NCBI RefSeq assembly: GCF_016616235.1
Contig: NZ_CP067100.1
Coordinates: 496,001 to 560,000, forward strand
Origin: Bradyrhizobium diazoefficiens
GTDB taxonomy: Bacteria > Pseudomonadota > Alphaproteobacteria > Rhizobiales > Xanthobacteraceae
DNA length: 64,000 nucleotides
Reading direction: 5' to 3'
This document shows positions 1-64,000 of this stretch, in pieces (positions within the stretch are counted from its first letter, which is position 1; each line of letters opens with the position of its first letter). The notes beneath the pieces are model-generated. The model was given only the letters and a program-made list of their open reading frames with translations. It searched no databases and had not been told where the DNA came from. Both the position numbers and the translations under genes were made by a program.

Positions 1-1509
<1,509 letters not shown>

Positions 1510-1560
1510 AGCGCGGATTTGTGAACGGTGGCTCACTGCGAAGTGAGTAGAAGGTTGAAC

Positions 1561-1588
1561 GAAGGCGGCCTATCACAAGGCCGCCTTC
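1561..1588 (+). terminator. Hairpin downstream of acnA
   Basis: A perfect 10-bp stem (GAAGGCGGCC / GGCCGCCTTC) encloses an 8-base loop, 52 bases after the acnA stop. No T-run follows on the plus strand, so it is either a weak or Rho-assisted terminator or an mRNA 3'-end stabiliser. Confidence 0.5.
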
Positions 1589-1716
1589 GCACGTTGCGGC
1601 ATACTTCAGATGGGCCCGCCCGGCGCAAATCCCGCCCCGGACGGTCGAATATGCCGCGCCCCGTAAGACTACGGTGACCATCAGGCGCTAAGCTTCCCCC
1701 CAACGAGTGGCGATGT

Positions 1717-2505
1717 GTGACGTTCGACATGACGACAATGACGGCTTCTAATCTGGTTTCGCGCTGGTCCGGTGCACTCTGGTCGGGAGCGCTTGGCATC
1801 TGCGCCATCGTCGCCATCATCCGTCCCGCCCACGCCGATCCCCGCGCCGTTGTCGAATTGTTTACCTCGCAGGGCTGCTCGTCCTGCCCGCCCGCCGACA
1901 AGATCATCGGCGATCTCTCCAGCGACCCCTCGATCATCGCGCTGAGCATGCCGATCGACTATTGGGATTATCTCGGCTGGAAGGACACGCTGGCGGATTC
2001 GCGTTTCTCGGCGCGGCAGCGCGCCTATTCGCGCATGCGCGGCGACCGCGAAGTCTACACGCCGCAGGTCGTGGTCAATGGCTCGACCCACGTCATCGGC
2101 AGCGATCGTGCCGGCATCGAGAATGCGATCGGCAAGACCGACAAGGGCAATGGCGTGATGAGCGTGCCGGTGACGATGTCGCTCTCGGGCAAGCAGATCA
2201 ACGTCTCGGTGGCCGCGAGCAAGGAGCCTGCTGTATCGCACGGCGAGGTCTGGATCTGCTCGGTCGCCAAGTCGGTGCCGATCTCGATCAGCCGCGGCGA
2301 AAATCGCGGACAGCAGATCACGTATCACAACGTCGTGCGCAACTTGCTCAAGGTCGGCGACTGGAACGGCCGTCCGGAAAGCTGGACCGTGCCGATCGAG
2401 AACCTCACGCGCGACGGCGTCGACGGCGCGGTGGTCTATGTCCAGGACGGCAGCCGCGACAGGCCCGGCCCGATGCTGGGCGCGGCGTACACGTCGCTGC
2501 ACTGA
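1717..2505 (+). CDS. DUF1223 family protein, thioredoxin-like, exported
   Basis: A 262-residue protein when read from the GTG at 1717; an in-frame ATG at 1729 would also work. The N-terminus has a hydrophobic segment ending in AHA (about residues 16-41), which looks like a signal peptide, so the protein is probably periplasmic. The mature part opens with VVELFTSQGCSSCPPAD, the CxxC signature of the DUF1223 thioredoxin-like family, followed by SMPIDYWDYLGWKD and YTPQVVVNG, both typical of the family. Its molecular function is not established; the CxxC suggests redox or metal handling. It stands alone between acnA and the repeat-rich region at 2506-3093. Confidence 0.88.
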   Translation: MTFDMTTMTASNLVSRWSGALWSGALGICAIVAIIRPAHADPRAVVELFTSQGCSSCPPADKIIGDLSSDPSIIALSMPIDYWDYLGWKDTLADSRFSARQRAYSRMRGDREVYTPQVVVNGSTHVIGSDRAGIENAIGKTDKGNGVMSVPVTMSLSGKQINVSVAASKEPAVSHGEVWICSVAKSVPISISRGENRGQQITYHNVVRNLLKVGDWNGRPESWTVPIENLTRDGVDGAVVYVQDGSRDRPGPMLGAAYTSLH

Positions 2506-2540
2506 AGCGAATTTCTCTCTAAGCGTCACACTCACTCTCA

Positions 2541-2654
2541 ACCCTCATGGTGAGGAGCGCGCTCTTGCGCGCGTCTCGAACCATGCAAGGCCCGCCGACG
2601 CATCCCGGCCTCGATCCTTCGAGACGCCGCTTCGCGGCTCCTCCGGATGAGGGG
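2541..2654. repeat. Palindromic intergenic repeat
   Basis: The outer arms CCTCATGGTGAGGAG and CTCCTCCGGATGAGG are imperfect inverted copies. Inner arms include GCGCGCTCTTGCGCGC and GAGACGCCGCTTCGCGGCTC. It has the form of the REP-like elements common between genes in this lineage and carries no convincing coding sequence. Confidence 0.7.
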
Positions 2655-2715
2655 AAAGAGTGCTCGCGTTGGATGTTGGATGGAAATTCGGCGCGTCAGA
2701 AACATCCCGACACAA

Positions 2716-2880
2716 ACAAAAAAGGACCAACTTGCGTTGGCCCTCCTTGTCGCGCGTACAGACCCGATCCTGTTCGACCCCGGGGGGCTGGGGGCTGAGG
2801 AATCCGGAACCGAAAGGACCGGGCCAACGCACATAGGTCTTTTCGCAGTGCAGGGCGGCGGGCGCTGGGCGGAAAAGCGG
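2716..2880 (-). ncRNA. Candidate small RNA ending in an intrinsic terminator
   Basis: On the minus strand, GGGCCAAC-GCAA-GTTGGTCC (2724-2743) is followed by six T (2718-2723), a well-formed intrinsic terminator. No minus-strand protein gene lies upstream, since the next genes on both sides are on the plus strand. An 11-base arm TGCGTTGGCCC (2733-2743) is perfectly complementary to GGGCCAACGCA (2821-2831), so a transcript could close into a long rod that competes with the terminator stem. The 5' end is unknown; a weak -10-like CATACT on the minus strand near 2887 would give about 170 nt. I could not assign it to 6S, SRP, tmRNA or RNase P from remembered motifs. Confidence 0.4.
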
Positions 2881-3093
2881 CGACAGTATGATTCCTGCTA
2901 ACGATCCCGTGACGGTTTGCCGCGACAGAGTTCCACCATTGCGTGTGGGCTGATTTGCGCCCGATCAGGCGACGAGTTCCCGCAAGGCCCTTGCGGCCAG
3001 GACCGGTTGGCGCAATCATGCGATTGTCATGATCCGCGGTCCGGGGACGGTTTCGCGGGCGAGGTCATGCTGCGCGATGAGGAGCCGCTTCCC

Positions 3094-3465
3094 ATGAGTC
3101 TGATGTCGGAGGATGCCGATCCGAGCGAGCAGCGCGCGGCGCCCCGCCCCGCCGCGGCGAATGCGCAACCGAACCGGGTGACGTTCAACCGGCTCGAGCT
3201 GCACCGTATCCTCAATCTCTATGGCCGCATGGTCGCCGACGGCGAGTGGCGCGACTATGCCATCGACTTCCTGAAGGACCGCGCGGTGTTCTCGGTCTAT
3301 CGCCGCGCCTCGGAAGTGCCGATCTACCGCATCGAGAAGGACCCGCGGCTTGCGCGCAAGCAGGGCATGTACAGCGTGATCTCGGCCACCGGCCTGATCC
3401 TGCGCCGCGGCCACGAGCTCGAGCGCGTGCTGCTGGTGATCGATCGCAAATTGGCGGTGGTGTAG
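3094..3465 (+). CDS. DUF2794 domain-containing protein
   Basis: A 123-residue soluble protein. The ATG at 3094 is preferred because GAGGAG lies at about 3078-3084 with normal spacing; the frame is open further upstream but that part does not look coding. The first 30 residues are polar and disordered (EDADPSEQRAAPRPAA). The conserved body runs from VTFNRLELHRILNLYGRMV to RVLLVIDRKLAVV, the pattern of the short DUF2794 family found in alphaproteobacteria. Its function is unknown. There is no signal peptide or membrane segment. It is preceded by a 588-base non-coding region and followed by a palindromic repeat, so it is probably monocistronic. Confidence 0.88.
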   Translation: MSLMSEDADPSEQRAAPRPAAANAQPNRVTFNRLELHRILNLYGRMVADGEWRDYAIDFLKDRAVFSVYRRASEVPIYRIEKDPRLARKQGMYSVISATGLILRRGHELERVLLVIDRKLAVV

Positions 3466-3482
3466 GCCACGCGAGCGGTGCC

Positions 3483-3572
3483 GTACGGTGGGCAAAGCGA
3501 AGCGTGCCCACCATGCTTGCTTATGATGAGAGATGGTGGGCACGGCGCTTTGCGCCTTTTCCCACCCCTACG
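3483..3572. repeat. Palindromic intergenic repeat (GGTGGGCA type)
   Basis: GGTGGGCAAAGCGAAGCGTGCCCACC forms one hairpin, followed by GGTGGGCACGGCGCTTTGCGCC...CCCACC. It lies between the convergent DUF2794 and acetyltransferase genes and may end both transcripts. Confidence 0.7.
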
Positions 3573-3580
3573 AGACTGCC

Positions 3581-4111
3581 CTACTTGGTTGGCACCGTCT
3601 TCGCGCCCTCGCCAAGGTCGCGCTGCATCATCACCGTGTCCAGCCAGCGGCCGAATTTCAGCCCGACATTGGGATGCGTGCCGATCATCTTGAAGCCGCC
3701 CTTGGTGTGGACGCCGATCGAGCCGGCATTGGCGGAGTCGCCGATCACCGCGATCATCTGGCGGAAGCCGCGCGCCTCGCATTCGGTGATCAGCCGCTCC
3801 AGCAGCAAGGAGCCGATGCCGCGGCGATGGAACGAAGGATCGAGATAGATCGAGTTCTCGACCGTGAAGCGATAGGCCGGCCGCGGCCGGTAGGCGCCCG
3901 CATAGGCGTAGCCGGCCACGCGGCCGTCGAGGATGGCGACGAAATAAGGGTAGCCGCCATCGACCAGCGCGCGATAGCGGCGCGTCATTTCAGTGAGGTC
4001 GGGCGGATCCAGCTCGAAGGTCGCGGTGCCCTCGCGGACGGCCTGCTGGTAGATGGCGGTGATGGCGGGGAGGTGGGCCTCGGTCGTGGGCCTGATTTCA
4101 GGTGCGGACAT
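3581..4111 (-). CDS. GNAT N-acetyltransferase, phosphinothricin-acetyltransferase-like
   Basis: A 176-residue protein with the single-domain GNAT fold. The acetyl-CoA loop reads HRRGIGSLLLERLI (about residues 94-107), preceded by the core strand VENSIYLDP. The N-terminal IRPTTEAHLPAITAIYQQAV, the YRALVDGGYPYFVA block and the ending GRWLDTVMMQRDLG all resemble the phosphinothricin/methionine-sulfoximine acetyltransferase (Pat/MddA) subfamily. That subfamily acetylates small amino-acid analogues using acetyl-CoA, but the real substrate here cannot be read from sequence. It is monocistronic and converges with the DUF2794 gene. Confidence 0.88.
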   Translation of the reverse strand: MSAPEIRPTTEAHLPAITAIYQQAVREGTATFELDPPDLTEMTRRYRALVDGGYPYFVAILDGRVAGYAYAGAYRPRPAYRFTVENSIYLDPSFHRRGIGSLLLERLITECEARGFRQMIAVIGDSANAGSIGVHTKGGFKMIGTHPNVGLKFGRWLDTVMMQRDLGEGAKTVPTK

Positions 4112-4212
4112 ATCCTCAGACTAGAGCCTCCGCCCGGCTGCCGGAAGGGGCCTTGGCGCATCCGTACACTCCGTCGGTGCGAGGGCAGCCTCCATTGCAT
4201 TTTTCTCTCTCT

Positions 4213-4314
4213 CGTCATTCCCCGCGAAGGCGGGGAATCCAGTACGCCGCGGCTTCTCGGTCAATCACGACCGCCTCTGGAATACTGGATCGCCCGCCTT
4301 CGCGGGCGATGACA
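4213..4314. repeat. Palindromic intergenic repeat (CATTCCCCGCGAAGGCGGGGAATCCAGTA type)
   Basis: One end is a hairpin CCCCGCGAAGGCGGGG, the other CGCCCGCCTTCGCGGGCG. The inner arms ATCCAGTA and TACTGGAT are inverted. The same family recurs at 18697-18796 and, split by an IS30 element, at 22939-24471. Confidence 0.8.
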
Positions 4315-4347
4315 CCAAGCATATGGCGGCAGCCACGGGCCACATAC

Positions 4348-4374
4348 AAAAACCCCGGCCTTTCGGCCGGGGTT
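4348..4374 (-). terminator. Intrinsic terminator of the BI-1-like gene
   Basis: On the minus strand CCCCGGCC-GAAA-GGCCGGGG is followed by TTTTT. It lies 26 bases after the stop of the gene at 4400-5191: a strong Rho-independent terminator. Confidence 0.9.
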
Positions 4375-4399
4375 CGTGTCCGTTCTCTCGGTCTATCGC

Positions 4400-5191
4400 T
4401 TAATCGCGCTGGCCGAGGAGCTGCAAGAGCAGCGTGAACAGGTTGATGAAGTTCAGGTACAGCGACAGCGCGCCGGTGATGGCCGCACGTTCTGCGATGT
4501 CACCGCCGGCCGAGGCGTAGCCGTAGATGTAGTCGTTCTTCAGCCGCTGGGTGTCCCAGGCGGTGAGGCCCGCGAACACCAGCACGCCGACTACCGAGAC
4601 GATGAACTGCAGCATCGTGCTCGCCAGGAACAGGTTCACCAGGCTCGCGATGATGATGCCGATCAGGCCCATGAACAGGAACGAGCCCATCCCGGTCAGG
4701 TCACGCTTGGTGGTGTACCCGTAGAGGCTGAGCGCACCGAAGGTCGCCGCGGTGATGAAGAACACCCGCACGATCGAGGTGTGCGTGAACACCAGGAAGA
4801 TCGACGAGAGCGAGACACCCATCAGCGCCGCGAACACCCAGAACAGGATCTGGGCGGTCGACGGGGCGAGACGGTTGATGCCCGCCGAGATCACGAACAC
4901 CATGGCCAGCGGCGCGAGCATGAACAGCCACTTCAGGGGGCTGACGAACATCGCGTAGCCGAACGGCGTCAGGAACAGCTTGCCGACACGGACGGCTTCC
5001 GGGGTCGGAACATCGGTCACGGCAGCCATGTAGACGCCAAGCGCGGCAAGGCCAGTGATGGCAAGGCCGATGCTCATGTAATTGTAGATGCGCAGCATGT
5101 AGGCGCGCAGGCCGGCGTCGACCGTCGCGGCGTCAACACGCCCGGCGGCCCTGCCGAAAGGAGAAGCGTAGTTACGGTTGAGGTCCGACAT
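4400..5191 (-). CDS. Bax inhibitor-1/YccA family membrane protein
   Basis: The start is placed at MSDLNRNYASPFG (263 residues) because the upstream extension is not hydrophobic and looks non-coding. Seven hydrophobic segments follow, beginning at about residue 31 (YMLRIYNYMSIGLAITG) and ending with YLNFINLFTLLLQLLG, the typical ending of the BI-1 family. The AWDTQRLK motif near the sixth segment contains the conserved Asp thought to take part in pH- or calcium-dependent channel function in related proteins. It is an inner-membrane protein of unsettled bacterial role, related to YccA/YbhL. It is a single gene with its own terminator. Confidence 0.92.
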   Translation of the reverse strand: MSDLNRNYASPFGRAAGRVDAATVDAGLRAYMLRIYNYMSIGLAITGLAALGVYMAAVTDVPTPEAVRVGKLFLTPFGYAMFVSPLKWLFMLAPLAMVFVISAGINRLAPSTAQILFWVFAALMGVSLSSIFLVFTHTSIVRVFFITAATFGALSLYGYTTKRDLTGMGSFLFMGLIGIIIASLVNLFLASTMLQFIVSVVGVLVFAGLTAWDTQRLKNDYIYGYASAGGDIAERAAITGALSLYLNFINLFTLLLQLLGQRD

Positions 5192-5463
5192 GGTCGAATT
5201 CCCGTTGGTTGGCCGGTCCGGCATGAGGGTCGCCATGCCGCCGGTTCGTCAAATTCTATCCCGGATACCGATGTCGGCCGTCATTAAATTTGGCTAACAA
5301 TCGGGGCTCCGGACCCATTCGATATGTGGGAAACTAACACATTCGCCGCAACCGTCCACGCGCGGCTGAATGTCGCCCTCACTCATAATCCTGGCGCAGG
5401 CGGACGTGGTTAATCGCGGGAATCGTGCGATTCCGCTCCAGTGCGGCCGGCCGCTACACTTTG

Positions 5464-8034
5464 TCACAAATTCCGCAACACCGTGGCGGGCTTTTTGTTC
5501 AATGCCAGCAGCGTGCCGGCAAGCCCGAGCCCGACGGTGACGATAAGGGCGGCCGCGACCACGCCGGCGGCGCTGCCGGCCTGCCAGACGAAGCTCAGGG
5601 TCATCAGCCGCGTCACGATCATCCAGGCCGCGATGCTGCCGGCGATCACGCCGAACACCGCGGTGGCAAGCCCGATCAGGAGGTATTCGAGGGCGTAGGC
5701 GCCGAGCAGCCTCAGCCGGGTCGCGCCCAGGGTTTTGAGGATCACCGCATCGTAGACGCGATGACGGTGGCCGGCCGCAAGCGCTCCGCCCAGTACCAGG
5801 ATCGCCGAAATCAGGGTCACGGCGCTGGCGCCGCGGATCGCCAGCGCGAGGTTGGTCACGACCGCGCCGACCGTCTCCATCACCTCGCGCACGCGCACGC
5901 TGGTCACCATCGGATAGGCGTCGGCCACCTGTTTGATGATCTTGCCGTCGCCGGTCGCATCGCCGCCGGATTCGGTCAGCGTCGCGATGTGGGTGTGCGG
6001 CGCGCCTTTGAAGGCGTTCGGCGAGAACACCAGCACGAAATTGATGCCCATGCCCTGCCAGTCGATCGTGCGCAGATTGCCGATTTTGGCCGGGATGTCG
6101 CGGCCGAGCACGTTGACCACGATCTCGTCGCCGAGCTTGAGGTCGAGCCCGTCGGCGATCTTCTTCTCCATCGAGACCAGCAGCGGTCCGGAATAGTCGG
6201 GGCCCCACCATTCGCCCTCGACCACCTTCGAGCCCTTCGGCAATTCGCCGGTATAGGTCAGACCGCGGTCGCTTTGCAGCACCCATTCGGAATCGGTGGT
6301 CGGCTTGAGGTCCTCGGCACGGACGCCGCGCGCGGCGACGATGCGGCCGCGGAGCATCGGCACGTCCTCGACCTTCGCGCCGGGCGCGATCTGGCGGAGA
6401 TAGCCGTCGAACTGTTCGGCCTGCGTGCTCGGGATGTCGATGAAGAAGAACGACGGTGCGCGCTCCGGCAAGGCTGCCAAGAACTGCCGGCGCAGATTGC
6501 CGTCGATCTGGGTGATGGTGACGAGCACGGCGAGCCCGAGTCCCAGCGACAGCACGACCGACGGCGTCAGCGCGCCGGGCCGGTGGATGTTGGCGATCGC
6601 CAGCCGCAGCATCGGCAGGCGCGTGCGCGGCAGGCGCCGCGCGATGGCCATCAGCAGCGCGGCGATGCCGCGCAGCAATGCGAACACGACGACGGAGGAG
6701 GCCACGAACACCGCGGCGATGCGCTTGTCGAAGGAGAGGCCGATCACGACGGCGATCAGCAGCGCGACCACGATACCCATGAACACGACATAGCCGAGGC
6801 GCGGCCGGTGCCATTCGGAGCTGATGGTGTCGCGGAACAGCGCGGCGACCGGCACATCGTGCACGCGCCCGAGCGGCCACAGGCCGAACGCGAGCGCAGT
6901 GAGCAGGCCGTAGACGAAGGCCAGCGCGAGCTCGCCGGCATGCACCGCCGGCACCACCGGCAGCGGCAGCAGTTTTCCGAACAGGCCGACGATGGCGAAC
7001 GGCATCGCGGCGCCGAGCGCCAAGCCGATCACCGACCCGATCGCGGCGAGCAGGATCACTTGCGCGAGATAAATGCCGAACACGTCGCGCCCGGTGGCGC
7101 CGACCGCCTTGAAGGCCGCGATCACCTCGAGCTTGCGGTCGATATGGCTCTTCACGGCATTGGCGACGCCGACGCCGCCGACCAGCAGTGCGGCAAGGCC
7201 GACCAGCGTCAGGAATTGCGTGAAGCGGTTGATGTTGCGCTCGAGCTGCGGTGAGGCATTGGAGCGGCTGCGGATCTCCCAGCCGGCCTGCGGCGCCGCG
7301 TTGCGCGCATCGTTGATGAAGGTTTCGGTGGCGCGCTCGCTGTTGGCGCCATCAGGCAGCTTCACCCGGTAGACCCAGCGCACCAGGCTACCGGGCTGGA
7401 TCAAACCGGTGGCGCGCAGGCCCGCCTCGCTGATCAGGAAGCGCGGACCGAAGCCGATGCCGCCGGCGAGCTTGTCGGGCTCGGCCTCGACGGTCGAGCG
7501 GATCTGGAAGGTTGCCGAGCCAATGGTGACGCGGTCGCCGGTCTTCAGCGAGAGCCGCGCCAGCAGCGTCGGATCGGCGGCCGCGCCGAACGCGCCGTCG
7601 TGCTCGGCGAGCAGATCGGACAACGGCATCGGCGGCGCCAGCGTCAGCTGACCCAGCATTGGATAGGTACCGTCGACGGCCTTCATTTCGACCAGCGCGA
7701 GCTTGCCGTCAGTCGAGCGCGCCATGCCGCGCAGGGTCGCCGCGACCGAGACGGTGCCGCGCGAGCGCAGGAAGGCAACCTCGTCGGGCTTGGCCTCGCG
7801 CTGGAACAGCACGAAGGAGACGTCGCCGCCGAGCAGCGTGCGGCCCTCGCGGGCGAGACCGTCGGAGAGGCTCGCCGACACCGAACCGACGCCGGCGATC
7901 GCCATCACGCCGAGTGCGATGCAGGCGATGAAGACGTAGAAGCCGCGCAAGCCCCCGCGCAGTTCGCGCAGCGCATAGCGCATTGACAACGCGACGGCGC
8001 TGGGCTTCGCGAACGGTTCGGCCACAGCACTCAT
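5464..8034 (-). CDS. FtsX-family ABC transporter permease (YbbP-like)
   Basis: A long permease of 856 residues. It has an N-terminal membrane anchor (about 30-55), a large extracytoplasmic domain, then two FtsX-type modules: hydrophobic groups near 255-500 (FLTLVGLAALLVGGVGVANAV) and near 705-850 (VTLISAILVLGGALAAG). This size and layout match YbbP, the permease paired with YbbA. Its start codon overlaps the stop of the ATPase gene in an ATGA, so the two are translationally coupled. The pair is divergent from a TesA-like esterase, the same arrangement as ybbAP-tesA in Escherichia coli. Related systems often act on envelope lipids or lipoproteins; the actual substrate is unknown. Confidence 0.92.
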   Translation of the reverse strand: MSAVAEPFAKPSAVALSMRYALRELRGGLRGFYVFIACIALGVMAIAGVGSVSASLSDGLAREGRTLLGGDVSFVLFQREAKPDEVAFLRSRGTVSVAATLRGMARSTDGKLALVEMKAVDGTYPMLGQLTLAPPMPLSDLLAEHDGAFGAAADPTLLARLSLKTGDRVTIGSATFQIRSTVEAEPDKLAGGIGFGPRFLISEAGLRATGLIQPGSLVRWVYRVKLPDGANSERATETFINDARNAAPQAGWEIRSRSNASPQLERNINRFTQFLTLVGLAALLVGGVGVANAVKSHIDRKLEVIAAFKAVGATGRDVFGIYLAQVILLAAIGSVIGLALGAAMPFAIVGLFGKLLPLPVVPAVHAGELALAFVYGLLTALAFGLWPLGRVHDVPVAALFRDTISSEWHRPRLGYVVFMGIVVALLIAVVIGLSFDKRIAAVFVASSVVVFALLRGIAALLMAIARRLPRTRLPMLRLAIANIHRPGALTPSVVLSLGLGLAVLVTITQIDGNLRRQFLAALPERAPSFFFIDIPSTQAEQFDGYLRQIAPGAKVEDVPMLRGRIVAARGVRAEDLKPTTDSEWVLQSDRGLTYTGELPKGSKVVEGEWWGPDYSGPLLVSMEKKIADGLDLKLGDEIVVNVLGRDIPAKIGNLRTIDWQGMGINFVLVFSPNAFKGAPHTHIATLTESGGDATGDGKIIKQVADAYPMVTSVRVREVMETVGAVVTNLALAIRGASAVTLISAILVLGGALAAGHRHRVYDAVILKTLGATRLRLLGAYALEYLLIGLATAVFGVIAGSIAAWMIVTRLMTLSFVWQAGSAAGVVAAALIVTVGLGLAGTLLALNKKPATVLRNL

Positions 8035-8750
8035 GCCGGCGCAGACTGCGTGTCGATGCGGCCCGAGCGCAGGCGGATGACGCGATCGCAGCGATGGGCG
8101 AGCGAAGCATCGTGCGTGACCAGCACCAGGGTCATGCCGCGCTCGGCATGCTTGGTGAAGAGCAGATCGACAATCTGCTTTCCGGTGGCCTCGTCGAGAT
8201 TGCCGGTCGGCTCGTCGGCAACGAGAATGGCGGGATCGGGCGCCAGCGCACGCGCGAGCGCGACGCGCTGCTGCTCGCCGCCCGACAGCTGCGTCGGATA
8301 GTGATGCAGGCGATCACCGAGCCCGACCGATTGCAGCTCCTGCGCCGCACGCTTGGCCGCATCGGGATTGCCGGCGAGCTCGAGCGGCACGGCGACGTTC
8401 TCCAGCGCCGTCATGGTCGGGATCAGATGGAAGGACTGGAATACGATGCCGACCTGGCGGCCGCGGAAGCGGGCCAGCGCGTCCTCGTCGAGGGCATTGA
8501 AAGGCGTGCCTGAGACCACCACCTCTCCGCTATCAGGACGCTCCAACCCTGCCATCACCATCAGCAGTGTGGATTTGCCCGAGCCTGACGGGCCGATCAG
8601 GCCGATCGTCTCGCTACGGCCGACCCGCAGGCTGATATCCTTGAGGATGTGAACGCGTGCCGCGCCCGTACCCAATGAGAGATTGACGTTGGAGATGGCG
8701 ATGGTGTCCGCGGCAGCGGCGAGCGAAGAGGAAGAGATGCGAGTGTCCAT
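8031..8750 (-). CDS. ABC transporter ATP-binding protein (YbbA-like)
   Basis: A 239-residue ATPase. The Walker A motif is GPSGSGKST, the signature LSGGEQQRVALARAL, Walker B ILVADEPTGNLD, and the switch His lies in VLVTHDASLAHRC. This is the MacB/LolD/YbbA class that powers FtsX-type exporters, and the permease follows directly with a 4-base overlap. The ATG at 8750 is chosen. It sits in a CCATGG whose other strand gives a possible start for the divergent esterase gene, so the two starts overlap. A GTG-like extension six codons upstream is possible but less likely. Confidence 0.95.
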   Translation of the reverse strand: MDTRISSSSLAAAADTIAISNVNLSLGTGAARVHILKDISLRVGRSETIGLIGPSGSGKSTLLMVMAGLERPDSGEVVVSGTPFNALDEDALARFRGRQVGIVFQSFHLIPTMTALENVAVPLELAGNPDAAKRAAQELQSVGLGDRLHHYPTQLSGGEQQRVALARALAPDPAILVADEPTGNLDEATGKQIVDLLFTKHAERGMTLVLVTHDASLAHRCDRVIRLRSGRIDTQSAPA

Positions 8751-9441
8751 GGTCCGGTCATATGGCAACTCCGCACGCGCGGTCGAGAGGCGTTACGGAT
8801 TGTTCATGCACATAGCCGTGTTGATGCTCGCTTTGATGACGATTGCGAAACCGGCTTGGGCGGACGCGACAAAGCCGGTCAAGCTTGTCGTTCTCGGCGA
8901 TTCCTTGAGCGCGGGCCTTGGCCTTCCGGGTCAGGAGGCATTCCCCATCAAGCTTCAAAAAGCCTTGCAGGCCAAAGGCATAGCTGTCGAGATGACCAAT
9001 GCCGGGGTGTCCGGCGACACCGCCTCCGGCGGCCGCGACCGGCTCGACTGGTCGGTGCCCGATGGAACCGATGGTGTCATCGTCGAGCTCGGCGCCAACG
9101 ACGCGCTGCGCGGCATCGATCCCGATCTGACGCGCAAAGCGCTGACCGAGATCGTCCAGCGCCTCAAGGCGCGCAAGATTCCGGTGATGCTGTGCGGCAT
9201 GCTGGCGCCGCCGAATTACGGCGCCGAATACGCCGCGCGCTTCAATTCGATTTATCCGGATCTGGCAAAACAATTCGACGTGCCGCTTTATCCGTTCTTC
9301 CTCGACGGCGTCGCCGCCGACGCCAAGCTCAACCAGGCCGACGGCATTCATCCGACGGCAGTCGGCATCGACATCATTGTCGGCAAGATCATGCCCACAG
9401 TGGAGGCATTCCTTGGCACGATCAACGAGCAACGGCGTTGA
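8749..9441 (+). CDS. tesA: Arylesterase/lysophospholipase, GDSL (SGNH) family
   Basis: An SGNH hydrolase, 230 residues from the ATG at 8749 or 211 from the ATG at 8806. A hydrophobic segment HIAVLMLALMTIAKPAWA forms a signal peptide, so it is periplasmic. Block I is VVLGDSLSAGLG with the nucleophile Ser; block II GVSGDTASGG gives the Gly; block III ELGANDALRG the Asn; block V DGIHP the Asp and His. Family members hydrolyse acyl esters such as lysophospholipids and acyl-CoA analogues. It is divergent from the ybbAP-like ABC genes, as tesA is in enterics, which suggests a shared role in envelope lipid turnover. Confidence 0.93.
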   Translation: MVRSYGNSARAVERRYGLFMHIAVLMLALMTIAKPAWADATKPVKLVVLGDSLSAGLGLPGQEAFPIKLQKALQAKGIAVEMTNAGVSGDTASGGRDRLDWSVPDGTDGVIVELGANDALRGIDPDLTRKALTEIVQRLKARKIPVMLCGMLAPPNYGAEYAARFNSIYPDLAKQFDVPLYPFFLDGVAADAKLNQADGIHPTAVGIDIIVGKIMPTVEAFLGTINEQRR

Positions 9442-9613
9442 AAAACAGGCAGCACTAACCCTAATTCCCAGGGTTTTCCCGGGGTGAGGCGCGGCATGCT
9501 TCGCAGAGTCACACAACTGCGATAGGAATCAGGGTACCGGTGATTCGTCACCGGCTCTAATTTGGATATGATCCATCCTGGGGATCATGCCCAAGCATCG
9601 GGAGTGCGAAACG

Positions 9614-10150
9614 ATGCCGCGTTTGTTCACTGGTCTGGAAATTCCGGCCGAGATCGGCCAGTCGCTTTCCAATCTCAGGGGCGGCCTTCCCGGCGCCCGG
9701 TGGATCGATCCCGAAAATTATCACGTCACCTTGCGCTTCATCGGCGATATCGACGGCGTCTCCGCCAACGAGATCGCCTCGATGCTGTTTCGCGTCGATC
9801 GCAAGCCGTTCGAGGTCAAGGTGCAGGGGCTGACCAGCTTCGGCGGCCGCAAGCCGCGCGCGGTGGTCGCCACCATCGCGCCGAGCAAGCCGCTGATGGA
9901 CTTGCAGGCCGAGCTCGAACGCATGATGCAGCGGATCGGTCTCGACCCGGAAGGACGCAAGTTCATCCCACACGTGACGCTGGCTCGGCTGCACGACGCC
10001 ACCGACCGTGATGTCGCTGATTATCTCTCGCTGCGCGGCTACTTCCCGAGCAAGGTGTTCATGGCCGAACGCTTCGTCCTGTTCTCGTCCCGCGCATCGA
10101 CGGGTGGTGGGCCGTATGTGGTCGAGGACGCCTACGAGCTGTGTGAGTAG
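9614..10150 (+). CDS. thpR: RNA 2',3'-cyclic phosphodiesterase
   Basis: A 178-residue 2H phosphoesterase, started at MPRLFTGLEIP, the normal N-terminus of the family. The two catalytic HxT motifs are HVTLRF (about residues 37-42) and HVTLARL (about 118-124). The enzyme opens 2',3'-cyclic phosphates on RNA ends and is also known as 2'-5' RNA ligase (LigT). The C-terminus ends in the typical GGPYVVEDAYELCE. It is a single gene; an imperfect inverted repeat lies downstream. Confidence 0.93.
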   Translation: MPRLFTGLEIPAEIGQSLSNLRGGLPGARWIDPENYHVTLRFIGDIDGVSANEIASMLFRVDRKPFEVKVQGLTSFGGRKPRAVVATIAPSKPLMDLQAELERMMQRIGLDPEGRKFIPHVTLARLHDATDRDVADYLSLRGYFPSKVFMAERFVLFSSRASTGGGPYVVEDAYELCE

Positions 10151-10157
10151 CGAGGCT

Positions 10158-10294
10158 CTCGTGCCCCGGGCGCTGCGCAGCGCGAAGCGGTGCTCTGCCG
10201 AGCCGGGGTCCATTGCTCCACGATCGATGAACGAAACGGTGAGTCCCGGCTCTGCGCAGCAGCGCAAGAGCGCTGCAGCGCGTCCGGGACACGG
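10158..10294. repeat. Palindromic intergenic repeat
   Basis: GTGCCCCGGGCGCTGCGCAGCGC and TGCAGCGCGTCCGGGACAC form the outer imperfect arms, with internal GGCTCTGCGCAGCAGCGC. It is non-coding and separates thpR from zapE. Confidence 0.55.
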
Positions 10295-10359
10295 AACGCA
10301 TAGCGCCCCGCACCAATTGACGGCTTGCAATTTCCGCCGGTCTCTGGCGGTAAAGAGCC

Positions 10360-11547
10360 ATGCTCTCCACCCCCAATTCCACCTTCCGCGAAGCGTACCA
10401 GGCCCAGATCGCGTCCGGCGCGATCGAGCCCGATGCTGCGCAGGCCGAGGTCGCCGAGGCGTATGCGGCGCTCGATCAGCGGCTCGCGACTTACAAGCCG
10501 CAGCGCAAGCAGGGCCTGCTCAGCCGCTTGTTCAGTAACGGCGATAAGGACGAGGCGCCGCGCGGGCTCTACATCCATGGCGAGGTCGGCCGTGGCAAGA
10601 CCATGCTGATGGACCTGTTCTTCCAGCACTCGACGGTCGAGCACAAGCGCCGCGCGCATTTCCACGAATTCATGGCCGACGTGCACGAACGCATCTACGA
10701 CTATCGCCAGGGCATTTCGCGCGGACAGATCCCGGATGCCGACGTCATCGCGCTGACCGCGCAGGCGATCTTCGAGGAAAGCTGGCTGCTCTGCTTCGAC
10801 GAATTCCATGTCACCGACATCGCCGACGCGATGATCCTGGGACGCCTGTTCGCAAAATTGTTCGAGCTCGGCACCGTCGTGGTCGCCACCTCCAACGTCG
10901 CGCCCGACGATCTCTACAAGGGCGGCCTCAACCGTTCGCTGTTCCTGCCCTTCATCAAGCAGATCACCGACCACATGGATGTCGCGCGGCTCGACGCGCG
11001 CACCGACTTCCGCCTGGAAAAGCTCCAGGGCGTGCCGATGTGGCTGACGCCGGCGGATGGCGATGCGGACGCAGCGCTCGACCGCGCCTGGTCGAAGATG
11101 TCAGGCGGGGCCAAATGCAAGCCGCGCGACATTTCGATCAAGGGCCGCATCCTGCACGTGCCGTGCTCGGCCCATGGCGTGGCGCGGTTTTCGTTTGTCG
11201 ATCTCTGCGAGAAGCCGCTCGGGGCATCTGACTACCTCCGGCTCGCGCACGACTATCACACCATCCTGGTCGACCATATTCCAGTGATGGATTTCTCCCA
11301 GCGCAATGCCGCCAAGCGCTTCATCACGCTGATCGACACGCTCTATGACAATGCCGTGAAGCTGATGGCCTCGGCCGATGCCAACCCGATCTCGCTCTAC
11401 CTCGCCCACGAGGGCACCGAGGCGATGGAGTTCAAGCGAACCGCCTCACGCCTGATCGAGATGAGCTCGGAATCCTATCTGGCGCTGGCCCACGGCCGCA
11501 AGGATTCCACCGCCAGCGGCTCCACCAAGGGACTGGTGGAGACTTAA
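10360..11547 (+). CDS. zapE: Cell division protein ZapE (AFG1-like ATPase)
   Basis: A 395-residue ATPase. Walker A is GEVGRGKTMLMD (about residues 70-81). Walker B, LLCFDEFHVTDIADA, carries the FDEFHVTD stretch that marks the AFG1/ZapE family. ZapE associates with the FtsZ ring in proteobacteria and destabilises polymers in an ATP-dependent way. It lies just upstream of mdh, separated by a repeat. The C-terminal 25 residues are polar and probably flexible. Confidence 0.95.
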   Translation: MLSTPNSTFREAYQAQIASGAIEPDAAQAEVAEAYAALDQRLATYKPQRKQGLLSRLFSNGDKDEAPRGLYIHGEVGRGKTMLMDLFFQHSTVEHKRRAHFHEFMADVHERIYDYRQGISRGQIPDADVIALTAQAIFEESWLLCFDEFHVTDIADAMILGRLFAKLFELGTVVVATSNVAPDDLYKGGLNRSLFLPFIKQITDHMDVARLDARTDFRLEKLQGVPMWLTPADGDADAALDRAWSKMSGGAKCKPRDISIKGRILHVPCSAHGVARFSFVDLCEKPLGASDYLRLAHDYHTILVDHIPVMDFSQRNAAKRFITLIDTLYDNAVKLMASADANPISLYLAHEGTEAMEFKRTASRLIEMSSESYLALAHGRKDSTASGSTKGLVET

Positions 11548-11564
11548 GTCCTATTGTCAGCGCT

Positions 11565-12770
<1,206 letters not shown>

Positions 12771-12783
12771 GGCGCAAACAATC

Positions 12784-12822
12784 CCGCCGAAGCTCGCAGG
12801 CCGGTCTTCGGCGGTTTCGTTT
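12784..12822 (+). terminator. Intrinsic terminator of mdh
   Basis: The stem CCGCCGAAG / CTTCGGCGG (9 bp, 13-base loop) is followed by TTTCGTTT, starting 14 bases after the mdh stop. Confidence 0.85.
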
Positions 12823-12889
12823 CCGGCACCCTCTGACCGGGGGGTCCCGGTTCGGCAGTCCAGAGATCCTCGAAGTCAAAGAATCCGGG

Positions 12890-12917
12890 TTGCAGTTCCT
12901 GTGGTATATGGTATGCC
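12890..12917 (+). promoter_or_regulatory. Possible sigma-70-type promoter of sucC
   Basis: TTGCAG (12890-12895), a 16-base spacer and TATGCC (12912-12917) lie 60 bases before the sucC start and after the mdh terminator. The -10 match is only moderate; the position is the main support. Confidence 0.3.
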
Positions 12918-12976
12918 AGCCACAAGACTGAGGTGGGCCCTTGAGGTCACCGCCCGCGGGTTCAGGGAGCGACCAT

Positions 12977-14173
<1,197 letters not shown>

Positions 14174-14177
14174 GGCC

Positions 14178-14657
14178 ATGGCCCAAGACCATCTCGCCGC
14201 ATCATCTCCGCTTGCAGAGCACGCGCGTCTCGCCGCGTTCGCCGGCGAATGGGATGGCGAAGAGATGGTCTTCCCGTCGCGCTGGACCGAAGGCGGGCCG
14301 GCGACCTCGCGCACTGTCGCGCGCATGGATCTCAACGGGTTCTACCTGATCCAGGACTCGGTGCAGATGCGCGACGGCAAGCAGGTCTTCGCCACCCATG
14401 GCATCTTCACTTACGACCGCGACGACCGGACCTACAAATTGTTCTGGTACGATTCGCTCGGCTACACGCCGCCCTCGCCCGCGTCCGGCGGCTGGGTCGG
14501 CAAGACCCTGACGCTGGTGCGCGGCTCGCTCCGCGGCAACGCGCGCCACGTCTACGAGATCATCAATGAGGATTCCTACTCGTTGAAGATCCAGTTCTCG
14601 CCGGATGCGGAAGGCTGGGCCGACGTGCTCACCGGCGTCTACCGCCGCATCCACTGA
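14178..14657 (+). CDS. DUF1579-like protein embedded between sucC and sucD
   Basis: A 159-residue cytosolic protein without signal peptide or membrane segment. The pattern LAAFAGEWDGEE...NGFYLIQDSVQMRDGK...HGIFTYDRDDRTYKLFWYDSLGY...GWVGKTLTLVRG is a beta-rich barrel layout as in the DUF1579 family, whose function is unknown. It begins 4 bases after sucC and ends 33 bases before sucD, so it is co-transcribed with both ligase subunits. The position suggests a link to succinyl-CoA metabolism, but nothing in the protein proves this. Codon use and GC resemble the neighbours, so it does not look newly acquired. Confidence 0.85.
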   Translation: MAQDHLAASSPLAEHARLAAFAGEWDGEEMVFPSRWTEGGPATSRTVARMDLNGFYLIQDSVQMRDGKQVFATHGIFTYDRDDRTYKLFWYDSLGYTPPSPASGGWVGKTLTLVRGSLRGNARHVYEIINEDSYSLKIQFSPDAEGWADVLTGVYRRIH

Positions 14658-14690
14658 CCATTCACTCGTTAGTTCGCGAAAGCAGACCTC

Positions 14691-15575
14691 ATGTCCATCC
14701 TGATCGACAAGAACACCAAGGTCATCTGCCAGGGTTTCACCGGCAAGAACGGCACCTTCCACTCGGAGGCCGCGATCGCCTATGGCACCAAGATGGTCGG
14801 CGGCACCTCGCCGGGCAAAGGCGGCGCGACCCATCTGGGCCTGCCGGTGTTCGACACCGTCCGGGAGGCGCGCGAGAAGACCGGCGCCGATGCCTCGGTG
14901 ATCTACGTGCCGCCGCCGGGCGCGGCCGATGCGATCTGCGAAGCCATCGACGCCGAGATCCCGCTGATCGTCTGCATCACCGAAGGCATTCCTGTTATCG
15001 ACATGGTCCGCGTGAAGCGCTCGCTGGCCGGCTCCAAGTCGCGCCTGATCGGGCCGAACTGCCCCGGCGTCATGACCGCCGGCGAGTGCAAGATCGGCAT
15101 CATGCCCGCCAACATCTTCAAGACCGGCTCTGTCGGCATCGTCTCCCGCTCCGGCACGCTCACCTATGAGGCCGTGTTCCAGACCTCGCAGGAGGGCCTC
15201 GGCCAGACCACCGCGGTCGGCATCGGTGGCGATCCGGTCAAGGGCACCGAATTCATCGACGTGCTGGAGATGCTGCTCGCCGACCCCAAGACCGAATCGA
15301 TCATCATGATCGGCGAGATCGGCGGTTCCGCCGAGGAAGACGCCGCCCAGTTCCTCAAGGACGAGGCGAAGCGCGGCCGCAAGAAGCCGATGGTCGGCTT
15401 CATCGCCGGAGTCACCGCACCTCCCGGCCGCCGCATGGGTCATGCCGGCGCGATCATCTCGGGCGGCAAGGGCGATGCCGGTTCCAAGACGGATGCGATG
15501 AAATCCGCAGGGATTACAGTGTCCCCGTCTCCCGCCCGTCTTGGCCATACGCTTGCCGAAAAGTTGAAAGGCTAA
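14691..15575 (+). CDS. sucD: Succinate-CoA ligase (ADP-forming), alpha subunit
   Basis: A 294-residue protein. The CoA-binding Rossmann part is [17 protein letters not shown]...GTSPGKGG. The phosphohistidine loop is [13 protein letters not shown] near residues 247-259, and the ligase domain carries [18 protein letters not shown] and [14 protein letters not shown]. It forms the catalytic heterodimer with SucC. It lies third in the operon, before sucA, with 137 bases of spacer that hold a perfect hairpin. Confidence 0.98.
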
Positions 15576-15636
15576 TTCACTTCTTCGTACTTTTCCGGGC
15601 GAAGTTTCGCAGCAAATAGGGTAAATGGTGCCTGTC

Positions 15637-15666
15637 GCGCTGAGCCTCTGCCGGGGAGCTCAGCGC
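15637..15666 (+). other. Hairpin in the sucD-sucA spacer
   Basis: A perfect 9-bp stem GCGCTGAGC / GCTCAGCGC with a 12-base loop lies 47 bases before the sucA start. GTTTGTT follows nine bases later, so it could act as a weak attenuator or processing site setting the sucCD to sucAB ratio. The stem is seen directly; the role is inferred. Confidence 0.4.
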
Positions 15667-15712
15667 CAGCGCCGTTTGTTATGCGCGAACCAAAATCGCC
15701 AGGAACTCAAGT

Positions 15713-18682
15713 ATGTCTCGCCAGGACGCGAACGCAGCCTTTGCCCTCTCATCCTTTTTGCAGGGCACCAACGCCACCTACATCGACGAAATCTACGCCC
15801 GCTACGAGAAGGACCCCTCCTCGGTCGACGCCGAGTGGCAGGAGTTCTTCAAGAGCCTCCACGACCAGCCCGCCGACGTCCGTAAGAATGCGGAAGGGCC
15901 GTCCTGGGAGCGCGACAACTGGCCGCTGACCCCGCAGGACGACCTCACCTCCGCCCTCGACGGCAACTGGGCGGAGGTCGAGAAGGCGGTCGGCGCCAAG
16001 ATCGCCGCCAAGGCGCAGGCCAAGGGAGGCGATAAGGGGGCTGCGCTCTCCTCCGCGGACGTGCTCCAGGCGACGCGCGATTCGGTCCGCGCCCTGATGC
16101 TGATCCGCGCGTACCGCATGCGCGGCCACTTCCACGCCAAGCTCGATCCGCTCGGCATCGAAGCACCGAAAAACCGCGAAGAGCTCGATCCGCGCACCTA
16201 TGGCTTCGTTGAGGCCGATTTCGACCGCAAGATCTTCCTCGATCACGTGCTCGGTCTCGAATACGCCACCTTGCGCGAGATCACCGCGATCTGCGAGCGC
16301 ACCTACTGCCAGACGCTCGGCGTCGAGTTCATGCATATCAGCAATGCCGCGCAGAAGGCCTGGATCCAGGAGCGCATCGAGGGGCCGGACAAGGAGATCT
16401 CGTTCACCCGCGAAGGCCGCAGAGCCATCCTGATGAAGCTGGTCGAAGCCGAAGGCTTCGAAAAATTCTGCGACACCAAGTTCACCGGCACCAAGCGCTT
16501 CGGTCTCGATGGCGGCGAATCGCTGATCCCCGCGCTCGAGCAGATCATCAAGCGCGGCGGCAATCTCGGTGTGAAGGAAGTCGTGCTGGGCATGCCGCAT
16601 CGCGGCCGCCTCAACGTGCTGACGCAGGTGATGGGCAAGCCGCATCGCGCCCTGTTCCACGAGTTCAAGGGCGGCTCGGCCAACCCTGATGCGGTCGAAG
16701 GCTCGGGCGACGTCAAATATCACCTCGGCGCCTCCTCGGACCGCGAATTCGACGGCAACCGCATCCATCTGTCGCTGACCGCCAACCCCTCGCATCTCGA
16801 GATCGTCGATCCCGTGGTGCTCGGCAAGGTCCGCGCCAAGCAGGACCAGCACGGCGATCCCCCTGACATGCGCATCTCCGTGATGCCGCTCTTGATGCAC
16901 GGCGACGCCGCGTTCGCCGGCCAGGGCGTGGTTGCGGAATGCTTCAGCCTGTCGGACCTGAAGGGCTACCGCACCGGCGGCTCCGTGCACTTCATCGTCA
17001 ACAACCAGATCGGCTTCACCACCTATCCGCGCTACTCGCGCTCCTCGCCCTACCCGTCTGACGTGGCGAAGATGATCGACGCGCCGATCTTCCACGTCAA
17101 CGGCGACGATCCGGAAGCCGTGGTGTTCGCGGCGAAGGTCGCCACCGAATTCCGGCAGAAATTCCACAAGCCCGTCGTCATCGACATGTTCTGCTACCGC
17201 AGGCATGGCCACAACGAGGGCGACGAGCCGGCGTTCACCCAGCCGGTGATGTACAAGCGGATCGCGGCGCATCCATCGACGCTCGAGCTCTACGCCCGCC
17301 GCCTCATCAGCGAAGGCGTGATGACACAAGGCGAGGTCGACAAGGCCAAGGCCGACTGGCGCGCGCGGCTCGATGCCGAGTTCGAGGCCGGCACCTCCTA
17401 CAAGCCGAACAAGGCCGACTGGCTCGACGGCAAGTGGGCGGGCTTCAAGATCGCCGACCAGGAAGAGGATGCGCGACGCGGCGTTACCGGCGTCGACATC
17501 GCCGCGCTGAAGGAGATCGGCCGCAAGATCACCAAGGTGCCGGACGGTTTCCGCGTCCACCGCACCATCCAGCGTTTCCTCGAGAACCGCGCCAAGGCGA
17601 TCGACACCGGTGCCGGCATCGACTGGGCGACTGGCGAGGCGCTGGCGTTCTGCACGCTGCTCAACGAAAACCATCACGTCCGCCTGTCCGGACAGGATTC
17701 GGAGCGCGGCACCTTCTCGCAGCGCCACTCGGTCCTGATCGACCAGGAAGACGAGAGCCGCTACACGCCGTTCAACCATCTCGGCCACGAGCAGGGCCAT
17801 TACGAGGTCATCAACTCGCTGCTGTCGGAAGAGGCGGTGCTCGGCTTCGAATACGGCTATTCGCTTGCCGAGCCGAACACGCTGACCCTGTGGGAAGCCC
17901 AGTTCGGCGACTTCGCCAACGGCGCACAGGTCGTGTTCGACCAGTTCATCTCCTCGGGCGAGCGCAAATGGCTGCGCATGTCCGGTCTCGTCTGCCTGTT
18001 GCCGCACGGCTATGAGGGCCAGGGACCGGAGCACTCCTCGGCGCGCCTGGAGCGCTATTTGCAGATGTGCGCGGAAGACAACATGCAGGTGGTCTATCCG
18101 ACCACGCCGGCAAATTACTTCCACGTGCTGCGCCGCCAGCTGCATCGCGAGATCCGCAAGCCGCTGATCGTGATGACGCCGAAGTCGCTGCTGCGTCACA
18201 AGCGGGCGGTCTCGCGGCTCGAAGAACTCGCCAAGGGCACGACCTTCCACCGCATCCTCTATGATGACGCCCAGATGCTGCCGAACGAGGCGGTCAAGCT
18301 CGTTCCTGACGAGAAGATCCGCCGCATCGTGCTGTGCTCCGGCAAGGTCTATTACGACCTCTACGAGGAGCGCGAGAAGCGCGGCATCGACGACATCTAT
18401 TTGATGCGGGTCGAGCAGCTCTATCCGGTGCCGCTGAAGGCGCTGGTGGCCGAGCTGTCCCGCTTCAAGAAGGCGGAAGTGATCTGGTGCCAGGAAGAGC
18501 CCCGCAACATGGGCGCCTGGCACTTCATCGAGCCCTATCTGGAATGGGTGCTGAACCAGGTGAACGGCGCGAGCCGGCGTCCGCGTTATGTCGGCCGCGC
18601 CGCTTCCGCCGCGACCGCGACTGGTCTGATGTCCAAGCATCAGGCGCAGCTGAAGGCGTTCCTGGACGAAGCACTGAGCTAA
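15713..18682 (+). CDS. sucA: 2-oxoglutarate dehydrogenase E1 component
   Basis: A 989-residue thiamine-diphosphate enzyme that decarboxylates 2-oxoglutarate and passes the succinyl group to the E2 lipoyl arm. The N-terminus has the E2-contact helix region FLQGTNATYIDEIYARY. The ThDP domain has MPHRGRLNVL, HLGASSDREF, SLTANPSHLEIVDPVV and CYRRHGHNEGDEP. The C-terminal transketolase-type domain has FGDFANGAQVVFDQF and HGYEGQGPEHSSARLERYLQ. Length and motifs match complete E1. It is followed by a 139-base spacer containing a palindromic repeat before sucB. Confidence 0.98.
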   Translation: MSRQDANAAFALSSFLQGTNATYIDEIYARYEKDPSSVDAEWQEFFKSLHDQPADVRKNAEGPSWERDNWPLTPQDDLTSALDGNWAEVEKAVGAKIAAKAQAKGGDKGAALSSADVLQATRDSVRALMLIRAYRMRGHFHAKLDPLGIEAPKNREELDPRTYGFVEADFDRKIFLDHVLGLEYATLREITAICERTYCQTLGVEFMHISNAAQKAWIQERIEGPDKEISFTREGRRAILMKLVEAEGFEKFCDTKFTGTKRFGLDGGESLIPALEQIIKRGGNLGVKEVVLGMPHRGRLNVLTQVMGKPHRALFHEFKGGSANPDAVEGSGDVKYHLGASSDREFDGNRIHLSLTANPSHLEIVDPVVLGKVRAKQDQHGDPPDMRISVMPLLMHGDAAFAGQGVVAECFSLSDLKGYRTGGSVHFIVNNQIGFTTYPRYSRSSPYPSDVAKMIDAPIFHVNGDDPEAVVFAAKVATEFRQKFHKPVVIDMFCYRRHGHNEGDEPAFTQPVMYKRIAAHPSTLELYARRLISEGVMTQGEVDKAKADWRARLDAEFEAGTSYKPNKADWLDGKWAGFKIADQEEDARRGVTGVDIAALKEIGRKITKVPDGFRVHRTIQRFLENRAKAIDTGAGIDWATGEALAFCTLLNENHHVRLSGQDSERGTFSQRHSVLIDQEDESRYTPFNHLGHEQGHYEVINSLLSEEAVLGFEYGYSLAEPNTLTLWEAQFGDFANGAQVVFDQFISSGERKWLRMSGLVCLLPHGYEGQGPEHSSARLERYLQMCAEDNMQVVYPTTPANYFHVLRRQLHREIRKPLIVMTPKSLLRHKRAVSRLEELAKGTTFHRILYDDAQMLPNEAVKLVPDEKIRRIVLCSGKVYYDLYEEREKRGIDDIYLMRVEQLYPVPLKALVAELSRFKKAEVIWCQEEPRNMGAWHFIEPYLEWVLNQVNGASRRPRYVGRAASAATATGLMSKHQAQLKAFLDEALS

Positions 18683-18696
18683 TCGAAATTCCAATT

Positions 18697-18796
18697 GTCA
18701 TGCCCCGCGAAGGCGAGGCATCCAGTACGCCGTGGCGTTCGTTCGATCCAAGATCGTCACGGAGTACTGGATCGTCCGCCTGCGCGGACGATGACG
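18697..18796. repeat. Palindromic repeat inside the sucA-sucB operon
   Basis: GTCATGCCCCGCGAAGGCGAGGC and GTCCGCCTGCGCGGACGATGAC form end hairpins, with ATCCAGTA / TACTGGAT inverted between them. It is the same family as 4213-4314. It fills most of the sucA-sucB spacer and ends 26 bases before the sucB ATG. Confidence 0.8.
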
Positions 18797-18821
18797 GCCA
18801 AAAACGATCGAGGAAAAGACC

Positions 18822-20063
18822 ATGACTGAAATTCGTGTGCCGACGCTCGGCGAATCCGTCACCGAGGCTACCATCGGCCGCTGGTTCAAGAAGGCCGGCG
18901 ACCCGGTCGCCGTCGACGAGCCCCTGGTGGAGCTCGAGACCGACAAGGTCACTATCGAGGTCCCGGCACCCTCCGCCGGCACGCTGAGCGAGATCATCGC
19001 CGCCGATGGCACAACCGTTGCTGTGGGCGCGCTGCTCGGCCAGATCACCGAAGGCGCCGGCGCTGCCAAGCCCGCGGCCGCTCCCGCCAAGCCTGCCGCT
19101 GCTGCTGCGGCGCCCGCGGCGCCGGCTGCTGCGCCCGCCGTGCCGAAGGCACCGCCGGCCGATGCGCCGCTCGCCCCGTCCGTCCGCAAGCTCTCCGCGG
19201 AGAGCGGCGTCGATGCCTCGACCGTTCCGGGCTCGGGCAAGGACGGCCGCGTCACCAAGGGCGACATGCTCGCCGCGATCGAGCGTGCGGCCTCGGCGCC
19301 GACCCCGGTCAACCAGCCCGCCGCCGCCGTGCAGGTTCGTGCGCCGTCACCGGCCGATGACGCCGCCCGCGAGGAGCGCGTCAAGATGACACGGCTGCGC
19401 CAGACCATCGCGCGCCGCCTCAAGGACGTGCAGAACACCGCGGCCATGCTGACGACCTTCAACGAGGTCGACATGACCAACGTCATGGCGCTGCGTGCGC
19501 ACTACAAGGACGCGTTCGAGAAGAAGCACGGCTCCAAGCTCGGCTTCATGGGCTTCTTCACCAAGGCCGTCGTGCAGGCGCTGAAGGATATCCCGGCCGT
19601 CAATGCCGAGATCGACGGCACCGACCTGATCTACAAGAATTATTATCACATCGGCGTCGCCGTGGGCACCGACAAGGGTCTCGTCGTGCCCGTGGTGCGC
19701 GACTGCGACCACAAGTCGATCGCCGACATCGAGAAGGGCATCGCCGATTTCGGCCGCCGCGCCCGTGACGGCCAGCTCAAGATCGACGAGATGCAGGGCG
19801 GCACCTTCACCATCACCAACGGCGGCATCTACGGCTCGCTGATGTCGACCCCGATCCTGAACGCGCCGCAGTCCGGCATTCTCGGCATGCACAAGATCCA
19901 GGAGCGCCCGATGGTCGTCGGCGGCAAGATCGAGGTCCGCCCGATGATGTATCTGGCGCTGTCCTACGATCACCGCGTCATCGACGGCAAGGAAGCCGTC
20001 ACCTTCCTGGTTCGCGTCAAGGAGAGCCTGGAAGATCCGGCGCGCCTGGTGCTCGATCTCTGA
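18822..20063 (+). CDS. sucB: 2-oxoglutarate dehydrogenase E2 (dihydrolipoyl succinyltransferase)
   Basis: A 413-residue protein. The lipoyl domain covers about residues 1-77, with the lipoylated Lys in ETDKVTIEV (K43). An Ala/Pro-rich hinge (about 80-120) follows, then the E3/E1-binding domain ([15 protein letters not shown], about 124-160), a second linker, and the catalytic domain to the end with the active site [13 protein letters not shown]. The first 75 residues follow the [18 protein letters not shown] pattern of E2o rather than pyruvate E2. It forms the cubic core of the complex with SucA and Lpd encoded alongside. Confidence 0.98.
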
Positions 20064-20129
20064 TTCCTGATGCTCTGCGAGCGCCGTCGCGACTGACGCG
20101 GCGGCGCGTGTCGAACCATGGAGGCGCGC

Positions 20130-20879
20130 GTGACGGATAAAGTCGTTGTCATCACCGGCGGCAGCCGCGGCATTGGCCGTGCGACCGCGCTTGCGGCGAC
20201 CGCGCGCGGCTACCGGGTCGTCGTGGGCTATGCCAGCAGCAAGCAGGCTGCCGACGAAGTGGTCGCACAGATCGAGGCCAGCAACGGCAAGGCCATCGCG
20301 GTGAAATGCGATGTCGCCGAGGAAGGCGACATCCTCGAGCTGTTCAAGCAAGCCGACAAGTTCGGCACGTTAGCGGCCCTCGTCAACAATGGCGGCATCG
20401 TCGGCAAGAGCGGCGTGCGCGTCGACGAGATGTCGGCCGAGCGCATCCAACGCGTGATGGCGGTCAACGTCACCGGCTCGATCCTGTGCGCGCGCGAAGC
20501 CGTCAAACGCATGTCGACCAAGCACGGCGGCAAGGGTGGCGTCATCGTCAATTTGTCATCGGTCGCTGCCAAGCTCGGCGCGCCCAATACCTATGTCGAT
20601 TATGCCGCCTCCAAGGGCGCGATCGATTCCTTCACCATCGGCCTCGGTTACGAGGTCGCCAGCGAAGGCATTCGCGTCGCCGGCATTCGCCCCGGACTGA
20701 TCGACACCGAAATCCACGCCGCCGGTGGCGAGCCCGACCGCGCCCATCGTCTGGCCCATCTGGTGCCGATGAAGCGCGTCGGTAGCGCAGATGAAATCGC
20801 CAACGCCATCGTCTGGCTGATCTCGGACGAGGCGTCCTATGTCACCGCAGCCATTCTCGATGTGTCCGGCGGACGCTGA
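20130..20879 (+). CDS. SDR family oxidoreductase embedded between sucB and lpd
   Basis: A classical short-chain dehydrogenase of about 249 residues. The cofactor motif is TGGSRGIG, followed by NNGG (an NNAG variant); the catalytic Ser is in NLSSVAAKLG and the Tyr/Lys in YVDYAASKGA. Two starts are possible: ATG 20118, or GTG 20130, which has GGAGG at 20120-20124. The GTG is preferred because its Shine-Dalgarno would otherwise lie inside the gene. It resembles glucose 1-dehydrogenase/FabG-like enzymes, but the substrate cannot be read. Its place between E2 and E3 of 2-oxoglutarate dehydrogenase implies shared transcription. Confidence 0.88.
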   Translation: MTDKVVVITGGSRGIGRATALAATARGYRVVVGYASSKQAADEVVAQIEASNGKAIAVKCDVAEEGDILELFKQADKFGTLAALVNNGGIVGKSGVRVDEMSAERIQRVMAVNVTGSILCAREAVKRMSTKHGGKGGVIVNLSSVAAKLGAPNTYVDYAASKGAIDSFTIGLGYEVASEGIRVAGIRPGLIDTEIHAAGGEPDRAHRLAHLVPMKRVGSADEIANAIVWLISDEASYVTAAILDVSGGR

Positions 20880-20936
20880 CGCGCCGCGCGGACGCTGACA
20901 CATCCTCATCACGCTAAACTCACGGGACCTTCTCTC

Positions 20937-22337
20937 ATGGCTACCTACGATCTCGTCGTCATCGGCACCGGACCGGGCGGTTATGTCTGCGCGGTGCGCG
21001 CCAGCCAGCTCGGCATGAAGGTCGCCGTGATCGAAAAGAACGCCACGCTCGGCGGCACCTGCCTCAATGTCGGCTGCATGCCGTCCAAGGCGCTGCTGCA
21101 CGCCTCCGAGATGTTCGAGGAAGCCGGGCACTCGTTCGCCAAGATGGGCGTCTCCGTTTCCGCGCCGAAGCTCGATCTGCCGGCGATGATGAACTTCAAG
21201 CAGCAGGGCATCGACGGCAACGTCAAGGGCGTCGAGTTCCTGATGAAGAAGAACAAGATCGACGTGCTCAAGGGTACCGGCAAGATTTTGGGCACCGGCA
21301 AGGTCGAAGTCTCCGCCGATGGCAAGTCGCAGGTCGTCGAGACCAGGAACATCGTGATCGCGACGGGCTCGGACATCGCGCGTCTCAAGGGCATCGAGAT
21401 CGACGAAAAGCGCATCGTCTCCTCGACCGGCGCGCTGTCGCTGGACAAGGTGCCCGGCAAGCTCCTCATCGTCGGCGCCGGCGTGATCGGCCTCGAGCTC
21501 GGCTCGGTCTGGCATCGCTTGGGCGCCGACGTCGTCGTTGTCGAATTTTTGGACCGTATCCTGCCCGGCATGGATGGCGAGATCGCCAGGCAGTTCCAGC
21601 GTATTCTGGAAAAGCAGGGCTTTTCGTTCAAGCTCGGCGCCAAGGTCACGGCCGTCGATACCTCAGGCAAGACGCTGAAGGCGACGGTCGAGCCTGCCGC
21701 CGGTGGCACTGCCGAGACGCTGGAAGCCGACGTCGTGCTCGTCTGCATCGGCCGCGTGCCGTACACCGACGGTCTTGGCCTCAAGGAAGCCGGTGTCGCG
21801 CTCGACAATCGCGGCCGCGTCCAGATCGATCCGCATTTCGCCACCAGCCTTAGGGGCGTCTATGCCATCGGCGACGTCGTCGCCGGTCCCATGCTCGCGC
21901 ACAAGGCCGAGGATGAAGGCGTGGCCGTTGCGGAGATCATCGCGGGCCAGGCCGGCCACGTGAACTACGACGTTATCCCAGGCGTCGTGTATACCACGCC
22001 GGAAGTGTCCTCCGTCGGCAAGACCGAGGAGGAGCTGAAGCAGGCGGGCGTCGCCTACACCGTCGGCAAGTTTCCCTTTACCGCCAACGGCCGTTCCAAG
22101 GTCAACCAGACCACTGATGGCTTTGTGAAGATTCTCGCAGATGCGAAGACCGATCGCGTGCTCGGCGTGCACATTGTCGGCATCGAGGCCGGCGAAATGA
22201 TCCACGAAGCCTGCGTCCTCATGGAATTCGGCGGCAGTGCAGAAGATCTCGCCCGCACCTGCCACGCGCATCCGACCCGCTCCGAGGCCATTAAGGAAGC
22301 CGCGCTTGCGGTGGGCAAGCGGGCCATCCATATGTAG
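20937..22337 (+). CDS. lpdA: Dihydrolipoyl dehydrogenase (E3)
   Basis: A 466-residue flavoprotein disulfide reductase that reoxidises the lipoyl arm of SucB using FAD and NAD. The FAD motif is [10 protein letters not shown], the redox pair lies in [15 protein letters not shown], the NAD motif is [13 protein letters not shown], and the second FAD motif is [20 protein letters not shown]. The dimer-interface catalytic His-Glu is in [16 protein letters not shown]. It is the last enzyme gene of the TCA operon. Genes for other 2-oxoacid dehydrogenases are absent here, so this E3 is most likely dedicated to, or shared from, this complex. Confidence 0.98.
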
Positions 22338-22371
22338 CTACGCGCCCAGCGCCGAATCGGGCGGGAAACAT

Positions 22372-22902
22372 ATGCTGCGCCGCCTTCTTCAACCGGTCTG
22401 GGTCCTGCTGGCGATCATCTTCCTGATCGAAGCCTGGCTGTGGGACCATCTCGAGCCGATCGTTGCAAAGGTCGTCGCAGCCATTCCGCTCGCGCGCTTC
22501 AAGCAATGGCTCACGGAGCGCGTCGATGCGCTGCCTCCGGCCATGACGCTGATCGTGTTCGTGGTGCCGATCATCCCGCTGTTTCCGCTCAAGCTGATCG
22601 GGCTGTATTTGCTCACCCATGAATACTGGCTGACCGGCGTATCCACGTTCCTGTTCGCAAAGCTGCTCGGCGTCGGCGTCACCGCCTTCGTGTTCGACGT
22701 CACCCGCGACAAGCTCTTGGAGATGCGCTGGTTCGAGCGGCTGTATGAGCTCGTCTTGAAGCTGCGTGCAAAGGCGCACCTGCTGGTCGACCCGGTCAAG
22801 CAGCGGATCAGGGAGCTGATCAGCGGTAATGGCGAAGGCTGGTCCGCCCGCACGCTGCGCTTGATCCAGCGTTTCAGAAAGAGCGTGCACGAGGCGCGCT
22901 GA
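22372..22902 (+). CDS. Small membrane protein downstream of lpd
   Basis: A 176-residue protein of unknown function, started at the ATG 22372, 34 bases after lpdA. Two long hydrophobic segments are visible: PVWVLLAIIFLIEAWLW (about residues 8-24) and MTLIVFVVPIIPLFPLKLIGLYLL (about 57-80), with a third weaker one near 88-108 (VSTFLFAKLLGVGVTAFVF). The C-terminal 60 residues are charged and basic and probably cytoplasmic. It may be co-transcribed with lpdA. I recognise no named family. Confidence 0.75.
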   Translation: MLRRLLQPVWVLLAIIFLIEAWLWDHLEPIVAKVVAAIPLARFKQWLTERVDALPPAMTLIVFVVPIIPLFPLKLIGLYLLTHEYWLTGVSTFLFAKLLGVGVTAFVFDVTRDKLLEMRWFERLYELVLKLRAKAHLLVDPVKQRIRELISGNGEGWSARTLRLIQRFRKSVHEAR

Positions 22903-22938
22903 GCGTCCGCCGCAGACTCGCTTTCGCCACACACTCGC

Positions 22939-22969
22939 CGTCATCGCCCGGCTTGACCGGGCGATCCAG
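22939..22969. repeat. Left half of a palindromic repeat split by IS30
   Basis: CGTCATCGCCCGGCTTGACCGGGCGATCCAG matches the start of the family at 4213 and 18697. Its continuation, TACGCCG, is found only after the IS at 24391. The last three bases, CAG, are duplicated on the other side (24388-24390). Confidence 0.8.
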
Positions 22970-24387
22970 GGCGGCTTCAACCGCTCGTCGCAACACTTCA
23001 GCAAAGGAGGTTGCGATGGAGAACTATGTGCGATCAGGTCGGCCCCGAGAGGCGCTACGAAGGCATTACAGACCGTTCTGGGCTGCGATTGCTTCGGGAC
23101 GATCGAGCGAGGATGCTGCGGTTGAGGCCGGGGTGTCGCCGGCGATCGGAGTACGCTGGTTCCGGAGGGCAGGCGGTATGCCGCCAACACATTTATCGCG
23201 GTCGTCCAAGCCTGCATCGGAGCGCTACCTCTCGTTCGCGGAACGTGAGGAGATTGCCATCTTGCGTGCACAGGGTCATGGGGTGCGAGCGATCGCTCGT
23301 CGGCTCGATCGGCCTCCATGCACGATCTCTCGTGAACTCCGGCGCAATGTGGCGCGCCGCCACGGTGCTCCAGAGTACCGAGCGACCACAGCACAATGGC
23401 ACGCTGATCGGTCTGCCCGACGGCCCAAGTTGGCGAAGTTGGCCGTCAATCCGGCCCTGCGGGATTATGTGCAGGACAGGCTTGCCGGTATGATCGCCAA
23501 GCCGGACGGGGAACTCCTCGTTGGCCCGAAGGTCGTGTGGAAGGGACGCCGGGCTGTGCATCGGCAAAACCGACGCTGGGCGAGGGCATGGAGCCCCGAA
23601 CAGATTTCTCGGCGACTTCGGCTCGACTTTCCCGAGGATGAGGCGATGCGCATCAGTCACGAGGCGATCTATCAGGCGCTTTATGTGCAGGGTCGAGGAG
23701 CTTTGCGCCGCGAACTGACGGCCTGCTTGCGCACCGGGCGGGCATTGCGGATGCCGAGAGCGCGCGTCCGTAAAGGCCGAAGCTTCATTCCTTCCGAGAT
23801 CATGATCAGTCAGCGTCCGGCGGAGGCCGCTGATCGCGCGGTGCCGGGCCACTGGGAAGGTGACCTCATTATGGGTCTGGGAAGCTCCGCGATCGGCACC
23901 CTGGTGGAGCGTACGACCCGTTTTACCATCCTGTTGCATCTGCCGCGTATGACGGACCAGGAACGGGAAGCTGGGGTGAAAGGATCTGCACTCGCCGGAC
24001 ATGGCGCTGAAGCCGTGCGCGACGCCATCACCCGCGCAATCTTCACCATGCCCGAGCAACTGCGCCGGTCGCTGACCTGGGATCAAGGAGCTGAGTTGGC
24101 TCAGCATGCACGTCTGAGAATTGACGCAGGCGTGCAGGTCTACTTCTGCGACCCTCATAGCCCATGGCAGCGCGGCACCAACGAGAACACCAATGGGTTG
24201 CTGCGCCAGTACTTTCCCAAAGGGACCGATCTCAGCATGCACAACGCCGATGACCTTGAGGGCGTCGCTCTTGCTCTCAATACCAGGCCTAGGAAAACCC
24301 TAGGCTGGAAAACACCAGCGGAAACTCTCGACCAATTGCTCCGAGTGAGCGATACACAGCGTGTTGCGACGAGCGATTGAATCCGCC
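22970..24387 (+). mobile_element. IS30-family insertion sequence (1418 bp)
   Basis: The ends form an imperfect inverted repeat: GGCGGCTTCAACCGCTCGTC on the left and, reverse-complemented, GGCGGATTCAATCGCTCGTC on the right, with matching continued through GCAACAC. A 3-bp CAG target duplication flanks it (22967-22969 and 24388-24390). The element carries one complete transposase and looks intact, so it may be active. It interrupts a host palindromic repeat downstream of the lpdA cluster. Confidence 0.93.
23016..24380 (+). CDS. IS30-family transposase
   Basis: A 454-residue protein started at MENYVRSGRPREA, with a strong AAGGAGG about 8 bases before the ATG. An N-terminal helix-turn-helix includes FAEREEIAILRAQGHGVRAIARRLDRPPCTISRELRRN, the IS30 signature region (about residues 70-105). 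The DDE catalytic domain has GHWEGDLIMG (first Asp), LTWDQGAEL (second Asp) and the Glu in HSPWQRGTNENTNGLLRQYFPKGTDL, the hallmark ending of the family. No stop or frameshift is seen. The gene ends 7 bases before the element end. Confidence 0.96.
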   Translation: MENYVRSGRPREALRRHYRPFWAAIASGRSSEDAAVEAGVSPAIGVRWFRRAGGMPPTHLSRSSKPASERYLSFAEREEIAILRAQGHGVRAIARRLDRPPCTISRELRRNVARRHGAPEYRATTAQWHADRSARRPKLAKLAVNPALRDYVQDRLAGMIAKPDGELLVGPKVVWKGRRAVHRQNRRWARAWSPEQISRRLRLDFPEDEAMRISHEAIYQALYVQGRGALRRELTACLRTGRALRMPRARVRKGRSFIPSEIMISQRPAEAADRAVPGHWEGDLIMGLGSSAIGTLVERTTRFTILLHLPRMTDQEREAGVKGSALAGHGAEAVRDAITRAIFTMPEQLRRSLTWDQGAELAQHARLRIDAGVQVYFCDPHSPWQRGTNENTNGLLRQYFPKGTDLSMHNADDLEGVALALNTRPRKTLGWKTPAETLDQLLRVSDTQRVATSD

Positions 24388-24471
24388 CAGTACGCCGTGA
24401 CGGCAGTGATGGAGCCGATAGGCCGCGGCGTCCTGGATGCCCCGCCTTCGCGGGGCATGACACTGTTTGTG
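24388..24471. repeat. Right half of the palindromic repeat split by IS30
   Basis: CAGTACGCCGTGACGG continues the interrupted repeat and ends with the hairpin GCCCCGCCTTCGCGGGGCATGAC. Joined to 22939-22969 minus one CAG, it restores a member of the 4213/18697 family. Confidence 0.8.
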
Positions 24472-24497
24472 TGGCGGCGCGTGTACCGCCTCAACCC

Positions 24498-25088
24498 TCA
24501 ATGCAAATGCAGCAGATGCGGCCACCACAGGCCAAGCGCGGTCATGACGAGGCCGGCGAGCGTCAGGACGCCGCTGACATAGGCGAGCGCGATCATGCTG
24601 GTGATGATGGTGGCCGAGGCCAGCACGATGCCGATCTGGAAAGCGGCGGACGCCAGCTCGAAGTGATGGTATTTCGCGGTCGCCTCGTCGCGCTCGTGCT
24701 CGGCGTGCTTGGCCTTCTCGGCGAGCTGCTCGGTGCCTTCGCCGGTCTCGGGCTCGGAACGGTAGCGCTGCGCGGTCTTGGTCCAGTCGTCGATCTGCTT
24801 CTGCAGTGCCGCCTTCTGGGCGTCGTCGGCCGTACCAGCCAGCGTGAGCTTGCCCTGTTCGGCCGCGGTCGCGACCACGGTGCGGCGGATGCTCTTGGCC
24901 TGGAAGAACGCCCAGAGATTGGCGGCCTCGACGTTCTTGCTGATCGATTCGGTCTGCGCGCCCTTGCCGAGCGTCTCCGAGATCGCCAGGAACAGCGCCA
25001 GCACGGCAATCAGAAGGGCGATCTTCTTGTTCGAGCCGGACGCGTGTTCGGCGTGCTCGGCATGCTCCATGCTTTCATGTGCGCTCAT
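24498..25088 (-). CDS. DUF4337 domain-containing membrane protein
   Basis: A 196-residue protein started at MSAHESMEHAEHAEHASG, with GGAGGG just upstream of the ATG. The first 15 residues are rich in His, Glu and Ala. Transmembrane segments are KIALLIAVLALFLAISETLG (about 20-39) and two near the C-terminus (IGIVLASATIITSMIALAYV and LTLAGLVMTALGLWW). A helical, charged middle (about 90-140, with a run of Glu/Lys/Ala) may be a coiled coil facing the other side. This is the arrangement of the DUF4337 family, of unknown function. It is monocistronic, downstream of xerC on the same strand. Confidence 0.88.
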   Translation of the reverse strand: MSAHESMEHAEHAEHASGSNKKIALLIAVLALFLAISETLGKGAQTESISKNVEAANLWAFFQAKSIRRTVVATAAEQGKLTLAGTADDAQKAALQKQIDDWTKTAQRYRSEPETGEGTEQLAEKAKHAEHERDEATAKYHHFELASAAFQIGIVLASATIITSMIALAYVSGVLTLAGLVMTALGLWWPHLLHLH

Positions 25089-25209
25089 CAATCCCTCCTG
25101 CCTGTTTATCAACGATTGACCGAACCGTGCGACCGGCGCAAGAGGCACGCAGGCTGTGACAGCTTCATGTCAGGATTCGGCGGCAATTGCGCGCCGGTTC
25201 AGCGTCCGT

Positions 25210-26175
25210 TCACCGCCGCGGATGCGCGCTGGCATAGACTTCCAGCAGCCGCTCGGAATCGATGCCGGTATAGACCTGCGTCGTCGAGAGCGAGGAGTGG
25301 CCGAGCAATTCCTGGATGGCGCGCAGATCGCCGCCGCGTGACAGTAGATGCGTGGCAAAGGAATGGCGCAGCGCGTGCGGCGTCGCGCTGTCGGGCAGGC
25401 CGAGCGCGCCGCGCAGCCGCTCCATCGCGAGCTGGATGATGCGCGGGCTCAAGGGGCCGCCGCGCGCGCCGACAAAGATCGGGCCCTCGGCGGGCAGTGG
25501 ATACGGGCACATCGCAACGTAGTCCTGCACCAGCGCCAGCACGTTTTGCAGCACCGGCACCATGCGGGTCTTGTTGCCCTTGCCCGTCACGATCAGCACG
25601 TCGCCTTCGCCGGGCCGCGGCACCTCGCGGCGCTTCAGGCCCAGCGCCTCGGAGATGCGCAGGCCCGATCCATAGAGCAGCGCCATCACGGCGGCGTCGC
25701 GCAGCAGGATCCAGGTCTCGCGGTCCTCGCCGGCGCGCTCGTCGGCATCGGCAAGGCGCTTGGCCGATGCCATCGGCAGCGGCTTTGGCAGGCTCTTGGC
25801 GACCTTCGGCGCGCGGATGGCCGTGAGTGCGCCGACCTTGCCCTTGCCCTCGCGCTCGAGGAAGCGGCCGAACGAGCGCAGGCCCGCCAGCGCGCGCATC
25901 AGCGAGCGGCCGGCGATGTCGTCGGCGCGGCGCATCGCCATGAAGGCACGGATGTCGGTGGCTTCGAGCGCGGCGAAGCGCGCCAGCGTCACGCGCTCGC
26001 CCCAATGGCTGCAAAGGAAATCCAGGCACTGCCGCAAGTCGCGGCCATAGGCCTCGAGCGTCTTCGGCGACAGCCGCCGCTCGGCGCCGAGATGCGCCAG
26101 CCAGCGCGTCATCTCCTGCGCGATCGAGGGATCGGCGCTGGCGAGCTCGATTTGGGGGGCGGCCGCTTTGCTCAT
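25210..26175 (-). CDS. xerC: Tyrosine recombinase XerC
   Basis: A 321-residue recombinase of the chromosome-dimer resolution system acting at dif with XerD. The N-terminal core-binding SAM-like domain is about residues 18-110. The catalytic domain has Arg in GSGLRISEAL, Lys in GKGNKTRMVP, His and Arg in HALRHSFATHLL, His in LGHSSLSTTQ and the nucleophile Tyr in VYTGID. It is divergent from priA by about 120 bases, a known rhizobial neighbour pair. Length and complete motifs argue for genuine XerC rather than a phage integrase. Confidence 0.94.
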   Translation of the reverse strand: MSKAAAPQIELASADPSIAQEMTRWLAHLGAERRLSPKTLEAYGRDLRQCLDFLCSHWGERVTLARFAALEATDIRAFMAMRRADDIAGRSLMRALAGLRSFGRFLEREGKGKVGALTAIRAPKVAKSLPKPLPMASAKRLADADERAGEDRETWILLRDAAVMALLYGSGLRISEALGLKRREVPRPGEGDVLIVTGKGNKTRMVPVLQNVLALVQDYVAMCPYPLPAEGPIFVGARGGPLSPRIIQLAMERLRGALGLPDSATPHALRHSFATHLLSRGGDLRAIQELLGHSSLSTTQVYTGIDSERLLEVYASAHPRR

Positions 26176-26297
26176 GCGCTCTGGACGGAATGATTCCGCA
26201 CAGTATATCGCATCACACCCGTTTATCGTTCGCTAAGGCCGCCTCGGGCCGCTAGCCTGAACGCCCAAGGTTCCGATTCTCCCTCCAAAGCCCATTG

Positions 26298-28508
26298 ATG
26301 GATCATTCGTCGCGCAGCAACGCCGCCCCCGCCACCGCGACCCGCATGGTCGACGTGCTGGTGCCGGTCGCGCTCGACCAGACCTATTCCTACAAGGTGC
26401 CGCGCGGGATGGAGCTGAAGGCCGGCGATCTCGTCGGCGTGCCGCTCGGGCCGCGCGAGGTGCTCGCCGTGGTCTGGGCCGAAAACGCCAATCCGGATCC
26501 GCGCCTGCACAACCGCCTCAAGGAGGTCAGCGAGAAGCTCGACGTCCCGCCGCTCAAGCCAGAGCTGCGCCAGGTCGTCGACTGGGTCGCGAATTACACG
26601 CTGAGCCCGCGCGGGATGGTGCTGCGCATGTGCCTGCGCATGGGCGAGAACCTCGGCCCCGAGCGGGTCCGCGCCGGCGTACGCTTGACTGGTGATCCGC
26701 CAAAACGGCTGACGCCGGCGCGGCAGCGCGTGATCGAGCTGTTGTCGGACCGGCTGCTGCACGGCAAGTCGGAAGTCGTCAAGGAGGCCGGCGTTTCCGC
26801 CGGCGTGATCGACGGCCTCGTCGACGAAGGCACGCTGACGGTCGAGCCGATGCCGCCGCCTCCGCCGCCACCTAGCCCCGATCCGGATTTTGGCCGGCCG
26901 GATTTCACACAGCTGCAGCGCGCCGCGGTCGATACGATGCGCGCCCTTGCGGCCAACGGCACCTTCCACGTCGCGCTGCTCGATGGCGTCACCGGCTCCG
27001 GCAAGACCGAGGTCTATTTCGAAGCGGTCGCTGAAGCGATCCGCCGCGGAAAACAGTCGCTGATCCTGATGCCGGAGATCGCGCTCACCGGCCAGTTCCT
27101 CGACCGCTTTGCGCAGCGCTTCGGCGTGCGCCCGATCGAATGGCACTCCGAGCTGACGCCGCGCACCCGCGCGCGCAATTGGGCAGCAATCTCCGAGGGC
27201 TCAGCGCCGGTCGTGGTCGGCGCGCGCTCGGCGCTGTTTCTGCCTTATGCCAACCTCGGTCTCATCGTGGTCGATGAGGAGCACGATCAGGCCTACAAGC
27301 AGGATGAGGGCGTGCATTACCACGCCCGCGACATGGCGGTGGTGCGCGCGCATATCGCAAAGATCCCGGTCGTGCTGGCCTCGGCGACGCCCTCGGTCGA
27401 ATCCGAGGTCAATGCGCGCAAGAACCGCTATCAGCGCATTGCGTTGCCCTCGCGTTTCGGCGGCCAGCACATGCCGCATATCGAAGCCATCGACATGCGC
27501 CGCGAGCCGCCCGCGCGCGGCCGCTATATCTCGCCGCGGCTTGCTGGCGAAATCAGGACCGCGATCGAGCGGCGCGAGCAGGCGCTCTTGTTCCTCAACC
27601 GCCGCGGCTACGCACCGCTGACGCTGTGCCGCGCCTGCGGCCATCGCTTCGCCTGCACCATCTGCGATGCCTGGCTGGTCGATCACAGATTCCGCCAGCG
27701 CCTCGTCTGTCATCATTGTGGCTTCTCGGTGCCGCGCCCGCATATCTGTCCGAACTGCTCGGCCGAGGAATCGCTGGTCGCAGTCGGTCCCGGCGTCGAG
27801 CGTTTGCAAGAAGAGGCCGCCGCGCTGTTCCCCGAAGCGCGCACCATGGTGCTGTCGAGCGATCTCATCACCTCGATCGAGACCATGCGGAGCGAGCTCG
27901 CCGAGATCGCGCAGGGCCGCGTCGACATCATCATCGGCACGCAGCTCGTGGCCAAGGGCCACAATTTTCCGCGGTTGAATCTGGTCGGCGTGGTCGACGC
28001 CGATCTCGGCCTCTCCAACGGCGATCCGCGCGCGGCGGAACGCACCTGGCAATTGCTCAACCAGGTGATCGGCCGCGCCGGCCGCGAGCAGGGCCGCGGC
28101 GTCGGCTATCTCCAGACCCACCAGCCCAATCATCCCGTGATGAAAGCGCTGATCGCCTGCGACCGCGAGGCCTTTTACGACAGCGAGATCGATCTGCGCG
28201 AGAAGACGCTCTATCCGCCGTTCGGACGCCTCGCGAGCCTGATCATCTCCGCCGGCGACCGCCCGAGTGCCGAAGGTTTTGGCCGCCGCCTCGTGACGCT
28301 CGCGCCGCGCGACGAGCGCGTGGTGGTGCTGGGCCCGGCGGAAGCCCCGCTCGCCGTCATCAAGGGCCGCTACCGCTTCCGCATCCTGGTGAAATCGGCG
28401 CGCGGCTTCGATCTCTCGGACTATTTGCGCAACTGGCTCGCGGTCTGCCCGAAGCCGACTGGCAATCAAAAGCTAGAGGTGGACGTCGACCCGCAGAGCT
28501 TTTTGTAA
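26298..28508 (+). CDS. priA: Primosomal protein N' (replication restart helicase)
   Basis: A 736-residue superfamily 2 helicase that restarts stalled forks. The N-terminal DNA-binding domain has VDVLVPVALDQTYSYKVP. Walker A is GVTGSGKTEVY, the DEAH-type box VVDEEHD, and motif III LASATPS. The zinc-binding insertion has paired cysteines in LCRACGHRFACTICDAW and CHHCGFSVPRPHICPNC. The C-terminus has GTQLVAKGHNFP and QVIGRAGREQGRG. The ATG at 26298 is used; a TTG lies just before it. Upstream of the atp operon it is in its usual alphaproteobacterial neighbourhood, with an IS inserted between. Confidence 0.97.
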   Translation: MDHSSRSNAAPATATRMVDVLVPVALDQTYSYKVPRGMELKAGDLVGVPLGPREVLAVVWAENANPDPRLHNRLKEVSEKLDVPPLKPELRQVVDWVANYTLSPRGMVLRMCLRMGENLGPERVRAGVRLTGDPPKRLTPARQRVIELLSDRLLHGKSEVVKEAGVSAGVIDGLVDEGTLTVEPMPPPPPPPSPDPDFGRPDFTQLQRAAVDTMRALAANGTFHVALLDGVTGSGKTEVYFEAVAEAIRRGKQSLILMPEIALTGQFLDRFAQRFGVRPIEWHSELTPRTRARNWAAISEGSAPVVVGARSALFLPYANLGLIVVDEEHDQAYKQDEGVHYHARDMAVVRAHIAKIPVVLASATPSVESEVNARKNRYQRIALPSRFGGQHMPHIEAIDMRREPPARGRYISPRLAGEIRTAIERREQALLFLNRRGYAPLTLCRACGHRFACTICDAWLVDHRFRQRLVCHHCGFSVPRPHICPNCSAEESLVAVGPGVERLQEEAAALFPEARTMVLSSDLITSIETMRSELAEIAQGRVDIIIGTQLVAKGHNFPRLNLVGVVDADLGLSNGDPRAAERTWQLLNQVIGRAGREQGRGVGYLQTHQPNHPVMKALIACDREAFYDSEIDLREKTLYPPFGRLASLIISAGDRPSAEGFGRRLVTLAPRDERVVVLGPAEAPLAVIKGRYRFRILVKSARGFDLSDYLRNWLAVCPKPTGNQKLEVDVDPQSFL

Positions 28509-28534
28509 GGACTGCCGCCGCGAGGCACCCTGCG

Positions 28535-28649
28535 CTCCCTCCCCCCTTGTGGGGGAGGGCAGGGGAGGGGGTAGCCCCGGAAAAGGTGTGAGTGAGAGCC
28601 ACAAGATGCTTTTAGGCAATCGAGGGAATCCCCGTGTGGCACCCCCCTC
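28535..28649. repeat. Left part of a long palindromic repeat split by IS481
   Basis: It begins CTCCCTCCCCCCTTGTGGGGGAGGG and runs through GAATCCCCGTGTGGCACCCCCCTC. The missing right arm, CCTAACCCTCCCCCACAAGG, lies beyond the IS at 29962. A sister copy is at 38310-39830. Confidence 0.75.
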
Positions 28650-29961
28650 TGTCCAGCGGATGGATGGGTAACAAAACAGACCGGATGGATAGGTAACAAT
28701 CGTTCATGGTTTGGTCGGCTGCGGCGCTGCGCTAGCGCAGCGCCGCAGCCTGCGTGTTTTCTGGTCGATGATGCCGATCGGTATGTGGAAGAAGCGCACT
28801 TGCCATTGCCCATCGGCGGCCTCCTCGACGGCAACGGCCTCACCAATGAGAGCGCTGGAGATGTGAATGAGTTCGCCGCGCCACTTGATCTCGCCGTTGG
28901 AGCGGACCTGGCGCACCGCGGCTTCGGCTGGATAATCCGGCTCCGGAAGCCGCCTCGGCATCGCACGAGACGAAGGCTGATAGACGCTGGCAGGTGGGCG
29001 CTGGCCAAGTGACTCGTGCGGTCGTTCTTCGTTGTAGTCGCGCACGAATGCCGCGAAGCGACGAGCCTGCGCGGCCTGGGTCGGCGGCGGCGGCTGCATG
29101 GCCTCCAGAAGCGTGAGGTGAAAACGCTCGTGGCGGCCGTTCTGCTGTGGATGGCCGGGATCAATCCGTTCATGGCGGATGCCAAGCTTGATCCACCATA
29201 CCGACAGTGCCGTCAGGCCCGTGGTTCCGGTCGAGGCGAACGGCGAGCCGTTGTCGGAGCGGATGATCTGCGGCAAGCCGTACTCGCGAAACGCCCGCTC
29301 CAGCAGCGGTTGGCACTCGGCATGTTGCGTGCTGCCCGTCGCCGCCAGGCTAATCAAATAGCGGCTGAAGCCATCGGTCACCGTGAACGGTTCAACGCGA
29401 GATCCGTCGCCCAGGCGGATCCAGCCCTTGTGATCGAGCGCCCATACATGGTTGGCATGCTGAGGCACCGTCAGTTGCCCCATGCGCGGCGGCGCACGCC
29501 GCCGGGTCCGACGGTTGCTCACCAGTCCCGCCCGTTTGAGAATCCCGCCCGCCGTCGAGGCCGACGGCCAATCGACGTCCCCTTGGCGAGCCTCAAGTTT
29601 GCTGACGATCTTGCGCGGTCCCCAGCTCGGCCGCTCAAGCCGCAGCCCCACAATCGCATCCACGATGTGCTGTGGTGTCGCCCGTCCATGAACCCGCGCG
29701 GCATGGGAGCGATCCGCCAGCCCGGCAGGTCCTTCCAACCGGTAGCGCTCCAGCCACTTATAACCGGTCTTGCGGCTAATCTCGTAGCGCTCGCAAAGCT
29801 CCGTCATCGTCCACAAGCCGGTTCGCTGATCCGAGATGAAGCGAACTCGTTCGTCCATTGTACAGCTCTCCCGCCAAGGCATCGGCTGATCCTCCCAGCC
29901 GACAGAGAACTGTCACCCATCCATCCGGTCTACTCTGTTACCTATCTATCCGGTCTGGACA
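28650..29961 (-). mobile_element. IS481-family insertion sequence (1312 bp)
   Basis: The ends are TGTCCAG...CTGGACA (TGT...ACA, as usual for the family). Each end contains two degenerate tandem copies of a roughly 20-base unit, CCGGATGGATRGGTAACA, which are probably transposase binding sites. CCTC precedes the left end (28646-28649) and follows the right end (29962-29965), consistent with a 4-bp target duplication. One intact transposase is inside. Confidence 0.87.
28704..29858 (-). CDS. IS481-family transposase
   Basis: A 384-residue protein started at MDERVRFISDQRTG. The helix-turn-helix region is TMTELCERYEISRKTGYKWLERYRLEGPAGL (about residues 14-45). The rve-type DDE integrase core has WALDHKGWIRLG (first Asp), TDGFSRY, IIRSDNGSPF (second Asp) and the Glu in QQNGRHERFHLTLL, then RPHESLGQRPPASVY. 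A C-terminal beta-rich domain (GEIKWRGELIHISSALIGE) follows. All catalytic residues are present and the frame is intact. Confidence 0.95.
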   Translation of the reverse strand: MDERVRFISDQRTGLWTMTELCERYEISRKTGYKWLERYRLEGPAGLADRSHAARVHGRATPQHIVDAIVGLRLERPSWGPRKIVSKLEARQGDVDWPSASTAGGILKRAGLVSNRRTRRRAPPRMGQLTVPQHANHVWALDHKGWIRLGDGSRVEPFTVTDGFSRYLISLAATGSTQHAECQPLLERAFREYGLPQIIRSDNGSPFASTGTTGLTALSVWWIKLGIRHERIDPGHPQQNGRHERFHLTLLEAMQPPPPTQAAQARRFAAFVRDYNEERPHESLGQRPPASVYQPSSRAMPRRLPEPDYPAEAAVRQVRSNGEIKWRGELIHISSALIGEAVAVEEAADGQWQVRFFHIPIGIIDQKTRRLRRCASAAPQPTKP

Positions 29962-29998
29962 CCTCCCTAACCCTCCCCCACAAGGGGGGAGGGAACGC
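29962..29998. repeat. Right arm of the palindromic repeat split by IS481
   Basis: CCTCCCTAACCCTCCCCCAC then AAGGGGGGAGGG complements the left part at 28535. Its first four bases are the duplicated target CCTC. Confidence 0.75.
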
Positions 29999-30038
29999 AG
30001 CCGTGTGCTTCACTCACTTCATTGCAATAACGGAAGAA

Positions 30039-30076
30039 CAAAAAGCCCGCGGTCCCCCAAGACCGCGGGCTTGTTT
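30039..30076 (-). terminator. Intrinsic terminator of the rlpA gene
   Basis: On the minus strand AAGCCCGCGGTC / GACCGCGGGCTT form a 12-bp stem with a 6-base loop, followed by TTTTTGTTC. It lies 58 bases beyond the rlpA stop. Confidence 0.9.
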
Positions 30077-30133
30077 CACGCGTGCATCAAACTGATGAAA
30101 ACTGCGCGTGTGATGTAAGGCGCGTCGAACGCC

Positions 30134-30637
30134 TTAGGAGACGACTTCCGCGGTGACGCGGCCGACACCAGCACCGGTGAGGCCGATGGCACGCGCGGCG
30201 CCCGTGGAGAGGTCGAGGACACGGCCGCGCACGAACGGGCCACGGTCGTTGACGGTAACGATGACGCTCTGGCCGCCATGGGTGACGCGCAGCTTGGTGC
30301 CGAACGGCAGCGAACGGTGCGCCGCGGTCAAGGCGTTCTGGTTGAAGCGCTGGCCCGACGCGGTCCGGCTGCCGGACTCGTTGCCGTAGTAGGAAGCCAT
30401 GCCCGAGAAGCTGCGGCCGGTGCCGGAGGACGGCGTCATCGCCGCATTGGCGTTGCGCCAATCCGGGCCGGAATTGGTGTCGGCCTGGGCGTGGTGGCGG
30501 TGATGGTGAGAGTGGCGGTGAGGCCGGGATTTCGCGGAAGCTTCGGTGGCAGTTCCACCGACGATGAGAGTTGCGGCAACAAAGGCAATCGCCGTGCGCG
30601 GCCGGGTCACAGAGCCCAGCGTCTTCAAAGATAGCAT
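30134..30637 (-). CDS. RlpA-like septal ring lytic transglycosylase family protein
   Basis: A 167-residue exported protein. The signal peptide is about residues 1-35, ending in TEASA. A His-rich stretch (RPHRHSHHHRHH, about 38-49) follows, then a double-psi beta-barrel: GMASYYGNESGSRTASGQRFNQ, AHRSLPFGTKLRVT and VTVNDRGPFVRGRVLDLSTGAARAIG. RlpA proteins bind or cleave peptidoglycan strands lacking stem peptides. There is no lipobox Cys and no SPOR domain, so it is a short soluble variant. An 18-bp dyad lies 22 bases upstream of the start codon. Confidence 0.92.
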   Translation of the reverse strand: MLSLKTLGSVTRPRTAIAFVAATLIVGGTATEASAKSRPHRHSHHHRHHAQADTNSGPDWRNANAAMTPSSGTGRSFSGMASYYGNESGSRTASGQRFNQNALTAAHRSLPFGTKLRVTHGGQSVIVTVNDRGPFVRGRVLDLSTGAARAIGLTGAGVGRVTAEVVS

Positions 30638-31296
30638 TTAGTGGTCCCTAAGCTAGTATTGCCACAAATGTGGCAAGTGGAGCCCCCATCAGTTTGTGAG
30701 CGGGACGGCGTTTCGATTCCCAATGAGGCATGAATTGGGCAGTAAATCTGTTCTATGTCGTGCTGTAATATCTTGTGACTGGCATCGATATTGCAGCCGA
30801 TGCTCCGTAACCTTGATTTTTAACGATTCGTTTACCGTCATATTACTTGCGAATACTGTAGAACGAAGTTGTCGTTCCCATTGTTTAGAATTCGATAAGT
30901 ATTCGGTGGTGGAGGCGAGCGAGCCAGGATTCACGGCTCAGCGATCCGTGTTCATGGCCGCTATGCGCTGGGAGCAGGAACGAACGGGCGAGATGCCGCC
31001 GTAAGGCTCGCGGCAATTCCGTGTCATGGGAGGTCGTTGGCCGGTCGTCTGGCAAGCCTTCTCATGCGCGATCTGGCTGCGACGAACTGGCGAGCGAACC
31101 ACGTGCCTTTAATTTGGCGTCATGTTGCACCTGCGCGCCTGCTATGTTAGCAAAGCCGCGATTTTTACGGACCCGGCGCCTCCCGTGCCGGCCGAAAATC
31201 GAAGTCCCGCTTGAATTCCAAGGGCTTGGATCGCTAGGCGCCGCTTCGTGGCGACGGTTTTTCCCTTGCGAGTTTGACAGCAAAAAGAGCGCGTCT
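30638..31296. other. 659-base non-coding region between rlpA and atpH
   Basis: It contains the dyad at 30659-30676 and a markedly AT-richer block at about 30700-30910, unlike the surrounding DNA. A possible plus-strand promoter is TTTACC (30831-30836), 17 bases, TACTGT (30854-30859). About 400 bases of leader then precede atpH. No convincing protein gene is seen on either strand. Confidence 0.5.
30659..30676. promoter_or_regulatory. 18-bp dyad upstream of rlpA, operator-like
   Basis: TTGCCACA-AA-TGTGGCAA has perfect 8-base arms around a 2-base centre. It lies 22 bases upstream of the rlpA start codon, in the position of an operator or leader element. The regulator is not identifiable. Confidence 0.5.
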
Positions 31297-33386
<2,090 letters not shown>

Positions 33387-33394
33387 GAAAGAGC

Positions 33395-33509
33395 CGTCAT
33401 GGCCGGGCTAAAGCGCGAAGCGCGTCTTCGCATTTGATGTCCCGGCCATCCACGCATCGCTGCGTGGAAGGTAAAGACGTGGATGCCCGGGACGAGCCCG
33501 GGCATGACG
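33395..33509. repeat. Palindromic repeat inside the atp operon (atpA-atpG)
   Basis: CGTCATGGCCGGGCT and AGCCCGGGCATGACG are the outer arms; CCACGCATCGCTGCGTGG and ATCCACG / CGTGGAT lie inside. A related copy is at 48470-48553. Confidence 0.75.
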
Positions 33510-33564
33510 ATAGGGACAGGCTAGCGGTCCGACGCACCAGTCGAACCGCCGGGGTGAACGAAGA

Positions 33565-34437
33565 ATGGCGTCACTTAAAGACATGCGCGTCCGCATCGCC
33601 TCCACCAAGGCGACGCAAAAGATCACCAAGGCCATGCAGATGGTCGCAGCCTCCAAGCTGCGCCGCGCGCAGACCGCGGCGGAAGCTGCGCGTCCCTATG
33701 CCGACAAGATGAGCGCGGTGATCTCCAACATCGCCAGCGCCGCTGCGGGCTCGCCCGGCGCGCCGACGCTGCTGGCCGGCACCGGCCGCGATCAGGTTCA
33801 CCTGCTGCTGGTCTGCACCGGCGAGCGCGGCCTATCAGGCGCCTTCAACTCCTCGATCGTGCGCCTGGCCCGCGAGCGCGCCCTGGCGCTGATCGCGCAG
33901 GGCAAGGAAGTGAAATTCTTCTGCGTCGGCCGCAAGGGCTACGAGCAGCTCCGCCGCCAGTTCGACAAGCAGATCGTCGAGCATCTCGATTTGCGCAGCG
34001 TCCGCCAGCTCGGTTTCGTCAACGCCGAGGACATCGCCAAGAAGGTTCTGGCGCGCTTCGATGCCGGCGAGTTCGACGTCTGCACGCTGTTCTTCTCGCG
34101 CTTCAAGTCGGTCATCGCGCAGATCCCGACCGCCCAGCAGGTCATCCCGCTGGTGGTCGAGGAAGGCGCTGCCGCCAGCACGACCTCCTACGAATACGAG
34201 CCGGAAGAGGACGAGATTCTCACGCGTCTTCTGCCGCGCAATCTCGCGGTCCAGATCTTCCGCGCGCTGCTCGAGAACAACGCTTCGTTCTACGGCGCGC
34301 AGATGAGCGCGATGGACAATGCGACGCGCAACGCCGGCGAAATGATCCGCAAGCAGACGCTGGTCTACAACCGCACGCGTCAGGCGCAGATCACCAAGGA
34401 ACTGATCGAAATCATCTCGGGCGCCGAGGCCGTCTAG
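33565..34437 (+). CDS. atpG: ATP synthase F1 gamma subunit
   Basis: A 290-residue central-shaft subunit. The N-terminal rotor helix [36 protein letters not shown] and the C-terminal helix [28 protein letters not shown] are the two conserved coiled-coil parts. The middle Rossmann-like domain has [17 protein letters not shown]. Length is typical for alphaproteobacteria. Confidence 0.98.
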
Positions 34438-34484
34438 CAAAGACGCATCGGTACCCATCTCACCCAACATCCCGGTCACGCTGA

Positions 34485-35954
<1,470 letters not shown>

Positions 35955-35955
35955 G

Positions 35956-36456
<501 letters not shown>

Positions 36457-36479
36457 GCCCCGGTGCACTGCGCCGGGGC
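36457..36479 (+). terminator. Hairpin after atpC
   Basis: GCCCCGG / CCGGGGC forms a 7-bp stem with a 9-base loop directly after the atpC stop. No T-run follows, so it is a candidate only. Confidence 0.45.
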
Positions 36480-36607
36480 CCGACGCTCTAGATTCCTGAA
36501 CAAGTTCAGCGCTCGTCACGGAAGTGGCGGGCGCTGAAACTTTGTTGCACCGCGCTGGAGATAGCGGCATTCTGCCGCCGCGAACGAGGTTCCAGGGCAG
36601 GTCGCAG

Positions 36608-38263
36608 ATGAAGCGCAAGATCGCAGCGATTTTCGCAGCCGATATTGCCGGTTACTCAAGACTGGTCGCGGAGGACGAAGAGGAGACGCTGCGGCGTCTC
36701 GCCTCCTATCGCGAGGTCATCGACGATTTCATCGCGAAAGCGAACGGGCGCATCTTCAACACGGCCGGCGATGCCGTGCTCGCGGAATTTCCGAGCGCGG
36801 TGGACGCGGTGCGCTGCGCGATCGACATCCAGGAGTCCTTGCGGACCCGCAACATGGCCTATCCGCCGAGCCGGCAGATGTCGTTCCGCATCGGCATCAC
36901 CATCGGCGATGTGGTCGAGCGCAACGGCGATCTGTTGGGGGACGGCGTCAACATCGCGGCGCGGCTCGAAGGGCTGGCCGAGGTCGGCGGCATCTGCGTC
37001 TCCCGGGCCGTGCACGAGCAGGTCGCCAACAAGCTCTCGGTGCAATTCGCCGATATCGGCGCGCAGGAGGTCAAGAACATCCCGACGCCCGTGCACGCCT
37101 ACATGGTGGCGATGCGGCGCGAGGACGGCACCTACGCCAAGCCGCAGCTGAAGAAACCGGCCTCCAAGCTCGCTGCCGCGCCGGTGTGGATGTGGCCGCT
37201 GGTCGTTGCCATTGTCTCGATCGTCGCCATCGGCGTCAGCGGCTTCCTCTACAACACCAAGCTCAAGCAGGGCGCAACCGTCGCGGCGACGCCGGCTGCC
37301 GCGCCAAGCGCTGCGCCGACCGCGGTGGCCGCCGCGCCGAGCCCAAGGCCGTCGCAATCTGCAAAGATGCCGGTGATGCCGATGGCTCCGGCGAATGCCG
37401 CGATGGCTCCGATGCCGTCACCATCCGCAGCGCCGGCGACAGGCAAGCTCGCCGCCGACAGCGTGCCTTTCATCAATGAGCGCGTCCGCAATTACCTCGC
37501 CGGCGACTACGCCGCGGCCGGCGACTACAAGGCTTTCGCGCTCAACATCGCCGGGTTCACCGGCTCTGCGCTGAATCAGCCGAACGAGGAAGCCGCGCGC
37601 AACATGGCGCTCGAGCAGTGCCAGAAGCGCGCCGATGCCGCGCAATCGCCGCGGCACTGCGAGCTCTATGCGCTCGGCGACACCATCGTCTACACCCGCG
37701 GCAAGCCGCCGATGCCTCAGGCTCCCTATTTCCGGCACGATCCCATGACCGAACGGGCCTTCGCATCGAAGGATTTTCCGATCGTGCGCGAGCAGCAAAG
37801 GGTCCGGCTCGAGAACATGTTCGTGCCCGCGGCGAAATCCCGGACCATCGCCCTCGGCCCGGGCGGACAATACTTCATGGTGCTGGGCGCATCGTCCGCC
37901 GAGGAATCGGCGCGGCGTTCGCTGGAATCGTGCGGCGCCGTCGCCGGCGTTGCCTGCATGATCGTCGCGGTCGACGACAATTTCGTCGTGCCGATCCCGA
38001 GCCTGCTCAGGATCACCGGCTTCTTCCACGCCGCGAGCAATGCCTCGATCGTGGCCGATGCGCGCGACGAGGTCGTGCGCAGGCTCGGCGATGCCATGGG
38101 CTGGAACGCCGTCGCCGTCGGCGCCGCAGGCCGCCCGGGCCTCGGCCTCAAGGCCGCCGACGAGCAGACCGCGGTCAACTCCGCGCTCGCCGAGTGCGCC
38201 AAACGCGACAGCGACTGCCACGTCATCGCGATTGGCCCGTTCACGGTGGGACCGACGAATTAA
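36608..38263 (+). CDS. Membrane-anchored class III adenylate/guanylate cyclase with repeated C-terminal domain
   Basis: A 551-residue protein started at MKRKIAAIFAADIAGYS. The cyclase domain is about residues 5-170: metal-binding Asp12 (FAADIAGYS) and Asp55 (NTAGDAVLAEF), and the transition-state Asn/Arg in GDGVNIAARLEG (about 115 and 119). These suggest an active enzyme making cAMP or cGMP. A transmembrane helix (MWPLVVAIVSIVAIGVSGFLY, about 195-215), an Ala/Pro-rich linker (about 222-300), and a C-terminal region with three degenerate units of roughly 50 residues follow. Each unit ends in a pair of cysteines and A.GD/AV-type strands, resembling DUF4189. The region is probably periplasmic and may be the sensor. 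Confidence 0.88.
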   Translation: MKRKIAAIFAADIAGYSRLVAEDEEETLRRLASYREVIDDFIAKANGRIFNTAGDAVLAEFPSAVDAVRCAIDIQESLRTRNMAYPPSRQMSFRIGITIGDVVERNGDLLGDGVNIAARLEGLAEVGGICVSRAVHEQVANKLSVQFADIGAQEVKNIPTPVHAYMVAMRREDGTYAKPQLKKPASKLAAAPVWMWPLVVAIVSIVAIGVSGFLYNTKLKQGATVAATPAAAPSAAPTAVAAAPSPRPSQSAKMPVMPMAPANAAMAPMPSPSAAPATGKLAADSVPFINERVRNYLAGDYAAAGDYKAFALNIAGFTGSALNQPNEEAARNMALEQCQKRADAAQSPRHCELYALGDTIVYTRGKPPMPQAPYFRHDPMTERAFASKDFPIVREQQRVRLENMFVPAAKSRTIALGPGGQYFMVLGASSAEESARRSLESCGAVAGVACMIVAVDDNFVVPIPSLLRITGFFHAASNASIVADARDEVVRRLGDAMGWNAVAVGAAGRPGLGLKAADEQTAVNSALAECAKRDSDCHVIAIGPFTVGPTN

Positions 38264-38309
38264 GCCTTTGCTCCGAATCGAGCCCGACTAGCGCGCCGAC
38301 AAAAGTGCG

Positions 38310-38341
38310 TTCCCTCCCCCCTTGTGGGGGAGGGCTAGGGA
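38310..38341. repeat. Left arm of palindromic repeat split by IS4-type copy 1
   Basis: CCCTCCCCCCTTGTGGGGGAGGGCTAGGGA. The final 11 bases (38331-38341) are duplicated at 39701-39711. Confidence 0.8.
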
Positions 38342-39700
38342 CATTTGCGCTAGGTTTAGCTCTAGACACGAAGAATCTCGATATGATTCAAGGTTGGGAT
38401 GAAGATTCGTCCAGAGATTTTGGATCATTGGCCGGAGGTGAGTGCGCAGCTTCCGGTGGGCTTTGACTTGGAAGCAACCGCGCGGTCGCGCGGGGCGCTC
38501 ACGCGGGTACGGGAGATCAAGAGCGCCGAGACGCTGTTGCGGCTGGCACTTGCCTATGGCGGTCTCGGCATGTCGCTGCGCGAGACCTGTGCGTGGGCCA
38601 AGGCTGGCGGGATCGCAAGCTTGTCCGATCCATCCCTGCTTGAGCGGCTGTGCAAAGCGGCCCCCTGGCTCGGCGAGATCGTAGCAGCGCTGATTGTCGA
38701 GCAAGCCAAAGTTCCGGCAGGACGCTGGGCCGGGTATCGTCTGCGCGCCCTCGACGGGACATCGATCTGCGAACCGGGAGCAGACCGCACTACATGGCGG
38801 CTGCATGTCGGCTATGACCTGGCAACGGGTCAGGTTGATCAGCTCGAGTTGACCGACGGGCGTGGTGCCGAGAATCTTCAGCGCCTTACTTACGCATCCG
38901 GCGATGTCGTACTGGGCGACCGCTATTATGCGAGGCCGCGCGATCTGCGGCCGGTGATCGAAGCCGGTGCAGACTTCATCGTGCGAACCGGCTGGGACTC
39001 GTTGCGCCTGTTGCAGGCCAACGGCGAGCCCCTCGATCTGTTTGCCGCGCTCGCGGCTCAGGCTGAACAGGAAGGCGAACTGCAAGTCCGTGTCTATGAA
39101 GGTACGACAGAGAGCCCGCCGCCAGAGCCGCTGATCTTGCGACTGGTTGTCCGACGCAAGGATCCGGAACAGGCGGAAGCCGAGCGCAAGCGCCTGCTCA
39201 AGGACGCCAAGAAGCGCGGCAAGCAGCCCGATCCGCGCAGTCTGGAGGCTGCGAAGTACATCCTTCTTCTGACCTCGCTGCCAGCCGGCAGCTTCCCGCC
39301 GGCCGACATCCTCGCCCTCTATCGCTTCCGCTGGCAGATCGAGCTGGCGTTCAAGCGGTTCAAGAGCCTGGCCGGCCTCGACATGCTGCCGGCCAAGAAG
39401 CCTGAACTTGCACGGGCATGGATTTACGCCAGACTGATCGTGGCCATCATCGCTGAACAGATCGCCGGGCAAGTCCCGGACTCTTCCCCCTCTGGACGCG
39501 ACGACACCACCGGCAAGCCCTTCGCGCTGGCGCCTTATGAAGATTGCCCTGGCGAGCATTCACGCCGCCATCCGTGGACCACTTCTGTGGCAGGCCATTC
39601 GTAATCTCTTCAGCCGAACCCGCCGCCACCTCTGTGAGCCTCCGCGGCGGCGCCGAAAACAACACGACGATCTCCGCGCTCGACTAACCTAGCGCCTATG
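38342..39700 (+). mobile_element. IS4-type insertion sequence, copy 1 (1359 bp)
   Basis: The ends are CATTTGCGCTAGGTT and, reverse-complemented, CATAGGCGCTAGGTT. An 11-bp target duplication AGGGCTAGGGA flanks it (38331-38341 and 39701-39711), typical for IS4-family elements. It has the same length as copy 2 at 55568-56926. It is inserted in a palindromic repeat downstream of the cyclase gene. Confidence 0.95.
38399..39604 (+). CDS. IS4-family transposase, copy 1
   Basis: A 401-residue DDE transposase. First Asp in RALDGTSICEPG, second in VVLGDRYYARPRDL, and the IS4-type YREK signature in YRFRWQIELAFKRFKS (Tyr, Arg, Glu, Lys with correct spacing). No internal stop. Compared with copy 2 it differs at many scattered residues (for example SAQLPVG against SARLPGG, and the last 35 residues), so the copies are not a fresh duplicate. 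Start at MKIRPEILDHWPE. Confidence 0.96.
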   Translation: MKIRPEILDHWPEVSAQLPVGFDLEATARSRGALTRVREIKSAETLLRLALAYGGLGMSLRETCAWAKAGGIASLSDPSLLERLCKAAPWLGEIVAALIVEQAKVPAGRWAGYRLRALDGTSICEPGADRTTWRLHVGYDLATGQVDQLELTDGRGAENLQRLTYASGDVVLGDRYYARPRDLRPVIEAGADFIVRTGWDSLRLLQANGEPLDLFAALAAQAEQEGELQVRVYEGTTESPPPEPLILRLVVRRKDPEQAEAERKRLLKDAKKRGKQPDPRSLEAAKYILLLTSLPAGSFPPADILALYRFRWQIELAFKRFKSLAGLDMLPAKKPELARAWIYARLIVAIIAEQIAGQVPDSSPSGRDDTTGKPFALAPYEDCPGEHSRRHPWTTSVAGHS

Positions 39701-39830
39701 AGGGCTAGGGAGAGGGGTAGCCCAGCAAAGACCGCCGGCTATTGGCCGTCGATTGAGGCGCGAGGGCTCGGATAGAATCCCCGTGTGGCACCCCCCTTCC
39801 TGCCCCTCCCCCACAAGGGGGGAGGGAATG
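39701..39830. repeat. Right part of palindromic repeat split by IS4-type copy 1
   Basis: It continues AGGGCTAGGGAGAGGGGTAG, then GAATCCCCGTGTGGCACCCC and the closing arm CCCTCCCCCACAAGGGGGGA. The order of motifs equals that of the repeat split by IS481 at 28535-29998. Confidence 0.75.
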
Positions 39831-39926
39831 AGAGAGCGGTGCGCCTCTCACGCGTAAATCACCGCCCGAAAATCTTCTAATGATTTCAAGCCCCGCTCTA
39901 CTGTGCATGGGGTTGTTTTCGCGAGT

Positions 39927-40427
39927 TTAATTTCCGAACGCCGCAAACTCTCGCGCCACCGCGCGATAGACCTCGCGGCGGAACGGCACCACGAGGTCGT
40001 CGACGCGATCGAGCCGCTCCCAGCGCCAGGCATCGAATTCCGCGGGCTGACCATTTTGCGGCGTCAGCGGATCGATCTCGTCGTCGCGGCCGGTGAAGCG
40101 CAGCGCGAACCACTTTTGGCGCTGGCCGCGGAATTTTGCGAGGCGATGCGTCTGCGGTCCGTCATAGGGCGGAAATTCGTAGGTGAACCAGTCGGTCTCG
40201 CCGAGATAGTCGGCACTGACGACGTTGGTCTCCTCCCAGAGCTCGCGCATCGCTGCGTCGCGCAGGTTCTCGCCCGCGTCGACGCCGCCCTGCGGCATCT
40301 GCCAGTCGAGGCCCGGCAGGATGATCTCGGGCCCGTCGCCCTTGAAGCGGTGGCCGATCAGCACGCGGCCGTCGGCATTGAAGAGGGCGATCCCGACGTT
40401 GGGACGGTAGGGTTTGTGGTCAGTCAC
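39927..40427 (-). CDS. rppH: RNA pyrophosphohydrolase-type Nudix hydrolase (paralogue 1)
   Basis: A 166-residue Nudix enzyme; the GTG at 40427 (VTDHKPYRPNVGIALFN) is chosen because the longer frame runs into a repeat and the neighbouring gene. The Nudix box is GGVDAGENLRDAAMRELWEET followed by NV, where the usual Gly after EE-T is Asn. WQMPQGG and QRQKWFALRF are RppH hallmarks; RppH removes pyrophosphate from mRNA 5' ends and starts decay. A second RppH-like gene lies just upstream on the same strand. Which one is the main RppH is unclear. Confidence 0.9.
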   Translation of the reverse strand: MTDHKPYRPNVGIALFNADGRVLIGHRFKGDGPEIILPGLDWQMPQGGVDAGENLRDAAMRELWEETNVVSADYLGETDWFTYEFPPYDGPQTHRLAKFRGQRQKWFALRFTGRDDEIDPLTPQNGQPAEFDAWRWERLDRVDDLVVPFRREVYRAVAREFAAFGN

Positions 40428-40443
40428 TTGCAAATGTCTCACG

Positions 40444-40525
40444 TCGTCATTCCGGGGCGATGCGAAGCATCGAACCTGGAATCTCGAGGTCCCGGGTTTG
40501 ATGCTGCGCATCGTCCCGGGACGAC
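40444..40525. repeat. Palindromic repeat between the two Nudix genes
   Basis: GTCATTCCGGGGCGATGCG and CGCATCGTCCCGGGACGAC are the imperfect outer arms, with ATCTCGAGGTCCCGGGT inside. Related to 11565-11670. Confidence 0.7.
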
Positions 40526-40543
40526 AAGAAGGAAATGGGATTA

Positions 40544-41047
40544 CTATCCCGCCAGCGCGGAAAATTCCTGCACCACGCGCTCGTAGACCGGGCGCTTGAA
40601 CGGGATGATCAGCTCGGGCAGGTTCTTCATCGGCTCCCAGCGCCAGCTGACGAATTCGGCCTTGTGGCCGCCGCCGCCGGGCTTCTCGACATTGATCTCG
40701 CTGTCCTTGCCGGTGAAACGCACCGCGAACCATTTCTGGCGCTGGCCGCGATAGCGGCCCTTCCAAGCGCGCCCCGCCACCGTGCGCGGGATGTCGTAGA
40801 TCAGCCAGTCCTCGACTTCGCCGAGCCGCTCGACCGAGCGCACGCTGGTTTCCTCATAGAGCTCGCGCTTGGCGGCTTGCCAGGTGTCCTCGCCGGGATC
40901 GACGCCGCCTTGTGGCATCTGCCAGACATGGCTGTCGTCGACATGCTCGATGCCGCCGGCGCGGCGGCCGATGAACACCAGTCCCTTTGGGTTGATCAGC
41001 ATCACGCCGACGCAGGTCCGGTAGGGCAGATCCTCGTAACGCGCCAT
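40544..41047 (-). CDS. rppH: RNA pyrophosphohydrolase-type Nudix hydrolase (paralogue 2)
   Basis: A 167-residue Nudix enzyme starting [22 protein letters not shown]. The Nudix box is [21 protein letters not shown] followed by SV, with Ser for the usual Gly. VWQMPQGG and [17 protein letters not shown] are as in RppH of alphaproteobacteria. The N-terminus ([11 protein letters not shown]) is closer to characterised RppH than the other paralogue, so this is the better candidate for the housekeeping enzyme. It is in line with the yibQ-like gene upstream. Confidence 0.92.
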
Positions 41048-41124
41048 TCCGCCAGACCTCTCGCATGCTGTCGGTCCGGCTTGAGCGGGCCCCCACAGGA
41101 CTCGCGCCGTACCAATTCGTTGAT

Positions 41125-42354
41125 TTAGCTGGATTTTGATTTCAGCATCGCGGTTGTCAATGGCACCAAAAGGATACCCCGGTCGCCCAACGTCCTGGTC
41201 CAGGCACTGACGCGCTCGATCGAGACGGGCAGGGCCGAGGCGGTGCCGATTGCGGCGCCGCGCTCCCGCGCCGTCGCTTCCAGCTTGTTGAGGGCGCGGT
41301 CGATCTCGGTCGGGGTCGGCACCACGTCGATCGCGATGTCGCCCTTGCCGAACGGCATCGCCTGACTCGCGGCGGCCTGGGGCGCGATGCTGCGCGGCGA
41401 GGAACCGTCGTCGAAGAAGCCGAGGCCGCGCTTGGCGGCTTCGCGGATGATCGGCTGCATCGCCGGCTCGGTTGCGACGAATCGCGCACCCATGAAATTG
41501 GTGATGCCGGCATAGCCCTGCATCCGGCTGAGGTGCCAGTACAGGCGGTCCATGTTCTGGTCGATGGTGAGCGAGGTCAGCAGCGTCTGCGGCCCGGGAT
41601 CGTTGTCCGGGAAATCGTAGGGCTCCATCGGGATCTGGAGGAAGATCTCGTGGCGCTGGGCGCGGGCGCGTTCGGCGAGCTTGCCGGGATCGGCGCCATA
41701 AGGCGTGAAGGCCAGCGTCACCGCGGGCGGCAGCTTCATGATGGCGTCGGTGGTTTTTGCCGCACCGACGCCGAGGCCGCCGATCACGATCGCAACCACC
41801 GGCATCTTGGCGGCCTTGGCGCGGTCGGCCTCCGCCGCGTAGACGTTGAAGGGCTTTAGGTCGCCGGCGGCCACGGGGATCATGCCGTAGCGCGACTTCT
41901 CCAGCAGCTTGGGGTCGATCCCGGCCATGACGGGCGGCGGTGCGGACGCGGCGGCCGCCTCGCTCTTGCCTGCCGCCTCGCCGCCGCCGATCACGACGTC
42001 GTGGCGCGCGCCGGTGGAGCCGTCGATCATGGTGACGGTTTTCTGTTCGCCCGGCTGCTTCGGCGCCTCCTGGGTCTCGTGCTTGCTCGGCTGCCCCTGC
42101 TCCTGGCCGGAGGCGGCCGGCTTCTCGTCTGTCGTCTTGACGGTGTCCTTGGGCTGGCGGATCGCGATCCGCGTCATCGGCTCGCCGCCGAGCGGATCTT
42201 TGTTGAAGATGGCGAAGCCGGCAAAGGTGACGAGGAACAGGCCGAGCATGACGGCCAGCAGCTGCATGGCCGTGAACGGCAGCCGCAGCCGCCGTTTCCG
42301 GCGCGGCTTGTCCTGTCCGAGCGGGGCGCTCAGATCATCGGCCGTTTCTGTCAT
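41125..42354 (-). CDS. Divergent polysaccharide deacetylase family protein (YibQ-like)
   Basis: A 409-residue protein from the ATG at 42354 (a GTG seven codons upstream is possible). One transmembrane anchor ([26 protein letters not shown], about residues 26-51) is followed by a Pro/Lys/Glu-rich linker to about 150. The catalytic-like domain starts with [15 protein letters not shown] and has [39 protein letters not shown] and TNFMGARF, the pattern of the divergent polysaccharide deacetylase 2 family. In many proteobacteria it follows envC, as here after envC-ctpA, suggesting a cell-envelope role. Confidence 0.92.
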
Positions 42355-42444
42355 GCGAGATCCCGAATCACTCACCCCGACGATACCACGCCGGGGTCAA
42401 GTGGCGGCAGGCCGGGATAGGCCGGGGACTGACGAGTTCCAAGC

Positions 42445-42476
42445 AAAAAGGGCGGCCCGAAGAGCCGCCCTTTTCT
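42445..42476 (-). terminator. Intrinsic terminator after ctpA
   Basis: On the minus strand AAGGGCGGC-TCTTCGG-GCCGCCCTT is followed by TTT. It lies about 35 bases after the ctpA stop and so separates it from the yibQ-like gene. Confidence 0.9.
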
Positions 42477-42509
42477 TTAGATCTTCACTAGATCGCTTGA
42501 TGCGCCGAC

Positions 42510-43868
42510 TTAGTTCGCCGCTTTGGGCTTGTCGGCGGTCGCCTTGTTGTCGTTGCCCGGCGTCGGTGCCGCGGAGGCGCTGTTCTTGATGCCGTGGAGC
42601 AGGTCGTCGGCGAGCTTGAGCGCCTTGTCGTCCTTGGCGTCCGGTGGAACGTAGGACTGCGAGCCGGTCTTCTCGTCGCCGTCGTTCTTCAGGTGACCGC
42701 GCAGCGACGCCTCGCCCTTGGTGTCGGTGCGCGACTTCAGCTCGTCCGGCACGTCCTGCAGCACTTCGATGTCGGGAACGATGCCCTTGGCCTGGATCGA
42801 CTTGCCCGACGGCGTGTAGTAGCGCGCCGTGGTTAGACGCAGCGCGCCGTTGCCGCTTCCGAGCGGGATGATGGTCTGCACCGAGCCCTTGCCGAACGAG
42901 CGCGTGCCGACGATGGTCGCGCGCTTGTGGTCCTGCAGCGCGCCGGCGACGATCTCCGACGCCGAGGCCGAGCCGCCGTTGATCAGAACGATGACCGGCT
43001 TGCCCTTGGTGAGGTCGCCCGCATGCGCGGTGCGGCGCTGGGTCTCCTCGGCATTGCGGCCGCGGGTCGAGACGATCTCGCCCTTCTCCAGGAACGAGTC
43101 GGATACCGTCACAGCTTCCTCGAGCAGGCCGCCCGGATTGTTGCGCAGGTCGATGATGTAGCCCTTGAGCTTGTCGCCGATCTGACCAGAGAGGTTGGCG
43201 ACCTCGCGCTTCAGGCCTTCGGTGGTCTGCTCGTTGAAGGTGGTGATGCGGATATAGGCGATGTCGTCGGCCTCGACGCGCGCGCGCACCGAGCGGACGC
43301 GGATGTTGTCGCGCACCAGCGTGACATCGATCGGGTTGTCCTGACCCTTGCGGATGATCTTGAGCTTGATCTTGGTGTTGACCGGGCCGCGCATCTTCTC
43401 GACCGCCTGGTTCAGGGTCAGGCCCTGCACCGCCTCGTCATCGAGATTGGTGATGATGTCGTTGGCCATGACGCCGGCGCGCGAGGCGGGGGTGTCGTCG
43501 ATCGGCGAGACCACCTTGATCAGGCCGTCTTCCATCGTGACCTCGATGCCGAGACCGCCGAACTCACCGCGGGTCTGCACCTGCATGTCGCGGAAGCTCT
43601 TGGCGTCCATGTAGCTCGAATGCGGATCGAGGCCGGTGAGCATGCCGCTGATGGCCGATTCGATCAGCTTGGTGTCGTCGGGCTTCTCGACATAGTCGGA
43701 ACGCACGCGCTCGAAGACGTCGCCGAACAAATTGAGCTGGCGATAGGTGTCCGCGGTCGCGGCTCGCGCGCTGGAGCCCATGAACACCGCGCGCGGCTGG
43801 GTCACGAACAGCGTCAGCGCCGCACCGGTGGCCGCGCTGAGGAGAATAACTGAAGTCTTGCGCATCAT
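42510..43868 (-). CDS. ctpA: Carboxyl-terminal processing protease (S41 family)
   Basis: A 452-residue exported protease. An N-terminal signal/anchor is about residues 5-30. The PDZ domain is about 95-185 (GLGIEVTMEDGLIKVVSPIDDTPASRAGV). The catalytic domain has DLRNNPGGLLEEAVTVSD, the nucleophile Ser in NGGSASASEIVAGALQDHKRA and the Lys in GTRSFGKGSVQ. The C-terminal 70 residues are Lys/Asp/Ala-rich. The start overlaps the envC stop in an ATGA. Ctp proteases act in the periplasm and often process peptidoglycan hydrolases, which fits the coupling to envC. Confidence 0.96.
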   Translation of the reverse strand: MMRKTSVILLSAATGAALTLFVTQPRAVFMGSSARAATADTYRQLNLFGDVFERVRSDYVEKPDDTKLIESAISGMLTGLDPHSSYMDAKSFRDMQVQTRGEFGGLGIEVTMEDGLIKVVSPIDDTPASRAGVMANDIITNLDDEAVQGLTLNQAVEKMRGPVNTKIKLKIIRKGQDNPIDVTLVRDNIRVRSVRARVEADDIAYIRITTFNEQTTEGLKREVANLSGQIGDKLKGYIIDLRNNPGGLLEEAVTVSDSFLEKGEIVSTRGRNAEETQRRTAHAGDLTKGKPVIVLINGGSASASEIVAGALQDHKRATIVGTRSFGKGSVQTIIPLGSGNGALRLTTARYYTPSGKSIQAKGIVPDIEVLQDVPDELKSRTDTKGEASLRGHLKNDGDEKTGSQSYVPPDAKDDKALKLADDLLHGIKNSASAAPTPGNDNKATADKPKAAN

Positions 43869-45214
43869 CCGCGAACCTTCTCGCCTTCATTTGCGGCCCA
43901 CCATGGGCCTGGATCGATTGGAGTGCCGTCTTTGCGGAACTCGACATACAGCACAGGTTGACTCGCGTTCGTGGCGAGAATGGAGGCGACTTGAGAGGTC
44001 GACCCCATGGTCGCGACCGGCTCCCCCGTGAGCACAAACTGTCCGATGTTGACCGAAATGCGCTCCATCCCGGCGATCAGGACATGATACCCGCCCCCGG
44101 CATTGAGGATCAAGAGTTGTCCATAGCTGCGGAACGGGCCGGAATAGACCACCCAGCCGTCACACGGCGTTGTGACCTGGGAGCCGGGCTTGGTGGCCAG
44201 GGAAATGCCCTTCTGTACCCCGCCGACCCCGTCGGAACCGCCAAAGTCTCTGATCTTGTTACCGTTAACCGGAAGCGGCAGGAGGCCCTTGGCGGCCGCA
44301 AAGGCAATCGCCGGGGTGGTCCGGGAGCGGTCCTTGAACGCGGCCGGGCCCGAATTGATGTTGGCGCTGGCGGCCGCCTTGGCCTCGGCCTGCCTTGCAG
44401 CCTCGGCCGCCTTCTCGGCGGCCTTGGCTGCGCTCTGCAGGTCCTGCTCCATCCTGGTGATCAGTCCCTGGAGATCGCCGACCTGTTTCGAGAGCGCGAT
44501 GGCGCGCGAGCTCTCGGCGTCCAGATCCTTTTCGCGCGCGGCCTGCTGGCGCTGCCGCTCGTCGACCAAGGCGGTGAGGCGGGCCTGGTCGCTCCTGACT
44601 CTGTCGCGGTCGGAGGCGAGCTGGTCACGTTCGCTCGCGATGTTCTTGCGCAAGGCGACGATCTCGCCGAGCTCGCCCGCGATCTTTTCCGCGCGGCCGC
44701 GCAAGTCCGGTACCACGGCGCCGAGCAGCATCGCGGTGCGCAATGATTGCAGCGCATCCTCGGGCCGCACCAGCAGCGCCGGCGGCGTGCGCCTGCCGGC
44801 GCGCTGCAGGGCCGCCAGCACCTCGACGATGTCGGCGCGGCGCGAATCGAGCGAGGCGCGCATCTGCTGCTCGCGGCCGTTCAGCGTCTTCAGCCGCGCT
44901 TCGGCCTCGTCGATCTTGGTCTCGACGGCGCGCACGTTGGCGGCGGTGTCGATCAGCTGCTGATTGAGCTGGGTGCGGTCCTGGCCGAGCAAGGTGATCT
45001 CGGCCTTGAGCTTGGCCTGAGCTTCTTCCGCGCTCTTCTGCCTTGCGCGCGCGGCCTCCAGCTCCTGCTCGCGCTGCTTGATGGCGTCCGGCGAGACCGC
45101 CGCGGTCTGCGGCGCCGGCGTTGCCGTCTGGGCTTGTGCGAAGCTTTCTTCGGCGAAGAGGCTTGCGCCGGCGCAGCTTGCGATCAGCAACAAATTGAGA
45201 ATCGGCGCTCGCAT
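43865..45214 (-). CDS. envC: Murein hydrolase activator EnvC-like, M23 peptidase domain
   Basis: A 449-residue protein. The signal peptide MRAPILNLLLIASCAGASLFAEESFAQA is at the start (a TTG four codons upstream is less likely). A long coiled coil, rich in Glu/Gln/Arg/Ala, runs from about 35 to 265. The LytM/M23 domain is C-terminal (about 325-449): GISLATKPGSQVTTPCDGWVVYSGPFRSYGQLLILNAGGGYHVLIAGM. Several zinc-binding His positions appear degenerate, as in EnvC, which activates amidases rather than cutting itself. It is coupled to ctpA. Confidence 0.93.
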   Translation of the reverse strand: MRAPILNLLLIASCAGASLFAEESFAQAQTATPAPQTAAVSPDAIKQREQELEAARARQKSAEEAQAKLKAEITLLGQDRTQLNQQLIDTAANVRAVETKIDEAEARLKTLNGREQQMRASLDSRRADIVEVLAALQRAGRRTPPALLVRPEDALQSLRTAMLLGAVVPDLRGRAEKIAGELGEIVALRKNIASERDQLASDRDRVRSDQARLTALVDERQRQQAAREKDLDAESSRAIALSKQVGDLQGLITRMEQDLQSAAKAAEKAAEAARQAEAKAAASANINSGPAAFKDRSRTTPAIAFAAAKGLLPLPVNGNKIRDFGGSDGVGGVQKGISLATKPGSQVTTPCDGWVVYSGPFRSYGQLLILNAGGGYHVLIAGMERISVNIGQFVLTGEPVATMGSTSQVASILATNASQPVLYVEFRKDGTPIDPGPWWAANEGEKVRG

Positions 45215-45247
45215 CGCTTTAGGCAAAGGTGCTCGTTGTGGCGCGGA

Positions 45248-45730
45248 TCACGCGCGGTGATAGGGGTGGCCGGCCAGAATGGTGGCGGCCCGGTAAAGCT
45301 GTTCCAGAAGCATGACGCGGACCATTTGGTGCGGCCAGGTCGCAGAGCCGAACGCGATCGCGAGCTTGGCCTTACGGCGTAATTCGGGCGAAAGTCCGTC
45401 CGCCCCTCCGATCACGAAGATAGTATGACCGGCCCCCTCGTCGCGCCAGCGCCCGAGATGCCGTGCGAATACGGTGGAGTCGAGATTTTGCCCGCGCTCG
45501 TCCAGCGCCACCAGGATCGACTTGTCCGGAATATGCGCGGAGATCGCCGCAGCCTCCTCGGCCATCCGCGTCGCGGCGTCGCGCGCCCGGCTTTCGGGAA
45601 TGTCGTGGATGGCGAGCTCGCGGAATCCGAGCTTGCGGCCGGCCTCGTCGAACCGCTCGAAATAGCGGTCGGCAAGCTCCCGTTCGGGGCCCTGCTTCAG
45701 CCGGCCCACCGCAATGACAGCAACGCGCAT
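45248..45730 (-). CDS. rlmH: 23S rRNA (pseudouridine1915-N3)-methyltransferase
   Basis: A 160-residue SPOUT methyltransferase started at MRVAVIAVGRLKQGPE. The SAM-binding knot has TIFVIGGADGLSPELRRKAKLAIAFGSATWPHQMVRVMLLEQLYRA and the C-terminal YHRA typical of RlmH. It modifies helix 69 of 23S rRNA in assembled 70S ribosomes. It is next to rsfS, the usual proteobacterial pair. Confidence 0.97.
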   Translation of the reverse strand: MRVAVIAVGRLKQGPERELADRYFERFDEAGRKLGFRELAIHDIPESRARDAATRMAEEAAAISAHIPDKSILVALDERGQNLDSTVFARHLGRWRDEGAGHTIFVIGGADGLSPELRRKAKLAIAFGSATWPHQMVRVMLLEQLYRAATILAGHPYHRA

Positions 45731-45824
45731 GATGTTCAGAGTCGTGTTTTCGAGACCGCGCGCAGTTCGCGCGCGCACGACGCTAGCATGCGCGTCAGCC
45801 GATTCGAAATCGGCTCCAGTGAGC

Positions 45825-46259
45825 CTAGATCGCCTTCGCCGCCCCTGGGCCCTGCGTGTACAACCGCTCGAGGTTGTAGAACTCGCGGACTTCGGGTCTG
45901 AACACGTGCACGATCACATCGCCGGAATCAATCAGCACCCAGTCGCAATTGGGCAAGCCCTCGACATGGATGTTCTTGATGCCGTTTTCCTTGAGGCTCT
46001 TCGTGACGTTGTCCGCGATCGCGCCGACGTGCCGGTTCACCCGGCCGGTGGTGACGATCATGTAGTCGGAGTACGCCGATTTGCCGCGAAGGTCGATTGT
46101 GACCGTCTCTTCCGCCTTCATGTCCTCGAGGCGGGAGAGGATCAGGCTCAGCGTCTTGTCGGCGTCGGGTTGCGCCTGCAAGGCCGCTTGGGTCGATGTT
46201 TTACGCGTAGGCTTGGCAACCTTGGGTAAAACAGACTTTGTCGAAGCTGACTTGGACAA
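45825..46259 (-). CDS. rsfS: Ribosome silencing factor
   Basis: A 144-residue RsfS/Iojap protein that binds L14 and blocks 30S-50S joining under starvation. The first 30 residues are polar and Lys/Ser/Thr-rich, longer than the family core. The core starts at LSLILSRLEDMKAEETVTIDL and includes SAYSDYMIVTTGRVNRHVGAIADNV, GLPNCDWVLIDSGDVIVHVFRPEVREFYNLERL, all conserved. Followed by rlmH. Confidence 0.97.
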   Translation of the reverse strand: MSKSASTKSVLPKVAKPTRKTSTQAALQAQPDADKTLSLILSRLEDMKAEETVTIDLRGKSAYSDYMIVTTGRVNRHVGAIADNVTKSLKENGIKNIHVEGLPNCDWVLIDSGDVIVHVFRPEVREFYNLERLYTQGPGAAKAI

Positions 46260-46327
46260 TACAGATGTGGTCAGGGACCATTCCTTTCACTGTATCGCGA
46301 ACGCCGAATCCAGCGCCCACTGGTTAC

Positions 46328-46356
46328 ACTACATCATGTGGGGTTAAGGGTTTCAA
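46328..46356 (-). promoter_or_regulatory. Possible promoter of rsfS
   Basis: On the minus strand TTGAAA, 17 bases, TGTAGT. It lies about 70 bases before the rsfS start in the gap after nadD, so rsfS-rlmH may have its own promoter. Confidence 0.35.
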
Positions 46357-46401
46357 TATGCCAGAGAGCCCGGAGCCCACACCCCATGTGCAAGGTCCGT
46401 C

Positions 46402-47046
46402 TCACTTGGTACCTTTCCAGCTCCCGTCCGGGTTCCGCAGGCCCGTCGAGGAGAGGTTCAACTTCAATCCGGTGAGGAAAACCCAGGCCGGGGCCGGCCG
46501 ATCCGCAAGTAGGGCTGCCTTGTTCTCCGGCAGGCGATAGCGCGCGAGCGCCCTGGCGGCGGGAGAGGCGAGGGCACGAAAACTCTGCGGTGGGCGATCG
46601 ATGACCGCAATCGGCACCTGGCCAGCGATGCGCCGCCAGTGCTGCCAACGGTGGAATTGAGCGAGATTGTCGGCGCCCATAATCCAGACAAAGCGCAAGC
46701 CCGAGAAGCGGCGGCGCAAGGTGTTGATCGTGTCGATAGTATAGCGGGTGCGAATGACGGATTCGAGACAGCTCACCTCGATCCGAGGATCATTAGCAAC
46801 GTCGCGCGCGGCCTGCATGCGCTCGCCGAGTTCATGCAGGGTCCCGTTCTCCTTCAGCGGATTGCCGGGCGTCACCAGCCACCAGACGCGATCGAGTTGC
46901 AAGCGCCTCAAGGCGAACTGGCTGATCGCACGGTGCGCCTGATGCGGCGGATTGAACGAGCCGCCGAGCAGGCCGATGCGCATGCCCTCCGTGTGGGGCG
47001 GGACCGCTTGCGCTAAGAAGCGCGGCGCGACGAAATTGTTGCTCAA
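46402..47046 (-). CDS. nadD: Nicotinate-nucleotide adenylyltransferase
   Basis: A 214-residue enzyme of NAD synthesis, adenylating nicotinate mononucleotide. The nucleotidyltransferase motif is [14 protein letters not shown] (usually PPHxGH; here Gln-Ala), then ARYTI-type [16 protein letters not shown] and [13 protein letters not shown]. The ending motif ISSTxIR is LSSTGLR here. The start could be the TTG at 47046 or the ATG at 46983 (193 residues); the latter has its GGAGG only about three bases away, so the TTG is kept with caution. It follows proA. Confidence 0.94.
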
Positions 47047-47062
47047 TGCCCGCCCTGCGACT

Positions 47063-48358
47063 TTACGGCCGCGTCTGCCCGGTGCCGTGAACGCGATATT
47101 TGAAGCTCGTCAACTGCTCGGCGCCGACAGGGCCGCGGGCATGGAAGCGGCCGGTGGCGATGCCGATCTCGGCGCCGAAACCGAACTCGCCGCCATCGGC
47201 GAACTGCGTCGAGGCGTTGTGCAGCACGATCGCGGAATCGACCTCGCTGAGGAACTTTTTTGCCGGCGCCTCATCCGCGCTCACGATCGCATCGGTGTGA
47301 TGCGAGCCGTGGGCCTGGATATGCGCGATCGCGCCGTCGACGCCGTCGACGACCTTCGCCGCGATGATCGCGTCGAGATATTCAGTGTCCCAATCGTCGT
47401 CGCTGGCAGGCTTGACGCGCGCGTCGGTGTTCTGCACGGCGTCGTCGCCGCGCACCTCGCAGCCGGCATCCAACAGCATCTCGACCAGCGGCTTCAGGTT
47501 CTTGCCGGCAGCGGCGCGATCGATCAGCAGCGTCTCGGCCGCGCCGCAGACGCCGGTGCGGCGCATTTTTGCGTTGAGCACGATCGACTTCGCCATGGCG
47601 AGGTCGGCGCTTGCATCGACATAGACGTGGTTGACGCCTTCGAGATGCGCGAACACCGGCACGCGCGCCTCCTGCTCGACGCGGGCGACGAGGCTTTTTC
47701 CCCCGCGCGGCACGATCACGTCGATCGCGCCCTTCAATCCGGACAACATCATGCCGACCGCCGCGCGGTCGCGCGTTGGCACCAGCGTGATGGCCGCTTC
47801 GGGCAGGCCCGCTTCGCGCAAGCCCTGGACGAGACATTCATGGATGGCGCGGCACGACCGGAAACTGTCGGAGCCGCCGCGCAGGATCACGGCATTGCCC
47901 GACTTCAGGCACAGCACGCCGGCATCCGCCGCAACATTGGGCCGGCTCTCGAAAATCACGCCGACCACGCCGAGCGGCACGCGCACGCGCTCGATGGTCA
48001 TGCCGTTCGGCCGCTGCCAGCTCTCGATGACGACGCCGATGGGATCAGCGATGCCGCGCACGATGCCGATGCCCTCGGCCATGCCTTCGACGCGCGCCGG
48101 GGTCAGGGTCAGGCGGTCGATGAAGGAGGAGGTGGCATTGCCGGAGGCGCGGGCCTCGGCGACGTCCTCGGCATTGGCGGCAAGGATCGCCGCAGCGTTG
48201 CTGCGGATCGCCCGCTCCATGGCTTCCAGCGCCCGGTTCTTCTGCTCCGGCGGCGCCAGCGCCAGCACGCGCGCGGCCGCGCGGGCTTTGGCGGCGAGAT
48301 CGGACATCAGCGCCTGGAGATCGGCATTGCCGTCAACGGCTTTGAGGGGGGCGGCCAT
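47063..48358 (-). CDS. proA: Glutamate-5-semialdehyde dehydrogenase
   Basis: A 431-residue NADPH-dependent enzyme reducing gamma-glutamyl phosphate, second step of proline synthesis. The aldehyde-dehydrogenase fold includes [32 protein letters not shown] and the catalytic Cys in [14 protein letters not shown]. The ending [20 protein letters not shown] is the family signature. ATG 48358 is chosen over a TTG three codons upstream. A palindromic repeat separates it from proB. Confidence 0.97.
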
Positions 48359-48469
48359 GGGGGTCAAAACCTTCTGCTAAGGCGGTGTCCTAGCACGGAA
48401 ATCCCGCTTTTGCGAAGGGCGGGCAGGGTATGGCTGGGCTTCGCGATAGGGGTCACCAGGACCGTTGGG

Positions 48470-48553
48470 CATGGCCGGGCTTGTCCCGGCTATCCACGCC
48501 CTCGCCGCGGAGTCGAAAGAACGTGGATGCCCGGGACAAGCCCGGGCATGACG
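48470..48553. repeat. Palindromic repeat between proB and proA
   Basis: CATGGCCGGGCTTGTCCCGG and CCGGGACAAGCCCGGGCATG are outer inverted arms, with TATCCACG / CGTGGAT inside. Same family as the one in the atpA-atpG spacer. Confidence 0.75.
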
Positions 48554-48561
48554 GCCCAGCC

Positions 48562-49683
48562 TTACCCGCCCACCACCAGATCGTCGCGGTGGATCATCTC
48601 GGATCGCCCGCTGATGCCGAGGATGGCCACCACGTCCTTTGAGGAGCGACCCTTGATCCGTTCGGCGTCGTCCGCGTCGTAGGCGATCAGGCCGCGGCCG
48701 ACCTCGCTGGTATCGGGACCGCGCACGATCACCGCATCGCCGCGGGCGAACTGGCCTTCGACCTTGATCACGCCTGCCGGCAGCAAGCTGGCGCCGGCGC
48801 GCAGTGCCGTTACAGCGCCGGCATCGATCGTCAGCGTGCCCTTCGGTTCCAGCGAGCCGGCGATCCAGCGTTTTCGCGAGGTGACGGGATTGGCGGGGGT
48901 CAGGAACCAGGTGCAGCGGCCGCCGTCGGCGATCGCCTGCAAGGGATGCTCGATCTTGCCGGAGGCGATCAGCATATGCGTGCCGCCTGTCGTCGCGATT
49001 TTGGCCGCCTCGACCTTGGTGCGCATGCCGCCGCGCGACAACTCGGACTCGGCGTCTCCCGCCACCGCTTCGATCTCCGACGAGATGCTCTCCACCACCG
49101 GGATCAGCTTGGCATTCGGGTTGTTCTTCGGCGGCGCGTCGTAGAGCCCGTCGATGTCGGACAGCAGCACCAGCAGATCGGCGCTCGCCATGGTGGCGAC
49201 GCGCGCGGCGAGGCGGTCATTGTCGCCGTAGCGGATCTCGTTGGTGGCGACCGTGTCGTTCTCGTTGATCACTGGGATCGCGCGCCATTCCAGCAACTTG
49301 CCGATGGTGGAGCGAGCGTTGAGATAACGGCGGCGTTCCTCGGTGTCCTGGAGCGTCACCAGGATCTGTCCCGCGCCGATGCCGTGAGCGCCCAGCACCT
49401 CCGACCAGATCCGCGCCAGCGCGATCTGGCCGACCGCGGCGGCAGCCTGGCTCTCCTCCAGCTTCAGCGGGCCGCGCGGCAGCTTGAGCCGGCTGCGGCC
49501 GAGCGCGATCGAGCCGGAGGAGACGACGAGGACGTCGCGGCCTTCCTTGTGCAGTTTGGCCATGTCGTCGGCGAGCGCGGCGAGCCAGGACGCGCGCACC
49601 TCGCCCTTGTCGGAATCCACCAGCAGCGCGGAGCCGACTTTGACGACGATGCGGCGGAATTGACTGAGTTCGGGGCTGGCCAT
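48562..49683 (-). CDS. proB: Glutamate 5-kinase
   Basis: A 373-residue kinase, first step of proline synthesis. The amino-acid kinase domain (about residues 8-260) has [47 protein letters not shown] and [18 protein letters not shown]-terminal PUA domain (about 280-365, [25 protein letters not shown]) follows, as in long-form ProB. The start at [12 protein letters not shown] is chosen; further upstream the frame is not conserved-looking. ProA is directly downstream. Confidence 0.97.
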
Positions 49684-49865
49684 GATACTAGGGGACGAAT
49701 TGCTCGGGAGACGGCGGAGCGGCAGGCGCTGATGAGGGCAGCTTTTGCAGCAGGACGATGGCCGGCGCAAGGCGGCCCGCACGGTAAACCGGCACCAATG
49801 TCGGCTTGTGTCGCGCGGCCGCCTGGCTCTAATTGCCGCCCACGATAATGGGCCGGAGGAAACGA

Positions 49866-50831
49866 ATGGATCGCCGCGAATTCATCGCCGGATGTCTCGG
49901 GCTGCCGCTTTTGACGGAAACGGGTCGAGCACAAGCGCAGGCTGGGCTGACAAAAATCATCTTTCCGTTCGCGGCCGGAGCGGGCGGCGACACGCTGTGC
50001 CGGCTAATCGCGCAGGAAATGGCCCCGGTGCTGCAACGGACTATCGTAGTGGAAAACCGCACCGGCGGCGACGGTCTGATCGGCATCAAGGCGGTGAAGG
50101 GGGCGAGTGCCGACGGCAGCATGGTGCTGGTGACGACCGGGCCGACGATGTATCTGCTGCCGATGGTGGAGACGACGCCGAGCTTCGACTCGGCCAAGGA
50201 TTTCATGCCGGTGTCGCTGCTGGCGCGCTTCGAATTCGCGCTCGTGGTCGGACCGGCGATGGATGCCGCCGACTTCAAGGGCTTTGTCGCCTGGCTGAAG
50301 GCGCATCCCGACACGACGTCGTTCGGGGTGCCAAGCAACGGCACCATCCCGCACTTCATGGGCTCCAAGCTCGAGAAGGATCTCGGCATTCCGCTGACCC
50401 GCGTGCCTTATCGCGGCAGCGCGCCGATGCTCAACGATCTCGTCGGCGGCCATACCTCGTTCGGCATCACGACATTGGCGGACGCGCTGCCGCAGCATCG
50501 CGCCAAGAGCGTGAAGATCATCGCGGTCGCGAGCGCGGCGCGGTCGCCGTTCGCCCCTGATGTTCCGACGCTGAAAGAGAGCGGCGTCGATCTCGTCGCG
50601 GACGCCTGGTACGGGATGTGGCTCCCGGCCGGCAGCCCGCCGGAATTCGCGAGCAAGCTGGGCGCCGCCGCGAGCGCTGCGCTCGCCAAGCCCGAGGTGA
50701 AGGAGAAGCTCACGGGAATCGGCCTGATCCCGATCGGGAGCAGCGCGGACGGATTGTCGAAGGAACTCGCCGCCAACACGGCATTCTGGCAGCCGATCGT
50801 GAAGGCGACGGGATACAAGATCGAGAATTGA
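49866..50831 (+). CDS. Tripartite tricarboxylate transporter substrate-binding (Bug/TctC) protein
   Basis: A 321-residue periplasmic receptor. The start [16 protein letters not shown] carries a RR-x-FI pattern like a Tat-type signal, cleaved about after [13 protein letters not shown] lies 6-11 bases before the ATG. The Bug-family core has [63 protein letters not shown] and [20 protein letters not shown]. It would bind a carboxylated ligand. No TctA/TctB membrane genes are adjacent, so it is an orphan receptor. It lies opposite to its neighbours proB and the sulfatase gene. Confidence 0.9.
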
Positions 50832-50837
50832 GGTGTT

Positions 50838-51007
50838 CTCCCTCTCCCCGTTCTTACGGGGCCGCGACGAGCTTCGCTCGCGCTGAGAGGGTTGGGGTGA
50901 GGGGCTGGCTCGGCAAAGACACTGACAGTTGGACTCGCGGAGAGTCCCCCCCCCTCACCCGGAATTGCTCTCGCAAATTCCGGCCTCTCCCCGCAGGCGA
51001 GGAGAGG
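50838..51007. repeat. Palindromic repeat downstream of the Bug receptor gene
   Basis: CTCCCTCTCCCCG at the left and GCAGGCGAGGAGAGG at the right, with GGGTTGGGGTGAGGGG facing CCCCCTCACCC inside. It lies between the convergent receptor and sulfatase genes. Confidence 0.65.
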
Positions 51008-51018
51008 CAAAGAGCAAC

Positions 51019-52653
51019 TCACATCTTCGCGCGCTGGGCGATGCCGTCCTTGATCGCCGCGAGCTCTTTCTCGTCCCAGATGCCGATCAAAATCCCACCC
51101 TTCACCTGCAGCTGGTTGTCGGCATAGTTCGCGATCTTCTCGCGCGGCGTGGTGATGTGGTCGTTCGGATGCAGCGCCCAGTCGAACAGCTCGGCCTGGA
51201 GCTTTGCGATGATGCCGGCGCACTCGGGGTCGTCGCCGCGATCGACATATTCCTGCGGATCGGTTTCGAGGTCGTACAGCATGGGGCGGAAGCCGGAGGC
51301 GTGGATGTATTTCCAGCGGCCGTCGAACACCATGAACAGGCGGCAGCGCTCGATCGGCTGATTCAGCTTCAGCCGCACGTCCTGCATCGCATAGTCGTAT
51401 TCGGAGAACGCCACCTTGCGCCAGTCCGGCGGCGTCGGTCCCCGCAGCAGCGGCAGCAGCGAGCGCCCTTCGAGGATGTGGCCCGGCACCTTGCCGCCGA
51501 AATAATCGACGAAGGTCGGCGCCAGATCGATACCTTCCACCAGGGCGTCGCAGCGCGTGCCGCGCGTGGCATCGGCTTCCCTGGACGGATCGATGACGAT
51601 CAGCGGGATCTTCGCGGATTGCTCGTGGAACAGGTCCTTCTCGCCCATCCAGTGATCGCCGAGATAGTCGCCATGATCGGAGGTGAACACGATCATGGTG
51701 GTGTCCGTGAGGCCGCGCGCCTCCAGGAATTTCATCAACACGCCCATCTGGTCGTCGATCTGGGTGATCAGGCCCATATAGGTCGGGATCACCTTCTCGC
51801 GGGCGTCGTCGCGCGCCATGTTGCGGGAGTAGCGCATGTCCATATAGGCGCCGAACACCGGATGCGGGCTCGAGCGCTCGCGCTCGGAGCGGATCACCGG
51901 AATCATGTCGTCCGTTGAATACATGCTCGCATAAGGCTCTGGCGCGATATAGGGCCAGTGCGGCTTGATGTAGGACAGATGCAGGCACCACGGGCGGCCG
52001 TCGGTCTCGGCCTCGGTGATGAAGTCCATCGCGCGCCGCGTCATGTAGGGCGTTTCGGAATGCTCCTCCGGCACGCGCGCGGCCTTGTCGGCGTGCACCA
52101 GCAGCCAGCCGTTCTGCAAGCTGCCGTCCTCCGCGGCCCCTGAATTGGCCCAGTGCTCCCAGGGGTTCGGCGCGTCAAAGCCCTGCTTTCGCAGATACTC
52201 ATCGTATTTCGGCCGCGGCCTTCCGGTCGGATGCAGCCCGTCGTCGCGCTCGTAAGGTTCAAACCCGCATTCGGCGACGTGGACGCCGATCATCGATTCC
52301 GGCGGGATACCGAGCGCCTTCATGCCTTCCAGATCGGGCGCCATGTGGGTTTTGCCGACCAGCACATTGCGCACACCAATCTTCTTCAGGTGATCGCCGA
52401 GCGTGGGCTCGCCGACGCGCAGCGGCCAGCCATTCCAGTGCGAACCGTGCGAGCGCATGTAGCGTCCGGTATAGAACGACATCCGCGACGGCCCGCAGAT
52501 CGGCGACTGCACATACGCCTTGGTGAAGAGCACGCCGCGCCTGGCCATGGCGTCGATGTTCGGCGTCTTCAGCGTCGGATGGCCGGTGCAGCCGAGATAA
52601 TCATAGCGAAGCTGGTCGCACATGATCCAGAGAACGTTCTTCGCGCGCGCCAT
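51019..52653 (-). CDS. Sulfatase-like hydrolase (phosphonate monoester hydrolase type)
   Basis: A 544-residue cytosolic alkaline-phosphatase-superfamily enzyme. The metal ligand is in VLWIMCDQLRYDYLG, the formylglycine-type motif CGPSR (Cys about residue 53) in SPICGPSRMSFYTGRY, and the second metal site in VFTSDHGDYLGDH. The TQIDDQMGVLMKFLE and GRWKYIHASGFRPMLYDLETDPQEY blocks resemble rhizobial phosphonate monoester hydrolase, a relative of arylsulfatases. The Cys needs maturation to formylglycine. There is no signal peptide. It lies between obgE and proB, interrupting that gene order with the receptor gene. Confidence 0.9.
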   Translation of the reverse strand: MARAKNVLWIMCDQLRYDYLGCTGHPTLKTPNIDAMARRGVLFTKAYVQSPICGPSRMSFYTGRYMRSHGSHWNGWPLRVGEPTLGDHLKKIGVRNVLVGKTHMAPDLEGMKALGIPPESMIGVHVAECGFEPYERDDGLHPTGRPRPKYDEYLRKQGFDAPNPWEHWANSGAAEDGSLQNGWLLVHADKAARVPEEHSETPYMTRRAMDFITEAETDGRPWCLHLSYIKPHWPYIAPEPYASMYSTDDMIPVIRSERERSSPHPVFGAYMDMRYSRNMARDDAREKVIPTYMGLITQIDDQMGVLMKFLEARGLTDTTMIVFTSDHGDYLGDHWMGEKDLFHEQSAKIPLIVIDPSREADATRGTRCDALVEGIDLAPTFVDYFGGKVPGHILEGRSLLPLLRGPTPPDWRKVAFSEYDYAMQDVRLKLNQPIERCRLFMVFDGRWKYIHASGFRPMLYDLETDPQEYVDRGDDPECAGIIAKLQAELFDWALHPNDHITTPREKIANYADNQLQVKGGILIGIWDEKELAAIKDGIAQRAKM

Positions 52654-52749
52654 GCCTATCGCTCCATCTTCGTTTGCAGGACATTGCGCTATTGATAGTG
52701 CGAAGAAAACCTCTCCCGAAGGGAGAGGTGTTGAGAGAGCGCCGCCCTG

Positions 52750-53793
<1,044 letters not shown>

Positions 53794-53892
53794 TCATAGG
53801 TAGGCCAGCCGGTCCCGCGCGGCAACCCGCCATGACCCGCAAATCCGCCGAATTTCCGCGAATTCCGGCCTTTGCTTAACCTCAGGACGACG

Positions 53893-54372
53893 TCAAACGG
53901 GCCGGCGGCGGATCAGAAATTTCTGCATCCCCTCCAGCACCAATTCCTTGCGCTGGTTGAACACGGTGCTCCGAAGCGTCACCACGCCGGTCGAACGTCC
54001 TGGCACGAGCTCGGTGACCTCAAGCGCCGGATAGATGGTGTCGTCGGCGAATACGGGTTTGAGGAACCGGCTCGACTGTTCGAGGAAGCCGACCAGCGAC
54101 TCCTCAACCATGAACGGAAACAGGCCGGCGCCGGGCGCGGTGTGGATCAGCGTCTGAAAACCGTGCGCCAAGAGATGCGGCATGCCGCGGCTGCGGCAAT
54201 ATTCGACATCGTAGTGCACCGGATGGGTGTCGCCGCTCGCGGTCTGGAACGCCGCGAACACCGCGGTGGTCTGGGTCCGGCTCGGCAGCACGAAGCGTTC
54301 GCCGACCACGAAATCCTCAAACCAGCGCTGCCCAGGAATCATGCGATGCTGGCTTGGATCGAAATCGGTCAT
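53893..54372 (-). CDS. MaoC-like dehydratase (hot-dog fold)
   Basis: A 159-residue protein started at MTDFDPSQHRMIPG (an ATG four codons upstream is possible). The single hot-dog domain has FVVGERFVLPSRTQT, the catalytic Asp/His-type ASGDTHPVHYDVEYCRSRGMPHLLAHG (hydratase 2 motif), and the C-terminal VVTLRSTVFNQRKELVLEG. Family members hydrate enoyl-CoA or act on short acyl thioesters. No fatty-acid gene is adjacent, so the substrate is open. Confidence 0.9.
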   Translation of the reverse strand: MTDFDPSQHRMIPGQRWFEDFVVGERFVLPSRTQTTAVFAAFQTASGDTHPVHYDVEYCRSRGMPHLLAHGFQTLIHTAPGAGLFPFMVEESLVGFLEQSSRFLKPVFADDTIYPALEVTELVPGRSTGVVTLRSTVFNQRKELVLEGMQKFLIRRRPV

Positions 54373-54494
54373 GCGCTGCACCATCGGGACGAATTCGGAG
54401 CCTGATCCGTACCGCGCGGCGCGCAATGCGACAATGCGTTCAATTCGTCCAAGGCGGGCTTGTCCCGCGCGTTCACGCGATTACAACGGCAGCG

Positions 54495-55409
54495 ATGCCC
54501 TTCTTCAAGACTCTCTCGGCCTATGACGATCGCTCCGCGCGCCTTGCCGGCATCGCGCTGATGCTGCTGTCGATCTTCATGTTCTCGTTCGGCGATGCCA
54601 TGGGCAAGTTCCTGGTCGGGACCTATTCGGTGGGGCAGCTCTTGTTCCTGCGCGCCTGCGCGGCGCTGCTGCTGTTGTCGCCGATGATCTGGAAGCAGCG
54701 TCACCAGTTCCTGCAGCTCGAGCGGCCTTTGCTGCAGCTCTTCCGCGTCATCCTGTCGACGCTGGAAGTCGCCGCCTTCTTCCTCGCGACCGTCTATCTG
54801 CCGCTCGCGGACGTCATCACCTATTATCTGGCCGGTCCCATCTTCGTCACCGCGATGTCGGCGATCTTCCTGGGCGAGAAGGTCGGCTGGCGGCGGTGGA
54901 CGGCGATCCTGATCGGCTTCTGCGGCGTGCTGATCGCGCTGCGGCCGTCGGCGCAGACGGTGAGCCTGCCGGCGCTGATCGCGCTCGGCGGCAGCCTGTC
55001 CTTCGCGACCCTGATGCTGATCACGCGCAGCCTGCGCAAGACGCCCGATATCGTGATGGCATCCTCGCAATTCATCGGCACGTTTTCGCTCGGTGCCGTG
55101 CTCTCGGCATTCCACTGGGTGCCGCCGACCCCGGGCAGCCTCGTGATTTTCGCTGCGGCCGGGCTCATTTCGGTGACCGCGCTGTTCTGCGTCAACCGCT
55201 CGCTGAAGCTGGCGCCGGCCAGCGTCGTGGTGCCGTACCAGTATTCGATGATCGTCTGGGCCGTGATCTTCGGCTTCGTCGTGTTCGGCGACGTGCCCGA
55301 GGTCGCCACCATCGTCGGCGCTGCAATCATCATCGGCGCCGGATTCTACATCTATTTGCGCGAGCGCGATTTGGGGCGGCAGAGCGCGGAAGTGAATCCG
55401 CCGGTGTGA
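54495..55409 (+). CDS. EamA/DMT-superfamily transporter
   Basis: A 304-residue inner-membrane protein with ten hydrophobic segments in two EamA repeats (about residues 20-150 and 160-290). The first repeat begins GIALMLLSIFMFSFGDAMGKFL and ends FLGEKVGWRRWTAILIGFCGVLIALRP. The second ends FVVFGDVPEVATIVGAAIIIGAGFYIYLRER. Started at MPFFKTLSAYDDRSA. DMT carriers export metabolites or amino acids; the substrate is unknown. It is divergent from the MaoC gene. A long inverted repeat lies downstream. Confidence 0.93.
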   Translation: MPFFKTLSAYDDRSARLAGIALMLLSIFMFSFGDAMGKFLVGTYSVGQLLFLRACAALLLLSPMIWKQRHQFLQLERPLLQLFRVILSTLEVAAFFLATVYLPLADVITYYLAGPIFVTAMSAIFLGEKVGWRRWTAILIGFCGVLIALRPSAQTVSLPALIALGGSLSFATLMLITRSLRKTPDIVMASSQFIGTFSLGAVLSAFHWVPPTPGSLVIFAAAGLISVTALFCVNRSLKLAPASVVVPYQYSMIVWAVIFGFVVFGDVPEVATIVGAAIIIGAGFYIYLRERDLGRQSAEVNPPV

Positions 55410-55420
55410 CGCCCACCCTG

Positions 55421-55567
55421 CCCTGGAGGGGGAGGGTCGCTACGCATGCAGCGAAGCGCAATGCGCAGCGGGGTGGGGTGACCGTCTCTCCGCATTGAAC
55501 GCTGCCCGAGTGGAGAGATCACCCCACCCCGCTCGCGCTTCGCGCGATCGACCCTCCCCCTCCAGGG
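55421..55567. repeat. Long inverted repeat (19-bp perfect outer arms)
   Basis: CCCTGGAGGGGGAGGGTCG (55421-55439) is the perfect reverse complement of 55549-55567. Inner arms AGCGGGGTGGGGTGA and TCACCCCACCCCGCT are also perfect. The right end is the target of IS4-type copy 2. Confidence 0.85.
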
Positions 55568-56926
55568 CATAGGCGCTAGGTTTAGCTCTGGACACGAAGA
55601 ATCTCGATATGATTCAAACTTGGGATGAAGATTCGTCCTGAGATTCTGGATCATTGGCCGGAGGTGAGTGCGCGACTTCCGGGAGGCTTCGACCTGGAAG
55701 CCACGGCGCGGTTACGCGGAGCCTTTACCCGGGCGCGGGAGATTAAGAACGCCGAGACGCTGTTGCGGTTGGCGCTTGCCTATGGCGGCTTGGGCATGTC
55801 GCTGCGTGAGACGTGTGTGTGGGCGGAAGCCGGCGGCATCGTCCGTTTGTCCGATCCATCACTGCTCGATCGGCTGTGTAAAGCCGCGCCCTGGCTTGGT
55901 GACATTGTGGCTGCGCTGATCGCCGAACAGGCCAAAATGACGGCGGGGAGCTGGGTTGGGTATCGCCTGCGTGCACTCGACGGAACCTCGATCTGCGAAC
56001 CGGGAGCTGACCGTACGACGTGGCGGCTGCACGTCGGCTACGATCTGGCAACGGGTCAGGTTGATCAGCTTGAGCTAACCGACGTGCATGGCGCGGAGAA
56101 TCTTCAGCGCCTCACCTACGCACACGGCGATATCGTGCTGGGCGACCGCTATTATGCGAGGCCGCGCGATCTGCGGCCGGTGATCGAAGCCGGTGCAGAC
56201 TTCATCGTGCGGACTGGCTGGAACTCGTTGCGCCTGTTGCAGGCCAATGGCGAGCCCTTTGATCTGTTTGCCGCTCTCGCGGCTCAGTCGGAACAGGAAA
56301 GCGAGCTGCAAGTTCGCGTCCACGAGGGCCAGACAAAGACTCCACCGCCGGAGCCGCTGATCCTGCGCCTCGTCGTGCGACGCAAGCCGCCGGAGCAGGC
56401 CGAAACCGAGCGAAAGCGCCTGCTCAAGGATGCCAAGAAGCGCGGCAAGCAACCCGATCCACGCAGTCTCGAGGCGGCGAAGTACATTCTTCTCCTTACC
56501 TCGCTGCCAGTCGCCACCTTCCCACCGGCCGATGTCCTCGCCCTCTATCGCTTCCGCTGGCAGATCGAGCTGGCATTCAAGCGGTTCAAGAGCTTAGCCG
56601 GGCTCGACATGCTGCCAGCCAAGAAGCCTGAACTTGCGCGGGCGTGGATCTACGCCAGACTGATCGTCGCCATCATCGCTGAACAGATCGCCGGGCAAGT
56701 CCCGGACTCTTTCCCCTCTGAGTTCGGAACCACCACAAGCAAGCCCATCGCGTTGGCGCCTCATGAAGATCGCCCTGGCGACCGTTCGTGCCGCCATTCG
56801 TGGACCACTTCTCTGGCAGGCTTTCTGTAATCTCTTCACCCGAGCCCGCCGGCACTTCTGCGAACCGCCACGCCGGCGCAGAAAACAATGCGACTATCTA
56901 CACAAACGCATAACCTAGCGCCCATG
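55568..56926 (+). mobile_element. IS4-type insertion sequence, copy 2 (1359 bp)
   Basis: The ends are CATAGGCGCTAGGTT and, reverse-complemented, CATGGGCGCTAGGTT. An 11-bp target duplication CCCCTCCAGGG flanks it (55557-55567 and 56927-56937). Same orientation and exact length as copy 1. It stands 21 bases beyond the stop of the GNAT gene at 56947. Confidence 0.95.
55625..56830 (+). CDS. IS4-family transposase, copy 2
   Basis: A 401-residue DDE transposase, homologous over its whole length to copy 1. Asp in RALDGTSICEPG, Asp in IVLGDRYYARPRDL and the YREK pattern in YRFRWQIELAFKRFKS are all present. The differences from copy 1 are scattered substitutions, many at third codon positions, without frameshift. 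It should therefore be functional. Confidence 0.96.
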   Translation: MKIRPEILDHWPEVSARLPGGFDLEATARLRGAFTRAREIKNAETLLRLALAYGGLGMSLRETCVWAEAGGIVRLSDPSLLDRLCKAAPWLGDIVAALIAEQAKMTAGSWVGYRLRALDGTSICEPGADRTTWRLHVGYDLATGQVDQLELTDVHGAENLQRLTYAHGDIVLGDRYYARPRDLRPVIEAGADFIVRTGWNSLRLLQANGEPFDLFAALAAQSEQESELQVRVHEGQTKTPPPEPLILRLVVRRKPPEQAETERKRLLKDAKKRGKQPDPRSLEAAKYILLLTSLPVATFPPADVLALYRFRWQIELAFKRFKSLAGLDMLPAKKPELARAWIYARLIVAIIAEQIAGQVPDSFPSEFGTTTSKPIALAPHEDRPGDRSCRHSWTTSLAGFL

Positions 56927-56946
56927 CCCCTCCAGGGGAGGGTAAA

Positions 56947-57561
56947 TCACCTCATCCTTCGCGCGCTGCTCCAGCTCTTCAGCGACGACCACACCCCGCG
57001 TGAGAGGCGGAAGCAATCGACCGGCGTCGAGGAGCCCAGCGCCAGGAAGCGGTGCAACTGCACGCCGCTCCACTGGAAGCCGCACTTCTCCAGCACCTTG
57101 CGCGAGGCCGGATTGGTGACGCGCGCGCCGGCATAGAGATGATCGTCCTCGAACTCCTCGAAAAAGAAGTCGATGGCGCCGCGCGCGGCCTCGGTGGCAT
57201 AGCCCCGGCCCCAATGCTCGACGCCGAGCCAGTAGCCGAGCTCGGCATTGCCGGGCGTGGAGCAGTCGATGCCGACCATGCCGACCGGCCCGCTATCGTG
57301 CTCGATCAGGAACACGGTCTCGCTGCCGAGCGCGGCGGTGGCGCGGACGAATTCGACGGCGTCGTCCTGCGAATAGGGATGGGGGAGGCGGCGGGTGTTC
57401 TCCGCGATACGGCGGTCGTTGGCGAGCTGGGCGATGGTCCTGACATCGGCGAGGGTCGGCCGCCGCAAGGTCAGCCGCTCGGTGGCAACGACGCTCGGCC
57501 TCGCCTCCCGCAAGGTCACGCCCGAGAAATCCTGCAACATGTCCGGCTCCGTCAAAGTCAC
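56947..57561 (-). CDS. GNAT N-acetyltransferase (RimJ/RimL type)
   Basis: A 204-residue protein. The core has ATERLTLRRPTLADVRTIAQLANDRRIAENTRRLPHPYSQDDAVEFV (about residues 26-72), VGMVGIDCSTPGNAELGYWLG and the acetyl-CoA loop GRGYATEAARGAIDFFFEE, then GARVTNPASRKVLEKCGF: the layout of ribosomal-protein or aminoglycoside-type acetyltransferases (Acetyltransf_3). The start may be at ATG 57561 or at 57540 (MLQDFSGV). It reads away from rpmA with a terminator between. IS4-type copy 2 ends just after its stop codon. Confidence 0.9.
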   Translation of the reverse strand: MTLTEPDMLQDFSGVTLREARPSVVATERLTLRRPTLADVRTIAQLANDRRIAENTRRLPHPYSQDDAVEFVRATAALGSETVFLIEHDSGPVGMVGIDCSTPGNAELGYWLGVEHWGRGYATEAARGAIDFFFEEFEDDHLYAGARVTNPASRKVLEKCGFQWSGVQLHRFLALGSSTPVDCFRLSRGVWSSLKSWSSARRMR

Positions 57562-57585
57562 TAAATCAAAAGTGAGCAGTTCAAA

Positions 57586-57614
57586 CGAAAAGGGAGGCCG
57601 GTTTCCCGCCTCCC
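57586..57614 (-). terminator. Intrinsic terminator of rplU-rpmA
   Basis: On the minus strand GGGAGGCGGG-AAA-CCGGCCTCCC is followed by TTTTCGTTT. It lies about 80 bases after the rpmA stop and upstream of the GNAT start. Confidence 0.85.
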
Positions 57615-57692
57615 CTGGAGCCTTCGATCGCTATGATCTCTGGGACTCCGCCGGTTCAGTCAGGACCGGCGGACTCCAATTTGATCCACCGT

Positions 57693-57962
57693 CTATTCAG
57701 CCGCCTCTGCGATCGGGAGTACCGATACGAAGGTGCGGCCGTTGGCTTTAGCCTGGAACGCAACACGACCCTCGACCTTGGCGAACAGAGTGTGGTCCGT
57801 GCCCATGCCGACATTAAGGCCGGGGTGCCAGGTGGTGCCGCGCTGACGCGCAATGATGTTGCCGGGAGTGACGATCTCCCCGCCGAACGCCTTGATGCCG
57901 AGGCGCTTACCCTTGGAATCGCGTCCGTTACGCGATGAACCGCCTGCCTTTTTGTGAGCCAT
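57693..57962 (-). CDS. rpmA: 50S ribosomal protein L27
   Basis: An 89-residue protein beginning [22 protein letters not shown], the conserved N-terminus that reaches the peptidyl-transferase centre. [22 protein letters not shown] is the family signature. Second gene of rplU-rpmA; the spacer between them is 102 bases. Confidence 0.99.
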
Positions 57963-58064
57963 GGCTCGTCTCCGAAATCCTGCGTATGTCTAGGTCAATT
58001 CCTTGACGGAATCATTTCACGATGTCTCACGCATCAATTCGTGAATTGGCGTGATCAAAGCTAT

Positions 58065-58451
58065 CTATTCGGCGGCTTCCGCTGTCGGCTCCTTGGCCAC
58101 CTTCTCCCGCTTCGGACGCGGGCCCTTGGTGGGCTTGGCGTTGTCCGTCAGGATCTCGCTGACGCGCAGCACCGTGATTTCGTCGCGGTAGCCGCGCTTG
58201 CGGCGCGAATTCTTGCGGCGGCGCTTCTTGAACGCGATGACCTTCGGCCCCCGCTTGTGGTCGAGCACCTCGACCGCAACGGAGGCGCCTGCCACCGTCG
58301 GAACGCCGAGGACCGGCGTGTCGCCGCCGACCACGAGGACTTCGTTCAACTGCACGATCGAGCCGACTTCGCCTTCGATCTTGCCTACTTCGAGAACATC
58401 ATCCGGCACGACGCGGTATTGCTTGCCGCCGGTTTTGATGACTGCGAACAT
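58065..58451 (-). CDS. rplU: 50S ribosomal protein L21
   Basis: A 128-residue protein. MFAVIKTGGKQYRVVPDDVLEVGKIEG and KVIAFKKRRRKNSRRKRGYRDEITVLRVSEI are typical of L21. The C-terminal tail beyond about residue 105 is Lys/Pro/Glu-rich and longer than in enterics, common in alphaproteobacteria. It has a clear promoter upstream. Confidence 0.99.
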   Translation of the reverse strand: MFAVIKTGGKQYRVVPDDVLEVGKIEGEVGSIVQLNEVLVVGGDTPVLGVPTVAGASVAVEVLDHKRGPKVIAFKKRRRKNSRRKRGYRDEITVLRVSEILTDNAKPTKGPRPKREKVAKEPTAEAAE

Positions 58452-58801
58452 CGTTTTTTCTCCGTGTTCAATCCCGGCCTCGGGACGAACATCGTCCGGG
58501 CCGGCTTTTTGTCAGTCGCTATGGGTTTAAGCGCGTTTTGTGCGGGCGGGAGTTATCCCTTTGAAAGCCCACGCAAAAACAAGCGGCGCGAGAAACGCCC
58601 CGCGCCGGCTGTGGGACTTATAGCCGCTGGTCCCGACAAGTCAAGGAAAAGCCGGCGAAAACGGCCAGATTTGAAGGATTTGGCGGCCCGCAAAGCTCGC
58701 TTATCGAACAAGGCCGCCTTTCCGAATCTGCGGCCGGTTTGCAACCAACGAGTTCCCGCGCCGTTGTCAAGGCCGGAACAGGTAAGCGGGCAAGGGCACC
58801 G
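58452..58801. other. 350-base divergent region between rplU and the ROK gene
   Basis: It carries the rplU promoter (58617-58644) and, on the minus strand, a roughly 160-base rplU leader. No gene is seen. The plus-strand ROK promoter is not clear. Confidence 0.6.
58617..58644 (-). promoter_or_regulatory. Sigma-70-type promoter of rplU-rpmA
   Basis: On the minus strand TTGACT (58639-58644), 16-base spacer, TATAAG (58617-58622). Near-consensus elements in the right place give a leader of about 160 bases before rplU. Confidence 0.65.
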
Positions 58802-59941
58802 ATGGCAACGGACGAACTGGTCAAGACAACGGGCATCGCCCAGCACGGGGCGAGCCGCCTGCCCTCGGTCGACGTCGACAGCTTCAACGTCGAGATCAAG
58901 GACGAGGACGGTTTTCTCGGCGACCGCGCCAGCAAGGGAGCGTTTCGCGAGATCCTCGAGGAGTGGCGCAAGCCGTTGCGCAAGAGCGGCGAGGATCCGT
59001 TCGGCGACGAGCCGTCCGACAAGATCAGCAAGAAGACCCTCGATGCCGTTCTGGTCGGCGACGATACCGAGGCCACGGCCGTCGTGCACAGCGCGATCGA
59101 GGAGTTCGCGCAGGAGCTGGCTTACGTCACGCGCCGGTTTCTCAAGACCAAGGCCTGGGCCAAGACCGAGTGCATCGTGGTCGGCGGCGGCTTTCGCGCC
59201 AGCCGGCTCGGCGAAATTGCCATTGCCCGGGCCGAGATCATTCTCAAGTCGGAGGGCTTCAAGGTCGATCTGGTGCCGATCCGCTTCGATCCGGACGATG
59301 CCGGATTGATCGGCGCGCTGCATCTCGCACCGACCTGGATTTTCGAGGCCTATGACAGCATTCTCGCGGTCGACATCGGCGGCACCAACATCCGCTGCGG
59401 GATCGTCGAGACCCGCTGGAAAAAGGCGTCCGACCTGTCCAAGGCCGTCGTCTTCAAATCCGATCTGTGGCGCCACGCCGATGACGAGCCGAGCCGCGAA
59501 ACTGCGGTGAAGCGGCTGGTCAAGATGCTCGAGGGCCTCATCGAGGACGCCGAAGCCGAAGGTTTCAAGCTCGCGCCCTTCATCGGCATCGCCTGTCCCG
59601 GCGTGATCAACGCGGACGGCTCGATCGAGAAGGGGGCGCAGAACCTGCCGGGCAATTGGGAGAGCAGCAAGTTCAACCTGCCGGCGAGCCTCGTCGAGGC
59701 CATCCCGACGATCGGCGAGCACGACACCGCGATCCTGATGCACAATGACGGCGTGGTTCAGGGCCTTTCGGAAGTGCCGTTCATGCAGCATGTCGAGCGC
59801 TGGGGCGTGCTCACCATCGGCACCGGGCTCGGCAATGCCCGCTTCACCAACCGCCGCAAGAACGGCAACGGCAAGGACCGTGATTCCACGGAGAACGGCA
59901 AGAAGAAGGGCAAGGAAAACAACAAGAACGACAAGGAGTAA
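58802..59941 (+). CDS. ROK-family sugar-kinase-like protein with permuted motif order
   Basis: A 379-residue protein. The usual ROK C-terminal half comes first: GDDTEATAVVHSAIEEFAQELA then the adenosine motif VVGGG (about 127-130) and DDAGLIGALHLAP (165-177). The N-terminal half follows: ILAVDIGGTNIRCGIVE (187-203), IACPGVIN (263-270), NLPGNW (281-286), HNDG with the presumed catalytic Asp316, and LTIGTGLG (337-344). The Cys/His zinc motif of ROK kinases is absent. The last 35 residues are a Lys/Asn/Gly-rich disordered tail. The hexokinase fold could still close. The substrate, and even kinase activity, are unproven. It is monocistronic, divergent from rplU. Confidence 0.85.
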   Translation: MATDELVKTTGIAQHGASRLPSVDVDSFNVEIKDEDGFLGDRASKGAFREILEEWRKPLRKSGEDPFGDEPSDKISKKTLDAVLVGDDTEATAVVHSAIEEFAQELAYVTRRFLKTKAWAKTECIVVGGGFRASRLGEIAIARAEIILKSEGFKVDLVPIRFDPDDAGLIGALHLAPTWIFEAYDSILAVDIGGTNIRCGIVETRWKKASDLSKAVVFKSDLWRHADDEPSRETAVKRLVKMLEGLIEDAEAEGFKLAPFIGIACPGVINADGSIEKGAQNLPGNWESSKFNLPASLVEAIPTIGEHDTAILMHNDGVVQGLSEVPFMQHVERWGVLTIGTGLGNARFTNRRKNGNGKDRDSTENGKKKGKENNKNDKE

Positions 59942-60066
59942 CCTTGACTGGTTAGGTTAAGGACCACTTTGCGTTGCGGCGCACGGGTTGCACGCTACGG
60001 TCGAAGCGTCGCCCACTCTGGCCGGCGAAGCCGCCCTTCCCAGCCAGTATTTCAATGAGCGGCACC

Positions 60067-60100
60067 GGGACCGCCAGTGTTTACCGCGTCTGGCGGTCCC
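60067..60100. terminator. Hairpin between convergent genes
   Basis: The perfect 11-bp stem GGGACCGCCAG / CTGGCGGTCCC with a 12-base loop lies between the ROK gene and the alpha/beta hydrolase gene, 9 bases beyond the hydrolase stop. There is no T-run, so it may be a weak bidirectional terminator. Confidence 0.45.
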
Positions 60101-60108
60101 ACCCATTC

Positions 60109-60972
60109 TCAGCTCCAGCCGATGCGCTGAAAGAAGGCCGAGATCTCCGCGGCCGCGCGATCCGGATCCTCGCGATGGGGGAAGTGTCCGACGCCGGTGA
60201 ACATCGCAAGATCGACATTGCTGAAGGTCTCGCCCAGCCGGTCGGTCCAGGCATAGGGAAACAGCGGATCGTGCTCGGCCCAGCGCACGCAGGTCGGCAC
60301 CTCGATCGGCGGAAGCGGTTTCGCTTCACCTTTCATCATCGCGACGCGCCCGGCATGCGAGGCGCGGTAATGCGCAAAGCCGCCGGCGAGATTGCCGCCC
60401 TTGAAGAAATTGTCGCCGAACGCGTCGAGCACGTCGTCGAAGGCATCTTTGCGATGCGCCCAGCCTTTGAGGAAATGGCTGATATAGAGCCGGCAGCTCT
60501 CGCGGCTCGCGCCGACCAGCGCCGGCGCCATCTCCATCTGGTGGAAGGACTGATACCAGATGTGGTTGAGCCGATCAGGGGCGGCCATGCGCGGCCCGAT
60601 GCCGGGATAGACGAAATCGAAGAAGAAAAGCCCTGCGAGCCGCTCGCCCGCCTGTCGGGCCAGCGGCTGCATCACCGCGCCGCCGACATCGTGGCCGACC
60701 ACTCCGAATCGCGCGATGCCGAGTCCGTCCATCAGCGCCAGCATGTCTGCGGTGTGGCCGTCCGGCCCGAAAGGCCCATCCGGCTTGTCGCTGTCGCCGA
60801 AGCCGCGCAGATCGGGCGCGATCAGCATGAATCGGTCGGCGAGCCGCGCCATCACCGGCTCCCAGGTCAGCCAGAATTCCGGCCACCCGTGCAGCAAAAG
60901 CAGCGGTTTTCCCTCGCCCGCGCGGACCAGGTGGAAATTGGCGCCGTTGGCCTTGATCGTGAGGTGCTCCAT
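60109..60972 (-). CDS. Alpha/beta hydrolase (dehalogenase/epoxide-hydrolase type)
   Basis: A 287-residue hydrolase started at MEHLTIKANGANFHLVRAG. The oxyanion motif is LLLHGWPEFWLTWEP, the nucleophile is Asp in VVGHDVGGAVMQ, and the acid/base pair sits in EHDPLFPY and GVGHFPHREDP. An Asp nucleophile marks haloacetate dehalogenases and epoxide hydrolases rather than esterases. DLRGFGDSDKP is typical too. The true substrate is unknown. Transcribed alone, toward the ROK gene. Confidence 0.9.
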   Translation of the reverse strand: MEHLTIKANGANFHLVRAGEGKPLLLLHGWPEFWLTWEPVMARLADRFMLIAPDLRGFGDSDKPDGPFGPDGHTADMLALMDGLGIARFGVVGHDVGGAVMQPLARQAGERLAGLFFFDFVYPGIGPRMAAPDRLNHIWYQSFHQMEMAPALVGASRESCRLYISHFLKGWAHRKDAFDDVLDAFGDNFFKGGNLAGGFAHYRASHAGRVAMMKGEAKPLPPIEVPTCVRWAEHDPLFPYAWTDRLGETFSNVDLAMFTGVGHFPHREDPDRAAAEISAFFQRIGWS

Positions 60973-61109
60973 GGCGGTTCCCTGAAGGTGAAAAAGGGAT
61001 GGAGGCAAGCGAGGCTGCGGATTTTCGCCTTTCGCGCCTTGTCTGGCCCGCCGTCCTCGCCTATTACACGGCCCGACCACAGGGGTTCCTGCCCCTCACG
61101 GCACCTTCA

Positions 61110-61199
61110 GGAGAGGTGGCAGAGTGGTTGAATGCACCGCACTCGAAATGCGGCATAGGTGCAAGCCTATCGGGGGTTCGAATCCCTCCCTCTCCGCCA
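61110..61199 (+). tRNA. tRNA-Ser (anticodon CGA)
   Basis: A 90-nt class II tRNA. Acceptor GGAGAGG pairs with CCTCTCC, discriminator G, encoded CCA at 61197-61199. The anticodon arm is CCGCA-CTCGAAA-TGCGG, giving anticodon CGA, which reads UCG. A variable arm ATAGGTGCAAGCCTAT and the T arm GGGGGTTCGAATCCCTC complete the serine-type structure. Confidence 0.97.
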
Positions 61200-61210
61200 T
61201 AATTGCCCGA

Positions 61211-62101
61211 TCATCCTGCCAGCACCATCCGCGCCATCGCCACAAACGCCTGCGCGGCCGGCGATAACGTTCGGCCTCGTCGCTGCAGCAGCGACACCGG
61301 GCGGGTGATGGCCGGGCGCACCAGCGGCCTCGCAATCAACGTCGGAAACTGCTCGGCCGGCAGCATCGTCGCGGGAAGGATGGCAAGGCCGAGACCCTGC
61401 GCCGTCATCGCGAGCGCGGTGTTGATCAGCGTCACTTCATAGGTCGGGGCGAGGTGCTTGCCCTGCGTGCCCAGCGCCTGATCGATCTGCATGCGGATCC
61501 GCGTCTCCCGCCGCATCGCGATCGTCGGCAGTTGCGCCAGCTCGTCCCAACTCAATGAGCGCCGTGCGGCGAAGTCGGCGGTGCGGCGGCCGATCGCGCT
61601 CAAGCGCCCGCGTGTCAGGGTCTCGATCGTCATCTCCGCGAATTCACCCTCGACGCTGCCGATCGCGAACTCCGCATCGGTTGCGATCAGGCGCGGAACG
61701 AGATCGTCGGCGGCAACATCGCGCATGTCGATCTCGATCTCGGGATAGCCTGCGCGGAATTTCGCGAGCACCGGCGGCAGCAGCGCCGAAGCGGCGCCCG
61801 CCGAGGCCACGAAGGCAACGCGGCCGGCGCGCGCCTGCGCAAGATCGCGCATGCGCCGCGACAAGCCCTGCGCATCGCCCAGCATCCGTTCGGCGGCGTG
61901 GAGCGCCTCATCGGCGGCCAGCGTCGGCTGCACCGACCGGGTCGAGCGATCGAATAGCTTGACGCCGAGCTGGTCCTCGAGCTGCTGGATCAGGAGGCTC
62001 GCCGCCGATTGCGTGATGCCGAGCTCGCCCGCGGCGCGCGTGATGCTGCGCGTCCGGTACACGGCGGTGAAGGCCCGCAATTGCCGCAAAGTGACATTCA
62101 T
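61211..62101 (-). CDS. LysR-family transcriptional regulator
   Basis: A 296-residue regulator started at MNVTLRQLRAFTAVYRTRSITRAAGELGITQSAASLLIQQLEDQLGV, whose first 60 residues are the winged helix-turn-helix. The effector-binding domain follows from about 90 (GRVAFVASAGAASALLPPVLAKF). It is divergent from the monooxygenase gene with a 115-base gap, the usual arrangement for LysR control of the neighbour. It lies 11 bases beyond the tRNA-Ser 3' end. Confidence 0.95.
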   Translation of the reverse strand: MNVTLRQLRAFTAVYRTRSITRAAGELGITQSAASLLIQQLEDQLGVKLFDRSTRSVQPTLAADEALHAAERMLGDAQGLSRRMRDLAQARAGRVAFVASAGAASALLPPVLAKFRAGYPEIEIDMRDVAADDLVPRLIATDAEFAIGSVEGEFAEMTIETLTRGRLSAIGRRTADFAARRSLSWDELAQLPTIAMRRETRIRMQIDQALGTQGKHLAPTYEVTLINTALAMTAQGLGLAILPATMLPAEQFPTLIARPLVRPAITRPVSLLQRRGRTLSPAAQAFVAMARMVLAG

Positions 62102-62216
62102 AGGTAAAACTGATGAATTGATGATTTCTTTCCGGCTTATCGCATAACCGGGCCTGCAATAGAATGCACCCCGCGCGGACGGCAAATCCGCAGCGCTGCA
62201 AGGGACGGAAACGAGC

Positions 62217-63857
62217 ATGAAAACGCAGGTGCTGGTGGTAGGCGCCGGGCCCGTGGGGTTGACCGCGGCGATGGATCTGGCCTCGCGCGGAATCGACGTC
62301 GTCGTCGCGGAGATCCGCCACGCCGGTGATCCGCCGAGCGTCAAATGCAACCACGTCTCGGCGCGCTCGATGGAGATCTTCCGAAGGCTCGGCGTCGCCG
62401 CGAAGCTGCGCGAGGCCGGTCTGCCCGCCGACTTCCCGAACGATTGCTCCTATCGCACCACGGCGACCGGCATCGAGCTGTGCCGCATCGACATCCCCTG
62501 CCGCGCGCGCCGCTACAGTGCGACCGGCGGCCCCGACACCTGGTGGCCGACGCCCGAGCCACCGCACCGGATCAACCAGATCTACCTCGAGCCGATCCTG
62601 TTCAGTCATGCGGCGGCCCAGCCGCGGATCACCATTCTGGCGCGCACCGAGATCACCGAGATCGAACAGGGCGACGGCGATGTGGTCGCGCTGGCGCGCG
62701 ATCTCGACAGCGGAAGCTCGCTCCGCATCGAAGCCAGTTTTGTCATCGGGTGCGACGGCAGCCGTTCGCTGGTCCGCAAATCGATCGGTGCAAGCCTGTC
62801 CGGGACACCGGTGATCCAGCGCGTACAGTCGACCTATATCGAGGCTCCGCAACTCAAGGAGCTGATGGGCGCGCACAAGCCGGCGTGGATGGTGCTCTCG
62901 CTCAATCCGCGTCGCTCCGGCACCACGGTCGCCATCGACGGCCAAGACCGCTGGCTGATCCACAATCACCTGAAGCCCGACGAGCCCGAGTTCGACTCGG
63001 TCGATCGCGACTGGGCCATCCGCGCCATCCTCGGCGTCGACGAGCGCTTCGAATATCGGGTCCTGAGCAAGGAGGACTGGGTCGGGCGTCGCCTCGTGGC
63101 CGATCGCTTCCGTGACCGCAGGGTCTTCATCTGCGGCGACGCCGCGCATCTGTGGATGCCCTATGCCGGCTACGGGATGAATGCGGGCATAGCCGACGCC
63201 GTCGACCTCTGCTGGCAATTGGCGGCGCATCTGAACGGATGGGCGCCGGCCTCGATCCTCGATGCCTACGAGGCCGAGCGTCAGCCCATTACCGAGCAGG
63301 TGTCGCGCTTTGCAATGGACCACGCCATGAAGATGATGGCGCAGCGCGGCGGCGTCTCGGCGGAGATCGAGGACGACACGCCGCGCGGCCACGCGGCGCG
63401 CGCGGCGCTTGCAAGGGCAGCCTACGATCTCAACGTGCAGCAATATTGCTGCGCCGGCCTCAACTTCGGCTACTATTACGATGCCTCGCCGATCATCGCC
63501 TATGACGGCGAGACCCCGCCGGCCTACGCGATGGGAAGCTTTACGCCCTCCACGGTGCCGGGCGCCCGCGCGCCGCATCTGTTCCTGCGCGACGGCCGAT
63601 CGCTCTACGATGCGTTCGGACCGGGCTACAATCTGCTGCGGTTCGATCCTGTGATGGACGTGTCGCGGCTGACGTCCGCCGCCGAAGCGCGCGGCATGCC
63701 GCTTGCCCTGATCGACATTGCGGCGGATGAGGCGAACGGTGCCTATGCCGAGAAGCTGGTGCTGGTACGCCCCGACCAGCACATCGCCTGGCGCGGGCCG
63801 GCCGCACCCGACGATCCGCAAGGCCTGCTGGCGCGTCTCACCGGCGCGGCGGTGTAA
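62217..63857 (+). CDS. FAD-dependent aromatic-type monooxygenase
   Basis: A 546-residue flavoprotein of the class A hydroxylase (PheA/TfdB, MhpA-like) group. The FAD motif is VVGAGPVGLTAAMDLASRGIDVVV, the DG motif GCDGSRSLVRKSIG, and the GD motif VFICGDAAHLWMPYAGYGMNAGIADAVDLCWQLAAHL. These enzymes hydroxylate phenolic or other aromatic compounds with NAD(P)H and O2. A C-terminal thioredoxin-like region (about 430-546) is common in the phenol hydroxylase branch. The divergent LysR gene probably controls it. The substrate is unknown. Confidence 0.93.
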   Translation: MKTQVLVVGAGPVGLTAAMDLASRGIDVVVAEIRHAGDPPSVKCNHVSARSMEIFRRLGVAAKLREAGLPADFPNDCSYRTTATGIELCRIDIPCRARRYSATGGPDTWWPTPEPPHRINQIYLEPILFSHAAAQPRITILARTEITEIEQGDGDVVALARDLDSGSSLRIEASFVIGCDGSRSLVRKSIGASLSGTPVIQRVQSTYIEAPQLKELMGAHKPAWMVLSLNPRRSGTTVAIDGQDRWLIHNHLKPDEPEFDSVDRDWAIRAILGVDERFEYRVLSKEDWVGRRLVADRFRDRRVFICGDAAHLWMPYAGYGMNAGIADAVDLCWQLAAHLNGWAPASILDAYEAERQPITEQVSRFAMDHAMKMMAQRGGVSAEIEDDTPRGHAARAALARAAYDLNVQQYCCAGLNFGYYYDASPIIAYDGETPPAYAMGSFTPSTVPGARAPHLFLRDGRSLYDAFGPGYNLLRFDPVMDVSRLTSAAEARGMPLALIDIAADEANGAYAEKLVLVRPDQHIAWRGPAAPDDPQGLLARLTGAAV

Positions 63858-63921
63858 AGGAAGATCGAGCTGCCGCCTGCCTGCCGCTGGCGAAAGCGAG
63901 AATGGATCGAGGAGGGAGAAC

Positions 63922-64000
63922 GTGTTTCACGTTGCAAGGCGCCGCATCCTGGCCATGCTGACGACCGCGATTTTCGCCGTGCTGCCGCTGGGCACCCGGA
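63922..64000 (+). CDS. Start of an exported protein (3' end outside window)
   Basis: A GTG at 63922 is preceded by a strong GGAGGGAGA 2-10 bases upstream. The 26 codons seen encode a basic start (VARRR) and the hydrophobic ILAMLTTAIFAVLPLG, a signal peptide. It follows the monooxygenase gene by 64 bases and is likely in the same operon; perhaps a periplasmic binding protein of an uptake system, but the visible part cannot decide. Confidence 0.6.
   Translation, partial: MFHVARRRILAMLTTAIFAVLPLGTR

Follow-up and report, generated by a model that had tools for sequence, protein, structure and literature searches.

What has become of the ROK kinase architecture in a protein that carries the motifs of this family in the wrong order? 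In ROK kinases, the chain usually runs from DIGGT through CPG, NDA and GTGIG to the zinc motif, and then to GGG and GA near the C-terminus. This linear order (phosphate-1, CPG, ND, GTG, zinc, GGG, GA) is not followed by the 379-residue protein encoded at 58802..59941 of the 64-kb stretch of DNA analysed here (henceforth the window), in which GGG, GA, phosphate-1, CPG, ND and GTG succeed one another. The ORF begins with an ATG at 58802 and ends with a stop codon at 59939-59941, the start and end positions of its relatives match, and the gene and all of its parts given below lie on the forward strand. In the translation we recovered every motif at the place named in the original prediction: GGG at residues 128-130 (adenosine-site motif, 59183..59191), DDAGLIGA at 165-172, DIGGTN at 191-196 (the phosphate-1 motif DIGGT, 191-195, lies at 59372..59386), CPG at 265-267 (59594..59602), NDG at 315-317 (Asn315-Asp316 at 59744..59749, with Asp316 at the catalytic-base position) and GTGLG at 340-344 (phosphate-2 motif, 59819..59833). 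Residues 14-178 (58841..59335) correspond to the C-terminal half of a linear ROK protein, from the ExGH/zinc segment to the adenosine motif and the last helix, and residues 185-352 (59354..59857) to the N-terminal half together with the strand after GTGxG. The zinc-binding cysteines are absent, as had been noticed. A Lys/Asn-rich tail had been said to close the protein directly after GTGLG; such a tail does end the chain (residues 354-379, 59861..59938; pLDDT below 50, probably disordered), but a strand intervenes between the two.

Profile searches matched the two halves to linear ROK models in swapped order. Pfam ROK (PF00480) recognized the protein with 31.4 bits, above its cut-off of 22.9. 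Of the NCBIfam models, those for N-acetylmannosamine kinases aligned their positions 206-286 to residues 87-176 and 213-286 to residues 101-176, and those for ROK glucokinase and polyphosphate glucokinase aligned positions 1-137 to residues 188-345 and 3-142 to residues 188-350; across ROK glucokinase, polyphosphate glucokinase and beta-glucoside kinase, the first 142 model positions match within residues 187-352. A profile of 12 linear ROK proteins drawn from the same class gave the same swap, weakly, with residues 87-176 on 215-297 (10.1 bits) and 187-277 on 3-78 (7.7 bits). When 44 members of the permuted family were aligned with these 12 proteins profile to profile (hhalign), the native order left two swapped pieces that scored 51 and 44. 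Rotation gave a single piece instead: 277 columns, spanning positions 3-297 of 305, at a score of 82 (E 6.4e-11), which is more than either native piece but less than the two added together. As a control, 22 different cuts of the chain were tried. Only five cuts, at 174-188, reached 274-279 columns, and the best score fell at cut 180 (277 columns); at 134, 154 and 170 the figure was 235, at 114 it was 222, and the remaining 13 cuts left separate pieces of at most 101. Searches with local scoring were less telling: on the rotated sequence, Pfam ROK matched in one stretch (rotated residues 14-306 on profile positions 2-246) with 30.8 bits compared with 31.4 for the native chain, phmmer against the PDB still matched the halves separately, and HMMER totals and the rotation scan stayed flat, as is expected of local scoring, which does not respond to where the chain is cut.

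The rotated alignment also locates the new chain ends. It places His15 (58844..58846) on the His of ExGH, and residues 37-48 (GFLGDRASKGAF, 58910..58945), which are devoid of Cys, on the zinc motif CxCGxxGCxE. The natural termini therefore fall in the loop between the strand following GTGxG and ExGH, and so adjoin the zinc/ExGH segment, the original prediction having put them near the lost zinc site.

Predicted structures point the same way. AlphaFold2 folded the full-length protein into one confident fold, in which residues 1-13 are of low confidence, so that no separate domain would fit ahead of the ROK part. When the predicted models are compared with solved ROK kinases, the two halves cover complementary stretches of the same entries, which meet at 143/144 in 5nck and 553/554 in human GNE. 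Aligners that follow the chain order superposed, for the most part, only one half of the full model on their targets, so half 1 (residues 14-183) was predicted and searched alone. Foldseek was weak here: no match reached E<=0.001, a pilus model ranked first (E 0.13) and the ROK entry 2hoe second (E 0.26). With VIA-align, ranks 1-13 were all ROK entries, beyond which other ASKHA proteins were mixed in; many rows start at about target residue 15-20, the start of the model often lying on an N-terminal strand, and clean C-half ranges were obtained for 5nck, 2yhw, 2hoe and 5f7p. The weak Foldseek result would fit two unrelated domains, or a recent fusion or assembly error, that mimic swapped ROK motifs. 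That reading is already contradicted, and we consider it highly improbable: there is one confident predicted fold, its two halves share out the same ROK entries between them, near-whole-length profile alignment is obtained only with a cut near 180, the protein is conserved in many genomes, and half 1 alone resembles ROK/ASKHA entries by VIA-align, on which ground an unrelated domain there was rejected. Homologues, too, align to ROK proteins over both halves, and so neither of the two refutations named in the original prediction came true. The swapped profile matches, the alignment at cut 180, the single predicted fold and the complementary PDB matches support a circular permutation of the ROK domain: the chain order is permuted relative to linear ROK proteins, a conclusion we hold as close to certain, and a single ROK fold is predicted by the models to be retained. 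No description of a natural ROK permutation was found among the matches listed in the literature searched, which comprised titles, abstract starts and selected passages.

We determined how widely the permuted order occurs. Among near genomes, relatives are present in 26 of 41, namely all 25 of the genus (including that of the window) and one from another family. At the level of the order, 61 of 397 genomes match, 57 near full length with 48-100% identity and four (G250, G253, G391 and G410) with fragments only; at the level of the class, 17 of 385 match, 16 near full length and one (G469) weakly and partially; at the level of the phylum, 52 of 398 match, 22 near full length (five from beyond the class) and 30 weakly and partially, the latter through linear ROK proteins. 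A scan of named genomes returned 342 relatives (78 of the best 80 of the 342 are titled Bradyrhizobium), a number of related places that rules out an assembly artefact. Matches to plasmid records cover at least 80% of the query in 204 of 207 cases, mostly in Rhizobium and Sinorhizobium with one in Roseateles, and in those of the inspected plasmid records that are annotated, the gene is labelled 'ROK family protein', once 'hypothetical protein'. The near-full-length relatives are colinear with the window protein, and hence share its order. The permuted ROK protein is a conserved family across many proteobacteria. A dN/dS of 0.09-0.19 between the window copy and six relatives indicates purifying selection and rules out a pseudogene. 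A rotated-profile search (E<=1e-6) found no unpermuted orthologue in 299 genomes of the phylum: 17 matched, 16 through the permuted gene as swapped pieces and one (G955) only over 8-165. From the wide distribution, the purifying selection and the lack of a linear orthologue, we conclude that the permutation is old and has been maintained. The candidate SMb20472 was dropped as the pSymB copy of S. meliloti, being annotated as arcB2 in the relevant part of PMC7268258, and the ROK regulator on pSymA in the matching passage of PMC6200981 is different from the permuted gene.

Which residues are conserved in the permuted family? From 193 permuted proteins, 44 non-redundant representatives were kept (L030 and L152 were left out for their length). 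Positions conserved in at least 95% of them include, among others, His15, Gly40-Asp41, Gly128-130 and Asp165 in half 1, and Asp191, Gly193-194, Asn196, Pro266-Gly267, Gln280-Gly284, Trp286, His314-Asn315-Asp316, Gly340-Gly344 and Asn345 in half 2; equally conserved is NA at 345-346, on the strand between GTGLG and the tail. Asp316 is present in all 44, T195 is replaced by Ser in nine, and His15 is found in 43, with Asn in L192. The permuted family thereby retains the phosphate-1, phosphate-2 and adenosine motifs and the catalytic Asp, a residue whose role in ROK kinases is covered in the relevant passages of PMC10465942. The zinc signature CxCGxxGCxE plus ExGH is not retained: the cysteines and both Glu residues are lost and His15 is kept, the Glu of ExGH, three residues before His15, surviving in one of 44 representatives. 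By alignment, then, the predicted ATP-site residues and catalytic-base position are intact, and the ExGH Glu, the GCxE Glu and the zinc cysteines are gone. In ROK kinases, the two Glu residues contact the sugar, and the zinc site is built from those cysteines. The tail is more variable. Past position 351 it measures 16-34 residues in six of eight window-like representatives (6 in L120 and 8 in L124) and 0-13 in the remaining 36, but 19 in L132, so that a long tail is a variable feature and most members outside Bradyrhizobium have a short one.

Upstream of the gene we found signs of stress control. The consensus of R. etli EcfG1 is GGAAC-N16-CGTT (relevant passage of PMC3892343). The 195 loci with the gene gave 147 non-redundant upstream regions, sorted into 92 chromosomal Bradyrhizobium-type, seven second-copy and 48 other regions with the help of a hand-made list and of protein identity to the window copy. 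A search allowing N15-17 located GGAAC-N16/17-CGTT in 18 of the 55 regions outside the chromosomal Bradyrhizobium-type set. Among the second Bradyrhizobium copies, L030 and L168 carry a consensus EcfG-type promoter. The 18 sites lie 53-90 bp 5' of the start in 17 cases and at 206 bp in L149; 0.36 were expected from the rest of the same loci, and Markov shuffles gave a mean of 0.18 and a maximum of 2 in 300, although the 18 regions are not fully independent, since some come from related Rhizobium plasmids. These sites suggest that the permuted ROK gene is probably switched on by stress in several proteobacteria and, taken with the neighbouring genes described below, it appears to be part of the EcfG general stress response in many Hyphomicrobiales.

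The chromosomal Bradyrhizobium-type regions differ. None of the 92 contains GGAAC-N16-CGTT, nor does the consensus match anywhere in the 64-kb window, where the gene is preceded only by GCAAC-N16-CGTT. This promoter-like element, GCAAC-N16-CGTTGT at 58741..58767, lies 61 bp 5' of the ATG, is unique in its genome at up to three mismatches, and in its GCAAC is one base off the EcfG -35 consensus. The relaxed form G[CA]AAC-N16/17-CGTT occurs in 73 of the 92 regions at nearly the same place as the EcfG-type sites elsewhere, and the element as a whole, G[CA]AACCAACGGGTTCC-N4/5-CCGTTGT, is highly conserved about 60 bp before the start. Because an internal AAC offers an alternative spacing (12-15 to CGTT in 52 of the 92 regions), a -35/-10 reading of this element is ambiguous, and its conserved spacer suggests that a factor besides a sigma factor may be bound there.

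Gene neighbourhoods vary widely between genera. In the window, the gene is divergent from rplU (58065-58451, reverse strand) and rpmA (57693-57962, reverse strand) on its 5' side and is followed by an alpha/beta hydrolase-like ORF (60109-61080, reverse strand), all named by eye; rplU and rpmA occur in all 73 loci longer than 9 kb among the best 80 of 342, and the hydrolase in 47. Homologues of otsB (trehalose-phosphatase) occur in eight of 225 loci, two of which (L165 and L194) are one place. The otsB homologue is divergent at about 124 bp in the Rhizobium plasmids and L165, divergent also in L135, on the same strand about 0.7 kb off in L130, and just upstream of the permuted gene in L192, where a PfkB kinase gene and a linear polyphosphate-glucokinase-like (PPGK-like) ROK gene precede it on the same strand. 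Sugar-transporter or xylulokinase genes adjoin the permuted gene in L191 and L193, and ferritin-like genes stand beside five of seven second Bradyrhizobium copies and occur in L126 and L129 (one genus) and in L187. Most other neighbourhoods have no common theme, as judged from 30 ORFs picked from 82 listed.

What might the protein do? On balance we favour, with more confidence than doubt, a permuted ROK kinase that is linked to stress and acts on a sugar or polyol. In this putative ROK-fold (ASKHA) phosphotransferase, the chain opens with the ExGH/zinc segment; the adenosine motif and the C-terminal helix come next, then the DIGGT/CPG/Asp316 half, and the chain ends on the strand after GTGLG. 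The protein would still bind ATP (or polyphosphate) and phosphorylate a sugar or polyol, with His15 and family-specific N-terminal residues replacing the part of the substrate pocket that ExGH and the GCxE Glu serve in ordinary ROK enzymes, and, going by promoters and neighbours, might supply a sugar phosphate to trehalose or other osmolyte metabolism. The predicted fold, the phosphate-1, phosphate-2 and adenosine motifs and the catalytic Asp are shared with ROK glucokinases (TIGR00744; S. griseus 3vgk, T. thermophilus 3vov), and the 12 linear alphaproteobacterial ROK proteins align with the family over 277 columns after rotation. Unlike the permuted protein, however, the ROK glucokinases, the polyphosphate (ATP) glucokinases/glucomannokinases (NF045942; 1woq) and the N-acetylmannosamine kinases (human GNE 2yhw/2yhy, F. 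nucleatum 5nck, E. coli NanK 2aa4) are linear chains, and most N-acetylmannosamine kinases carry the zinc site and ExGH. Several observations speak against this reading. Hexokinase activity could have been lost, as the ExGH and GCxE Glu are not conserved; at 25.9 bits in each case, the protein stays far below the curated cut-offs of TIGR00744 (260.35) and NF045942 (250); L192, whose neighbours most resemble a sugar operon, has Asn at position 15; and the window copy, which sits beside rplU-rpmA, has a related, non-consensus element in place of a consensus EcfG site, while neighbourhoods differ widely between genera.

The main rival is a non-catalytic permuted ROK-fold protein that senses or scaffolds in the stress response by binding ATP or a metabolite. 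The loss of both Glu residues, the EcfG-type promoters, the lack of a single conserved metabolic operon and the many regulators within the ROK family would all suit such a protein. Matches of the predicted model to the ROK fold include the repressors Mlc, NagC and Lmo0178. ROK repressors have an N-terminal DNA-binding domain, but no helix-turn-helix or other DNA-binding domain was detected in the permuted protein by Pfam at E<=10; moreover, Asp316 is invariant in the representatives, the phosphate motifs are kept, and sugar or trehalose genes adjoin at several loci. On this evidence we judge a sensor or scaffold unlikely.

Equally doubtful is a descent from a zinc-less PPGK-like ROK protein by tandem duplication and trimming of the ends, which would imply phosphorylation of glucose with polyphosphate or ATP. 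The canonical N-terminal half resembles four alphaproteobacterial PPGK-like proteins (E 4.5e-12) more closely than the 12 linear ROK proteins (E 2.4e-5), FastTree groups them with a support of 0.853, the PPGK-like proteins have no Cys motif, and both genes lie in one same-strand run in L192. Yet the other half, which does align to the linear ROK profile, aligns to the PPGK-like profile over at most 12 columns, the tree has long branches, and no unpermuted orthologue came from the 299 genomes. A Glu stands at the ExGH position in three of the four PPGK-like proteins (by eye). Since these four linear proteins of the same class also have no Cys motif, loss of the zinc site need not stem from the permutation and may predate it.

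For the permuted kinase, we can offer a tentative scenario, which we think rather less probable than the kinase assignment itself. A permutation fixed deep in proteobacterial history may have put the ends of the ROK chain into the substrate-binding loop; the new N-terminus with His15, in many Bradyrhizobium joined by the basic tail, may form a mobile lid replacing the zinc/ExGH element; and the outcome could be an enzyme that is induced by stress and has acquired another substrate or mode of regulation, such as a kinase of an osmolyte pathway. It would belong to a subfamily that annotation pipelines record only as 'ROK family protein'. Under that label, transfer of function from linear ROK kinases or repressors may mislead. 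As a natural, conserved permutation of a kinase fold that has been studied in depth, the family makes it possible to ask how much displacement of its termini the ASKHA fold will bear, and if the zinc/ExGH element of ROK proteins is dispensable once the chain has its ends next to that element. A role in rhizobial stress survival, to which the EcfG-type promoters and the nearby trehalose-phosphatase genes point, can be put to the test.

Some loci showed features of their own. In the window, a 401-aa ORF resembling an IS4-type transposase by eye (55625-56830, forward strand) lies close to the ribosomal-protein genes. The run in L192 (7067-9744, reverse strand) comprises a zinc-less linear PPGK-like ROK protein, a PfkB kinase, a trehalose-phosphatase and then the permuted ROK protein, all on the same strand. 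Second Bradyrhizobium copies, of about 80% identity, were found at L020, L027, L028, L030, L119, L120 and L168, and one genome (G007) has extra copies in pieces, two adjoining fragments on contig C5 and others at the ends of contigs C132 and C144. Finally, a record titled Frankia sp. RB7 (L077) holds a Bradyrhizobium-like locus with rplU-rpmA and a gene 84% identical to that of the window; its label is probably wrong or its assembly contaminated.
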